DNA from: Massariosphaeria phaeospora
Taxonomy: Eukaryota > Ascomycota > Dothideomycetes > Pleosporales
Assembly (NCBI GenBank): GCA_011032825.1
Contig: JAADJZ010000007.1
Location: forward strand, 1,364,001-1,428,000
DNA length: 64,000 nucleotides
Direction of reading: 5' to 3'
The position numbers and the translations under genes were made by a program. Positions 1-64,000 of this stretch are shown here, one piece after another; positions within the stretch are counted from its first letter, which is position 1; the number at the start of each line of letters is the position of its first letter. The notes under the pieces are model-generated. The model saw only the letters and a program-made list of their open reading frames with translations. It did no database searches and was not told where the DNA came from.

Positions 1-1340
1 CGCGCACGAACACGGTACTAGCTTTCTAACGCTATTGTTTTTAACTAAAAAGCACAATTCGTAGGCAACTTTTAGAAAACACTTTGCGCAGAGCTAGAAA
101 TAACAAAACAGCTTTCGACAGCTTTCTACCTAAAAACTAACGAAGCTACAAAGAAAGCAAATTTGACAATTAAAACTATCTTAAAGCCGTTTGTAAACTA
201 AAACTAAAAAAACTAAGCGCAGCTATGTTCTATTGTACAAATCGCAATCTAAAAACTACGCTAGCGAATAGGTAGAAAGTACCTATTAATAGGTATAAGT
301 TAAGTTATAAGTCGCACAAACTTTAAGTTAAAATTAAGTTAGAGTTAACCTAGCGTAGGTAGGAGTTAAGTTAGAGTAGTTAAAGCTCTAGGTTAAGAGT
401 TAAGTTAGAGTTACCTAAATAGTTAAAAAACTATAATAAATAAATGTAATAAATATACATAGAAAACTTAATTTCAATATAAGTTGTAAATATTATATAA
501 GACTTAACTACAACTTTAAGCTTTAACTACTTTAACTCAATTTCAACCTAAGCTACTTAGTAACTAGCGCGAGTTAAAGCTAGAGTTGAGTTAAAGTCTA
601 ACGTAAGCTAACTCAACTCTAACTCAACTTCTATCTATTTACTAGCCTACTAAAGACGAGAAGTAGTATTAACAAAAGTAAGCTTTTTCTTTCTGCAGCA
701 TAGCTACGAGATAGACCTAATTTAGCTCTAAGCAAAGAAAAAAGCGGACACGCTTTACTAAGCAACTCTAGACTCTAAGCAAAGCGCAGCAGAAATAGCT
801 AAAAAGATAAAAAAAGTTATCGACTTTGCGCAAGCTGCTATAGCAAAGGCTTAACAAGAGCAAGAAAAACAAGCAAATTGATATAAAAAAAAAGCGCCTT
901 TGCTTTAGGTAAAGAACAAAGTCTAGTTGTAGTATAGCAAACACATCTCTAATAAGCGCCTAAGTAAAAAACTTAACTAGAAAAATAGTAAGTATATAGT
1001 TTTAGAAGTTAAATCTTTACGCAATGTCGTTTTGAATACTTTACTAGAGATAAATTCAACATTTCTAATAAATAAGCTTAGACTCGCGGTAGACTATTTT
1101 TTGAAAAGCTAGATAGTATTTAATTAGCGCCTAAGAAGCGTTACCGTAGAAAGCGAGCAAGAATAGCTAGTTAAGCGCATTACTAGCGAGCGCTAGAAAA
1201 AAGTTAAAAAAAGCTAGAAGCTAGAATATTAGGTTAAATAAACTAGCTATAACTAGCCTACATAGAAACTAGCGCTAGAAATCGAAAACACAAAAGCTTT
1301 ATTTACCTAGCAAGAATTTTCGGCAGCTTACTAGAACGCT
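1..1340 (+). mobile_element. Ty3/gypsy chromodomain retrotransposon, 3' pol end, RIP-degraded
   Basis: Read through many stop codons that look like mutated CAA, CAG or TGG. Bases about 50-256 give an integrase core end (QFVGNF, then a LSTAFY...TDG-like and ANLTI stretch). After the MITE at 257-649 the frame continues with an SFFFLQH.YEID stretch, a lysine-rich helix, a KNKV.L...SKKL..KN.KY.VLEV block and a chromodomain with a YNQPTW core near 1200-1330. This order (integrase, C-terminal domain, chromodomain) is that of chromoviruses. No intact ORF remains and the 5' part lies outside the window. Family assignment is firm; exact ends are not. Confidence 0.8.
257..649. mobile_element. 393-bp hAT-type MITE, RIPed copy
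   Basis: Ends are TACGCTAGCGAAT and a near-inverse ending TAGCCTA, flanked by CTAAAAAC (249-256) and CTAAAGAC (650-657), an 8-bp target duplication with one G-to-A difference. It has the same length and layout as the GC-richer copy at 30785-31177; over the first 60 positions the two differ at 14 sites, all C-to-T or G-to-A in this copy. It interrupts the gypsy integrase. Ends match the two 6-kb hAT copies, so it is probably a non-autonomous derivative. Confidence 0.9.
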
Positions 1341-2035
1341 AATAGAAAATTGCTAAAAAACTTTTAAAACAGCACGCTTTTAGAAAGAACGCTAGAACAA
1401 AAGCGAGCTCTCTAAAAATATCGCTAATAACGACACAAAAAAAACTACTTTTACTACAAGTTACAAAAAAAAGCTTATGTAATAGGCTAGAAGCCTAATA
1501 AAAAGCTTTAGTCGTAGAACTTTGGTAGCTGTTAACGCTGTACGTAACAGCTTCGACGATACCTAAAAAAGCTTCGCTAGTTTCTAGTTAATAAAGGCTT
1601 TGCGGTATTAGGTTTCTACATAGCTTTTAAAAGCGCTTCGTAGGTACTTTAGAAGCTAACTAACTATAAAGTATATAAAGCTTTTCTATTCGCGCTGTAG
1701 ATAAACTCTATCGAATTTATTACATTCTCTATCTAGAACTTGCTTTCCTAGGCGATTTTCTTTTATAAAGAGCGTATTTGCTGCTCTAGCTATTTTAACG
1801 CGTAGCAGCTGCAACGTTAAGCTTCTAGATAAATATAAGTAGCACAAGTTAATTGCAAGTATTAATATAGTACTCTACTAGAATATCTTGTAATAATATT
1901 AATTGTAGGTAGCTTTATAGCTTTATTTCTAATAGAGCGTTTATAGTGTTCGACGTGCATTAGCTAAATCCGTGCATTAAGTGCACGGACACGGTACTTA
2001 GCGAGCTTGCGCTATGCGCATACACGCGAACCTAC
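1341..2035. other. AT-rich stretch after the gypsy chromodomain, probably LTR or decayed repeat
   Basis: No coding potential is readable. It lies where the gypsy 3' LTR is expected, but I could not define LTR ends. A short palindrome (CCGTGCATTAAGTGCACGG) is at about 1967-1986, and ACACGGTACT there recurs at bases 10-19; whether this is an LTR signature is unproven. Confidence 0.35.
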
Positions 2036-2269
2036 TATTGTGCTTTGCAAAACACTTCGTACACTTCAAAAACAATAAAAACTTAGAAGTAAAGAGTAAA
2101 AAGCAAAAGAAAGTGCTAAACTTGATAGAGGTTCGAATTCGGCGCTTTCGAAAAAGCATTTTTCTTCGCCTAGTTTTGCAAGCGCTTAATAATCTTATTG
2201 AATTTTTCTCTACAATTTATCTAGTATCGTTAGTTTTTGCTTTGTAAAATGCCTTAGGCGCTTCAAACT

Positions 2270-2946
2270 CGTTTGCTTGTAGCAACAAGCTATTAGTTAG
2301 AAATCGAGTTGCTGCAAAGAGTTATATAGCGACTTAAAGCTAGCTTCAATAATAGCCAAATACATTGAGAAACTAGCGTTAAGCGAGCTTGTATAGGCAA
2401 GATTCAACTTAGCATTAAATAGTAAAGTTAACTTTACTCTTTGGTTACTATTAAAACTAGTTAAAAAGCTTATTTTCGTTAAATCTACAAGAACGGCTTA
2501 CTCGACTTTATACACGGTTGAACTAAGCTGTACGTTAACAAGATAAAAAAGTTCGTGTACAACGAGTACAGTATAGAAACGTCAAACTCTACTATACAAA
2601 AATACCTCAAATCTATTCGCTAGAGTTACAAGATTGCCGAAAAAAGCAGCGCGTAAGCGCAGCAAGCTTTTGCGAGCACTATTTAGAGCTCGCCTCTAAG
2701 GTTAAAGAGCTAATTAAGTTGTTTATTTAAATAAGTTTGCTGCTAACGAGCGTATAGAAAATAGGCAGCGTAGATAAGCACTTATAAACTAGCCTTGTTA
2801 ATTAAGCTACGCTGTTAAACAATTGAAAAAATAGAATTTGTTGCTAGCTATAACTATTAATAGCTACTTTACTTATACGATCTTTCAAGGCGCTATTACT
2901 AGCGAGATATTTGAAAATTTTCTAAAGCATTAAGTGCTGCTACATT
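2270..2946 (+). pseudogene. Tc1/mariner transposase, N-terminal part (RIPed)
   Basis: A frame with stops reads an HTH-type DNA-binding region near 2480-2650 (NGLLDFIHG, then LYVNKIKKFVY and STIQKYLKSIR.SYKIA) and continues to the start of the catalytic domain (GAITSEIFENFLKH near 2890-2935). It is broken at 2946 by the copia insertion and resumes at 20846. The order HTH then DDE domain is that of Tc1/mariner transposases; the start codon is not identifiable. Confidence 0.75.
2942..2946. repeat. 5-bp target duplication ACATT, left
   Basis: ACATT directly precedes the 5' LTR and recurs at 20841-20845 after the 3' LTR, marking the copia insertion. Confidence 0.85.
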
Positions 2947-3152
2947 TGTTGCGGTTATAAAAAAAAGCAGATTACGTAATAGTATTCTAGTGCTACTTTT
3001 TTACTTATCGAGTACTTTTTACTTTAGCTGTATTATAGATACGTTATGTAAATAGACTTTGCTACTAGCTCTTCAAAAAAGCAGCACGAGTAAAACAACA
3101 CGATAGAATAATATACAATACTTTTGTTTTTACTACAGTTTATACTGCAACA
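2947..3152 (+). repeat. copia 5' LTR (206 bp), heavily RIPed
   Basis: Aligns over its length with 20635-20840 and with the solo LTR at 42356-42563. It starts TGTTGCGG and ends CTGCAACA, and is the most AT-shifted of the three. Confidence 0.9.
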
Positions 3153-6100
3153 GTTATAAGCCTAAATTGTAACTAAAAAGCTTGCTTACTTACCTATAAC
3201 AACTAATTAGCACCTACGATTAAAATCAACGATTGATTATACTATACGAAGCTACTAACTAGCACTTACAACTAAAACCTCAATAGGTTATACTATACGA
3301 AGCTACTAAACTACTAAAAACAATAACTACTAATTTAGACTTTGCGGTTACCTAAGTAACTATTGTTCTCGATTAAGCTAACAACTAGCACAAGTAGCTG
3401 TTTATACAAAAGAATACTGCCTAGAAAAACAAACTTTAGTAGTACGTTAACTTTGCTACGAAAGCAGCGAATCTGCCTACGTTACTAGCACTAGTTAAAC
3501 TTTAACTAATAGATTACAACAATAACGCAACGTTTTTTGCCTATTTTACTATAGTACAGCAGAAGCTATTTTAGTAAAAGTACAAGCAATAAAAGCAGAA
3601 GAACCTTGAGTTTAAGCGTTAGAAAAAAGCTTTCGCTAAGTTTAACTTTAAGATTAGCAAAATAATTGCTGCAAAGCACTTTTACTTTATTAAGAACAAA
3701 AATACGCTGCACGATTGATTGACAACGCTTAAAAAGCACTTTGCACTATCTAACGCAATACGACAACGCGATTTTATTGCATAATACAAAAGCTTCTAAA
3801 CGCTGCTACGCAGTAGAAAAGTTAAAAAGTAGCTACGCTTTTGAGTAGAGATTACTAACATGTGCATAGCCGCAAAGATTTTAAAAACAATAGAATCTTA
3901 GGCACAAGAAGATTTTCTTGTTGCTAGTAAAACAATTAATCTAGAGTATAGTACGTTAGGCTTGCGAGCTCTAATTAACTTCGAGAACGCTAGCACTGCT
4001 ATTCTATTTGTAGAAAACTACGTTAGCAAGTTTACTACTTACCTAAAGCGTGTACTACTACTGTTAACAAAACTTAGCTCGATAGCTACAAAGCTCAACG
4101 TTGCGAAGCCTTAGCAGCAAAACAAGAATAGCAACAAAACAAAACTAAAATGCCTATGTAGCTTAAAACATTACTAGGTTAACTATTAGTTAATTAACAC
4201 AAAGCACTTACAAAGGCCAAAAGCCTACGCTAATACAATTAAACAAAAAAAGCTCGACGCTGCCTTAGCTGCTAACAACAACTTAAAAAACAAAATTAAC
4301 AAAGCGCTCGACAAGTAGCGCGCGAAGTAGCAAAAGAACAAAAAAAGCATTGCTATAAACGATAGCAGCTGTTTTACTAAACTTATAGCAAACACTGTAC
4401 AGTACATAATACAAAACCTAAAGCAACCTACTCTAGATAACAACAATAATTAAGTTAAAACAATAACAATTGCAGATAATAATATAAAGCTAGAAAGCAA
4501 CCTCTACACAGTAGTAAGTATAAAAGAGAATATTAACAAGCTTAGCAACTAATAGATTCTTAACTCTAGCTCTAACACTTATGTAATCAACAGCGAGAAA
4601 TAAAAGAAATAAACAAAAAAGTACAACGTAGTTTCTACTAACTTTGTTAGTGCTAAAATAGAACGTGTCTAGATTACAACTTAGAAAAGCATAGAGCTTA
4701 TAGCAAACACGCTTGCAAGCGCACAATTGCTAAAGCTTACTTACGTTGCCTACGTTAAAAGTTTTATTACTAGCTTAATTAGCTTAGCTCGCTGCAGGAA
4801 GCTAGGCATATACTTTGATTTAAAACGAAATCTATTGTACAAGAACAATTTAGAAAACGTTCTTGCGTACCTAGAGCACAACGAAGAACACTAGCTAGTA
4901 AACGCCAAAGCTTTGCGCCGACTAAAGCCGATTATGCTGTTATTTTTTAGCACTACCTACTAACTTTCGAAGGCTCTACGCTTAGATTAGATAGTTAATG
5001 CTAGAATAGCTTACTAGATATAAAGTTATTCTAGCAAGAAAGCAATTAAAAAGCTTACAGCAAACGTTAACAGTTTTGTTGTTAAAAGCAATACTAACGA
5101 GTTCTGTACTGTTTGTACAAAGTTGAAGTTAACAAAGCAGATCTTGCGACGACAGTAGAAGAACTAAGCTTAAAAGCTTTTTTATTAAATCTTTGTTAAC
5201 GTTATTTAACTCGTACTACAAGAAGAAGCTTGCTTGAACGGTAATTAATAAGCTAGACACTTAGTTGATTAATACTCGAAATAGCACAAAGTCTCTACTT
5301 TTTCTTACCAATCGAAGCTTTTTTTAAGTTGATAGTTAATCTAGGATATACGTAGCATACAGCGTATTTTCAACTATAACGTAATAGCTATTAAAACAAA
5401 CAACGAACGTAGATACAGCACGTTACTAAACTTTCTAAAAGAACTTTGCAAAGAACTTAGTATTTAATACGAAGCACGAGCTAAGTATACAAAAAAGCAG
5501 AATAAACTAGCAAAGCAAGCAGAATTGCTTCTTGTTATTCGATCTAGAGCTATGAGAATACAAGTAGGACTACTAAAGTTTTTGTTTTATAAGCTAATTC
5601 AAACAGCGGCATACGTTCTAAACTAAACACTAACTAAAGCGCTGCAATAGAAAACACCGTACGAGATTGTTTAGAAAACAAAGCCGAAGGTTTAGCACAT
5701 GCGTTCAATTGAATGTTAAGCTTACGTTCTCAACTAATTACTTAAGCGCGCGAACAAGCTCAAATTAAAAGCGCTTATTAGCTACTTAGTTGGCTACGAC
5801 TCTACTAACATATTTAGAATCTAGCTACTTACTAAGGACTAGGTTATACGCACACAAAACGTTGTTTTTGAACTTACAAAATTCTACAAAGACTTGCAAA
5901 GCTACGCTTAAGAATTAGTAATTAAAAAAGTTATTAAGCTTCTATTGTTTCTAGAGAAGTTCGAGCTAGACGACATAGCTATTAAAAACCTGTTAACAAC
6001 ACAACAACGCTGTTAACAACAGAATGCAAACGCACTTGCGCTTTTCGAGTTATAAGTAAAAAGTAAAGAAATAGAGCAGTACAACAATAAACTGTTAACA

Positions 6101-7093
6101 CTAAGTCTCTCAACTCTAGAAAAACAAAATAAACGAAATTAAAACAATTCTTTGTTTTTAGATTTAGAGCAACACGCTTTGAATAAGCAATTAGCTTACA
6201 AACAACTATTTAACGCATTACAAGAATCTTAAAAACTTTCTACAACTTAAATTAAAAGCTATATACCTAATTAACATAAAAACAACGCTTTAAAACGTCG
6301 AAACTTTGATTTTAGCACTAACAACGTTATCGAAGGCCTACGACGTACACGACAAAATGCTAATTTTTAAGCGCTAAAGAAATAGCACTCTTACGCCGTT
6401 TTATACAGAGAATTAGTTAACAACTACTTTAAAGCTTTTTTAACTGCTTTAAAAGCTAAGCTAACAACAAAGATACACTGTTCGTAGGTGCTAAAAGCTC
6501 TTCGATTATATTAAAAGCTCGAATTTTATTTGTTTAGAGAGCAGTTTTGACAAGCTGCGTAAAAAGAGTATTGTAAAATATAAAGCAAAAGTTGCTTCGC
6601 TAGAACAACACAAATAGTAGAAACTGCTAACGTAGAAGTACTACCTCTAATGTAGGTATTTACATACAAGTTTAATAAAAACAACTACTTTTATTAATTT
6701 AAAGTACGACTTGTTGTTTGCAGTAACTACGCTAGCGAATAAGTAGAGAGTACTTATTAATAGGTATAAGTTAAGTTATAAGTCGCATAGACTTTAGGTT
6801 AAAGTTAAGTTATAGTTACTCTAGCGTAGGTAGAAGTTAAGTTAGAGTTATTAAAGCGTTAAGTTATAGTTTAGTTAGAGTAATTAAAGCTTAGAGTTAG
6901 AGTTAAGTTAAAAGTTATATCTAAGTTATAAAGTTATGTGTTAGCTTAGAAAGTTGCTAAAGTTTAAAAAGTTATTACAGCTAGTTATTACATTTAAGAA
7001 CGCGCAAATTGTATTTACAAAGTTTTGTTATTACAGCTACTATTTACGTACAAAAACACAAGTAGAGTAAAAAAAGTTGTATTACTACAGATA

Positions 7094-9965
7094 TTAATTA
7101 CGGTAGCGTAAAAGTCAAGCGCGCTTTCGTAGCAAAAGTAGCAAATTCTCTTTTCTTAAATTATTATCTAATAGAGTTATTCTTAATTGTAAAGGCCTAG
7201 ATGTAGGCCTAGATGTAGGCCTAGATAACGAGCTAAGTATAAGCCTAGATATTAGCCTAGATGTTAACCTAAATAACGAGCTAGGTGTAAGCGTAGATGT
7301 AAGCCTAAAAGTAAAGTTTACATACTACGCTTAAAAGTTAAGTAAGTTCTTAACTTTGTTACATAGTAGTTTTTTATTATCTGCTTTTGCAGACTAAAAG
7401 ACGCTGTCCTGTCCTTTCTCTTAAGCAATACAGTTTTTTAATATTATAATTTGCTAAATTGTTTAAGTAGCAAGTTAGTGCTTTCTATTGCTAATAACAT
7501 TCTTAGCAACGTTAAATTTGCGCTTAACTTCAACCTAAGCAATTTGTACTACAAGTACATTTTTTGCAACTTGTAATAAGCGTAAATACGTTTTTTTATT
7601 TACTTGCTACTATTTAAGAATATTAAAAAAGGCACTAGCGCGTACGCAAGCAATGCTTAGATAAGCTTCTTTTTCTTAGCAAGTTAAGCTTTTTTCTTTT
7701 TTTATTTTGTTTAAGTTAACAGATGAAAAACTGCTTGGCAGCAACTAAAGCAAAAGCTTTAGTTTTTAAAACTATTTACTACTTTAAGGTCTAGTTGTAC
7801 AGAACGAAAGAATAAAAGTAAAAGCAAAGCAAGTATTGTCGTTATAGCAATTAAAGTAATTAAAAAACTCTTTGCAGTAAGTGTGCTTGTTTTGATTATT
7901 TTAAGTTTCGTTTTAAACGCGCAGTTAGCATATAACTGTAATAAGTAACTGTAATAACTATATCTCGTACGCCGTAAGCTTTTAGCTAGAGTCTAAAATA
8001 GTAGCATAATTAAATAAAAACTTTTGTTTATTGCTAGTTTTTTTATAATACTTGCTAAGTTTAGCTTTTTTTTATCTGCAGCAGCTCGTACAACTGTAAG
8101 CTACTTAAAAGTATTTTAATTTTCTATATCGTCGTTAAGTTTGTCTTGCTTACTATTTAAAAAGTTAAAAAAACAGTTGTACATAAGCTAGATATACTAG
8201 ACTTGTAGCTTATAGTTTTTACTTAAAAAGTTTGTTACGTTTTTAAAGTTTTTAAGCATATTAGTAATTAACTTTAAGTAGTGCTATTTGTTTAGTGTTA
8301 ATTTTAGTTGCTTAAAGTTGCAGAAGTTTACTTTTGCTGTATTTTTATTATCTAAGATACTGCTTGCACTAATTGTTATTTTAAGTGCAATCTCTTTTAC
8401 TAGCTATTTGTTAATAAATTTTTAAATTTTAAGTGCGCGCTTGTACATATTGTAAGTTAAATTTTATTGTATTTTAACGTTGCGGATAACAGACATTTGT
8501 TGTTTTAGTAGCAAGTGTAGTTGCGTAGCGATAAACCGCTTGTATTGTTAAAACAACAAATTAATTGCTATGCAGATAGCTTAAAGCTAGGTGTGTATTA
8601 GGCTGTAATAAAAGTATGTAATAACGCACTGTATACTTTGCAAAAAGAGTTTAAAACAAAAATATTCGCTTGCACGTCGCTTAAATAGCGTCTTTGTTGT
8701 ATTTTTTTTAGTTTAACGTTAGCACCTACTAATGCTGCAAGCTTAAAGTGTAAAATAATATTTTAAACAACAAAGTTAATAATATAAGCAAAACACAAAA
8801 TTGAGTTTTTTAATAAGCTTTAAAGTATGTTCTTTGCTTTTAGTTGCTGTTTAATAACACAACTAAGCGTTTTGTTTTTTTTAGCATTATTCGCAGTAAT
8901 TGCTAAAAAGCGTAATTTAATGCTAGTGTTTAAGAGTACTTGCAATATATTAGCAGCTGTAGCAGCACTAGTATGTTTTTCGCGTAGAGAAACGAAATTT
9001 AGTAACTTCTCTTAAAGCTGCTAGTTGCAGTTAACGTAGTATCCTTTAACTGCAAAAAAACTAAAATAATTAAAAGCAAACTACTTATCTATCGCAATTG
9101 AGATCTTAGTTAACTAGCTAATGTTATTAAAAAGTAATGCTTTAGCTTTTTCAAATCGTTTATAGAACATTTTTTAAAATTTGAATTAGCTAATACTTAG
9201 AATATTAGGTTAAAGAAATTAAAGAAATTGCTAGAATAAAAGCCGCTTAATTGTTTAAAAAAACTAGTTGCTATATATAACTACTCGTACTAGTTTCTAT
9301 TTAAAAGCCTAAGTTAAATATAGTAGTACAATAGTAGTAAATTAAAGTTAACGTAGTGCTAGCTGTAAACAAAGTTAAAAGTAAATAAAAGCAAGCGTTC
9401 TTTAGCAAGTCTTAAATTCAAAGTAGTTAAGTAAGTGTTTAGTTTTAATAGTTTTAACTACTAGGTGCTAAAGAGCAAGGCTGCAATTATAGCAGAATAC
9501 GTAAGAGTAGCTATTACTAGAATTAGCAGCTTTTTCAAACTGTAGCTATACCTAACTAGTGCGTACAGCAAAGTTTTATTGCAAATTTGCTGTCTTTAGG
9601 TCTAGAGCTTACTTAGTAAAACTCTACTACATTTTCTACGCAGTTACTACTGCTTCTTGTTCTATATTATCTTTAATATGCGTAAAAGAATATTTTACTA
9701 GATGTAGTTTATTTTTTTCTCTCTTTTAAACGAATTGCTTAGCGTTGAATTTAAATAAACGAACAAGTAGCAAAGGTTTTGCTATGTTTATAACAAAAGG
9801 TATAGTACAAAAGCGTAAGTACTATAATAATAAACTATAATAATTAGTGTTAGAGTAGACTAAAAATAGAGAATAAGTACATTGCTAAAGAAAAACACGC
9901 AGATTGTTAAAAAAAAACAGAACATGCTTTTTTGCTTGCGAAATATTGCTAACGTCCAAGCGCAA
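7094..9965 (-). pseudogene. hAT transposase, copy A, RIP-destroyed
   Basis: Collinear with the better preserved copy at 17172-20044, including the short AGGCCTA-type minisatellite encoding the proline/threonine-rich tail (about 7195-7320). Riddled with stops; identified only by alignment with copy B. Confidence 0.8.
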
Positions 9966-10145
9966 AGGCTAAAGCAGTAATGCAACTAAGATTAAAGCTA
10001 AAATTAAAGTCGCAGTAGTAGCGCCTTAATTTTACAGTTTTAATTAGGTTATACTTGCTAATTTGTTAATCGCAATGTTATGCACGTTTTAGGCTGCGTT
10101 ATAAATAGTAGATACTAGCTATGTTTATGCTAGCAACGTTTTAAT

Positions 10146-11944
10146 TTACATAGAAAGTAAAGAGCTTTAGGTTTGCGCTTCTTTATAAGCGTTACTATCG
10201 TTAGAAAAACTCTCTTAATCTAAATACTCTACTAACTTAGTTTGCTCTACTACTTTAACGTACCTTACGAGTAGTTAGGCTACACGAGTTCGCAAAACAC
10301 TTTTGCCAAGCTTCTACTAACTCTACCTATGTACACGATGCTTTAACAACAACACTAGATAGAACTTTCTAATAAACGTTAGATACAAACTGCTTTTCAA
10401 GCTTTTAAACAAAACGCGACACTTTTTTTGCAACGCGCTGCAGCTATCTATAACGTCTCTCGAACAACACTAAGCTATTAACGCGCTAGACGACTTTTAC
10501 AAGCAGATTATAAGCCTAAATCAATAAATCTAACAAAAACTAAAAAGAGCGTAGTTGTTGAGTATATACTTAAGCTTATATCGCGCGAATTTCTTTCTAA
10601 GCTCGCAGCTGTAGCTGATATAGCCAATTCCTTGCGCGCAAAGCGCAATCTAAGCTAGGTTAGCTTAAACTAGTCTAGTACGTAGGTTATGCACTGCTCT
10701 AAGTTTACAATAAAGTTTAATCGCAAGTACAATTACAAAAAAGCGCTTTGCGAGAATTTTAAAGTTATCTAAAGCTAGTTTCGCCTAGTAGCCAACATAA
10801 AAGCCAAGTATAGTATCTAGAATGTAAACACGTACAACTTTAACAAAACAAGCTTTATAATAGGCTAGATATTAACTAAAGCAGTTGTTACAGCTTTAGA
10901 AAAACGAGAACGGCTAAAGGCAATACAGCAAGGCAATAGAAAGTAAACAATAGTTATTTAAAGCATCGTTGCTGTTAACGCGTAGTTTAAAAGAAAGCGT
11001 AAGCTTGCGTAAGCTAGTGTAGTTAGTATAGGTATGTAATAAACTACTGTAATAACTTACTTCTAGTTCTTAGCAGTTACTAGTGTTAGATTCTCTAGAG
11101 TTAACGTTTTCACAAACTTTTGCTAATTTATTTTAGCTTTCTCGTTTTTAAACGAATTATTCTTTAACTTAGCTAATTCGTCTAAGTAGATACGTCGTAT
11201 AATTCTATTAGTAGCTCTGCTAGCGCCAAATATTCGCGACATTAGCTAATTCTTAATTTTCTTTTTGTTTTCTAGTGCTTTGGCAATTTGTTTAAGAATG
11301 TTTTTGTGCTGTTAAAAGTTAACATTGTAATAAATACAGGCCTACTTTTTATAGGCAAAGCTAAGTTTTGCTTAAAGCTACTTAACTGCGTATTGTAAGT
11401 ACAATAACGTAATAAACTAATATAATAACTTACTGCTTTTTTGTGCGCGGTAGCGTTGCTTATCTAAAAGCTTAAGTTTAGTTGCTAACTGCTTTTTCTA
11501 GTCGTGCGCAAACAACGTAGTAAACTTTTCCTTCGCCTTAAGCTTCTTTTTAAGCTAGTATTTTGCTTGCTAATTTTTTGCACTAGCATTTGCAATAGCT
11601 TTTCTTTTAGCACTTAAGTAAGCTGTTTAATTTCTCTAAGCAGTTGCGCAAGCAGTATTGCTTAATTAACTTTTAAATAGTAGCTTGTAATGTGTAGAGC
11701 ACTTTTTTTGTAATTTAACGCAACTGCAATCTGCTAGTACGCTAAGAACTTCGTGCTTTTTAAACTTAAAGCTCTAAGTTTGTTAGCAAATGCTGTAATA
11801 AACTTTTGTAATAATTACATTTGTAAGCGCTTTTTACTTTGCTAGCTTAAACCTAGTTAAAACTTCAATTTCGTAAAGCGAAAGCAACTTATTATTAAGC
11901 TCGTAGTTTATTTTGTTGTTAAGCTTTTGCTTAATTGCAGCTAT
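10146..11944 (-). pseudogene. lysine-rich element gene, copy A, disrupted
   Basis: Counterpart of 15652-16991. The start is ATA rather than ATG (C-to-T on the plus strand at 11942). About 260 bp of the gene present in copy B (roughly 16634-16893) are missing here, replaced by the 703-bp pogo/Fot1 fragment at 10258-10960, so an insertion was followed by a deletion. Confidence 0.75.
10258..10960 (+). mobile_element. pogo/Fot1-type (DDE_1) transposon fragment, 5' part
   Basis: Inserted at TTTA in hAT copy A (TA target) and beginning ACGTACCTTACGAG. The reading gives a CENP-B-like HTH region, then the DDE_1 hallmark stretch: RLVANIKAKYS, YNFNKTSFIIG (YNFDETGFMMG in the family), then an RERLKAIQQGN block. 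The 3' half, including the second TIR, is deleted together with host sequence. Confidence 0.75.
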
Positions 11945-12239
11945 CGTATTTGTAATAAATGTAGGTAATAATAAAGCTAGTTGTAGTACGTAGGTAGGTA
12001 GAAGCAGAAAGTAAAGTAGTAGAAAGTTAGGTAGCGAATTTACAAGCTAAATTTTGTGTAAAGTAGCTTGTGCGCTGCTGCAAAAGCTGCAGCCTTAGCT
12101 AGCGCTTTGCTGCTAGCTACTCAAAACACGCACTTCTACTACAGCTTCTGCAGCTTTCTTACTTACCGTAATTATTACAAATAATTATTACGACTTTCTA
12201 CTCTTTATACTACACTTATTACGCATTAATTCTTTCGCA

Positions 12240-12792
12240 ATAGCTTGCACTAAGCAAACTAACTGCTACTACTTTGCTACTAGCAGCAAGGTTTTGCAAA
12301 AGCTTTTCGCAGCAAAAGTAGCTTGCAAATCTAGCAATCTGTACAAGAACAAAAAGAAACTAACAACAAGTAGTATAAAAAAGCTTTACTACTAAAAGCA
12401 AAAAAGTAAGTTATTACAGCAGTTAATTGCAGTTTTGTTTTTAACAACATGCAGCTGTTGCGTTGCGCAAAATTTAACAATACTAAAAATCAACTAAGCT
12501 TTTTATGCGCAAACTGCTATTTAGTCGGCTAGTTCGCAAGATTGCGTAAAAGTTTAAGCTTAATCTACGCTTTCAAGCTAGTGCAATTAAAGCTATACAA
12601 AAAGTAACAAAGGCTTTTCTAATTAGCATTTTTAAAAGTATAGCTTTCTACTTGTTGCTAAGTGCAAAGCTAACTTTAATAGATACTAATATTAACGCTA
12701 TACACGCGAAACGAGTAACGATTAACACAAAAAACATAAATCTAGCACAAAGATACTACAAAAAGTACAAAAAAAGTTTGCAGCAAATGTAA
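12240..12792 (+). pseudogene. histone H3-like gene of hAT copy A
   Basis: Collinear with 14804-15356, of the same 553-bp length and with both introns in the same places. Despite heavy RIP the histone fold is legible: SRLVRKIA, then [17 protein letters not shown], then a [13 protein letters not shown] stretch after the second intron. The start is ATA in both copies, as expected from G-to-A change of ATG. See copy B for the full reading. Confidence 0.85.
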
Positions 12793-13186
12793 AAGCTAAA
12801 GTCTAGTTGCTACTTGTTCTAGCGGTATAAAGCTATAATAATTTTAAATTTTTTAGCAATACTTAGCGTAGACGTTGCTTTGTACTTAGCTATTAAAATG
12901 CAACTAATTCTACGCTGTAATAACAATCTATAATAAACTTAAGCAACTTGTACTTTGCTAACGTTAAAATACAATATGTAAACTCTAAATATAACAACTT
13001 AACTATAACCTAACTATAACCTAGAGCTTGTGCGAGATAACTCAACTTTAACCTAAAGTCTATGCAACTCAACTTAACTATAACCTTGTACTAGCGTTAA
13101 AAGATTAAGTATATAAGTAGAGTTGAGTTAGAGTTATAAAAAAAGCAACTTAACTTTAACTTAACTTTTACTTATTTGCTAGCCTA

Positions 13187-14409
13187 GCAGTAACCTATAG
13201 TAGCTATATAAAAATACCTACGCTGCTACACTAGCTGCTCAAACATTTCAAGCACTTATCGCAATAGCTAATTAATTCAAATTAGAGCTACTTTAGTACG
13301 ACGTATTAAACGCGTTTCTTAATGCTACACTTAATCAAAAGCTCTACGCCTAGACACTAGATAGTTTTAAAAAGAATAAAAAGCTACTACAAGTGCTAAG
13401 AGCTTTGTACGAACTAAAGAAATTACTACTTTTGTAGTACAAGAACCTAAAAGAGATACTAAAGTCTTTAAGCTTAACGCTTATATTAAGATTTCTATGC
13501 GTTTACGCTAACAGCTAGTTAATTCTATTTATCTACGTTAACAATATCGTTATAGCTTTTTACTTATCAAATAGGCATCTACACTAAGAATTTGAAAAAA
13601 AGCTTAACAAGCATTATAGCTTTAAATGCCTTAGAGAACTTAAGTAGTTCTTAGGCATACGCGTTGTTTAAGACACTAACGCACGCACGATTTACTTAGT
13701 ACAAAACGCTTACATTAACAAAGTTGCTGCTAAATACAATATTATTTTTACTAGCTACTCTTTTAAAGTGCCTATGCTAGTAAACTACTTAGAACAATTT
13801 CTTAAAGAACTAAACGAAGCTTAAACGAAAACTTATTAAAAGCTTGTAAGCTACTTTGCTTACCTAACGCAGTATACACAACTTAATCTAGCTCGCGCTT
13901 ACGTTATCTACGCTTTACATTTAACTAACCTAAGTTAAGCGTACGTTAAATCTATTTAAAAAGTGTAGCGTTACATTTTTAAAACAAAGTACTAAGCTTT
14001 GCAAGCTTAAGCTATTAACAAAGCAAAGATACAAAAGTATCTTGCTACACTACAAAACTATCGCGATCCTATTTTTTTTAGAGTATTTAATGCTTTTTTT
14101 GCCAACGACGTTAAAACGCGTCGAAGCTTTTAAGAATACGTATTTTAGCTATTTAGCATAACTGTTAACTAAAAGTCAACACTCTAACGCACTGTTACGA
14201 AATTAACAACTAAAGCAAAGCTGCTTGCTTTATTACTAACTAGATTAGAAATAGAGAAGTAGTGCTGCCTATTTAAAAAACTGTTTTTAAAGCTAAACTA
14301 AACGCTTATTATCTAGTGTAACAATTAATAGATAGTAAGTATAGTTACAAAAAAGCAAAACAAGCTTAGTACTAAGCTTAAACACGTTGACATTTACTAG
14401 AACTAGATC
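13187..14409 (+). pseudogene. copia reverse transcriptase/RNase H segment between the two hAT copies
   Basis: Continues the copia frame broken at 6719. The reading includes a TYAATLAAQTFQALIAIAN stretch, LYELKKLLLL, LILFIYVNNIVIAF (RT active-site region with YVNN), FLGIRVV, and RNase H motifs to KLKHVDIY. It is broken again at 14409 by hAT copy B and resumes at 20411. RIP is heavy. Confidence 0.85.
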
Positions 14410-14803
14410 TAGGCTAGCGAATGAGTAGAGGTTGAGTTAAAGTTAAGTTGCTTTTTTTATAACCCTAACCTAACTCTACCTATATACCCAATCTTTCAAC
14501 GCTAGTACAGGGTTATAGTTGGGTTAGGTCGCATAGACTTTAGGTTAAAGTTGAGTTATCTCGTACAGGCTCTAGGTTATAGTTAGGTTATAGTTAAGTT
14601 GTTATATTTAGAGTTTACATGTTGTATTTCGACGTTAGCAAAGTACAAGTTGCTTAAGTTTATCACAGATTGTTATCACAGCGTAGGATTAGTTGCATTC
14701 TAATAGCTAAGTACAAAGCAACGTCTACGCTAGGTATCGCTAGAAAATTCAAAATCATTATAGCCTTATACCGCTAGAACAAGCAGCAACTAGACTTTAG
14801 CTT

Positions 14804-15356
14804 TTACATTTGCTGCGAACTCTCTTTGTACTTCTTGTAGTATCTCTGTGCTAGATTTATGTTCCTCGTGTTAATCGTCACCCGTTTCGCGTGTATAGCG
14901 TTAATATTGGTATCTATTAAAGTTAGCCTTGCACCTAGCAACAGGTAGAAAGCTATACCTTCAAAGATGCTGATTAGAAAAGCCTCTGTTACTTTTTGTA
15001 TAGCCTCAATTGCACTAGCTTAAAAGCGTAGATTAGGCTTAAACTTTTGCGCAATCTTGCGAACTAGCCGACTAAATAGCAGTTTGCGCATAAAGAGCTT
15101 AGTTGATTTTTAGTATCGTCGAATTTTGCGCAACGCAACAGCTGCATGTTGTTAGAAACAAGGCTGCAATTAACTGCTGTAATAACTTACTCTTTTGCTT
15201 TTAGCAGTAAGGCTTTTTTACACTACTTATTGTTAGTTTCTTCTTGTTCTTGTACAGATTGCTAGATTTGCGAGCTACTTTTGCTGCGAGAGGCTTTCGC
15301 GGAACCTTGCCGCTAGTAGCAAGGTAGTAGCAGTTAGTTTGCTTGGTGCAAGCTAT
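14804..15356 (-). pseudogene. histone H3-like gene inside hAT copy B
   Basis: Three exons (15356-15191, 15141-14959, 14913-14804) join in frame to 152 codons, close to H3 length. The start is ATA (from ATG), then a TKQT motif (H3 K4 context), SGKVPRKPLAAKVARKSS (compare GGKAPRKQLATKAARKSA), VKKP, TVALRKIRRY.KST, SRLVRKIAQKFKPNLRF, ASAIEAIQKVTEAFLISIFE and [14 protein letters not shown]: the H3 tail landmarks and the whole histone fold in order. The segment after TKQT where ARKS (K9) should be is divergent. Three in-frame TAA codons fit C-to-T or G-to-A change of CAA or TGG. Introns are 49 and 45 nt with TCTAAC/GCTAAC branch points. Replication-type H3 or a centromeric variant as ancestor cannot be decided here. 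Confidence 0.9.
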
Positions 15357-15651
15357 TGCGGAAGAATTGATGCGTAATAGGTGTAGTGTAGAGAGTAGAA
15401 AGTCGTGATAATTATTCGTGATAATTACGGCAGGTAAGGAGGCTGCAGAGGCTGCAGCAAAGGTGCGTGTTTTGAGTAGCTAGCGGCAAGGCGCTAGCTA
15501 AGGCTGCAGCCTTTGCAGCAGCGCACGAGCTACCCTACACAGAATTTAGCTTGTAAATCCGCTACCTAACTTTCTGCTACCCTACTTTCTGCCTCTACCT
15601 ACCTACGTACTACAACTAGCTTTATTATCACCTACATTTATCACAAATACG

Positions 15652-16991
15652 ATGGCCGCAATTAAGCAGAAGCTTAACGACGAGATAGACTACGAGCTTG
15701 ATAATAAGTTGCTTCCGCCTTACAAAATTGAGGTTCTAACTAGGTTTGAGCTAGCGAAGTGGAAAGCGCTTACAAATGTAATTATTACAAAAGTTTATTA
15801 CAGCATCTGCTAACAGACTTAAAGCTTTGAGTCTAAAGAGCACGAAGTTCTTAGCGTACTAGCGAATCGCGGTTGCGTTAGATCACGAAAAGAGCGCTCT
15901 ACACATTACAAGCTACTGTCTAAGAGTTAATTAAGCGATACTGCTCGCGCGACTGCTTAGAGAGATTAGACAGCTTACTTAAGTGCTAAAAAAAAAGCTA
16001 TTGCAGATGCTAGTGCAAGAGATCAGCAAGCAAAATACTAGCTTAAGAAAAAGCTTAAAGCGAAGGAGAAGTTTACTGCGTTGTTTACGCACGACTAGAA
16101 GAAGCAGTTAGCAACTAAACTTAAGCTTCTAGATAAGCAACGCTACCGCGCACAGAAAAGCAGTAAGTTATTATATTAGTTTATCACGTTATTGTACTTA
16201 CAATACGCAGTTAAGTAGCTTCAAGCAAAACTTAGCCTTGCCTATAAAAAGTAGGCCCGTATTTATTACAATGTTGACTTTCGACAGCACAAAAACATTC
16301 TTGAACAAATCGCCAAAGCACTAGAAGACAAGAGGAAGATTAAGAATTAGCTAATGTCGCGAATATTTGGCGCTAGCGGGGCTACTAATAGGATTATGCA
16401 ACGTATCTACTCAAACGGATTAGCTAAGTTAAAGAATAATTCGTTTGAGAACGAGAAAGCTAAAATAGATTAGCAAGAGTTTGTAAAGACGTTAACTTTA
16501 GAGAATCTAACACTAGTAACTGCTAAAGACTAAAAGTAAGTTATTACAGCAGTTTATTACATACCTATACTAACTGCACTAGCCTACGCGAGCTTACGCT
16601 TTCTCTCGAACTGCGCGTTAACAGCGACGATGCCTATGAAGATATCAACAGCCCGTATATTCCAGCGCTTACAATTGATAAGTGTAAGAAAGAAGCAAGT
16701 AGCAACTTAGAAATTAATGCGTTCTACAATAAGTGTAAAAACGAATATAAAACAAAAGATTAGTAGAGAAAAGCGTTAGCAGAAGCAAACGAGTCCTCTA
16801 GTGAAAATAAAGAAAAAGTTGAAAATAAAGATAAGAATAAGGAGCAGAATAAGGTAGTAGATGAGGTAGTAGAGCAGACTAAAGTAGTAGAGCAAACTAA
16901 GTCGGTGAAGTATTTAGATTAAGAGAGTTTCTCTAACGATAGTAACGCTTATAAGAAAGCGCAGACCTAAGGCTCTCTACTTTCTATGTAA
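15652..16991 (+). pseudogene. lysine-rich, charged protein of unknown function carried by the hAT element
   Basis: I do not recognise the family. Exons 15652-15777, 15817-16162, 16211-16535 and 16583-16991 join in frame to 402 codons, which supports the splice sites. The protein begins MAAIKQKLNDEIDYELDN, has a long K/A/Q-rich probably helical middle (KKKAIADASARDQQAKYQ..), and ends with an E/N/K/V-rich tail (about 16790-16930) and SLLSM. Several TAA/TAG codons replace likely Q or W codons. It diverges from the H3-like gene across a 295-bp region with TTATCACA motifs, and precedes the transposase on the same strand. Its presence in both hAT copies shows it is part of the element. Confidence 0.7.
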
Positions 16992-17171
16992 ATTAAAACG
17001 TTGCTAGCATAAACACAGCTAGTATCTATTGTTTATAACGCGGCCTAAAACGTGCATAACATTGCGATTAACAAATTAGCAAGTATAACTCAATTAGAAC
17101 TGTAAGATTAAGGCGCTACTACTGCAACTTTAATTCTAGCTCTAATCTCGGTTGCATTACTGCCTTAGCCT

Positions 17172-20044
17172 TTGCGCTTAGACGTTAGAAATATTTCGCA
17201 GGCAGAAAAGCATGTTCTGTTTTTCTTTGACAATCTGCGTGTTCTTCTTTGGCAATGTACTTATTCTCTATCTTTAGTCTACTCTAACACTAATTATTAC
17301 AGTTTATTATTACAGTACCTGCGCTCTTGTACTATACCTTTTGTTATAAACATAGCAGAACTTCTGCTACTTGTTTGTTTATTTAAATTCGACGCTAAGC
17401 AATTCGTTTAAGAGAGAAAAAAGAATAAACTACATCTAGTAAAATATCTTTTTACGCATATTAAAGATAATACAGAACGAGAGGCAGTAGTAACTGCGTA
17501 GAAAATGTAGTAGAGTTCTACTAAGTAGGCTCTAGACCTAGAGACAGCAAATTCGCAATAGAACTTTGCTATACGCACTAGTTAGGTATAGCTACAGTTT
17601 AAAGAAGCTGCTAATTCTAGTAATAGCTACCTCTACGTATTCTGCTATAATTGCGGCCTTGCTTTTTAGCACCTAGCAGTTAAGACTATCGAAACTAAAC
17701 ACTTACTTAACTACTTCGAATCTAGAACCTGCCGAAGAACGCTTGCTTTTATTCACTCTCAACTTCGTTTACAGCTAGCACTACGTTAACCTTAATTTAC
17801 TACTATTGTACTACTATATTCGACCTAGGCCTTTGAACAGAAACTAGTACGAGTAGTTATATATAGCAACTAGTCTTTTTAAACAATTAAGCGGCCCTTA
17901 TTCTAGCGATTTCTTCAATTTCTTTAACCTGATATTTCAAGTATTAGCCAATTCAAATTCTAGGGAATGTTTTATGAACGATTTGAAAAGGCTAAAGTAT
18001 TACTTCTTAATAACATTAGCTAGTTAACTAAGATCTCAATTGCGATAGATAAGTAGTTTGCTTCTAATTATCTTAGTTTCTTTGCAGTTAAAAGATACTA
18101 CGTTAACTGCAACTAGCAGCTTCGAGAGAAGTTGCTAGATTTCGTTTCTCTACGCGGAAGACATACTAGTGCTGCTGCAGCTGCTAATATACTGCAAGTA
18201 CTCTCAAACACTAGCATTAAATTACGCTTTCTAGCAATTACTGCGGATAATGCTAAGAAAAACAAAACGCTTAGTCGTGTTATTGAACAGCAACTAGAGG
18301 CAGAGGACATACTTTAGAGCTTATTAAAAAACTCAATCCTGTGTCTTGCTTACATTATCAACCTTGTTGTTTAAAATATTATTTTACACTTTAAGCTTGC
18401 AGCATTAGTAGGTGCCGACGTTGAACTAAGAGAAATACTACAAAGACGCCATTTAAGCGACGTGCAAGCGAATATCTTTGTTTTAAACTCTTTTCGCAAA
18501 GTATACAGTGCGTTATTACATACTTTTATTACAGCCTAACACACACCTAGCTTTGAGCTATCTGCATAGCAATTAATTCGTTGTTTCAACGATACGAGCG
18601 GTTTATCGCTACGCAACTACACTTGCTACTAAAACAACAGATGTTTGTTATCCGCGACGTTAAAACACGATAGAATTCAACCTACGATATGTGCGAGCGC
18701 GCACTTAAGATCCAAAAATTTATCAACAAATAGCTAGTAAAAGAAATCGCACTTAAGATAACAATTAGTGTAGGTAGTATTCTAGATAATGAGAATACAG
18801 CAGAGGTAGACTTCCGCGACCTTAGGCGACTAAAATTAACACTAGACAAATAGCACTACTTAAAGTTAATTACTAATATGCTTAAAAACTTTAAAGACGC
18901 AATAAACTTCTTAAGTAAAAACTACAAGCTACAAGTCTAGTATATCTAGCTTATGTACAACTGTTTTTTCAACTTTCTAGACAGTATGCAGGACGAACTT
19001 AACGACGACATAGAAAATCGAGATACTTTTAAGTAGCCTACAGTTGTACGAGCCGCTGCAGATAAAAGAAAAGCTAAACTTAGCAAGTATTATAAAAGAA
19101 CTAGCGATGAACGAGAGTTCTTATTTAATTGTGCTACTGTTCTAGACTTTAGCTAAAAGCTTACGGCGTACGAGGTATAGTTATCACAGTTACTTATTAC
19201 AGTCATATGCTAACTGCGCGTCTAGGACGAAACCTAGGATAATCAAAACAAGCACACCTACCGCAAAGAGTTTCTTGATTACTTTGATTGCTATAACGAC
19301 GATACTCGCCTTGCTTCTACTCTTATCTCTTCGTTCCGTACAACTAGACCCTAGAGTAGTAAATAGTTTCAGAGACCAAAGCTTCTGCCCTAGTTGCTGC
19401 CAAGCAGTTTTTCATCTGTTAACCTAAACGAAACAGAAGAAGAAAAGGGCTTAACTCGCTAAGAAGAGAAGGCCTATCTAAGCATTGCCTGCGTACGCGC
19501 TAGTGCTTCTTTTAATATCCTTAAATAGTAGCAAGTAAATAAAAAAACGTATCTACGCCTATTACAAGTTGCAAAAGATGTACTTGCAGTACAGATTGCC
19601 TAGGTTGAGGTCGAGCGCGAATTCAACGTTGCTAAGAATGTTATTGGCGATAAAAAGCACCAACTTGCTGCCTAGACGATTTAGCGGATTATGATATTAA
19701 AAAACTGTATTGCTTAAGAGAAAGGACAGGACAGCGTCTCTTAGTCTGCAAAGGCAAATAATAAAGAACTACCATGTAACGAGGTTGAGGACCTACTTAA
19801 CCTTCGAGCGCAGTATGTAGACTCTACTTCTAGGCCTACATCTACGCCTACACCTAGCCCGTCATCTAGGTTAACACCTAGGCTAACATCTAGGCCTACA
19901 CCTAGCCCGTTATCTAGGCCTACATCTAGGCCTACATCTAGGCCTTTACGATCAAGGATAACTCTGTCAGATAATAATTTAAGAGAAGAGAATTCGCTAC
20001 TTCTGCCACGGAAGCGCGCTCGACCTCTACGCTACCGTAATTAA
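17172..20044 (+). pseudogene. hAT transposase, copy B
   Basis: The frame is legible through RIP stops. An N-terminal C..C-type (BED-like) patch YNCGLAF...KTIETKHLLNYF lies near 17640-17720. The catalytic region includes LLDFVSLRGRHTSAAAA, FLAITADNAKKNKTL and LCLAYIINLVV. Near 18655-18700 is the hallmark DVKTRWNSTYDM. A C-terminal hAT dimerisation block (VLAVQIA.VEVEREFNVAKN, then DKKHQLAA) is near 19580-19690, followed by a repeated P/T/S/R tail from a 12-bp minisatellite (19850-19950). Introns at 18508-18550 and 19175-19225 fit the frame changes. The true start is uncertain: no ATG is seen, and the open frame extends to about 17172. Confidence 0.88.
19830..19955 (+). repeat. AGGCCTACATCT-type 12-bp minisatellite in the transposase 3' end
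   Basis: Tandem degenerate units (AGGCCTACATCT, AGGCCTACACCT, AGCCCGTCATCT) encode a proline/threonine/serine/arginine tail. The mirrored, RIPed version is at about 7195-7320 in copy A. Confidence 0.75.
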
Positions 20045-20410
20045 TATCTGTAGTAATACAACTCTTCTTACTTCACTTGTGTCCTTGTACGTGAATAGTA
20101 GCTGTAATAACAGAACTTTGTAAATACAATTTGCGCGTTCTTAAATGTAATAACTAGCTGTAATAACTCTCTAAACTTTAGCAACTCTCTAAGCTAACAC
20201 ATAACTCTATAACCTAGATGTAACTTTTAACCTAACTCTAACCCTAAGCTTCGATCACTCTAACTAAACTATAACCCAACGCTTTGATAACTCTAACCTA
20301 ACCTCTACCTACGCTAGAGTAACCATGACTCAACTTTAACCCAAGGTCTGTGCGACCCATAACCCAACCTATACCCATCGATAAGTACTCCCTACCTATT
20401 CGCCAGCGTA

Positions 20411-20634
20411 ACTAGATCTGCCAAGAGGTTAAGAAGAACTGCCTCTACGTTTACTAAAAGCTTACAAACTAAATGCTTGCTAACGGCATAACGAAAATTC
20501 TTTTTTAACAAAAGCACGTTGAATTTGTACAGCAACTCTACTAGATCGATATTCGTTTAAATGTTCGTGCGATAGAGAACAACGCTTAAGAAGTTCATCT
20601 TTACGTCGTAAGACAACTACAAAATAAAAGAGTG
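20411..20634 (+). pseudogene. copia 3' coding end between hAT copy B and the 3' LTR
   Basis: Completes the copia frame and ends in a purine-rich tract (AAAATAAAAGAG, about 20620-20632), the expected polypurine tract just before the LTR. Confidence 0.7.
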
Positions 20635-20840
20635 TGTTGCAGTTATAAAGAGAAGCAGATCACGTAATAGTGTTCTAGTGCTACTTTTTTACTTATTAAG
20701 TACCTTTTACTTTAGCTGTATCATAGATACGTCATGTAAATAGACCCTGCTGCTGGCCCTTCGAGAGGGCAGCACGAGCAAAACGACACGACAGGACAAT
20801 ACACAATACTTTTGTTTTCACTGCAGTCTACACTGCAACA
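20635..20840 (+). repeat. copia 3' LTR (206 bp), lightly RIPed
   Basis: Same length and ends as the 5' LTR but retains many more G/C bases, closer to the solo LTR at 42356-42563. Followed by ACATT at 20841-20845. Confidence 0.9.
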
Positions 20841-20845
20841 ACATT

Positions 20846-21240
20846 GCTAGGCGTACCTAGCGCCGAGATCCATTATAGTAATAGACAACGCCTCAATCCA
20901 TCGATCGGATTGTGTACGTCAGCTCTGTCGCGATTGGAGCGTTGTTTTGGAGTACTTGCCGCTGTACTCACCTAACTACAATCCAATTGAGCAGTCTTTT
21001 AAAAAGTTGAAGAGTTGGTTGCGTAGAAACAATCGAGATGCCGCTATAATTGATAATTACAGCTATTACTTGGACTACGCCGTAGGTCGCTGTTGCTACG
21101 AGTTAGCAGAGACCTTGTTTAGGCATTGCTAGTACGTGTTTGATAGAGAGGCGTAGAGAGAGGCGTTAGTGTTTGTTACAGTCGAAATATCGCTCAAACT
21201 GCCACAGCAATGCGACAACACCACAACGCGATAATTTGAT
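20846..21240 (+). pseudogene. Tc1/mariner transposase, C-terminal catalytic part
   Basis: Resumes the frame broken at 2946. It reads IIVIDNASIHRSD (second catalytic Asp), VLEYLPLYSPNYNPIEQSFK (third catalytic acidic residue in NPIEQSF) and KLKSWLRRNN. A TAG at 21130-21132 replaces a probable tryptophan, and more of the frame follows. The LP.YSP..NPIE signature is diagnostic of the Tc1/mariner DDE domain. RIP is light compared with the N-terminal half. Confidence 0.85.
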
Positions 21241-21511
21241 TATAAAAAAATACAGGCGCGACTTAGACCTATACAAATAGTTAGCTCGTTAATTGTTAGA
21301 TAAAAATACGATGTGGTTGTGTTGTTTTGTGGGTACTAGAGGTAACTTGCCTAACTTTTGCAGTAACGCGTTTTTAACGGCCCTCTTCGCACTTCTTCGT
21401 TGCAGGCCATTTGCGAGTGCCTTGCAGAGGCTAGAAATCGCGCTCTAATACAGCGCTGCTGCCAAACGCAGTTCTAGGCGCAGAGGGGCCTGCTTCGCCG
21501 TTACTTGGCGC
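21241..21511. other. spacer inside the mariner element
   Basis: No gene is seen. It lies between the convergent transposase and cargo pseudogene. Confidence 0.5.
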
Positions 21512-23397
21512 CTAGCTACTCTCTCTCTCTCTCTCGCTCTCTATTGTTTGCTCTATTTGTTGCCCGCTCGCTGCCGCCTTATCTCTCGCTCGCTGCCTCT
21601 TTCTTTTGCGTATCAACGTGTCGTTACACCTCTTGACTGTCTCTCGATCCGCTGCCGTAAGTCCGGTGTATTGATAGCGCCATCTTGAAGCTGCGTCCCG
21701 TAGCAAAGAGAGATAGGCTAGCTTTTTGCCAAAGTAGTTCGTCCAAATCTCATACGTCAGGCCTGTTTTAGGGCTGCTATCCATTATCTGGTTAACGTTG
21801 TACTAGCCTTTCATAAACACGTCTCTTCTAATCTATCTAACCAATATAACAACGCTAGGATCGCAGAGCTTTTACCACTCTAAAAATCGCTCTGTGTGTA
21901 TCCGAATCTCTTGTGATATCTCGTACGCGATCGGCGGCCAGTTACTTAATAGTATACGATCTCGAACTGGCACGTTTGGGTTGACGGGTGGCTGCGGCGC
22001 CGGAAAAACCTGTGGCGCCAGTTGAGGTGCGTACATGAACTGACTGGCCGATTTGGCTGCTAAATCTCGTAGCTGTGCCTCCAAAACTTTTCGCTGCAGC
22101 GCCTCGAGAGTATCTCTCTCGCTACCTCTCTCGTCACTGTTATTACTGCCTACAAAGCTGCCAGCTCTCGTCGAGCGAGCGCTAGTACGTTTTCGCCTGT
22201 TTTCAGTTGCCCTATCATCTTTGTACTTCAGCAGCGCTAACCTCACGATATCGGACAGCGCCTGCGTCGTAGATTAGCCGTTTTGACACTCTCGTGCCCA
22301 CGTCGCGATAATATGGCCGTTAGCTGGGTAGTAGTTCTCAAAACGCTCAACGTCGCTTTGTGGCACCCAACAAACGTAGCCTCTGTTCCAGCAGCTAGCG
22401 TTTTGGCACTGCCAACGATCTCTGATGCCTACAACAGGACCGTCACCTGCAACCTCTGCCTGTATCGCCTGATCAAGGCCCTCCTCCTGTATCTGGGTGG
22501 CGATTTGTGGGCGAATCCGAACTGCTGCACCCGCTCGAGGTTGAGCTCGCTGAGAGGCGCCTCCGGGTGGCGTATCCTCTGTTAGGATTAGGTCGAAGTC
22601 TATGTGAGTTTTGTAGCCTGTACTCTTAATAATCTGCTTAGCTAACAACTTGACGCGCTCAAAGCTCATTTGATTATCTCTGCGGATAACTTTTACAGCT
22701 CTATCTTTCTTGTTTTGCCTTGCTGGGTATACGGTGGCGCATATGCTTCGAATGCTCACTCGGCGAGGCGCAAGATCCTCAACCACTCGATTGGCCCACT
22801 GCCACAGTCTTGTACGATCCATGATCTCGAGGGGCCAACTAAGCTCGCTGTCGTTGGCTTTAGGTATACCGTTTTTGTCAGGATCCCCAAATGAAGCTCT
22901 CCATCTTACATTTACAGTAGCACCTGCAGAAACTTCATCTTGGGACGACGGCGATCGCGATCGCTGGCTCAGCCGGGCGCGCACCTGCGAGCCAAACGCT
23001 TGAGTCAATCCTGCCTGAGAAACTGGTATCTGAGAGGCAGTCTCCGCGCCTGCAGTCTCTGCAACCTCATCGTCAACCTCATCCTCTGTACCCCCCCCCC
23101 CTCACTGTTATCCGCTAACTCAACCTCCTCAGACACTAGATCGCTCGGCGGATCGCTCGGCCTATCGTCTTCATCGTATTCGCGTATAAACAGAGATTTG
23201 GCAGCTAAAGATGACTAGATTCGAGTGTTGCCAGAAATCTCGCCCAACGGTTTGCGATGCGGCGGCTCGATCGGATCCTAGATAGGTTGCTTGCCCTGCT
23301 TGTTAGTAACCTTCGCCCTCTTCGTATTTGGCGGATTAATGCCCTGTTCAAACAGCGTGGGCGTTTTGCGCAGGCGTTTGCTAACTAAACTAGACAT
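21512..23397 (-). pseudogene. cargo gene of the mariner element: unknown protein with a C/W-rich module
   Basis: One frame runs from MSSLVSKRLRKTP (23397) to ...SERERESS (21512) but is broken. It has TAG/TAA codons after GKQPI (near 23280) and NTRI (near 23218), a frameshift at an 11-base C run (23091-23101), TAA at 22274-22276, and further TAA/TAG codons between 21785 and 21872. All the nonsense codons fit C-to-T change. The readable product has an acidic N-terminus and a middle conserved-looking module WQCQNASCWNRGYVCWVP ... FENYYPANGHIIATWA, a Cys/Trp pattern resembling proteins seen repeatedly with fungal repeats; family not named. It lies inside the mariner ends, convergent with the transposase, so it looks like element cargo. 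Confidence 0.65.
21519..21545. repeat. CT microsatellite
   Basis: A run of CTCTCTCT in the 3' end of the cargo pseudogene; it encodes the SERERESS tail. Confidence 0.8.
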
Positions 23398-23639
23398 TAA
23401 TTTCAGATAACGCACAAGCAAGCAAAGAAAACGAGCGCTCAGTTTAGCTGCCGCTAGCAACTTAACACTAAAAATATGAGCAATACAAGCCTCAGATTCG
23501 AACAGAAAACAACAACGATAGTAGCCAAATACGGTTTGTATAGCGCTGGGACTGGCAAAACATATTTTACAGTACTAATTTGGGTGCAGCATGATAGCTT
23601 GCCGGTTGCCCGATAATTAGCCGAGCCTCTAATTCCTTT

Positions 23640-23674
23640 TCGGGGTGTACGGGGTGTTTCGCAGAGCACTAATA
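23640..23674. repeat. right terminal inverted repeat of the mariner element plus TA
   Basis: CGGGGTGTACGGGGTGTTTCGC...CACTAA followed by TA. It is the inverse of the left end at 2036-2080 and of the ends of the MITE at 51144-51402. Confidence 0.8.
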
Positions 23675-26461
23675 AAAGATCTATTACATAAAATGTATTG
23701 CACAGCCGCGTACATCTTTAATCGTACACCTACTAAAGCACTAGGTTGGAAAACACCGTACGAGGTCGTATAGAGACGAAAGCTACTCGTTGCTTATTAT
23801 ATAAGGCCTATCGGCTGTCGCGCCTACGTCTACAACCGCGATCTAAGAGCTGCTAACAAGCTCGAATTACGTACTCTTATTGGCCACCTAGTTGGCTACT
23901 AAGGCACTAATATCTTCCGTATATAGCTGCTTACAAAGGATACTGTTATCGATACACGTAACGTTGTGTTCGAACCTACGCTTTTTTTTAAGAAAATAGA
24001 CGGCTACGCCTCTACGTCAGTAATCGAGAAAGTAATCGAGCTACTCGAATATCCAGAGATGTCTCAAGACGACGATATTAGCATTGAGAACCTGTTAACA
24101 GCTCGTTAACGCAGCTGCCCAACAGCACCTGTGACCTTAGCTCTAACAGCTAGAAGCTCCTATGTAGGGGGTAAGACAACTAACGACGTACTCAAATCTA
24201 ACGACGTACTCGAATCAAATCAACAACAGATGCCAACTCCTAGAGTATCTAAAGAGAGGGACACAATACATGTCGTTCCTAAAGGTTATTGCCAACGAGG
24301 CAAGAAAGCACTACAGGACGTCAATCTCGATCCAAGCGACACTAACCTAATTATCACAGGCAAGCGCAATCAAAAGCTAAAGAATCTAGACAACTTTGCT
24401 ATTTAGTCCTACGCAACGAGGCTAGGACCTAAGCCTCTAGTCGATTACCTGCGAGCGTTTTCGACCGAGATTCACTCAATACCCGCTAGAGTAGATGAGA
24501 TACCGCGAATCTATCAATTACAGCTGCCGCCTCCGCCGAAGGCAGTAAAGCAGCTAGATACACACATACATGGCAGTCAATTCCAACACGCTATAGAGAT
24601 CGAATGGAGGAATCTACGCGCTAAAGGCGTATTTGAAAAGACGAACCAAAAGAGAGCTACAGCTAACAGCGAGGTGCTACCGCTAATGTAGATCTTCACA
24701 TACAAGACAGACGGAGATAGATATCTCTTACGCTTCAAGGCTCGACTGGTTGTCCAAGGCGACTTTCAAGCTTTGCTCGATAACACGTACGCTGCTACAC
24801 TCGCAATCCGCAACTTTCGTGCTCTAATTGCGATCGCCAATTACTTCGATCTAGAGCTGAAGCAGTACGACGTCTCTACTGCCTTCTTGAACGCTTAGAT
24901 CGATCGCAAGCTATACGCTGAAACACCTAAGGCCTTCCGCCAAATCGAAGGCGAAATTATAATAGTGCTTCGCGCTTTGTACGGCCTAAAAGAGTTACTT
25001 GTACTATAGTACAACGAGCTACGCCGCAAGCTTATCAAGCTAGGCCTGAAACCGGTTGAGAGCTTCCTGTGTCTGTACACGAATTGCTAGCTTATCCTAT
25101 TCGTCTACGTTAACGACATCGTTATAGCATTTTATTAATCAAACGCTTATCTCCACAGGTCCTTTGAGAAGGATCTGGTGAACCTATATAACATCAAAGC
25201 TATAGGAAACCTCACCTAGTTTCTCGGAATCCGCATTGTGCGCGATCGAGCCCTACACAAGACTTGGCTTGTCCAAGACGCTTTTATTGATAAAGTGTGC
25301 GCTCGATTTAGCATCGAGGCTGTAGGCAAGGCTCTAGACGTTTCACTAACAGAGAACTAGCTGCCACAGTCTACAGAGGAGACTAACAGCGCTCGAACGA
25401 AGCTCTACCAACAACTTGTTGGTTCCCTCGCATACATTGCTGTCTGGGGCAGGCCTAACGTCGCCCGAACGCACGTCGTCTTTGCCTGCCACCTTACCAA
25501 CCTAGGACAGTCACACGTCTCGAAGATCCGCCAAACCTGGCGCTACCTGCTTGGCACGAAGGCTCTCGCTCTTGAAGCCTCTGCTAGCGCACAGGACATG
25601 GCCGAGTATCTCTCTAACGATCCTCTATATCGCGATCCTCTTTTCTTTGGATCATCTAACGCCTTATACGCTGACGAGCCTGAGACTCGCCGGAGCTCTC
25701 AGGGTTACGCGTTCAAATTTGGTGGACTTATGATCGACTGGAAATCGACTGTCCAGCGCACAGTGACAAAATCTACTACAGAATCTGAGCTACTCTCGCT
25801 ATCCCTCGCTGCCTCGCAGATGGAGGAGTGGATGCGATTCTTCACGGGTATCAACCTTACGCTCGACTGTACACCTACAATCTGGTGCGACAACCAGCAG
25901 ACTGTTGGTATTGTCACGAAGGAGCACGACAAGCTTCACACAAAAGTCAAACACGTCGATATTCACCAACTCTAGATTCGACAGGAGGTCACTGCCTCAC
26001 GAATCAACGTCCAATGGGTTTCTACTGATCGTATGCCTGCTGATGGACTTACAAAGATACTACCAAAGCAGAAGTTTACAGAGTTCGTTCGCCAACTCAA
26101 CCTCGTTGACATTACAGAGCGCCTGAAGGGCCTACGTTAGGCTGCTAGGGACGACCTCGACGCCCTCTACATACACTGATACTAATCAGCTGTCGTCCAC
26201 TTAATGCCTTTGAGCCTACGCCAGCTAGGGGGTGTGTCACGGTTTATAGCTCTTACCCTATGAGATGGATAAGGGTACTACGCTTATCTAGGACTAGCGC
26301 TGTCTGTGCTTTCGCACCTACAAACTCCGTAGCTTCTAGATAATACAACCTCAGTTCAATCCTCAATTCCCTACGCACTGCTTGCACTAATCGCCACATA
26401 ATACAACTAGAGTTCAATTCTTCAATATTCCGCACATGCGCGTTGCCCACAATCCCCGACA
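23675..26461 (+). mobile_element. second Ty1/copia remnant, 5'-truncated, with 3' LTR
   Basis: Directly abuts the mariner TA. The frame reads an integrase tail (YIFNRTPTKALGWKTPYEVV), then RT (YDVSTAFLNA, ALYGLKEL, LFVYVNDIVIAF, where YVDD is changed to YVND) and RNase H to the C-terminus (TKSTTESELLSLS, WCDNQQTVGI, DGLTKIL). About seven in-frame TAG/TAA codons are present (for example near 24118, 24689, 24898, 25088 and 26138), most explicable as mutated W or Q. The 3' end has a purine tract (AGCTAGGGGG) and a probable LTR. Better preserved than the nested copia; non-functional. Confidence 0.85.
26235..26461 (+). repeat. probable copia LTR (about 227 bp)
   Basis: Follows the purine tract, starts TGTCACGG and ends CCCCGACA (TGTC...GACA). 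No second copy is available in the window to confirm the ends. Confidence 0.5.
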
Positions 26462-26733
26462 GTAAAGGTATTTCGGTTGGCCAGCTTTGAAAGAGCGCCG
26501 ATTAGCCGGAAACGGACGAACCTTCAGCGTCACTGATGGCTGTTCTTTTGTCTTGGTATGGCCAACACGCTACTAGTCTCTACGGCCGCCGGATTGAGCT
26601 TGGGGTGTCAACAGGGCGCTCTTTGTTCTTGTGTCTATATATCGACCGCTTTCTCTAGATGTTGCCTCTTTCTCTAACTATACATCTTTCGATTCGCCAG
26701 ATAGACAGGTCTTCTTAAGCAAATCTTTCTACT

Positions 26734-27863
26734 ATGAGTGTACGCCCGCTGAAGGAGGTAATCATAGAGCACTTTGGTACCACAAACTGGTCTGAGTTTA
26801 GTAGTCTGTTCTGGAAGGGCAGAGGTAAAATACCCGACTATCATGGACAGCCCGAACATCAGCTTAAGTTCAAACTGCCATACTACGCTTCCGAACATCC
26901 CCTGATACCTTCGATCGATGAAATCAACCGAGTCATGGATGAAAACCCTATGCATCCCTTCAATTGGGATATACACGGTAATCCATCTGGCATGGGTCGT
27001 CACAATGTGTGCCACATTGGACCTTGCCTTATTAAGAGGTACGGGGGCAACCATTTTGCGCTTGTACAGGTAAGATAACTACTTTTTCGCAACAAGCTAG
27101 TAGCAGCTATACTAACCCGACGTAGGAGGTAGAAAATATGTTGTATTTAGAGGAACATTCTAAAGTCCGGACAGCTAAGGTGTACGCTTTCTTTAGTGAC
27201 TCGAAAAGGCTCTACCTGGTTACCGAGTTCCTGGAAGGCAAAATGCTGCATGATGATTTCGAGGCTCTGGACAAGCCTACGCGGGACATCATCTCCTCAA
27301 AGCTAGCAGAACAGCTGCAACTACTTCGCGCTACGCCTTCACCGGGATACTACGGCCGCGTCAACGGGCAACCCTTCGACCCTGAGTTTCCCGGCATGGA
27401 AACGAATTTCCGAAATTTTCATGGCCCATTTTACCACTATGACGACTTGCTGACGGCTATGTACAGAGGTGCTGAGGTCCGGATGGCCCTCTGCACTAGA
27501 GACAACTTCTTTGAGGAGCAAGTGAAGTTCCTAACTGATTTCAAGACCATTCTGGGGGCTACCAAGGATCCCAAGCCCGTGCTTACTTTCCGCGACATCA
27601 AAGGCGCCAACATGATTTTCAATTCGGTTCGCGACTCTTCGGGCAACATTGTGGACTGGACGGTTACGCTGATTGACTGGCACATGCTGGAATGGCTTCC
27701 CGGCTGGGCGCAGGCCGTGTGCATTGAATGGCACTACGCGCAGGCCGACGACCCCAAGACTTTGGAACACATGAAAATTTTGCTGGATAGCCTTGGCGAC
27801 GACTATACAAAGGAATGTGCCTTTCTGTTTGACGAGGGCAGGGTTGGTTATTACATATGCTAA
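26734..27863 (+). CDS. fungal aminoglycoside-phosphotransferase-like (APH/choline kinase-like) protein
   Basis: Exons 26734-27069 and 27126-27863 are joined by a 56-nt intron (GTAAGA, branch ACTAAC) to give 357 residues. A kinase-like fold is indicated by the hinge-type YLVTEFLEG (residues about 142-150), the catalytic-loop-like FRDIKGANMIF with Asp269 and Asn274, and LIDWHMLEW with Asp296 in the place of the metal-binding Asp. In the APH family the loop is usually HGD; here it is FRD, so activity is uncertain. Single gene just downstream of the transposon block, with its own promoter side. No disabling changes seen. Fungal APH-like proteins are a large, mostly uncharacterised family, so the substrate is unknown. 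Confidence 0.8.
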
Positions 27864-28378
27864 TCTGTCTCTCTTGGACCAGAGAGTTTTTTCGTTTCGC
27901 TTTTTTCCGCCTCGCTTTACTTTCTCTGTTTTCCGTCTGGATTGTATATGAATAATAGTCTGCTATCTTGATTGCACTTTCCTATCAACACTTTAGTTTA
28001 GTTCTTGACCTTCTAGCTCTCTGGCTATCCACCTGTCTTTATCGGCCTTGCTTAGTCCTAAGCCTTCTTGATTCTTAGATATCTGCCTGCCTAGATACAA
28101 TAGCAACTAGTTGCTACGATGCATAGTTTTGCGTTGAGGAGATGAGACATAGAAAAGAGACAGAAGCTTAGGCTAAATGAATGGTGAAAGAGCGAATGGT
28201 ATTATATTCAAACAGAAGATGGACTATGTACACAAGAGCCTCTAATTCCACGGCAGACGCCGCCGCTAGCTTAATCTTAATAGCTCTGATTTGTTTCCAG
28301 AGTCACACATAGCAGGCTCCGGTGCCGTGGCAAAAAATCCAAATCCCCAAGCTCTAATATTGTGGCGCGACGGCCAAC
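27864..28378. other. intergenic, nothing recognised
   Basis: Between the converging APH-like gene and the coiled-coil gene. No repeat or RNA gene seen. Confidence 0.5.
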
Positions 28379-29035
28379 CTAGTTGGAGTCAGAAGCCAGC
28401 TGCATCAGCACCTCGGCACGCCACGCCGTGAACGCCGCTTCGTCCCTGACATCCTGCACTCTCGCCGCCTCGCGTGCAACTTTCCGCAGTCTCGCCGCCT
28501 CGCGTGCAACTTCCTGCAGTCTCGCCGCCTCGTCCTCAACTTCCTGCAGTCTCGCCGCCGCGTCCTTAACTTGCTGCAGTCTCGCCGCCGCGTCCTGATC
28601 TTCCTGCAGTCTCGCCGCCTCAAGGTTTGGATTTTGCACTCTCTCGCAGATCTTCTTGAATGCACTGAAATCTCGGAGCCAGCCGTGCTTTTCCGCGACG
28701 TTGACGGGCGTGGGCCTGTGACTCGGCTCCGCGTATCTCTTGGTGGCTCGCAAACAGTAGCTATCGCACTCCCACCATGCCTCGGCCTCCTGTTTCGGCT
28801 TGCAGTTGATGAAGAGGCGCAGTCGCCGGTCTTTGTCGAAGTTCCCCGTGAAGACCATGTACCCACGGGGTTCGCGTAGTGGGTCAGGAGCCGGTTGAGC
28901 GGGAGGGGCTGGGGCGGCAGTGGTAGTGTCGTCCATGTCGGCCGAGACAGGCAGGCTGTTCAGGGGGGGTTGGCGTTGTGCATCGGGCGACGTTTGGTCG
29001 TGAGAGGCTGCGTTGGGAGTGGTGGTGTCGTCCAT
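28379..29035 (-). CDS. hypothetical protein with a tandem AARLQEV-type coiled coil
   Basis: Single-exon frame of 218 residues, family not recognised. The N-terminus repeats MDDTTT (residues 1-6 and 34-39) with proline/alanine-rich linkers. A middle segment (about 57-125) has aromatic and charged residues (GYMVFTGNFDKDRRLRLF). The C-terminal third is six to seven 10-residue units of AARLQEVxxE type, strongly helical and probably a coiled coil. At DNA level these are about 30-bp minisatellite units (28460-28620), prone to length change. The start is the first ATG; no intron is needed. No neighbouring gene suggests its role. Confidence 0.6.
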   Translation of the reverse strand: MDDTTTPNAASHDQTSPDAQRQPPLNSLPVSADMDDTTTAAPAPPAQPAPDPLREPRGYMVFTGNFDKDRRLRLFINCKPKQEAEAWWECDSYCLRATKRYAEPSHRPTPVNVAEKHGWLRDFSAFKKICERVQNPNLEAARLQEDQDAAARLQQVKDAAARLQEVEDEAARLQEVAREAARLRKVAREAARVQDVRDEAAFTAWRAEVLMQLASDSN

Positions 29036-30784
29036 TTCGGTCGAGACAAGAGGGATGGTCAGTGGAGGCTGGAGAGTTGAGAAAGAAGCAGAATAAACGT
29101 CTCTGCTAGTGGACAGCGTAGTAAAGATTCTTATAGCTAGGACAGTCTATTTTATATATCGTTGTGTTGTGCATAGGTGCGGTAGTCGACCTGTCTCTGC
29201 CTGTCTTAGACATGCTTGTTCTTCTACCCACCAAGACACACCGACATAAACAACACAAGACAGGACAAAAAACATAGATTAGCTTAGCTTAGCTTCATTT
29301 AGCTTAGCAAGTAACTCTTAGACTCTTCTGTATTTGTTTGTATACACTCTTCTAACCTACCGTCTCACACTTCTAACACACGGTCTTAACTCTTAGTGTT
29401 GTTTATTTGTTTTCTTCTAAGTAAGTCTATGCCAGACTGTCCGCCCGCTTACAAAGTAAGTAGACCAACCATCTAGCACACCTCCAAATACCAAAATACC
29501 ACAGTCAATCTTTTGGATTTGTTGATAGTACAAGAACAAATGCTTGCGTGCGTGCCTTGACGGAACAAGTTAAATCCCTCTTACTTCTCCTAGTCTAGTG
29601 CCCCTTAATCTACCTCTCTTTCCTGCTCTCTCTATCCCCGCCGCACAACCCACACCTAGAATCCACGATTCCTAGCCCCGAACAGAGAGGCCTCGTATTC
29701 ACTACCTACCACCAGCACCTCGACGTCCGCTGCTAGCACTTCTATCCCTTCGACCTAGAACAACGCCTCCGATCTCCTCCTAACCGCCTCAAACGCGTCT
29801 ATCTGTTCGTTCCTCGCAGTAGTACTACAGCAAGTCCAACTTTGCTCGAAGGTACTTGACGTTGGGCATGTCAGGCGGGCTTACGCTAAGAACCTAAGCC
29901 TAAACCTAAACCTGTTCTTAACGTTAGGTAGAACACTGAACTAGTGGTATTGTAGGTTAAGCTCGAAGCGTGCTGCTCAGTATAGGTCCGACTGAAAAAC
30001 AGATCGCAAGGCTAACTAATACAAAAAGTGCCATGTTGGTGAGAATCGGTGCAGTTGTCGGTACCCTGTACGGTTAAGGCTCTGCGCAGCTCTGCGTTAT
30101 GTAAGCCTGCTTACGTAACGCCTATGCGCAGCTGCAGAGTCTTCCGCCTCATCTGCACGTAGATAGAATGAATGCAACACCAAGAATTAGTTGTATCACT
30201 CTCTGTCTCTCCCGTACGCTGTGTACACCGTACAACCCTACGCTCTTGCTAATAAAGCGTTCACCCCATCATCAGCTAGCTGTATAGTCTATTCAGCAGC
30301 AGTACTGAATATAGGGGGCTTCTGTCTTTTGTACCTGCTCCATATATCGTCTAAAACAGGACTTGTAGAGAGTTACATCGTCGTGCCCATATTGTAAGGG
30401 GGGAGAACTAGGGTAAGACCGGATACGCATCCACAGCCCCGGACAGAAGGCAGCGCCTGGCTTCCCATTTACCCTACCATGCATGACATAATTCAAATGC
30501 ATAGGCTACCTGATAAATATTGCTAGACCTAGAATGCTATTGGCGCGCATCCTACGGTAGTGCGCATCCTGTGGCCGTTCCTCACATCCCCATGTCCTCA
30601 ACGACGTTTCGTAAATTATCAAGACCTAATCCCGCTCCTAGCTGCGTCGTCAGGCAGCCGAACTGTTCCATTGTACCATAAGCTCGACGGCATACGTGCG
30701 GGGTTGCTTGGCGCGATCTGAGGTACAAGTTACTGCAACAATCTTGCGTGAACATAGGTGTCGCAGCGACTACAAAGCTAGACA
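29036..30784. other. intergenic region with a small palindrome, no gene seen
   Basis: No convincing coding frame. AGCTTAGCTTAGCTT-type simple repeat at about 29280-29310. An inverted repeat GCGTTATGTAAGC / GCTTACGTAACGC lies at 30094-30121, nested in imperfect outer arms (30078-30141), possibly a decayed small transposon. Confidence 0.5.
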
Positions 30785-31177
30785 TACGCTGGCGAATGGG
30801 TAGGGGGTACCCATCGATGGGTATAGGTTGGGTTATGGGTCGCACAGACCTTGGGTTAAGGTTGGGTTAGAGTTAACCTAGCGTGGGTAGGGGTTGGGTT
30901 AGGGTGGTCAAAGCTCTGGGTTGGGGGTTAGGTTAGGGTTACCTAAATAGTTAAGAAACTGTGATAAGTAAATGTGATAAATATACATAGAAAACTTAAT
31001 ATTAATATAGGTTGTAAATATTATGTAAGACCCAACCACAACCCTAAGCTTTGACCACTCTAACCCAACCTCTACCCAAGCTGCTTAGTAACTAGCGCGG
31101 GTTAAGGCTAGGGTTGGGTTGAGGTCTGACGTAAGCTAACCCAACCCTAACCCAACCTCTACCCATTTACCAGCCTA
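30785..31177. mobile_element. 393-bp hAT-type MITE, essentially un-RIPed copy
   Basis: Ends TACGCTGGCGAAT and CCAGCCTA with the 8-bp duplication GCTAGACA at 30777-30784 and 31178-31185. The interior is mostly GGTTGGG, GGTTAGGG and CCCTAACCC blocks plus two TGTGATAA motifs (about 30960-30980). Same length as the RIPed copy at 257-649 and with termini of the 6-kb hAT element, so it can be mobilised only in trans. Confidence 0.9.
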
Positions 31178-32399
31178 GCTAGACATAACTTACTCTATTA
31201 TTATATAGTTACTAGGATATAACAGCACTGTTTTATAAGTATCGCAGGCGCTAGGAGCGTCTTGGAGGTGCTGCAGCAAAGCAGTACTATTAGACACAAA
31301 AAGAAGACTGCTTGTAACTTTTGCGTAGAGCCGGCAATAACAGCGTACTTTTTAGATAGAAGGATGAAGAAGTATTTATAACTAGCCTAATGTTACGAAC
31401 AGAGACGATACCAGGTATCGTAGACCAAGCAACGACGCAGGAAGGTTGTCAGGGCTTGCCAGTACGCAAGACGGGAGTACAACGATGCGCGGGGCAAGGT
31501 TAGGTAAGCAAGGATCACGTGACGTGCTCAGCACGCTCAGTGGTCTTGGCACTGAGCAGACCGAGCAGAGGTCGCTCAGTGAGATCGGCGCGCTCAGCAC
31601 TGAGCACACCGAGCAGACTGAGCAGGACGCTCTTGGCGGAGAATCATGGAACTATATAGATTGGCAGGATCTCCTTTACAGTTCTGATTCTTCGTAGTTA
31701 TATCTCCTAAGTACATCTCATACATAGATTGACTCTATCGGCCATAGATTGTTACTTATATCTCAGGCTCTATAAAGACATGCGTTATTGACGGCAGGAC
31801 GATTTAAGCCTCTTACCTATTGCATTCCACCGTAAAGCGCAGGTCAATTTCACAGTAAATATGCAACTTTCTAAGTAGCTCAAATACCTTCTCAGTCACA
31901 CCTAGTCTATGTTATTGTAGGCATCGCTGTAGTACAGGTGTTGTATCCCAGTTGCTATCAACACTCTAGAGGGCCTCTCGCATCTCCCTCCCGACTTGGG
32001 CATCCGTGTCTCGCTGTAACAGTCTTCGCTAGTTACTCACGTTACAGGAAGTAGCTAGTCGTCTCGTTGACCTAATCGGCGTTCGAAGAGGCGGTTTAGT
32101 AGACGGTCTAGGAATGCCACAATCTTCACACTGTTATTACAAACGTCTAGAGACTGTAGCCGCACGTCAGTTTTCGTAGAGAGTATCGCCATCACTTGAC
32201 TATCACGCTAAACTAACAAGCACAATTACTGTAATAGCGGCTTGGTAAGGGCATAGAACAGACTCCACTGCATACTATGTCGGTCTTCGTCTACCCGTTG
32301 TCACACTCTGCCTAGATGTTATACCTCTCTGACTTGCTTCTTTTCTTCAACTTGCCGCCGCCGGTAAATCTTGCTCTACCTCCTCGGAATCTTTCGTCC
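31178..32399. other. intergenic, no gene; GCTCAG/CTGAGC-rich patch
   Basis: Bases 31525-31640 contain alternating GCTCAG and CTGAGC words, able to fold on themselves. A TGTTAC start (31391) with GTAACA (32016-32021) could be a solo LTR, but no target duplication is seen. No convincing ORF. Confidence 0.4.
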
Positions 32400-32506
32400 T
32401 TAGACATAGGCAATCCTCTCGACAGTATAGAAGATTCTAGCGATAGGCAGATGATTTGCCTTGATGTGTACAAAGTCCTCCTGTATCTAGTATACTAGGT
32501 AATGTC
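32400..32506 (+). repeat. dispersed ~110-bp repeat, copy 1
   Basis: Core GGCAATCCTCTCGACAGTAT, with ACAAAGTCCTCCTGTATCT downstream. Family of five copies in the window (see 51621, 54535, 57960, 63241). Confidence 0.7.
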
Positions 32507-32640
32507 GAAGTAGGGCTTGTAGAGGTGAGAGAGTAGAGTTGCCTATCTAGGTGTGTATTACAAACGAATTATCCAAGCGGGTAGGTAACACTTCAGGGTG
32601 AGAATCAAGTAGAGAGACACGCTTTAGCAAGACGAGATAA

Positions 32641-32685
32641 GCTGTTTAGCAGGGGGCTCCAGCATGGAGCCCTCTGCTAAACAGC
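32641..32685. repeat. near-perfect 20-bp-arm hairpin
   Basis: GCTGTTTAGCAG... and its inverse with one mismatch around a 5-base loop. Just outside the foldback element at 32694. Confidence 0.75.
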
Positions 32686-32693
32686 GATCTGAA

Positions 32694-33016
32694 AGCCAAA
32701 ACCAGGCGGAAGGAGAGAGAACGTACAAGTATAATTTTAAAAGAAAAGGAGGATCGTGGGACTTATATTGGCAGAGGTTGCCGTTACGCCTGGCCCTTGG
32801 AAAGGGCTGCAAACTTTGAGATGATTTCCAAGGCTGTCTGCCGCAGTGAGGCCGTTACGCGATCACGGGAAGAGCGGGATTTCCACTCCAGCTTAGCTCG
32901 CGTCACGTGACACCTAGGCCGTGCAGGAAGCTCTGCGTATATAAGTCCCACGATCCCCCTCTTCTTTTAAAATTATACTTGTACGTTCTCCCTCCCCCTC
33001 CCGCCTGGTTTTGGCT
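32694..33016. mobile_element. foldback/MITE element with ~75-bp terminal inverted repeats
   Basis: AGCCAAAACCAGGCGG... at 32694-32766 is the inverse of 32936-33016, sharing GTACAAGTATAATTTTAAAAG and GATCGTGGGACTTATAT. Total length 323 bp. I could not define a target duplication. The right arm contains TATATAAG and lies 290 bp upstream of the gag-like ORF, so it may supply a promoter. Confidence 0.75.
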
Positions 33017-33305
33017 CTCTAACAATCAATAGACCTTCTTGGAACCGCTGCGATCAAGTCTGCAGCTGGTTAAGTGAGATCGCCTGCATTGCACAGCGCG
33101 GAGCGGTCTTGCTTTGAATCTCCTTCGGGGGCTTCACCGGGGCAATTTTTGCTAGCACACACATTTTTTCATTGATTGCATCGCCAAAGGCTATGCATCG
33201 AAGAAGAAGTTATTTATCTATCTATCTATTCTACTGCTTGTTGTCTAGAGCGCAATGTATTGTAGCTCAACTGATCTTCTCACCGGCTGAAAATCTCTGC
33301 GTGTC

Positions 33306-34049
33306 GTGGATGTAAAATTCTTTGTGGGGGTTGTGCTGCTCGCTTGTGAGCTGCCCATGCCGGCGCGCAAGCGTGAGCGCGACAGGCGAGAGCGCAACAA
33401 GAAGGCGACCGTAGAGTCAGACGACGACGATGACGCCATCAAGCCCTTTCCAAAGCCTGCCAACCCCCCTCCTGGAGAGAAGAAACCGAAGGACCCTAAG
33501 CGTCGCGTCACCATCAACGTGCCTGAGCGCCCGGAGGACGAAGACGGAGAAGACGGAGAAGGCGGCTCAGCGGGACAGGTCAAGTATCCAGACCTCCGCG
33601 AGTATACGAGTACTACGGGCGATCATCGGTTCTCATCGTCCCGGCGCATCTCCGCCGCACGATTTGGCTATGTCTGCGACGATCTGGAGCTTGTACACCA
33701 ATACGAAGTCGAAGACAACGCATACGCCGAATACCTTGTCCTCTACCGAGCCCGCGAGGATGGCGAGCTAGACTCTACCAACATCATCGCCCAAGTCAGC
33801 GATGGCAAGGAGTTTGTCCAGTCAGTACACGACAATGAGGCAGAATGGTTTGCGGTCATCAACAAGTACACCGATATCCGCGCAGCAGCTGGAGACGACG
33901 TGGCGAATGCGGCTACGATGATGGACCAGGCAGAGGCTGCCAACCAATCAGCACTGCAAGCTAAAGCGGACGTCGAGAGTCGCTTGAACGGCTTGAAGGA
34001 AGAAATGGAGGAGTTTCAGATCGGCATGACCAAGAAGCTGACTGCCTAG
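33306..34049 (+). CDS. gag-like or orphan charged coiled-coil protein
   Basis: Open frame of 247 residues from 33306; a better start may be the methionine at 33357 (MPARKRERDRRERNKK). Domains: basic N-terminus, acidic DDDDD, proline-rich linker, EDEDGEDGEG, then a folded-looking middle (FGYVCDDLELVHQYEVEDNAYAEY) and a C-terminal coiled coil (about 195-247). It ends at TAG (34047-34049), but the coiled-coil frame continues (TKEMEEKDEALKAMDL) to a GTGAGT at 34137, so TAG may be a mutated CAG. Length and composition resemble a retroelement gag, but no pol follows; a host gene is equally possible. Function unknown. Confidence 0.5.
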   Translation: MDVKFFVGVVLLACELPMPARKRERDRRERNKKATVESDDDDDAIKPFPKPANPPPGEKKPKDPKRRVTINVPERPEDEDGEDGEGGSAGQVKYPDLREYTSTTGDHRFSSSRRISAARFGYVCDDLELVHQYEVEDNAYAEYLVLYRAREDGELDSTNIIAQVSDGKEFVQSVHDNEAEWFAVINKYTDIRAAAGDDVANAATMMDQAEAANQSALQAKADVESRLNGLKEEMEEFQIGMTKKLTA

Positions 34050-34338
34050 ACAAAGGAGATGGAAGAGAAGGACGAGGCCCTCAAGGCGATGGACCTGTCG
34101 TTGGTGGAACATGGAAAAGCAAGGAGAATGCGAATCGTGAGTAGAGTAGTCGCGTGTAGCAAGTGATTTCTAAAAATGAAAAAAAAGAGCAAAACGTAGA
34201 AGACAGATAGAGAACTGAAGATGTGATTTGTAAGTCGATTGTGCGCATGTGGCGAAAATGGAACGAGGCCTAACTTCGGCAGGGAGGCTGTGCGTGACAA
34301 TAGTGGGGATGGTGTAGGTTCCCTCCCTGCAGTGGTGT

Positions 34339-34797
34339 CTAGACAAAGAGCGCTAACGTCCGTTCCTGCGTTGCGAGACACCCTGTGTAGCGAGACAAAT
34401 GAGGGGTACTTTGACTTTTAGCAACTTTAAAACCTATGCGCACACTGAAGATTGCTATAGTTCTATGGAAATAATCTGCTGTAGCTAATTCTAAATGTCT
34501 ATGATCCTCCCTCCTAAAAATTACGTTTGCATTGTTGTCTCCGAGCCTGATTTGTACAGCGCCTTCTTTCGTAGCGTAACAGACTTCCCTCCCCACAGCG
34601 CCAACCTCAAGTCCTTGTCGCTCCAAATTTTTGTAGAATGACCCTGTCCAAGCCCCAGAACCTCCCGCTGGTGTTAGGAAGTCATCATTAGCCCTATGCG
34701 TGCTGCAGGGCGCAATTTCATGCAGGGCCGCCGTGTCGATTAGTACCTCCAGTGGAACTGAATCGCCGATCCTCGCTAATGGGAAGTAACCCCGCAC
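34339..34797 (-). CDS. doubtful 152-aa ORF overlapping an element end
   Basis: An open frame without recognised domains. Its C-terminal end overlaps the inverted repeat at 34356-34396, which argues that at least that end is not a conserved gene. Confidence 0.2.
   Translation of the reverse strand: MRGYFPLARIGDSVPLEVLIDTAALHEIAPCSTHRANDDFLTPAGGSGAWTGSFYKNLERQGLEVGAVGREVCYATKEGAVQIRLGDNNANVIFRREDHRHLELATADYFHRTIAIFSVRIGFKVAKSQSTPHLSRYTGCLATQERTLALFV
34356..34396 (+). repeat. 41-bp terminal inverted repeat (left) next to TA
   Basis: ACGTCCGTTCCTGCG...GCGAGAC, preceded by TA (34354-34355). Matches the inverse of 41473-41513 at 36 of 41 positions. Confidence 0.75.
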
Positions 34798-36040
34798 ATC
34801 TCACCTCATCCCGCGGGTATTTTATGGTGTGGAGGATCGAACCCGGGCCCCTTGCCTGTATTTACACTAGCAGGGGTAAAGCGAGGTGATCCGTGCGCAG
34901 GAACTCCAAACTTCCCGCGCATTCCTTCTAGATAGCTCTCTACGCTGTATCTCACTTTAGTAATCAATTCAACTCAACTCCACCTTTACATATGGTCGCT
35001 TGTTTAGTCAGCCAACGAGATGCGGTCTAACGCACAGCGATACGCACTTTTGTAACATCAAGACATGCCATTCACGTCGCACTCAAGCTGCGAAACCCGC
35101 CGTCGTCCCTTCCGCTGACAAAACGGAAAGCCTGCTCAAGCCACCACGTCCTTATGCTTCTCGAGCCCACCGGCGCCGATTCCTAGACCAAGCAGCAGTT
35201 GAGATCTCGTCTCAGCTCGTTGAACGGGATACAATGAGCTAGGAAGGATATAAGATGAGACAGAGTGCGGCGGCTGTAGAAAGTGAAGCTTGCACTTCGG
35301 CAAGTAGGTTGAGTGTTACTGGCGAAACGCCGTCGTTGCAAGCACATACGAAGGTAGAAAGGCTCTGCATGCTTTAGTGATACAGCTGTCGTACGGTCAA
35401 ACGACCAGCGGCTCCTTACATAAGCACTGCAATCTTTAGGGCTGTGGAGATGTGCTTCGGTACGACCTCCGACAGTCATGAGGATTTAAATCGTTCATAT
35501 TTGTGAGGGACGAGTACTAGCAGAGCTGGTGGTGGCCGTGCTTGGCAAGATTCTACACTATCTAGAGCTGCATACAGCACTCTTCTCCTCACCTATCTCT
35601 ACAAACTATCGCCTTCGGCGCAAGGTTAGGGCCAGTGCGGGTCGGCTACTCTCCCAGCCGGTGGTGGCAACATTTGACGTGTACCACTCCCGTGCAGTGA
35701 CTTAGTACAATACCTGCATACTGCATACTACTAGTGTTTTAGTAAGTATGCATTGTTCACAGTAGATTGCAAAACCTCTTGCCTAGATCTAACGCCTCGC
35801 GAAACGAAAACGCCTTAGAAATAAGCGAGATACCTGCTCTGCTACAGGTCTCATGTACATGCAACACTACCCTAACTCTTCGCATTCTGTTCTGCTGTCT
35901 CTTCTAAACTAAGCGCTTATCTATATCTAGTATAGTCTTAACAATCTTCTTTGTGAATAATAATCCATGTGCTCCTTGCTATTACTATTTTAAACCTCAA
36001 GCTAAGCATAGAAACTTACTATAGTAGTTATACCAGGCTC
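34798..36040. other. intergenic, nothing supported
   Basis: Scattered short ORFs without protein-like features. A GGTTCGATCC-like word (minus strand, about 34832-34841) resembles a tRNA B box, but no cloverleaf forms. Confidence 0.45.
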
Positions 36041-38672
36041 TTATGCAGCTATGTAGGACTTGTTATCAGAGCTTAGGCTCAAGGCCTCTATACGCCAGCT
36101 ATTAAGCGTCTCTTCTGAGTCCTTTGTATACGGGTGGTTAGGACCGAGACTTTGCTTTCGTTTCTCTACACATTCCTCTATCAGCATAAGAGCCTTTTCC
36201 CCTTCGCCCCTACCCTTAAAAGTGAACGCGAGGTTGTTCATGCTGGTCAGCGTGTCTGGATGGTCGGCTCCGAGTTTGCTCTTGCTCATCTCTATCACTT
36301 GCACAAACAGCGACTCTGCCTCTTCCCATCTCCCCTGATTCCAGTATGTCGACGCAAGGTTGGCCATGCTGGTTAGCGTAGATGGATGGTCGGCTCCGAG
36401 TTTGCTCTTGCGAATCTCCATCACTTGCACCTCTAGCGACTCTGCTTCTTCCCATCTCCCCTGATTCCTGTACGTCGACGCAAGGTTGGCCATGCTAGTT
36501 AGCGTGTCTGGATGGTCGGCTCCGAGTTTGCTCTTGCGAATCTCCATCACTTGCACCTCCAGCGACTCTGCCTCTTCCCATCTCCCCTGATTCCTGTACG
36601 TCGACGCAAGGTTGGCCATGCTAGTTAGCGTAGATGGATGGTCAGCTCCGAGTTTGCTCTTGCGAATCTCCATCACTTGCACCTCCAGCGACTCTGCCTC
36701 TTCCCATCTCCCCTGATTCCTGTACGTCGACGCAAGGTTGGCCATGCTGGTTAGCGTGGATGGATGGTCGGCTCCAAGTTTGCTCTTGCTCATCTCCATC
36801 ACTTGCACAAACAGCGACTCCGCCTCTTCCCACCGGCCTCTAAGGTTATAAACATTTCCAACTAATGATATACTCCATAGTGTATCTTCGTGTTCTTGGC
36901 CGAGCAGCTTCTTCCTCGTTTTCAGTGCTGCAACCGACATCTCCTCCGCCTCTGCCCCGTTCCCTATCTGCTCCGCGTACCACCCCGCTCGATACAGGAT
37001 CGTGGCCCACATCTCCAACGACTCTTGGCCCTTCGGCTTCTGTGCAGCCGCCGATTTCGCATGCGGAAAGAGAGCCTGGCACGCTGTCCAATTTTCGTAG
37101 CCTCCAGTTGGAAGCGCCGAGCAGAGGTTTTTGATGAACTGATGCTTCCATTTCTCCCGCTGCCCGTGTGCCTCAAGCCACTTCCAGGTGGCAAGCTGAA
37201 CCAGTCTGTGCATCTCGAAACCCGACCCCCTCGTTGTGACGGTAATAAACGAGTAGTCTCGAAGAGTCGAGACGTCATCCTCAAACTCATCATCCTCATC
37301 CTCGCATCCCTCGCAGTCCATGCTGTTGTCACTTTGATCGTCGTCCTCGCCTTCGTCCTTGTCCTCGTCCACGTTAGAATCAACGTCCTCGGCGTCGCCG
37401 CCATGCTTTTCTGGGACATTGCTCTGCCCGTTTCGACTCCGCAGTAGAGCTTCCGGAATTCCCTGCCTGTCGAAAAAGCTCATCAGCGACAGCAGGTCGG
37501 CTGCCGATGGCCGGACGTGCCGGATATGATCAAACGATATCTGCCACGTAACGATGATGGAGTTCTTCGCATCACGGTCTCGACGGAGCTGTCCCTTCTC
37601 GAAGTTCAGAAGACTCGTCCTTTTGCGATCGCCCTCTTGGAACTTTTCCAGGTACTGGCGCACGGAGCAGCGCGGTGCACGGTGAACGATGTAGGACGTA
37701 GCTTGGACCATAGCAAGCGGCATGAACTCGAGCGCAGCTGCGAGCTCGCCAACTCTGTCGCTCTTCTCGATCCCTTCCAGTTTCTTCTCAAGCAACGCTA
37801 CCGCATCCGCCTCGCTCATAGGCTCGACTGCGATCATGTCTCGTCGCTCGACCAGCTCCAGCGCTGCGCTTCTGCTTCGTGTCGTTACAAGGACGGCCCC
37901 ATTCTGGCACTGCGGGAGATACGCCTTGAGTGGCTGCGAGCCGTCGCCGTTCGAACCCCTCTCTCCTCCAGCACTTCTGTCTCTGTCGCTGCAGGGCTCG
38001 GAGAGGAAGCCAGCATGATCGACATTGTCAAGTATGAGCACCCAGCTCCTTCTCTCGTCGCGTAGCCAGTCGTACACCAGCTGAAATATATTGGCCTTCG
38101 GGTTCTTTCGCCCAGGGATCTTGACAAAGTCCGCAATGTCTCGGTAGCTCGTCTCGAACCGCGCCGCGTTACTCGCGTGGACCCAGAATACCCACGTACT
38201 GGGCGAGCGCTCTCGTCTGCGGTGTGCGTACTCGATGGCGATTTGCGATTTGCTGCCGACTGTTAGGTGTGCTTGTGTCGCATGCGCCCGCACTTACCCT
38301 ACGCCGCCTAGCCCGACAAGCGCAGTCCTTGACCCCGGAGCCGCGCATTTTTGATCGATCTGCTCGAGTATCGTCCCCGGCTCGATGAAGTCTGGGTCGC
38401 GACCGATGGGTATGATGGCCGACGGGTTGGGTGGAGTCTCTGGCCGTTCTGGTGGGGCTGCCGTTAGCGCTGGCTTAGACCCTGCGGCAGATCTTCAGGC
38501 CCTCCCGCGATGTACAAGTTGCAATGGCAGCGACTTGCCTGGATAGTAGTTGTTTGTCTGGGCCTCTGTTTGGCATCAGTGGGGTGTTTGGTGTGCCCGG
38601 TGTAAGCGGCGTACCGATATTGATATCTCTCTGAGCAAAGTTACTGATAGTGCCCTTGTTGATAGAAGCCAT
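36041..38672 (-). CDS. NB-TPR STAND (NLR-like) receptor with N-terminal amyloid-type motif
   Basis: Exons 38672-38516, 38457-38298 and 38252-36041 join in frame to 842 residues; introns are 58 and 45 nt. Residues 7-19 are GTISNFAQRDINI, followed by a T/P/N-rich linker. The NB domain has Walker A GLGGVGKSQ (about 100-109, split by intron 2), LILDNVD (Walker B), VLVTTRS and FMPLAM (GxPLA-like). A D/E-rich low-complexity insertion and an MHRLVQLATW (winged-helix-like) segment follow. The C-terminus has about seven kinesin-light-chain-type 42-residue TPRs (GRWEEAESL.VQVMEIRKSK), several almost identical. Fungal STAND proteins of this kind act in allorecognition or immunity-like cell death, opening through nucleotide binding to seed an effector amyloid. 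It diverges from the SesB-like gene by about 310 bp. An alternative start lies 21 bases upstream (38693). Confidence 0.88.
36216..36840 (-). repeat. 126-bp near-identical tandem TPR-coding repeats
   Basis: Five consecutive units, each 126 bp (42 residues), differing mainly at a few positions (E/F, I/M, S/D). Such internal identity suggests recent expansion or conversion. Confidence 0.85.
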
Positions 38673-38980
38673 CTTGAACTGCTTCTCTCGCATGCGTTGT
38701 CGCGGTGAGCGTCACAAGGGGATCAGGCTGCTTTAACGCGCCTGCTTGCTCTGCCTACCCCGCAGGCCAATTCGAGGGCGGCAAGCTCACCAGCTGAGCA
38801 TCGGCGCCTAGAGAACAGAAACAAGGCGGGGCTGAGCCATTCTATTTATAGTCCATAGCTTGCAATCAACACTATTAGTGCTTCCCGATTGTAGCAGGGT
38901 ACAAGTCAGCTCAAGCTGCATTAACAAACTTGACCTTCTAGTGCACCTAGACATGGCACCTTACGGGTTAACGACGTGGT
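38673..38980. promoter_or_regulatory. shared divergent promoter of the receptor and the SesB-like gene
   Basis: A 308-bp interval between two divergent starts, with a CTATTTATAG TATA-like word near 38842. Co-regulation of the pair is an inference from layout. Confidence 0.4.
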
Positions 38981-40110
38981 ATGATGGGGAGAAAGCAGAA
39001 GTGGAGTGAGGATTGTGACGATATAAACATGCTGTCCTATCTGGCTAACGTCAACAGCATCGTCTTCGCCCACGGTCTTCGCGGAGGAAGAGAATCAACA
39101 TGGATGAAAGACGGGGTGGTCTGGCCGAAAGAATTACTGTCGAAGGATATTCCAAAAAGCCGAATCTTAAGCTTCGGCTACGATTCTGGGGTTGTACATT
39201 CTGAGACTGCAGAAGTCACTCAAGGCAGTCTTTCAGACGATGCACGACAGTTATGCAGCCTCCTTGATGATGCGCGTAGACAAACAAGCACTGTAAGATG
39301 TTCTACTTAGATTTCAGACTGTCTTTGAGATGCTGCCAACACTAACTGTTCTCTAAGACGGATCGTCCTATCATCGTAATTGGCCACAGCCTCGGCGGCC
39401 TCGTCCTCGCACAAGTGGTCTATGGCGGCAATAGGGCTGCAGAAGGAGACAGCATCCGCTCGATAGCGCAGCATATCAAAGGAATGATGTTCCTTGGTAC
39501 ACCTTTCTTTGGCTCTAAAATTGCCGGGTGGGGTGAAATCGTGCGGCGTATCTACAGCCTCGTCCAAAAAACAGACCAAAATACGTTGAAGAATCTCAGG
39601 TTAGATTCAGAGGAGCTTAAAGATCTTCGACTCGGGTTCCCAGACGTGGTCCGTAAGCGGAATCAAACTCCGTCCAAGGTCGCCGTGGTCTTCTTTTTTG
39701 AGAAGAAGATGACCTACAAAGTGGTATGTTAGAAGCATGGCTCTAACACCAGCTGCTAATAAAAAACATCAAGTGGGTCGTCAAGGAAGAAGATGCATCC
39801 TACCCTGGAGTCGGAGAAATCTTACCTATGCAGGCAAACCATCTCGATATCTGCAAGTTCGATGATGCAGAAGACGATGGATACAAGCAAGTGAGAACGA
39901 AGGTAAAGCAAGCCATGGAGGCGACTGATGTCACTGAAGCGAGCACGGTAAGAGCAGTCCGGTGTTACGGTTCAATGGGCAAAAAATATAGTAATGCGAG
40001 GATAGGGTAACAAAACCTACATTGTCAATAACGATGGCACGATCACGAATCTCTCTCAGGGCGATATGAGAATCGAACAACAGACTATCAACTATGGACA
40101 GATTAAGTAG
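38981..40110 (+). CDS. SesB-like alpha/beta-hydrolase (lipase-like) with C-terminal amyloid-type motif
   Basis: Exons 38981-39292, 39358-39723, 39774-39947 and 40006-40110 join in frame to 318 residues, with typical GT-AG introns of 50-65 nt. The N-terminal half has IVFAHGLRGGRESTW (HG motif, about residues 28-42), WPKELL and ILSFGYDS. The nucleophile elbow is GHSLGG with Ser115, followed by MMFLGTPFFGS. The catalytic His is probably in MQANHLDICKF. The last exon adds NNDGTITNLSQGDMRI and a polar tail. SesB-type hydrolases are paired with STAND receptors in many fungi and are proposed cell-death effectors. Residues 295-307 match the neighbouring receptor's residues 7-19, supporting a functional pair. 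All expected core residues are present; it looks intact. Confidence 0.85.
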
Positions 40111-41472
40111 TGCTCCGATCAGCAACGATCGAGAATAAGGAACAGAGTGTGAATTATATCAATTCAATGATCGCGATTTAAAATCACTGCGGATATGAGA
40201 CCGGGCCCAAGTAACCCTCAAGCGTCTGCAGCAGCGCTCCCATGATGGAGTCCCCTAGCCCGACCGCCTTGTTGTTTGATCCAGACAGGACCAGCTTTGC
40301 CAAGCGGACCCTATTTAAGTGACCTTTACGATGCGGCTAATCGCCCCAATCTTCAAGCAACTTATGGAAAGTGTCCATGTGCGACAATAAAGTGATTGGG
40401 CATCCCGTTGACCCAGAGAATCCACGTGCGGGGTAAGCAGCTATAACAGCCTTTGTGCAGTTCAGCTGTATACGAGCCTTCAACCCTAGACGCCAATAGT
40501 TGCAAACTTGCCAGAAGAGGGCCGACATTAACGCGAAGGTGAAGCTTTCGTGGTCGCTTACTCCGCTTGCTGAAGCCTAGACTCGGATCATAGTATTCTA
40601 TATCATGTCAGTTCGTCTTGGTCCCCTGGCATAGCCGCTGTGTGAGACCTGCCCATCCTATTCTTTAGACGCTAGCCAACACATGATGTTCCCCTTTAAC
40701 GAGCTGAAGTGATGTTTGGCTACTGCTTGATATGTGTGTCGGTTGCGATGTGCTTGAGAAGGACGAGGACGTGCTGGGTCGGACGAGGGATCGACAGCAG
40801 GTCTACGTAGCTGGAGGTCGGGGCGACGATTTATCTCTATGGCATGGAAGCGTTCACGTTAGCTATGGTCGTCTACTGCACTGCGTCTCGAAGTTGCACG
40901 ATGGCTGTGTCGGAGCTGATTGCGGTTTCGATGCTCTGGGTGTTCGTTGACTCGAGCAATACGCCAAGGGCCTTTAAACCTAGCCCTGCTCCTAATCCGA
41001 GCTGGTTTTCGGGTGTCCTGGAGCGCTTGGCAAAAGCGCCACACAGCCACACAGCCACACAGCCACACAGCCACAGACCTCGTGTTAGCATTGGTAGATT
41101 ACAGCTAAACTGCTTTAAGCTAGGTGTCCGGGTCCTCCTTATCTGGCACTTCTAGCAGGCGGACTTGGAATTAGCACAGAAGCATGACAGCCTCTCAAGC
41201 TCATGCGCAATAATCGGGATAAGATAATGATATAACAAGCTGTAGAATGACGGACTTTCGACTAGATGCATGAGCTTTCAACGCACCTACTGCCAGCCAA
41301 AGCAAGGCGGTCGCGTAACAGTCATACTAGATTGTTGTATTGCACGGTAAGCTGAACCTATTTCTAAAAGACATTAGGAGAGAATAGACTTTATAGCTTA
41401 AAGCTACTATTCTGAGAATGTCTATTCTTCTAACCTGTTGTTGAGTTTGTTATGTTGGGGAGTGTCTGCGGC
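40111..41472. other. intergenic inside the inverted-repeat bracket
   Basis: No convincing gene. Contains a (CACACAGC)n-like minisatellite at 41040-41076. Confidence 0.5.
41040..41076. repeat. 8-bp minisatellite ACACAGCC
   Basis: About four and a half perfect copies in tandem. Confidence 0.85.
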
Positions 41473-41513
41473 GTCTCGTCACGCAGGGTGTCTCGCTACG
41501 CAGGGACGGACGT
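41473..41513 (-). repeat. 41-bp terminal inverted repeat (right) next to TA
   Basis: Inverse of 34356-34396 (36 of 41 positions), followed by TA at 41514-41515. The unit contains CCTGCGTAGCGAGAC-like half repeats. Confidence 0.75.
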
Positions 41514-41515
41514 TA

Positions 41516-42350
41516 AATGAGTGGCCGTGAGCATGCCCTTTCTGGGACATGACGAACGGATAACAACTTTCCGTTTGTGGATTATGAATTCCCCATCACC
41601 AGACAAAATCATCGGTGTCTGCGTGCAGCAGCGCTTGCACTTTACGATTGTGACTACATGGGCAGTGCTGAAACTCCAAACGTTTTCGCAGACGCCGACA
41701 TTGGATCCTTGATTTTCACAAGTGGATACCCAACAACACAACATCATCCTGACCAATGATATGTTGCCAAGTCATCGCGAAGCTGGCACAGCCTCATTCT
41801 CAACAACGCCGCTATCCAATCAACTCAATCACTCGACTGGACTTGGGTTGGCCGACTATTGATTCAACAAAGGGGGGAGTAGTTCGCTTTAGAAGACAGC
41901 TCGAATCACATGCGAAATCACATCAAAAATACAACTAGCACTGTTAATGAAACAAACAAATGGGTTCAGACATGGGTGGCCGAATCTAGTTTTCAAAAAG
42001 TGGCCAACGGAGATTGAATTGAGGTTAGCGTTGGGGGAGTTCAAGAAGGTAAGTATAAAAAAAAAAGAGAGAAGGAGCGAGGGAGGGCGGAGGGGGTTAT
42101 ATATGCGGGAGGCAGCGAGGGCACGTGATCGGCGGTGACTGGAGCTTGCGTTGCTGGGGAGACACCCGTTAAAGTGGGGCCTGGAATCTTCGACGGGCTT
42201 CTGCCTGCAGGGGTGAAGGCGGGAGAGGTAAAGGTGGGCGACGAAGGCTTGCTCTGTACGGAGGCCTCTCGTCACTAACAGTCCTATGCCCAGTTTTAGG
42301 CAGATAGCATGGCCCACCAATAACGATGTCTACGGCAAGAAAATCACAGC
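41516..42350. other. intergenic, nothing supported
   Basis: Includes a purine-rich strand (about 42055-42110). No gene-like frame. Confidence 0.45.
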
Positions 42351-42355
42351 CAGGT

Positions 42356-42563
42356 TGTTGCGGTTATGAGGAGAAGCAGATCACGTAATGGTGTTCTAGT
42401 GCTACTTCCTTACTTATCGAGTACCTCTTACCTCAGCTGTATCATAGATACGTCATGTAAATAGACCCTGCTGCTGGCCCTTCGAGAGGGCAGCACGAGC
42501 AAAACAACACGAAAAGGACGATACACAATACTTTTTGTTTTCACTGCATTCTACACTGCAATA
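42356..42563 (+). mobile_element. solo LTR of the nested copia family
   Basis: 208 bp, TGTTGCGG...GCAATA, flanked by the 5-bp duplication CAGGT (42351-42355 and 42564-42568). It is the least mutated of the three LTR copies and records excision by LTR-LTR recombination. Confidence 0.9.
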
Positions 42564-42568
42564 CAGGT

Positions 42569-43795
42569 ACCACCACGAAGCCGTGTAGTCTAATTCTACG
42601 AGATCAGAATATGTCGCGTAGAATACCAACCACTAGGTACCGCAAACAGCAACAACACTCGCAGGCTTTCTACATCGCTGTTCCATGCAGATATCCGGCA
42701 TTCGGCAAAGGCTCAAATCATCTGGAGACCCTCAGGTCTGGACAAGGCACATCAGTGCACTGTGATCGTCGAAGATACGGACCTTGACACTCTACGGGTA
42801 GTCACTCAAAATCGACTCCACGAAGCGCCTCACATGCTCGTCGGCTTCGACCTGTACAAGGAGACCGTATAGCAATCAGGAAGATACAACCGTCGAGTCC
42901 TCCACTGCGTCGACCGCAAAAGGCGCGACGATAGGAACCGCCCTAGAGCCAAGAAAGGTGTCAACTAGCATCGATAGCGTTGTGAGCGCCATGATAGCCT
43001 CAAACCATCGCTAGCAATAAGATGGCGTTGCGCAGGAAGGGATATCTTGACGTGCTTGACTATCTTCTCTTGTCCTATAACCAATCCAACACTTTTGCAG
43101 ATATGGAAAACCACCCTCCCGCAGCTCGAATAGCGACCGTCGATAGTGCCAGGCTTCCTCCTCGACAGCTTGGACTTTAGAACAACGTGGACGTTGGCCC
43201 TGGTTGGGAAATGGAGTACGTTGACTAGACTGAGTGAGGTCCTGGTGGGTGTGAAAAACTCAGCCCCTAGATAGATTAATAAAGCTGTGCGACACCATAC
43301 TTCTTATTGACTGTCATCTGGAGCGTCTGAGACGAGTTCAATGTTGAGACGTTAATCCAAAGAGCAGCAACTGGGAACACCTTGAAGGTAGTTTTTGTGT
43401 GTGACGATAGCCGTCGCCAAGCCTTTAGGTAGTCTGTCGACGCAAGTGGGAACCTGACGATGGATAGCTACCTACCTTTGTACTTTCCCCCACCATTTGC
43501 GTCGCGAAAGGCATTTACAAAAGTCAGGCGCAACTCCAAGAACTCCAAGAACTGCCGCCACATGCAATCCGTCACGGAAGCCGGCAATGCAGCAGATCGG
43601 CAGGGACCTGGCCTGATGCGAGACTTCCGAGGTTCCGACCACGAGCGTTACGTACCCCCGCCTTATTTGCCATAACTCCGGGCTATGCTGAGGCTCGACG
43701 CCGCTCATTCTGTCTCGCGTTGCACGGTGCCTTTTACCTGCTCCATACACACCTCTGTCGAATCCGAACATGCTGTCGTTGATAGACCTTACAGC
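42569..43795. other. intergenic or decayed coding sequence
   Basis: One frame at about 42780-43140 has protein-like stretches (ATIGTALEPRKVSTSID, ILTCLTIFSCPITNP) broken by TAG codons, perhaps a decayed gene, but I cannot name a family. Confidence 0.3.
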
Positions 43796-44069
43796 ATGCG
43801 CTTTTCTCTTCTGGTGCTGGTAGCTACGGCTGCCGTTTCTCTTGGGGACTTTATCTTGTACACTGAATTGCCGATTCCTTTGAGCGAAGTCCCAACAGAT
43901 CCAGCGTCGGTGAGTCTGCGCGCATCTTTCGGCTGCCTTCAATGTAGCTAACGCAACTAAGGCCGCGAGCTTCACTTCCAGCGTCTTCATCAACGGCTTA
44001 ATCGCCTGGGGGAGCTACACAAACAGTCTCGGCGAGCCTTACAAGGCTTCCGAGTCGTCCGCCATTTAA
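43796..44069 (+). CDS. candidate small secreted protein, possibly disrupted by a tandem duplication
   Basis: Exon 43796-43909 encodes MRFSLLVLVATAAVSLGD, a clear signal peptide, then a short acidic stretch. A 52-nt intron (GTGAGT, branch GCTAAC) leads to exon 43962-44069 (AASFTSSVFINGLIAWG...), giving 73 residues and no mature cysteines. A 166-bp tandem duplication (43928-44259) covers the intron end and exon 2. Downstream another frame (ASNFSVPAAVTD... ending in alanine-rich AAAAAAFL at about 44513) looks like the true C-terminus, with a hydrophobic GPI-signal-like end, so the original gene may have been longer. Family not recognised. Confidence 0.4.
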
Positions 44070-44259
44070 GGCCTCCAATTTCAGCGTTCCAGCTTCGGCT
44101 GCCTTCAATGTAGCTAACGCAACTAAGGCCGCGAGCTTCACTTCCAGCGTCTTCATCAACGGCTTAATCGCCTGGGGGAGCTACACAAACAGTCTCGGCG
44201 AGCCTTACAAGGCTTCCGAGTCGTCCGCCATTTAAGGCCTCCAATTTCAGCGTTCCAGC
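43928..44259 (+). repeat. 166-bp tandem duplication (two units)
   Basis: Units 43928-44093 and 44094-44259 appear identical by eye. 166 is not a multiple of three, so the frame shifts between units. Confidence 0.85.
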
Positions 44260-45869
44260 TGCCGTCACGGACCCGAATACCGTCGTTACAATTACAACAA
44301 ACGAAGCGCCGCCCTGGTACACCCCGCTTCCCACTCGGGACAAGCAGTTCAAGGAAGAACAGGTGCAGCAACAGTTCAGCATTGTTAGGGACGTCATCGC
44401 GCGGAGGAGAACAACTACGGGCTCCACGGGTGGAGCGCTGCCGACGGCGATGGTCGGATTGCGGGTCGAGTTAGGCATTGCTGCTGCAGCTGCTGCAGCA
44501 GCCTTCTTGTGAGCGCAGCAGACTACCTAGTCTGTAAGGGTTGCGCAACCCACTCTGCTACTTGATGGACAATGTAAGTCTGTTGGTTCGACGGAAGCAA
44601 CACATCTAACGTGCCGCAGTGCCGTCATAATCTCTATCCATCAGGTCCCTCCAAGGTCGCCTTGAGACTATCCTCTTGCGACGGCGCCATCGGGCATTCT
44701 CAAGCACACAGCACTCTTTTCCAAGGATATACATTGCCAACTAATCATTCGAGCGATCGTGGTGTTCGTGTCGCTGTAGGCGCATACATATCTCACTAGA
44801 GGAATAGGATGATGCCCAAAGCCGTAGCTGTGCCACGGTCTCCGAGCTCGTTTGGCGATGAAGAAACATGGATTAGAATGGAACGGCATATTGGCAGATT
44901 CCGAGTATTCCGGCACTGTAGAACAGTAGCTGAATGTCATAATCATGAGGCGTTGAACTCTCCCATACATACGTACATACTACATGATCTTTCACCTCGG
45001 CTAGCCGACCGGGCTCGACACATTAGCAGGTGTACCGCTGAGGACATGGATGGCTCATGGAATGCCATTGCCACTTTCTACACATACTGAATGAGATTCC
45101 GGCGTGCTACATCAGAATCCCTACAGGCTGCGAGACACAACAGATAACTCATAGCCTCTTATGTACGTCAGATTATCCTATTTGCAGTTTCTAAACACAG
45201 CGTAATATACTCCGTAAGATTCTTCTTCCTTAACTATACCTGTGCCATGCTACCGCGCGGTACATTATGCCATTTGCCCATGCAAATCTGTACATAGTAC
45301 GTAGCTAACAATGTCTTAGGACCCTCAAGCGTAGACCGTATAGGCGACAACAGGAAGGTAAAGAGTGCTACATTACAGCATGAGATATTGGCAACAGAAT
45401 AGTTAAGTGTATGTAAGAGGCTATAGATCATTTCTTTTGAAGATAATGGGTCACCCGTAGCACCTCGCAAAATCCCGCTTAGTAGGGATAAAAGTACCGT
45501 AGCATCTCGCGCGAGGAGGATGAAAACCTTTGACATGTGGTGTCGGTTGGAACCATCATCAATATATCGAACATCACGACATATACCGCTCGCATGTGGG
45601 ATGGAAAGTCTGCCCAGGGGAACTCAAGGTAGTCATTGTTGCCTTTCGGGCAAACTGATCTCCAGAATTTACAGCTCGACAATCCGATCAGACCAGGAAT
45701 GTCCGCACGGCGGCTGTCGGTGGTCACCGAGAGCGGGTATTTCGGAAGTCAATGCTTTTCAGAAAAACGAATGCAAGGTTGCCACTCTCCACATAGGTAA
45801 GATGGAAATTGGAGGAAGTGCTTTACAAAGAGAGCCAAAGCGCGCAGGATGATGGCGACAACAACCAGA
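44260..45869. other. mostly intergenic
   Basis: Begins with the alanine-rich tail frame noted for the secreted protein (to about 44513). The rest shows no convincing gene. Confidence 0.4.
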
Positions 45870-45877
45870 TATATAAA
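45870..45877 (+). promoter_or_regulatory. TATA box of the secreted cysteine protein
   Basis: TATATAAA 109 bases before the ATG at 45986, with a pyrimidine-rich leader between. Confidence 0.45.
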
Positions 45878-45985
45878 CCCCCGTTGGACGTTTCAATAAC
45901 CTAAAGTGGCCATCCAGCTGTTGTTGCAGTCACTCTCTACCTCTTTGGCTTCATCGAGGCTATCTTGCATCCTCAATTCTACACC

Positions 45986-46437
45986 ATGTTCTTCGCCGAA
46001 GCCCTTCTCGTCGCGCTCTCTGCGGTGTCTATGGCTAGCGCCGCCACCTTGGTACGGTGCCAGTCTCATCCACCTTGTAGGCCATACTCATATTGATACT
46101 AATTTAGCATATCTCAAGCGGCTGCATTTTCGTCGACGGTAAAGCCGCCTGCAATAACTCGAACCGTCTGGATGTCAACGGCGATGTTGAGATCCTATGC
46201 GACATCCGCAAGGAGAGTGATGGCACGTCTGCTTACCGAAGGCTACTCGTCGAGATTCCTCAACAAAGAACGGATGTCTACTTCGCTGAGAACTGCCTGT
46301 ATGGTACTAAGGATCACTGTGAGTCGTCGGATGCTCATGAGATTCCGAGAGTGCGTGTTGACTTTTCCATCGTAGCTATTCCTCTGGGTTGCGCAAGCGC
46401 TCTTGCGAGAAAAAAAGTCTCTGATGTTTACGGTTAA
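45986..46437 (+). CDS. small secreted cysteine-containing protein (effector-like)
   Basis: Exons 45986-46051 and 46108-46437 (56-nt intron, branch ATACTAAT) give 131 residues. Residues 1-20 form a signal peptide with an ASA-A cleavage site. The mature part is about 111 residues with six cysteines (28, 37, 53, 85, 93, 117) and an RKK near the end. A second intron (46319-46375, GTGAGT...GTAG, 57 nt) would keep the frame but remove Cys93, leaving an odd number; I favour no second intron. No known family is recognised. Size, secretion and location in a repeat-rich region are typical of candidate effectors, which is suggestive only. Confidence 0.6.
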
Positions 46438-46780
46438 GATTCGGAGATGGGTTCGAATGTGGTTGTGATAATGGGGCGGAGCTCAATCGATATAGTTTCT
46501 GCCCTGGCTTGTACATAAACGCTACCTTCCAACACCACACCGGAGGCAGCCGGAATTAATGCGCTGTCGTTTGTTGTTCTTCCAGTGCTAGGCATGTGTG
46601 ATTCGGTATAAGTGCTACTTACTTTATCAGTGCCACTAGAAAGCCATGTCTTGGAAAAAGATCGACAGTTCCAACACATGGTGTGGATTGGAAAAGATCG
46701 AACAAGCATGTTTGAGTCGAATTGAGGTCTTCTGATTGTAGTTTGTGCCAGTTTTCCTTGTGCTCACAGACTAAGACGCA
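46438..46780. other. intergenic between the secreted protein and the RS/Q-rich gene
   Basis: An antisense open frame (46434-46709) has no recognisable feature and overlaps the secreted gene's stop; not called. Confidence 0.4.
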
Positions 46781-48639
46781 ATGACCACGTCTTGCCAAGG
46801 CACTAGTGCTAGCGGCCCTGGCTCGCTTTACTTTCGCGATCGCGTCCCCAACTTACAATCCTCTACATCAACCCATACACCGGTCACTATGCAGTCAAGC
46901 AGTGGAGGCCAGCATCCTGACCAACGACCGCCTGGTCGCCAGCCCCCTCGCAGTGAGTACATAATTATACAACATGAAATGTGCGGACCCACTGACAACA
47001 ATCCAGGCTTAGCTGCTGCACCGTTAGAGCGAAGAAGGCCAGCTTTGGAGCTCGCTGAACGAACATATGGCGTGGGTCGACGCCATTGAAGCGAGAATAG
47101 CCGCAGGTGTGGCGAAAGGAGCCCAGCCCATGTGGGATCTCGATACCCTTCTCCGAGCAGCTAAGTACCCCGCAGTCCTGACGCGGTACTTTGAACTGCA
47201 AAATGAAGGTCTAGGCCGCGCCAACAACGCTGTGCTGGGACGCCTTGGAGTGAAGCCGCACTCGATCCCGCCTTGTGGCTCAAGAACTCCTGCAGTATCT
47301 GCGGCACGAGCCCAGTTACGCCAATTGGTAATGCAGACAAGCAGCCAATTCCTCCTTATGGCCCCAAACCTTCTGCAGTGTCTGCGGCACAAGCCTAGAG
47401 CAGTATGGTGGGCAAACAGCCACTCCCGCCTTTTGACTCAAGACCTCCTGCACTACCTGTGGCACAAGCCCGGAGCAGTAACCAGATGAGCTCAATGACG
47501 GTGAACGCTAACCCAATGCAAGGTGAGGGCGGAAATGGAGCTTCGGCTCTATTTCCAGTAAAGTCCAACTTCTCCAAGAACACTGGAAAGGGTAGCGGGC
47601 GCGACAGCAGTCGTGCCAGCATGCTACAAAGAACTCGCGGTCCACCCACGATAGTGATCGGGGTCGGTCGCGCAGCCCTCGTCGCCACGAGCGGGACTAC
47701 CATGACGAACGGTATCGAGACCGTCGTGGTGATCGCCGCGACAGAAGCCCAAGTCGGGATCGTCGTGGTGATCGTGTTGCCGATGAAATGGCCTACATGG
47801 GCGGAGGCCTCCCTCCTGCCTACGGGCCCTACGGTTACGCGCCCTTCGGTTTGTATGGGCCCTACAATTCTCCCGCGCCGTACGGTTCTCCTGCGCCCTT
47901 CAATTCCCCCGCGCTGCCGCAGATGTTCGGTGCGCATGACCGTCGTTGCAGTAGCCGCGACACAAGTCATCATAATCGAGGCCAAGGCCGTCGTGGCAGT
48001 AGCCGTGGCAACCGTGGCGGTTATCACCGCGACACGAGTGGTTTCGAAGACCGCGGTCGTTCCGGGACTCGTGGGCACAACAGCATAGTTGCTCCTCGCG
48101 ACGTGTCCAACCGCGGCGCGCAGAGAGGTCCTCAGAATGTCGCTACATCCAGCACTGGAGGCCCCTCAATCGCGAGCGAGGTGAGAGCGCGGTTTCAAGA
48201 AGCGAGGCGAGCACGCCAGCGAACCCAGCAAACCCAGGGCCGTGCAGAGAACGACGTAGATGTTGTCATGGAGGGCACTGCGGATGTGGATGTCAAGGCT
48301 CTCCGAAATGAAATGGAGGGACTCCGCCAACAGTGTGCCCAGATGCAGACGCGACTCGCCACTGGCGAGGCAATGATGCAACAGGTGCTTCAAGCGCAGC
48401 AGCAGGTGATTCGAGCGCAGCAGCTACAACCTCCCCAGTATAGGGTTAATCAGCAAGGAATGCTAGCACTTACTCAGCATGCTGGTGGTCAACAAGTGGG
48501 GGCAGCTCCTCCCTAGACTGTTGGTCAGCAAGTGGGGGGAGCTCCTTCCCAGGATGATGGTAATCCGCAGAGGGTGCTAGACAGGAAGCAGCCGCAGACG
48601 ATGCCAAAGATAATCAAAGAGGTAGTCAAGGAGGAGTGA
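46781..48639 (+). pseudogene. RS/RG-rich and Q-rich protein gene, splicing unresolved, probably damaged
   Basis: Exon 1 (46781-46952, MTTSCQGTSASGPGSLYF...) ends at GTGAGT. Next comes a frame with LWSSLNEHMAWVDAIEARIAAG (about 47043 on), a proline-rich segment with repeated PPFGSKTPAVSAA-like units, then an R/S/D-rich stretch and MAYMGGGLPPAYGPYGYAPFG. RG-rich and coiled-coil segments (EVRARFQEARRARQRTQQTQ; ALRNEMEGLRQQCAQMQ) follow, then a Q-rich tail. Frames change at least twice at unclear junctions. A TAG at 48514-48516 interrupts a repeated GGQQVG tail that continues to TGA at 48637-48639, suggesting CAG-to-TAG mutation. Composition resembles RNA-binding or gag-like proteins; function not assigned. 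Confidence 0.4.
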
Positions 48640-48736
48640 GGTAGAGGGTCGGTTGTTTGAATAGGGTGAATTCAATGATGATCTAAGATGGGGCCATGGC
48701 CCATACATGTACATTTCCAGAGCCAAGCTCCTTGAT

Positions 48737-50666
48737 TCAGTGATGCCATTTCAGTGATACCATTCGATCCACTTCAATACGGTTAAGTATCATATTGAGG
48801 AAGGGATAGGTCCGTGCAAGCGTGTAAAATAAGTGAAGGAAAGCCGGACTTGAGCCAGCCGCATCGTTTGGTGCCTTCACGTGGTCCGGACCAGCATCTT
48901 GCTCCGACAGCTTCTTCTCAATACGGTTACTGGTATCCTCATCTACTCTTGCAAACATTTCTGCAATTAATCAGTTAGTGAAACGGACCTTGCCCTCGCC
49001 CAGATTACTCGATCTCACTTACTGATAGTCTTCTTCTGAACTTCTGGGATAGCCTTCTTCAAATGTCCAGATACGTTGTCAATGAAGACTTGATCGGTCC
49101 CTGCCTTCAAGTAGATTTTCCACAGCTCCCGCGATTGTTCGAAGTCGGCCTCTTCTACCTCGGAGGTGAATTTACTGACTTTGCCAACCTACTCATCGTG
49201 GGCAACGTCTGCAGGGCCAGTCCTTATCTTGCGGAAGGAGGAACGCACTAGACGTGTTAACTCAACGCATCATGATAGGGGTAGATAATAGTGCTTACCG
49301 TAGTTCCCGTTGATGGTCGCGGGGCCATCACGCTGGTAAGGGGAGTAAACGTACTTCGCGCGGTTGGGGGGCAGCTGCTGGTAGTTTGGTCCCACGCGAT
49401 ATCGCGCAGCGTCTGGATAACTGAACATTCTTGCCTGGAGCAAGATGTCCGCGGAAGGCCCGATACCAGGTACAAGAGTTGAGGGAGAAAAGGCTGCCTG
49501 CTCCACGTCCTGGAAGTAGTTATCCGGATTTTTGTTCAGAGTGAGCTTGCCGACAGGTACAAGCGGATAGTCACTGTGTTTTGATGAGCCTCGGAATGAA
49601 AATCAAGCAGTAAAGTACTTACCTATGGCTCCATATCTTGGTCGCATCGAAGATGTTGAAGCGGTAAGTCTCGGCTTCCTTGGGATCCATGATCTGCAAA
49701 TACGTAGTCCATGTAGGAAAGTCGCCTCACTCAATCGCGTTGTAGAGGTCCTTGACGTGGTAGTCGGGTTCCTCACCTGCCAATCGCGCAGCCTCTTTGT
49801 CGTCCAACGTCGTGACCCCAGCATCAGGTTTGAAGTGAATCTTGACATACTTGAAGGCTCCGTCGGGTTCTACGCCAAAGAAACCTATGTTGCATAAGCT
49901 TGCTGGAATTCCACGGGGGCCGAAAAGCTGCATGAGGCAATGGATGCCTTCTTGATTATTATTGTGATGGTCCCAGAACATACTGGAATCTGCCACGTTG
50001 GTCTGCGGATGGCGCTTGTGTGATCGGTTGAGCGAAGGGAACTTGACAGGGTCGCGGATGAAGAAGACGGGAAGATCGTTGCCCACAATGTCGTGATTCC
50101 CTTCATCAGTGAATAGTTTCAATGCAAAGCCGCGGATATCACGGACAGTATCCGAAGCACCTTTTTCACCAGCAACAGTGGACAGCCTCGCCAGAACCTT
50201 TGTTTTTTTACCTACTTTGCTGAGGAAATCGGCGGAAGTGATGTCGGTCAAGTCGTGGGTGCGTTCAAACTCTCCCCATGCACCCGCGGCTTTCGTGAAC
50301 GACCCTATGCGACATTATCAGCAGGCCCGAATCTTATAGGAGTAAGTACCACAAACCGTTCAGGTATTCTTTCTCGAGGAAAATGGGCCAGTGTCTCGAT
50401 CAGCTGGGTATCTTCCAATAGAGCCAGACCTCCACCGCGTAAAGGATTTCCCTGGAGTAGAGAAAGTTTTCGCAAAGCTCGAATTTGCTGCGGAGAGCCT
50501 CATTTGTTTTCAGCGTGAGCTGAGTGGGTGTTCGTTTACCACAGGTGCAGTGGGATCCTGGACGGGTCGTCCTGTTGGGGTAAATCAGTAGTTGCTCTCT
50601 TCGAACTGTGCAAAACACAGCACTGTTGGTTCGGCCTTACCTTCTGCAAGGGTGTACTTGAGACAT
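48737..50666 (-). pseudogene. monofunctional haem catalase pseudogene
   Basis: Catalase order is clear on the minus strand: GRPVQDPTAPV, a GNPLRGGG...LIETLAHFPRERIPERF block, KAAGAWGEFERTHDLTDIT, FSTVAGE-like LSTVAGEKG, DIVGNDLPVFFIRDP (haem-pocket Asn), MFWDHHNNN, the C-terminal VEQAAFSP...[26 protein letters not shown] (haem-ligand Tyr) and NYQQLP. Broken: a frameshift near 50295-50305 separates the distal-His motif (VVH) from KAAGAWGEF; TGA follows NAIE (49727-49729, Arg CGA in relatives); TAG (49189-49191) stands for a conserved Trp; another break is near TTDFTPTG. The nonsense changes fit C-to-T or G-to-A. In family terms it degrades hydrogen peroxide; this copy cannot. Intron 1 (50452-50539) is nearly the same sequence as the element at 51461-51541. 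Confidence 0.85.
50452..50539 (-). repeat. intron-forming copy of an ~80-bp mobile sequence
   Basis: The 88-nt first readable catalase intron (GTAAAC...CTCCAG). About 80 bp of it match 51464-51541 with one mismatch. Its removal is required to join PV to GNPLRGG in frame. Confidence 0.75.
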
Positions 50667-51143
50667 AGTGAATTATTGAAAGTTTATTAGACTGGAGCGC
50701 ATGGGAATTACTTCGTTTCGAACGGGCACTGCTGTCTATGAATACTGGACTTGAATTCGCATTTTGCTCAATGAAATCATGACTACCTGCCTCCATAGTA
50801 ACATTTCACCCCAGCGTCCCGCTGCGTCATAATTCACTAAGAGGCCGCCATAGCCAATCACATCCGCAGCATGCAGCAGGTTCTGCGTCTCCATATAGCC
50901 GGTACGATAGGAAGGCTATAACTGACACCAACACAGGAAGGCGAGTGTGTATTAATAGAGAGCTGTCAGCGACGGATGGTGTTGAGGTGCATTTGATTCC
51001 ACGGAGAATGTTCGGACTAGGACCGGACGACAGTCGGCAAAAAGTGTTTGGTGCGAAGCCCAGATCCACATCAGGAATTTCTGTTATGTGCCTTTGTCGA
51101 CTTGTCAACTGGGAACGGGTTCGTGCGCTTACCACATGGGATA
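50667..51143. other. intergenic upstream of the catalase pseudogene
   Basis: No gene seen. Confidence 0.45.
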
Positions 51144-51402
51144 TTGGTGCATTGCGAAACACCTCGTACACTCCAAAAACGGTAAAGGGTGGTGGGGTAA
51201 GGAGGCTGACCTCGGGATAGGGGCTTGGATCTGGGCGGATCTAGCGGATCCAGGCTAGGTGCCTAAGCGCTACAAGATCTAAACCTAGAAAAGCTAGGCT
51301 AAGCTTAGAGAAGTTAATCTACGTCTCTATTAGGGATAGCAGCCTCTTACCCCTCTACCGCTTACTGTTTTTGGGGTGTACGAGGTCTTTCGCAATGCAC
51401 AA
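51144..51402. mobile_element. 259-bp mariner-type MITE
   Basis: Terminal inverted repeats of about 42 bp (TTGGTGCATTGCGAAACACC... and inverse) flanked by TA (51142-51143, 51403-51404). Ends match the mariner element at 2038-23672, so it is probably a non-autonomous derivative. Confidence 0.85.
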
Positions 51403-51460
51403 TAACCTACTTCGAACTCTACTAGACATCACCCGCCACCGCCCCGGCATAATTCGTTGC

Positions 51461-51541
51461 CACAAAACGAACACCCACTCAGCTCACGCTGAAAACAAAT
51501 GAAGCTCTCCGCAGCAAATTCGAGCTTTGCGAAAACTTTCT
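51461..51541 (+). mobile_element. 81-bp insertion matching the catalase intron, with 13-bp direct repeats
   Basis: CATAATTCGTTGC occurs on both sides (51448-51460, 51542-51554). The insert (AACGAACACCCACTCAG...GCGAAAACTTTCT) equals the catalase intron core and can fold into two small hairpins. Confidence 0.75.
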
Positions 51542-51620
51542 CATAATTCGTTGCTGGCGCGCACCTATCTACTGTGAGCTTACTATGAGCCTCCCCTCTT
51601 ACCTTGCTCCTCTTAGATAA

Positions 51621-51719
51621 TACGTGGTATAGTATATACAGTAGGGTGTTATTGAAACGAGGTAGAATATCTACTTATTGCTAATATATCCTAGGCTGTC
51701 AAGAGGATCGCCTTATTAG
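51621..51719 (-). repeat. dispersed ~110-bp repeat, copy 2
   Basis: Minus-strand copy with core GGCGATCCTCTTGACAGCCT. Confidence 0.75.
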
Positions 51720-51977
51720 TGATGGATTCCGCCAGAGGGCGCTGGAGATTGGAACCTTGCGCGTGTCTCACGTGCCAACGTGCTTTAGCGCGTTGCCAAG
51801 AAATCACCAAGGCTTTACTCTTCTTCGTGTCAGTACTCCGCCATTCAACGATCTTCCAGCTCGAGCTTCGCATCCACGGTGTCCTCGTTTGTTATTGGGG
51901 TCCCTCAAGTTAATCCAACCTATTTCGGCGATTAGACGCGCTATTTGGCTAGTGGTCATTCTCCGCATCTACACACC

Positions 51978-53019
51978 ATGGGCATACCGATCTGGGACTT
52001 GATAAAGGAGCAAGACCACAGCGTGCCTACCGCACAGCTAGCGGAAGAGCATTACAAGAAGCATGGGCGACCATTGAGGATAGCAGTCGATGAGGCCGAC
52101 TGGAGGTTCAACAACCTAACTTCGCAGCAGGTGTTCATCATTCGACAAAGTGAGAATATTACTTACTCCACTCAACACGAGCTCAATTAATCTTGGCCAT
52201 CTAGAATCGAACCAACCTGCGTTCCAGGGAGTGGAGAAAGCGATGCTCTACAGAATATGCCACATGCTCACGCTTAACATCCAACTTTTATTCGTATTCG
52301 ATGGCCCGCGACGCCCGTGGAAGAGAGGGAAACGGGGAGGCAACAAGATCGACTATGAAAGCTTGAGGCTTCTCAAAGAACTACTGGCCCACTTCCGCAT
52401 ACCGCATCATGAGGCACCAGGTGAAGCTGAAGCTGAGTGTGCACGTCTACAGGTACTAGGCATTGTGGATGCGGTGTGGTCACAGGATTCCGATAGCCTA
52501 CTATTTGGGTGCGACCTCCTAATCCGAGACGATCGAATCGCCAGAGTGAAAGGGAATACAGACCGCTCAAAAGAGAACACTAAGAAAGACGGCAAGAGTA
52601 TCAAAGTCGTCAAAGGACACGAAATAGTCGAGAAGCACAGATTTGACCGGGAGGGTCTTGTTCTGTTTGCAATAATTCCCTCACCGTTATCCTGCGACCT
52701 GGGACTGAGCAAGGCTCCTATGGCCGGTGGGAGACAGAAGCTGGCGAAGGATAGTCCACCCGCCTCGCCAGCCCAGTACACTTTCATCTCCGGGGGTTCA
52801 TCTGAAGTAGCACACATCCGTGCGGCGCGCCTCCAGCACTTCAAAGATCAGCAAAAGGAAGGCACTTGCGCATCAGCTCCTCCAGCCTCCGTTTCTGTGA
52901 CTGCCCAAACCCCTCATAGGACAAAACCAATGCCCGATATCGTTATATCGCCCAATACCGTTATACCTCGGTTGCAGGATACAAACGCTATTGAGTGCAT
53001 TGATTTCACCGATCTTTGA
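51978..53019 (+). CDS. XPG/FEN1-family nuclease-like protein lacking the H2TH region
   Basis: Exons 51978-52149 and 52205-53019 (55-nt intron) give 328 residues. The start MGIPIWDLIKEQ is the XPG N-terminal signature, followed by LRIAVDEADWRF and LLFVFDGPRRPWKRG. The XPG-I core is HHEAPGEAEAECARLQ and VWSQDSDSLLFG, with the acidic metal ligands. After DREGLVLFA the expected GGDYD...GLPGCG helix-hairpin segment is absent and the protein jumps to a low-complexity tail (SPPASPAQYTF...). Family members (Gen1/Yen1-like, FEN1) need that region for duplex binding, so this is probably an internally deleted relic or a divergent paralogue. Length is well below Yen1/Gen1. Role: structure-specific DNA cleavage in the nucleus, if active. 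Confidence 0.7.
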
Positions 53020-53630
53020 AACCATCGGTCATTGGTTTCTCCACTCGCCAACGCGGTTAGGAGTACATACCCCGTTATCAGTCACCTCCTTTGTCAGGAT
53101 ATTGCATTATCGCACAAAGCTTTCTGTTATCTTCCTCGTACTCAATGGCATAGTCGGTCACTACGAGGTTACTGGGCACCGACTTCCCGCGATCATATGA
53201 CCGAAGAGCTCCAGGGGAACGCATACAGTCTCAAACACTGTACTGGCAACAGGCGTAGTGCATGATATATTTACAGGAACAACCCGTTGTATCTCATCGT
53301 ATTGTTGTCTTCGAGCAGTATAATCACGATTTACGTCTTGTATTTAGCAGTATCTAAATCGATACTGTTTCTTTTGCTCCTTAGAGTCTGTTGACCTTTC
53401 ACTGAACACTTTTTATACTTTTACTTGGCAGGCCAGATGTTATTTCCCCTTCTACTGTTGCTTCGGGGATGCTGCTGACCTACCTCTTTCACAGTCTACA
53501 ATGTAGACCTCTTACCCAAAGGGTTTTCCCTCCACTACCACATCACCTCCAGCTCGAAAACGTCTACTTCAAGTTAGGTCCAACACTCATTACTGTACAA
53601 CCCACCAACCAACCATAATCCGAAGCAACT
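53020..53630. other. intergenic, nothing supported
   Basis: No gene-like frame; promoter side of the next small gene. Confidence 0.45.
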
Positions 53631-53986
53631 ATGTCTTCTCAGAATGTATGTATGTGGGAAGTCCACTAATCACTTGATACTATATGTTTTGACACTAACA
53701 AAGAAAGCCTCAATACGATCCCGCTGCATGGCAACGCCAATTCGCCGATAACCTCGAAGCCGTACTATCTGATACCAACACAATTGTACGCGCACAGAAC
53801 TATACCGAGGCAGAGCTGCAAGCTGCCGGTGCGTTGCTGGCTCTCAGCCAACCTACTAACAACAACTCCGGTGGAGATACTAGACAAATCGTCGTACAAG
53901 GTACATGGAGTCGGAGAACTGTTGAGGTGGGCATCGACCTTGTCGCGGCTAGATTGAAAGGTCATCGGATGCAGAACCGTACTTGA
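53631..53986 (+). CDS. hypothetical 97-residue protein
   Basis: Tiny exon 53631-53645 (MSSQN), a 62-nt intron (GTATGT, branch CACTAAC), then exon 53708-53986. The product starts MSSQNPQYDPAAWQRQFADN, has a helical A/L/E-rich part (YTEAELQAAGALLALS), then a short polar TNNNSGGD and an RRTVEVGIDLVAARLKGH end. No family recognised. Clean splice signals and codon pattern support a real gene; the second exon is open in one frame only with the intron removed. Confidence 0.6.
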
Positions 53987-54534
53987 GGAATGGTCTCAAA
54001 GGCGCAGAGGCTAGCCACGTCCTTAGTGAGCAACCTACCAGCATAGGACGGTTTTAAAATGCTAGGCTCGAATTACATTCGCAACAAACAAAAAATAGCA
54101 ACAGCAACTTCAACCTTCAAGCACCTACCCAGTTTTATAGGAGTCAGTCATCTTGACGAATGATTAAGCGCGCTCCATAAAACAATCCATTCAGTCAGCT
54201 TATACTGAAAACAATGAGGCTCTTCGCAATGAGTTTGCGAAAACCTTCGAGTCTTTGTCAAGAAACATTGTAGCGATTGTTGTTCAAGCGGCTCACTATG
54301 TCACTGTGGCTCACAGCACAGAATACGTGCAGTAAGATTATATCAAGGGGAAACGCGAGATCGCCTACTGTATCACACAAGAGACGCTCCAGCTTCAATC
54401 TAATCTGCAAGACCCCAGCCTCACCAGTAAGGAAGTATGCTACTCGTTCCTCAGCCACCAGCTTCAACGGTAGCCTGCAAGGATGACAAGAATATCCTTC
54501 TACATAACGGCACCCCGCTGACATGATCTGTTGC
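53987..54534. other. intergenic with a diverged third copy of the ~80-bp mobile sequence
   Basis: About 54188-54255 reads CAGTCAGCTTATACTGAAAA ... CGCAATGAGTTTGCGAAAAC, the same two hairpins as 51461-51541 with many differences. Confidence 0.5.
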
Positions 54535-54648
54535 TAATAAAGAAGACTTTAGGCGATCCTCTTGACAGCCTAGGAGATTTTAGCAACTAGTAGACATGCT
54601 ACCTCTATCTTGACAAAGCCCTACTGTATCTACTATAGTAGGCATTGT
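54535..54648 (+). repeat. dispersed ~110-bp repeat, copy 3
   Basis: AGAAGACTTTAGGCGATCC... with TTGACAAAGCCCTACTGTATC; the best match to copy 5 in opposite orientation. Confidence 0.75.
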
Positions 54649-54876
54649 AACATAGGCGGAAACGAATTAAGGTGATGGCTTCTGCAGGCGAACGACGCCT
54701 TGTACCCTTCAGATCACCTGCACGAATTTTCACCTACCACCAAGTTCCCGCAACGAGGACCTCAACTCCGACGACATTCACTCGAGAATATAGACTTGAT
54801 ACTCCACATACGATCATACACAATCGACAGCGTACTTGGTTGGATGGTCATACAGCAATCATCAGCAAACATCCAC

Positions 54877-57671
54877 TCACTCACTATATGAGTGCCCCAT
54901 TATGCCCTCCTGTGCAGGGTATCGGCCTAGTCCAACATACTTCCCATGCGTCTCGTACCCCTCCCACAGCCCAGCCTTCAGAAATTCGCTCATATCACTG
55001 AGCTGCTCCTCTACTCGTTTTCGCCTTTGCTTCAAAGCATCCCTCAGGATTCTGGCTACCGAAAGAGCTTGGTCACTTCTCTTTCCCAAGTAGAATAATG
55101 CCTGGCAGCAATTTTCCGCGCGGCAAAAGGCATCCTGTGGATCAATGGACCCCGGTGGGATACATGATGCTGATTCTAGTAGGACTATCCCGGCTTTAGC
55201 AAATGCGCGTATGAGAACAGCAGTCCAAGGCTCTGTGAGAATAGCTCCTTGGTTTACAGCAAAATTGAAATCGTATGACTTCGGAAATGATGCGACTGGA
55301 CACACACATTGTGCAAGATCGGAGAGCACGTGGCAGTTCTTCTCTCGGAACCGACCAACAAAGTCCGATGATACACGCCCCTCCCGCCGCGACCTGTTAC
55401 TCATCTCCGAGTCGTCAATGATTTCAAGGAGGTCCGCAAATAGTAGGGTTGCAAGATGCCAATGGCCCGTAAGGCAGATATACCATGACTGGATGCGTGG
55501 CGGTAAGTTGTCATGGTTATCGAGACAGTCTCGGATGAATGGCGCATACAGTATGGCCCAATGATCATACACATCTAACACAGACGTTATCGCTTGTTCG
55601 ATTCGTGCGCCACGGACATTTCGAGCAAGCAGCGTCTGGATTCGAACTATTTTCCGGAATAGTAGCACCTTGATTGGTGCTGCATCGCACAACAACGAGA
55701 TCGCTTCATCGTACCCGCAAGGCCATCTTACAATAGCACACCCGACTCGCGTGTGCTGGCGATGAAACAGATAGTCGTCCCAAAGACCTTCAGTTTGGAC
55801 GACTGCTTTAGGAGACATCTCATCCGCTTCTGTATCAGATACTCCGTTCACTGATGGCCTCGGCTCACTGGCGTAGATGTCACTATCTTCGTCGGAAACC
55901 ACCAACGGTCGTTTGTGCATGGCAGACGACAATGTATCAAACATTACCCCAAGCCAAAAGAGGAGATCGACTGTAGCTCGATCCGCAGTATCAAGTCGAT
56001 CGATAGAAGGACGCGATTTTCTTCCGTATCGCGGTGCGGTCGAATGTGTTGGAGGGGAATTTTTCTTAGCCCCGTACAAGGTCATGCGAGATCGTAAGGA
56101 ATGGATAAGCCGTAAGGCTTGCTCAAGGTGTGTTGGTGGGCGTTCTCCGTCAAGAGTGAGACTTAATGTCGATAACAGGTCCTCGCACTCGCTCACGTTC
56201 TTACTCTCCGGTTGCGATTCGATATTGGAAGAGCTGCTACCGGTATCGCTCATTGGTGAGCTACACTCCACGCTATTCCTCGCCGATGAGCTCTCATAGC
56301 CCTGCTCGAGTGGTTTCTGCGTTAAGGAAAACACGATTGCCGCAAGGACGAACCGAAACGATTCTGTTTCGGCCGCGCTCTGTAATGCTAGATGCGCCTC
56401 GTGCCAAGCGGATATTTGCAGGGCACGATCGAATTTTGGGTGTAGAGCAGAAGTATCAGCTTCACCGTTGAACGTCGTATTTGTTGGATACTTGGCTTTA
56501 CCCCCCTCACCTGAAAGCGCCCATTGTGTCGCGAAGGAAAAGATCGCTAGATTGACGGCTTTCGTCGCAGCTTTGTCTTCACTGGATGTCAGGTTTCTCC
56601 CTAATCGATCCAGTCGGAATACCCGTTGATAGATACGATCCCAATCTGGTCCAGTGTCGTTCGACCGGGAAATTCCAGAGTCTTTCTTATAGGGGCATGT
56701 TTGTTCGGTGAGCCAGCAGGCCAGCGCATTCTCGAAAGAGTCATGATAAATCTTCAACAGTCCATCGCTAAGAAAGGCGTACTTCGTTGAGGAAAGCAAT
56801 CCGTTTACTAGAGATATCGTGGGGCGAACAGTTGTGCTTGAAACTGTGCCTGAAGAACTACGGCGCCGTCTCTTGCGCTGCGTCTTGATCAAGGGCCCAC
56901 TGGTTTTCGAACCATCTTTGCTATTTTCACTGCACTCCGACGTATTGTGACGCCCGCTTGGTGGGCTTTCGTATATTCGCTCGGACGCAGTACCGATCGA
57001 TGAACCCTGTCCGGAGTCGCGATCCGGTAACGTCTCGTCTTCCAGAACACCACTCAGGTTCATGTCCAGCGGCAAAAGGTTCATATCCAACGCTGGAACA
57101 CCACCCGTAAAGTCGGCGAATGTTAGCCCGAACTCCACAGGGTCCCCACATGTCGCCGTATCCGACGCAATGGTCGGATGCGGGGCTCCTACAATCCGCG
57201 ATGAACTAGCCACCTCCTTCTGAGTTTGAGAATTACTGGAAGCGCCACTGTGAGTACGACGTCTCTTCGCGGGTGGGGTCGGATTCGATGGTGGTGCTAC
57301 TTGCGACACTCGTTGTGACCGTAGCCACTCAAATGTGCATATCTTTTTCGTCTTCTGGCAATTACTACATTGCGTTAAGGGACCGAAGACGTCTAATAAG
57401 GTCAATTAATTGTAGGCTTACATGCTCTCGCGTGGAACTTACCGCTATAGTGGAAAACTGCTGGAGTACTATCGGAAGATCCATTGCTGTCTAATAACGT
57501 ATCCTCAAGAATAGCCGCATCGCACGCTCTCTTTCCCTTTCGGCACTGATCACAACACCTGTTTTGCTTCCTACTTGTTTTCGAAGCCTTCGCGTTGTTT
57601 GTAGGAGCAGGAGAGGGACTGGTCCAGGCATAATCAAGGAATGATTTAGGTTGAACATCAACGAAATTCAT
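54877..57671 (-). CDS. Zn(II)2Cys6 transcription factor, TamA/Dal81-like
   Basis: Exons 57671-57443 and 57392-54877 are joined by a 50-nt intron to 914 residues. The zinc cluster is C40-x2-C43-x6-C50-x34-C85-x2-C88-x6-C95 with basic QCRKGKRACD and NCQKTKKICTF. The loop between halves is unusually long (34 residues), and the intron falls inside it. A KRRRT nuclear signal, S/T-rich region and KRRRRSSSG follow, then a large fungal-TF middle region (ALACWLTEQTCPY, DWDRIYQRVFRLDRLGRN, WTAVLIRAFAKAGIVLLES). This pattern resembles TamA/Dal81/Uga35, a co-activator for nitrogen catabolism (GABA, allantoin, urea). The neighbouring permease, same strand and upstream, fits. Start chosen at MNFVDV; an in-frame ATG at 57770 is possible. 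Intact. Confidence 0.85.
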
Positions 57672-57959
57672 ACTGACGGGATCGGAAGTCGAGAATAGGA
57701 AAAGAGGAGAGCTTGTACCGAGAAGATACAATGGGGTGCATAGAGCTGACGATGTACACCCCACATTCAAATGCGGGGAACTCCTCCCCTTCTTACCACC
57801 AACTTCGATCTAACGGAAGATCCACCCGCACTTTATCGCGCGCGGCCTATCCGGAGGATCCGAAAGCTTACTTGGGATTGCCACAACGGCTGCGGACTCG
57901 CGTTCATGTTAATTCCAATATTGTGATCTGACAGGACTCATTGTTAATTCCAGGCAAGC

Positions 57960-58064
57960 TCTTATGCAATCCTCTTGACAGTATATACGATTTTAGTAGT
58001 AAGTAAACCTGTTGCGTTTATCTTTACAAAGCCCTATTGTATCTAGCGCACTAGGCAATGTCTA
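57960..58064 (+). repeat. dispersed ~110-bp repeat, copy 4
   Basis: GCAATCCTCTTGACAGTATA and TTTACAAAGCCCTATTGTAT, between the transcription factor and the permease. Confidence 0.75.
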
Positions 58065-58345
58065 ACAAAACTTGAAGAGGTGTAAATGTCAGGGTTACTA
58101 TATGCGCGCATCAGCAACGAATTATGCTTAAGGGTGACAGCTAACGGCCATCGTGGAGTTCTTTCACGGAGGTATGTGACATAGTAGCAATTGCGTGGAT
58201 GACCGAACCCGACCTGGTATCTTTCTCATTCAATCTACGCGCACTGCAAAGTTGAAACCCAACCTATGGTGTCATCTACAAACACATCTCTAACAATCCG
58301 CGAGTGGGCGCCATCTATCAGCCAAGAAGCTTAGTATGTTTTTGA

Positions 58346-60321
58346 TTACGCATGGTCCAGAGTACCCTTAGTATGGCCTCCATGCATCATCTCTTCATCG
58401 TAGTTGCTGTTCTCATTGTCGCTGTCATGATAGGCCACCGAGATCTCTGTGATTTGATCGCCAACTTCCAGCCATGTGTCACTGGTGGCCGGAATCGGGG
58501 AGATCTTGCACAGGCTCCAATAGACGAAACTGGAGACAATGAATCCCATAAAGAAGTTGAGGTCGTAGATGCGCTTCGCACCAATAGGAACCTCGCGACC
58601 AATGGCACCAGCAAAGCCAACAACGTTGATGAGAATACCAGCGATATACGCGACGTAACCACGCCAGTGGACTCCGTACGTAAAATAATAAGGACCGGTG
58701 GATTTTCCAGAATACAGGTCTTTGATTTGGAGATAGCCCTTGCGTACCACGTAGTAGTCGCAAATTATCACTCCCGCGATGGATGATAGGAAGACCGAGT
58801 ATGCGGATAGATAAGTTGTGAAGCTGTTCGTGGTAGACAGCAAATGCCACGGACACATGACGAGGCCAACAAGAGCGCAAATATAACCTCCACGGCGAAT
58901 GTTGAGCCACCGAGGAGCCAGAGCAGTCATGTCGGTACCAGCAGAAACGGAGTTGGCCGCAATATTCGTACCGAGCTGTGCGAGCGTGAAGGCGGCTGCG
59001 ATCATGAAAACCCCAAAACGCTGAGCCGAGCCGCCCTCCTCGAGGAAACTTTCGAGTAAGTCTAACGGATTCCAGATGGGCTTTCCGAAGATAACAGTGG
59101 ACGAGGAAGACACAATAATGCCGATAAAAGATGTGACCGCAAATCCAACAGGAATTGTGATCAGCTGGGACCACAATGCGTCTTTCGGCTTCGCAGCAAA
59201 ACGGGAAAAGTCAGGGTCGTTGACAATCAGAGTGGCGAAGTTGGCAATAGAAGACATGATGCCGCGTACCATCATCCAGCCGAGAGCTGAGCCCTGCAGT
59301 GTGCCAGGTTGGTGGACAATGGGGCCAATACCTTTCGCTCGAACAACGGCCCATATGAAGAAAGCGATGCCAGCTGTGGGCACAAAATAGGCCTTCACGG
59401 TGAAAAGATGGCGGATCTTATTGACAGGAGGCCAGATGAAGGGAAGTGAGCCCAGCCAGAAGAGGAAGAAGGACACAAATCGGACTGTATGGGTTCCAGA
59501 GCCCTCAATGCCGTTTGGAATGGCATCCTATTCACAGTCAGCCGACACTGCATGTGTAAGAATGGAGAATGCTTACATCACGCCAGTTGCTCCAAATACT
59601 GCGGATCATCAAGTATACGCAAGTGCCCCCGATCCAGGCTTGTACTCCATACCAGATACAGGCCATCGCGGCTCGGTTGAAGACAGGCCATAGGGCTCCC
59701 CATATGCCGAAAGACGAGCGGCTGACGACGGGGAAAGAAATGTGATACATAGCGCCAATGCGACCAGTCATGCAGATAAAACAGCCTGCAATCGCATAGC
59801 CAATCTAATCATGTCAACAACGAACTTGTATCATAGTGATACCGTATAAACTCGCAATATTTCCAATCGTTTGCAGGGGGAAACAGCCAGATTATTGGAG
59901 GAAGAGGCGAAAGTAGCATGACGACAGGAGTTTGATTGGAGCTCCGGAAAAACAACCTTGCCAACCTTTGGCAAGTATTGCAAGTTTATACGGTAGGGGT
60001 TTTGGCTTACCCAAACACACAACCAAGATTGCCACCACGAAAGTCCGTCCACGATTTGTGAGGACGATATCATCCACGTATTGATGTTGAAAGAATCTGC
60101 CACCCAAAAAGCGACGTAGTTATATGGACCCCATTCACGGCGCGCCGGCTCGACCTGTTCAAAGTCAATACATCTATCATCGAGTTGCAGTGGGTAGGAA
60201 TGGTTACTGGTTTGAGATCATGGTTGTAGAGCATGAGCTGAGCGGTGGTGAGATTGTCCTCTGACTCCACTGCGAGTTTGGAGCTCCAGTAGCCGACTTT
60301 CGAATTGCGGAGTTTCTCCAT
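58346..60321 (-). CDS. NCS1-family permease (uracil/uridine/allantoin type)
   Basis: Exons 60321-60208, 60154-60011, 59804-59577 and 59527-58346 join in frame to 555 residues, the usual family length. Introns: 53, 206 and 49 nt. Motifs: [19 protein letters not shown], then [13 protein letters not shown] and [12 protein letters not shown] (TM1-2), [12 protein letters not shown] and [41 protein letters not shown] (TM6 substrate-site signature of Fur4/Dal4-like carriers), [13 protein letters not shown] and a cytosolic acidic tail. Twelve membrane spans expected, in the plasma membrane, importing a pyrimidine or purine-derived nitrogen source with protons; exact substrate not decidable. Start chosen at MEKLRNSK; the frame is open to an ATG at 60585 but that extension is unlike the family. 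The TamA/Dal81-like gene lies downstream on the same strand. Confidence 0.92.
59805..60010 (-). other. long 206-nt intron 2 of the permease, containing an inverted repeat
   Basis: Other introns here are about 45-65 nt. The intron holds CTTGCCAACCTTTGGCAAG, a small hairpin, so a decayed insertion is possible. Confidence 0.5.
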
Positions 60322-60585
60322 GATGACACGGTTGCAGAAGAAGGAGCTTTCCTCGCTGGAGCGGATAACAGTTGAGGTCGCAACGGGCCTTATGAAGCTC
60401 GCGCTGTGGCTGGACGACCCCGATGCGTGGTACGGGGGATCCCCGCACGAATGACGTGGGGGCTGGGTAACGAGTGAAGGGCGATATGCGCCCAAGCCTG
60501 ACGAGGCTTGTTGTTGGATAAGCGGCTCACGTTCGGGATCCAGATTGACGGCGGCTAATGCTGCTACAAGGTAGCTCCCGAGCAC

Positions 60586-62476
60586 TATGTGGGTATCAGC
60601 GCTTTGGTAAAATTAGTGAAACCCCGTGAAGGATCCTGAGCTCGATGAAGTGCTTGCGAACGCTTTCTCAACGGGTATACAACATATATATGGACGTTGA
60701 GCTGCTTTGGTATAACTAGAATGCGGGCGTGGGAAAGGTAGCGCGTGCTGGTACGCCTATCCAGCGTTATCAGACCCTTGATAACCTTCCGCCCACACTG
60801 GGGCCGACTGGGCTCCTCATCGCAGTTTCCCATGTGGAAGCTGGAGGATGCCGGTTGCCACATTCGCCGCGTGAGTGGCCCGGGTGATGTGTATACCCGA
60901 GTAAGGCCTAGTCAAAGAGATCTGGAGCTTCGTTCACAGCTTGGCCGATACGGGCGCGAGGATGGCTGGTGGATGAGATGGGACGATGCCCGGAGTGTTG
61001 AAGGGGTCGTGTGCTGCCAAGGCCCGCGCCTCAACCACCAACGGTAGCTATCTCCGGAATCCAGATACGCTCGCTGATTGTGCGATTTCTAGCTGACTTT
61101 GACTCGATAGAAATTGGTCAAGCCGCAGTTTGGCACAGATCGAGGCTCTTTATCTCTCGCTGCACGCAGCCTGTGCGGGTTTTGCTTGGTAGCCCCGGAC
61201 AGCCGGCCCTAGCACATGCGGCCTAGCGTAGAGAGATAAGGTTGGTGTGGGGTAATCTCATGATGTAACTGGCGACGCCGACATGTTCTTCACGCAAACA
61301 CCCTCTTTTGACCTCCGGTGATCTCACATCCTTGGCCAGTGATCCGTAGGCACATTGTCGGTTGTGATGAAGCTTGGTAGTCGACTCTTATCGTGTTCAG
61401 CTCCCGCCCGCATATGCATGCCTTGACCAGTCCAAGATCATTCGAACCGACAGCCTTTAGCAGATTGTAGATTTTGCTTTTGTCCTAGATAGACTGAGTT
61501 ACTCATGTTCTCTCAGAGCTCTGGTCGCGATCGACGGCCTAGGCGCTCCCTCCTGAGTTTCCTCAATGTCGTCGCTTATAGGTGGTATAAAAGGTGACAA
61601 AATCCCCTGACTTGCCTGAAGGAAGTCATTCACTTATGATGAGTTGTGGGAGCTCAAGGTAAGTAGGCGGACGCTGTAACAACCTTCCGTCTTAACTCAG
61701 TCCATCTCTTATGTCTGACGGTTGATGTCTCAATTTCTCGGAGCACTCGGACAAGGCTATGATCAGGACTTATCACCAAAGCGGAGTGACGTGCCAAGTG
61801 TAGCAGCTGAGTGCAGCCATCCGATATACTGCAGGACGCTGCGTTTTCGCTTTAGGCTACTTGGGTATCTCCGTTCGGCTGGTAGGACTTTTTTCTTTTC
61901 GCAAAATCCCCAGCAGCGTGGTTAGATCCCTTTCGAGTTATGTCGTCGAGCAATCGAGGTTATGAAATCAGCTTAAATCAGCATTGGTTGAGACTTGAGG
62001 ACGGCTGGTTACATCCTAGAGAAGGCGGCTAACTGTGGTGACACTCTTCTCTAAAATCTCGTTTCTGGACCCTGGCTATTGGAGAGAAGACCGTGTCCCA
62101 GGAACGCTACGCGGGATGCTTCGTAAGCTATCTCTCTTCCCTCTCAAGACTCATTAGCACAGGTCGTAAAGCTTGAGAGGCGGGTAAGAGAGGGCCGCCA
62201 TCGTGCCTTCCCATACCGCCAGCGCCAAGACTACTTCCACACCTCACCGCTCACTCGTCACTCTCTTTCCTGACTTCTGCTGTCACCTTTTCCTGCCGCC
62301 ACTAGGTAATTTTTGAAGCTATCACCTCACCAACTTTGGACTTAAATCGACCTGCAGAGCTTCCAGACATGAACCAGCGGCCCTACAATTTCCAGTCCTG
62401 AAACCCACAGACGGCCGATAACTTAGCCCAGACACTACTACATACAGTAAGAGCACTCAACAGCGGGAAAAATAAT
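60586..62476. other. large intergenic region, no gene seen
   Basis: Mixed short ORFs without protein-like features and no repeat recognised. It carries the upstream regions of the divergent permease and basic-protein genes. Confidence 0.5.
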
Positions 62477-63122
62477 ATGCCCGAATACTCTGGCCCGGCG
62501 GCCAATATCCGCCATGTGGACTTGTCCATCCTCCTAGCTATTCCCGAGATGCAGCCACTGGTCACGAAGATCCTCAACCTAGTCAACGAAGCACTGGTTG
62601 CAGACAACATCCAAATTCAGGCCGGAGACACTATGAAGCCCAGCTCTATTTTATCCACCGTAGGTGATTTTCTCCTCTATTGACGTCGCTAACTTCCAAT
62701 GTTAGACAGAAGGAGATGAGGCCGTACCCACCATGACAGAGGAGGGATTCGTGGCCGATTCCAACGGTTTGAATGGCAAAGTTAAAATCAGGATGGAAGA
62801 GCCAGCTCAACGTATCTCTCCCAAGGTTGTCATCGCGACCAGAGCCTCGACGGCATCGTCTCAGCCAACCTTGGCTAGCGGAGTGAAACGGAAGGCTGCC
62901 CCAGACCAAGCGGCATCTACCGCCACGAACGGGCGCAGGAAGATGAAGCAAGATCCTATTGAATCTGTTGGATCCTCTCCCCCTACTCTCAATATCGACA
63001 GAGTTCCCAATAGGATCCTTCGCCGAGGTCTGCCATTCAAGGCTTCCTCTCCCACTCCAAGCCCCGCATCTCGTTTGGGCCCAGCAACAAGGAGTCAAGT
63101 ATCCACGTCTGTGAAAAGATGA
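62477..63122 (+). CDS. hypothetical basic, probably nuclear protein (199 residues)
   Basis: Exons 62477-62659 and 62706-63122 are joined by a 46-nt intron (GTAGGT, branch GCTAAC). The N-terminal 60 residues look folded and helical (VDLSILLAIPEMQPLVTKIL). The rest is disordered and basic with nuclear-signal-like patches (VKRKAAPD, NGRRKMKQD, RILRRGLP) and ends in S/P/T-rich ...STSVKR. No family recognised. A short upstream ORF (ATG near 62369) precedes it. Intact frame; function not assigned. Confidence 0.65.
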
Positions 63123-63579
63123 GTTATTCTCATACCTGGAGCCTACACACAGTATATTGCGGCTCTTTGGACACTCGGAGGACCCCCTAGGTAAGTTTAC
63201 CCTCTTACCACTACAAACCCTACGTAAGACGACTATACACAGTATGCTGGATACAAACAGCTTTGTAAAGACAGGAGTAAAATATCTTCCTATTGCTAAA
63301 AACTTCTAGGTTGTCAAGAGGATCGCCTAAAGTCTTCTATATCAGCAATATATTCTGCCGGGGATGGGGGTGCTGATGCTTGTCAGGCAAGGAAATTCCC
63401 AAACATGTATGTAGCCCAGATAACTAGTATATCAGGCTATCTGAGATATGCTTCACTATGAGGTTTCCTAGCTTGAGGCCTCAAGCTCACCTGTATAGTC
63501 ATAGATTTGGAATGCTATCACCAACGCCGAACGAGCTTGGTCACTCAACTACTCCCGTTCTCATGCAAAGAGTTCTGCT
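63123..63579. other. intergenic containing dispersed repeat copy 5
   Basis: Apart from the repeat at 63241-63338, nothing recognised. Confidence 0.45.
63241..63338 (-). repeat. dispersed ~110-bp repeat, copy 5
   Basis: Minus-strand AGAAGACTTTAGGCGATCC... with TCTTTACAAAGCTGTTTGTAT. Confidence 0.75.
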
Positions 63580-64000
63580 TCATACGACTTCCCTCGTCTG
63601 TCTGCGTCCATGAATCCTCTTCCACTCACTCCAGACACCCCTCCAAACATCCTTCGTACTCGAATCCAGCCCCGCGAACATCGCATCCAACGCCTCCTGA
63701 TCCATACCCGCAACGCCCACCACTTCCCAGACTCCAGGCATCAGCTTCTCCCTCACCCGTGGATCCAGTCGTCCATTCAGCAGATTCCGCGAGAAGGAAG
63801 CCAGTAGAGGGTAAATGTAGTGAGACACGTATTCCCTAGCTGCTTTTACGGGATCGTTGAGCTGCCCTTTTCGCGATGAATTATGAGCACGGAATTGGGC
63901 TTTCGACTTCTGTACCGAGGATTGGGTCGGGGAGCATAGAGTGCTGAGGAGCCGTCCGTATTGTGCTGCGTTCACGGGTGTGAGCCTTGTAGGTGTGGAG
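63580..64000 (-). CDS. Urb2/Npa2-like C-terminal end (partial, runs off the window)
   Basis: The frame is open from the right edge to a stop at 63580, about 140 residues. It reads LTPVNAAQYGRLLSTLCSPTQ, a linker, then AREYVSHYIYPLLASF, DPRVREKLMPGVWEVVGVAGMDQEALDAMFAGLD and a W.RGVWSEWKRIHGRR end. This resembles the conserved C-terminal domain of Urb2/Npa2, a nucleolar factor in 60S pre-ribosome assembly. The N-terminal bulk is outside the window, so the call rests on this end only. Confidence 0.55.
   Translation of the reverse strand, partial: STPTRLTPVNAAQYGRLLSTLCSPTQSSVQKSKAQFRAHNSSRKGQLNDPVKAAREYVSHYIYPLLASFSRNLLNGRLDPRVREKLMPGVWEVVGVAGMDQEALDAMFAGLDSSTKDVWRGVWSEWKRIHGRRQTREVV

Follow-up and report, generated by a model that had tools for sequence, protein, structure and literature searches.

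Why does a hAT transposon carry a histone H3 gene, and is that gene a passenger or a working part of the element? The question is raised by a 64,000-nucleotide stretch of the Massariosphaeria phaeospora genome (G000:C49:1364001-1428000, hereafter the window), in which an H3-like gene (H3L) occupies positions 14804-15356 of the minus strand. The initial annotation described it, from the letters of the window, as a three-exon, 152-codon gene read through RIP stops, lying as cargo between precise hAT ends and lacking the usual context of lysine 9 (K9); an element supplying such a histone, it proposed, could resist heterochromatin. Searches of the 42.08-Mb, 51-contig assembly place the locus in its family. 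It is almost certainly a copy, killed by RIP, of an H3L-carrying hAT element with the gene plan known from Pyrenophora tritici-repentis (Ptr). H3-carrying hATs are already published; what is new here is a set of introns at non-host positions, the loss of K9 and S10, and the TTATCAC motif in introns, leaders and element ends.

Element B and its intact relative

The window contains two full-length hAT elements, A and B, in opposite orientation within an AT-rich, RIP-marked stretch. Element B (14410-20410, 6001 bp, plus strand, which is that of the transposase) has terminal inverted repeats (TIRs, TAGGCTAGCGAATG/TACGCTGGCGAATA) and a perfect 8-bp target-site duplication (TSD), ACTAGATC, at 14402-14409 and 20411-20418, so that the ends proposed for it are indeed precise. 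Element A (6728-13186, minus strand) is an inverted sister copy that is RIPped more heavily than B and is likewise flanked by a perfect TSD (GCAGTAAC). In A, 250 bp (positions 2225-2474 of element C, in the 3′ part of the central open reading frame, ORF) are replaced by 709 bp without match.

Element C, on another contig (C23:1144888-1150888, loci L031 and L032), is also full-length (6001 bp), with TIRs and the TSD AATGTACC. It is un-RIPped: its GC content is 0.475, the RIP signature is absent by index, and the reading frames of H3L, the central ORF and the transposase are open. C thus provides an unmutated genomic copy for comparison, and B can be aligned with it from end to end (6001 bp) with no gaps. 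Among the 590 differences, 587 are C>T/G>A, falling in the contexts CpA (284, the largest class), CpT (131), CpC (110) and CpG (62). The TpA/ApT ratio is highest in A (2.19), followed by B (1.93) and C (1.17), against 0.96 for the host DNA of the window. Assignment to hAT follows from the 8-bp TSDs of A, B, C and nine of nine MITEs examined, the short TIRs, and a transposase with a dimerisation domain (PF05699, 1.3e-16 on C).

The main text of Manning et al. (2013) describes in Ptr a hAT whose genes are a transposase, a central ORF and H3L, found in 26 copies and with ESTs (PMC3538342). Both hosts belong to the Pleosporales, both elements have TIRs and the same three-gene plan, and their lengths are close (~5.6 kb vs. 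6.0 kb here). An H3-like gene, a central ORF and a transposase between TIRs, with insertions in the N-terminal tail of H3L (+2 and +8 residues here), correspond to the type set out in that account, which regards the Ptr protein as neither canonical H3 nor CenH3 and considers that it may have drifted (PMC3538342). The state of the copies differs: Ptr has 26 very similar H3L genes, two of them frameshifted, and a 2.3-kb chimeric short form (PMC3538342), whereas in M. phaeospora RIP is heavy, a single one of the ~42 loci is intact and 393-bp MITEs occur. No Ptr sequence appears among the matches listed in protein searches with H3L.

A second published group comprises the RIPped H3 hATs of six Mycosphaerellaceae (Dhillon et al., 2019, PMC6710886). 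As presented in the main text, the elements of Pseudocercospora, Cercospora and Sphaerulina share with those described here the 8-bp TSD and amplified H3-like sequences inactivated by RIP. They differ in length (9.5 kb in P. fijiensis), in carrying one or two H3 genes per element, in being intronless and in having no intact element copy (PMC6710886); A, B and C carry one H3 gene each, with introns, and one copy is intact. Further accounts of these elements did not appear among the titles listed by literature searches.

Structure and identity of the H3-like gene

In B, H3L is encoded on the minus strand by three exons. Exon 1 (15191-15356) specifies the tail TKQTN....GKVPRKPLAAK.ARKSS...VKKP, with a start codon that now reads ATA. 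Intron 1 (15142-15190, 49 nt, GTAAGT...CTAAC...CAG) is followed by exon 2 (14959-15141; TVALREIRRYQKST ... GIFE in the intact copy C), intron 2 (14914-14958, 45 nt, GTATAG...TAG, which read in frame would add 15 codons) and exon 3 (14804-14913), which ends QQM before the stop codon and, taken alone, matches Pfam Histone at 3e-7 as well as PDB H3 chains. This copy is dead: besides the change of ATG to ATA it has three inner stops, in exons 1 and 2. The H3L gene of A (12240-12792, plus strand) has an ATA start and four inner stops.

The corresponding gene of C (C coordinates 395-947, minus strand) maps onto window positions 14804-15356 without a gap. Its introns are of 49 nt (GTAAGT...CAG) and 45 nt (GTATAG...CAG), and read unchanged it gives a 152-aa protein (P0002) beginning MARTKQTNRHHPATGGKVPRKPLAAKATRKSS, identical over all 152 residues to the NCBI model 'histone H3 [Massariosphaeria phaeospora]'. 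Searches with the intact protein match Pfam Histone (3.1e-36) as well as H3 chains in PDB (1.1e-52), and the protein is of H3 type along its full length. The three-exon model of the initial annotation is therefore confirmed, as are its RIP stops. A random similarity read through stop codons, for which nothing speaks except the stops of the window copy, has a negligible probability and is ruled out by these matches and the NCBI model; a chance fragment in a single insertion is excluded by the ~42 H3L loci of the genome.

H3L and host H3 are identical at 96 of 136 aligned residues (pN 0.20, pS 0.67; dN 0.24, dS 1.7), giving a dN/dS of ~0.14 that is rough because dS is near saturation. The low dN relative to dS indicates long-term constraint on the protein. 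An AlphaFold model of H3L is weak (pLDDT 61, four helices). The protein is changed at R40 and in its C-terminus, and these changes could weaken its entry into nucleosomes. The host has a second H3-type gene with introns (L017, G000:C31:111900-115094), which we take to be CenH3 (CENP-A). A tree in which H3L and this host CenH3 are forced into one clade is not rejected (p-AU 0.225), both being on long branches.

Introns and origin

The introns of H3L interrupt codons 56 and 117 (both in phase 1), compared with codons 9 and 121 in host H3. Among 24 aligned copies the GT of both introns is retained in 24/24, as is the AG of intron 1; the 3′ site of intron 2 is AG in 10 copies and AA in 14. For the Mycosphaerellaceae, a captured transcript or retrocopy was concluded from the absence of introns (PMC6710886, main text), a feature that H3L with its two introns does not share. 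Spliceosomal introns at non-host positions are at odds with the transcript-capture account in its present form, unless they were gained later; capture of an H3 transcript or retrocopy followed by intron gain is possible. A 16-aa insertion reported in one Mycosphaerellaceae H3 copy (PMC6710886) resembles H3L intron 2, which amounts to 15 codons when translated in frame, and the two may be the same thing.

Host H3 appears unlikely as the direct source: the intron positions differ, and a tree places H3L outside the three ascomycete H3s. That tree has 27 rows and many open forks, and a constraint grouping H3L with the ascomycete H3s is not rejected (p-AU 0.21). Genome-wide introners were rejected as the source of intron 1 by exact match, GTAAGTTATCACAG having two occurrences in 42 Mb, both inside element C. 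Introns of two different genes of C have their first 14 bases in common, with an exact match nowhere else in 42 Mb; from these shared starts, copying of introns within a transposon is possible.

Gene neighbours and the shared motif

A shared intergenic region of 295 bp (15357-15651) separates the divergent starts of H3L, on the minus strand, and the central ORF, on the plus strand; in C this region holds two TTATCAC pairs. The central ORF (15652-16970, plus strand), a pseudogene in B and open in C, has three short introns, an acidic C-terminus and an RRGRP stretch, and the 3′ end of its model is uncertain. Spliced open in C, it encodes ~384 aa with three reliable introns; a doubtful fourth is excluded from the seven introns counted, and the non-coding total of 1810 bp uses the 384-codon model. 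A Pfam search with it gave no family below 0.03. The transposase gene (17352-20044, plus strand), also a pseudogene in B, has in C an 859-aa model with two introns, the C-terminal piece of which matches Dimer_Tnp_hAT (PF05699) and the RNase-H part of which falls below the cut-off (E 0.022). Both models were obtained from C by a search over GT-AG introns, the start codon of the transposase being the analyst's choice.

The association of the three genes extends beyond the window. H3L is found within 2 kb at 33/39 central-ORF loci and within 9 kb at 30/39 transposase loci, and the central ORF within 2 kb at 33/42 H3L loci. By these counts and the ~42 H3L loci, histone H3 belongs regularly to the gene set of this hAT family.

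The genes of C have a further feature in common, the motif TTATCAC. It is present at 18 sites in C (0.74 expected; maximum of 4 in 300 shuffles) and at seven in 43 kb of host-side sequence of the window. Of the 18 sites in C, 17 are non-coding (p ~2e-8): they lie in six of the seven introns, ahead of each of the three genes and, as pairs, ~250 bp from both ends. H3L intron 1 has the motif, as have introns in both neighbouring genes. Six pairs in C are spaced 13 bp apart, and a second repeat, GGTTGGGTT, occurs seven times on both strands together. A pair of the same spacing is present at 43 places in the genome, 28 of them in the MITE form (exact 20-mer), six in C, four in RIPped copies and five elsewhere, a distribution by which the pair is rejected as private to the element.

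The MITE of the window (30785-31177, minus strand, 393 bp, TSD TGTCTAGC) has both family ends and a TTATCAC pair. It is not a simple internal deletion of C, since its match to C is confined to the two ends with their repeats and to a motif stretch of 29 bp. MITEs of this length show perfect 8-bp TSDs in all nine examined, and are shorter than the RIP length threshold of ~400 bp given in the main text of Dhillon et al. (PMC6710886).

This organisation bears on an alternative in which H3L serves transposition rather than silencing, for example by opening or marking the chromatin of the element or by helping the transposase complex on nucleosomes. The head-to-head arrangement with the central ORF would suit such a role, as would the motif pairs, which lie close to either end and in each of the three genes. 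Against it, the 393-bp MITEs moved without an H3L of their own, leaving perfect TSDs; action of H3L in trans is conceivable. We know of no precedent for a histone serving transposition itself, and consider this role unlikely.

VANDALs, another kind of transposon than hATs, provide a functional comparison. In Arabidopsis, a short motif is concentrated in the introns and upstream non-coding DNA of their own genes, as described in the main text for the VANC anti-silencing system (PMC5735166). The likeness is one of working only: the central ORF is without a Pfam match, and that its protein binds TTATCAC, as VANC would suggest, is at most a guess.

Genome-wide copies, RIP and selection

Matches to H3L merge into ~42 loci, to be read as at least 42, once one row of host H3 and two taken as CenH3 had been removed. 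The alignment covers 853 bp and 24 of 28 transposon loci (A and B are among the 28), four gapped or interrupted ones (L011, L012, L019 and L021) being left out. Relative to C, the copies have 66 to 164 RIP-type and 0 to 21 non-RIP differences; L020 has 51 of the latter, mostly in the flank, its first 79 bp being non-homologous yet included in the counts. There are no indels. All 23 other aligned copies are RIPped, each with the ATG lost and 3 to 7 inner stops, so that H3L does not stop RIP. Among the 24 fully read copies C is the sole intact one, and every other locus is either a short fragment or interrupted by inner stops. The pattern reads as if a source that remained readable had given rise to one copy after another, the older ones being mutated meanwhile.

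Two pairs of H3L loci have identical match rows (G000:C28:2411 with C50:1646805, and C14:738241 with C18:14635), some of them near contig ends, and subtelomeric or segmental duplication is possible. A close H3L outside M. phaeospora is absent from the matches listed by three protein searches, which miss relatives without shared 5-mers and one of which listed 120 of 7991 matches.

Five non-RIP coding differences from C are common to at least four copies, and all are protein-altering (V18, T28, Q139, K143 and M152 in C); should C hold the derived state, four of these changes become C>T/G>A. Two silent shared sites occur, each in two copies only. Recent purifying selection has left no sign among the shared non-RIP coding sites of the 24 aligned copies. 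Five nonsynonymous and zero silent changes at the coding sites common to at least four copies agree with the idea that a captured H3 gene rides along without benefit and drifts, having lost K9 by chance. So do the divergence of the tail and C-terminus and the lack of K9 in some other divergent H3-like proteins, and the authors of both earlier reports lean to drift or plain transduplication in their main texts (PMC3538342, PMC6710886). Against a mere passenger stand the frame and splice sites kept in C, a dN/dS of ~0.14 against host H3, a place near 33 of 39 central-ORF loci, an intron motif common to the other element genes and an alignment of 24 copies free of indels over 853 bp. We regard drift as a real possibility, short of a probable one.

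A tail lacking lysine 9

The tail of host H3 reads TKQTARKSTGGK and that of H3L in C TKQTNRHHPATGGK. Seven of the eight tail lysines are kept (K4, K14, K18, K23, K27, K36 and K37), in agreement with the TKQT, K27-like ARKS and VKKP contexts recognised earlier. K9 is gone, S10 is gone too, and no lysine occurs between K4 and K14. Two residues are inserted in the K4-K14 interval and eight after K27-S28. H3L thus departs from canonical H3, in which the tail including K9 and S10 is near-invariant. The missing K9 context noted in the damaged window copy is real and no effect of RIP: C itself reads without it, and the 23 remaining aligned copies show RIP-type changes alone relative to C at codons 8-13, so that the loss is older than these copies.

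Lysine occupies the K9 column in 21/21 other hand-picked H3-type proteins, and residue 10 is lysine in 85/85 MxRxK-starting proteins among the matches listed in a first protein search. Among the MxRxK-starting H3-like matches listed in a later search, 4/18 others lack that lysine, one of them having ARK after an insertion; uniqueness of the loss to H3L is thereby rejected. Three unrelated divergent H3-like proteins (P0131, P0133 and P0158; two environmental, one from Caenorhabditis briggsae) are without the ARKS context of K9. The chance that the single lysine lost of eight should be K9 is 1 in 8. Because of this coincidence level and the K9-less proteins among other divergent H3-like matches, the loss is suggestive: it hints at a purpose and is not proof of one. 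The main texts of PMC3538342 and PMC6710886 mention neither H3K9 nor lysine.

A possible counter-defence

A precedent comes from Neurospora. DIM-5 marks H3K9, HP1 recruits DIM-2, and DIM-2 participates in RIP of heterochromatic repeats, as set out in the main text of PMC11969663. According to the main text of PMC3248561, ectopic hH3 with K9L or K9R, S10A or even an additional G13 reduces DNA methylation in the presence of the wild-type histone and can wake a silenced reporter; for K9 changes the effect is semi-dominant. H3L resembles these alleles as an extra K9-less H3 beside the wild-type protein; they are engineered point mutants, whereas H3L is a natural transposon gene. M. phaeospora has one Pre-SET, one chromo-shadow and three DNA-methylase loci. 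The Neurospora precedent (PMC3248561) makes it reasonable to ascribe a plausible anti-silencing role to H3L.

In the corresponding mechanism, H3L would be an element gene kept for long rather than a passenger. It would be made from the region shared with the central ORF and then enter host nucleosomes, where a DIM-5-type methylase could not mark it, K9 and S10 being absent and the spacing altered. The mixed chromatin would lose H3K9 methylation and HP1-guided DNA methylation semi-dominantly, like that of Neurospora K9L/K9R, and the loss of silencing would help the element genes to stay expressed. Expression of H3L, its incorporation into nucleosomes and its effect on silencing are all inferred. 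Against such a role stand the RIP of the other copies, the lack of any sign of recent purifying selection and the unrelated H3-like proteins without K9. That a kept element gene counters H3K9-dependent silencing is accordingly weighed as quite possible, and not as probable; the explanation as a whole, identity and anti-silencing mechanism together, is the best we can offer and is put forward tentatively, at somewhat less than even confidence. A more elaborate version, in which H3L acts dominant-negatively in trans on H3K9 methylation, the central ORF, VANC-like on the TTATCAC array, aims the effect at the family, and MITEs too short for RIP ride along, appears rather improbable.

The reading given by the initial annotation accordingly stands in part: the family has a regular H3 gene without K9, and copy B itself is a RIP-killed pseudogene, C alone being intact among the 24. 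Hitherto, H3-carrying hATs have been read as gene-capture accidents or drifting copies. In the intact element C, the H3L protein can be read without reconstruction, and it is missing the very residue that fungal heterochromatin and DNA methylation require. If H3L acts like K9-substituted Neurospora H3, these transposons would have turned a histone into a counter-defence.
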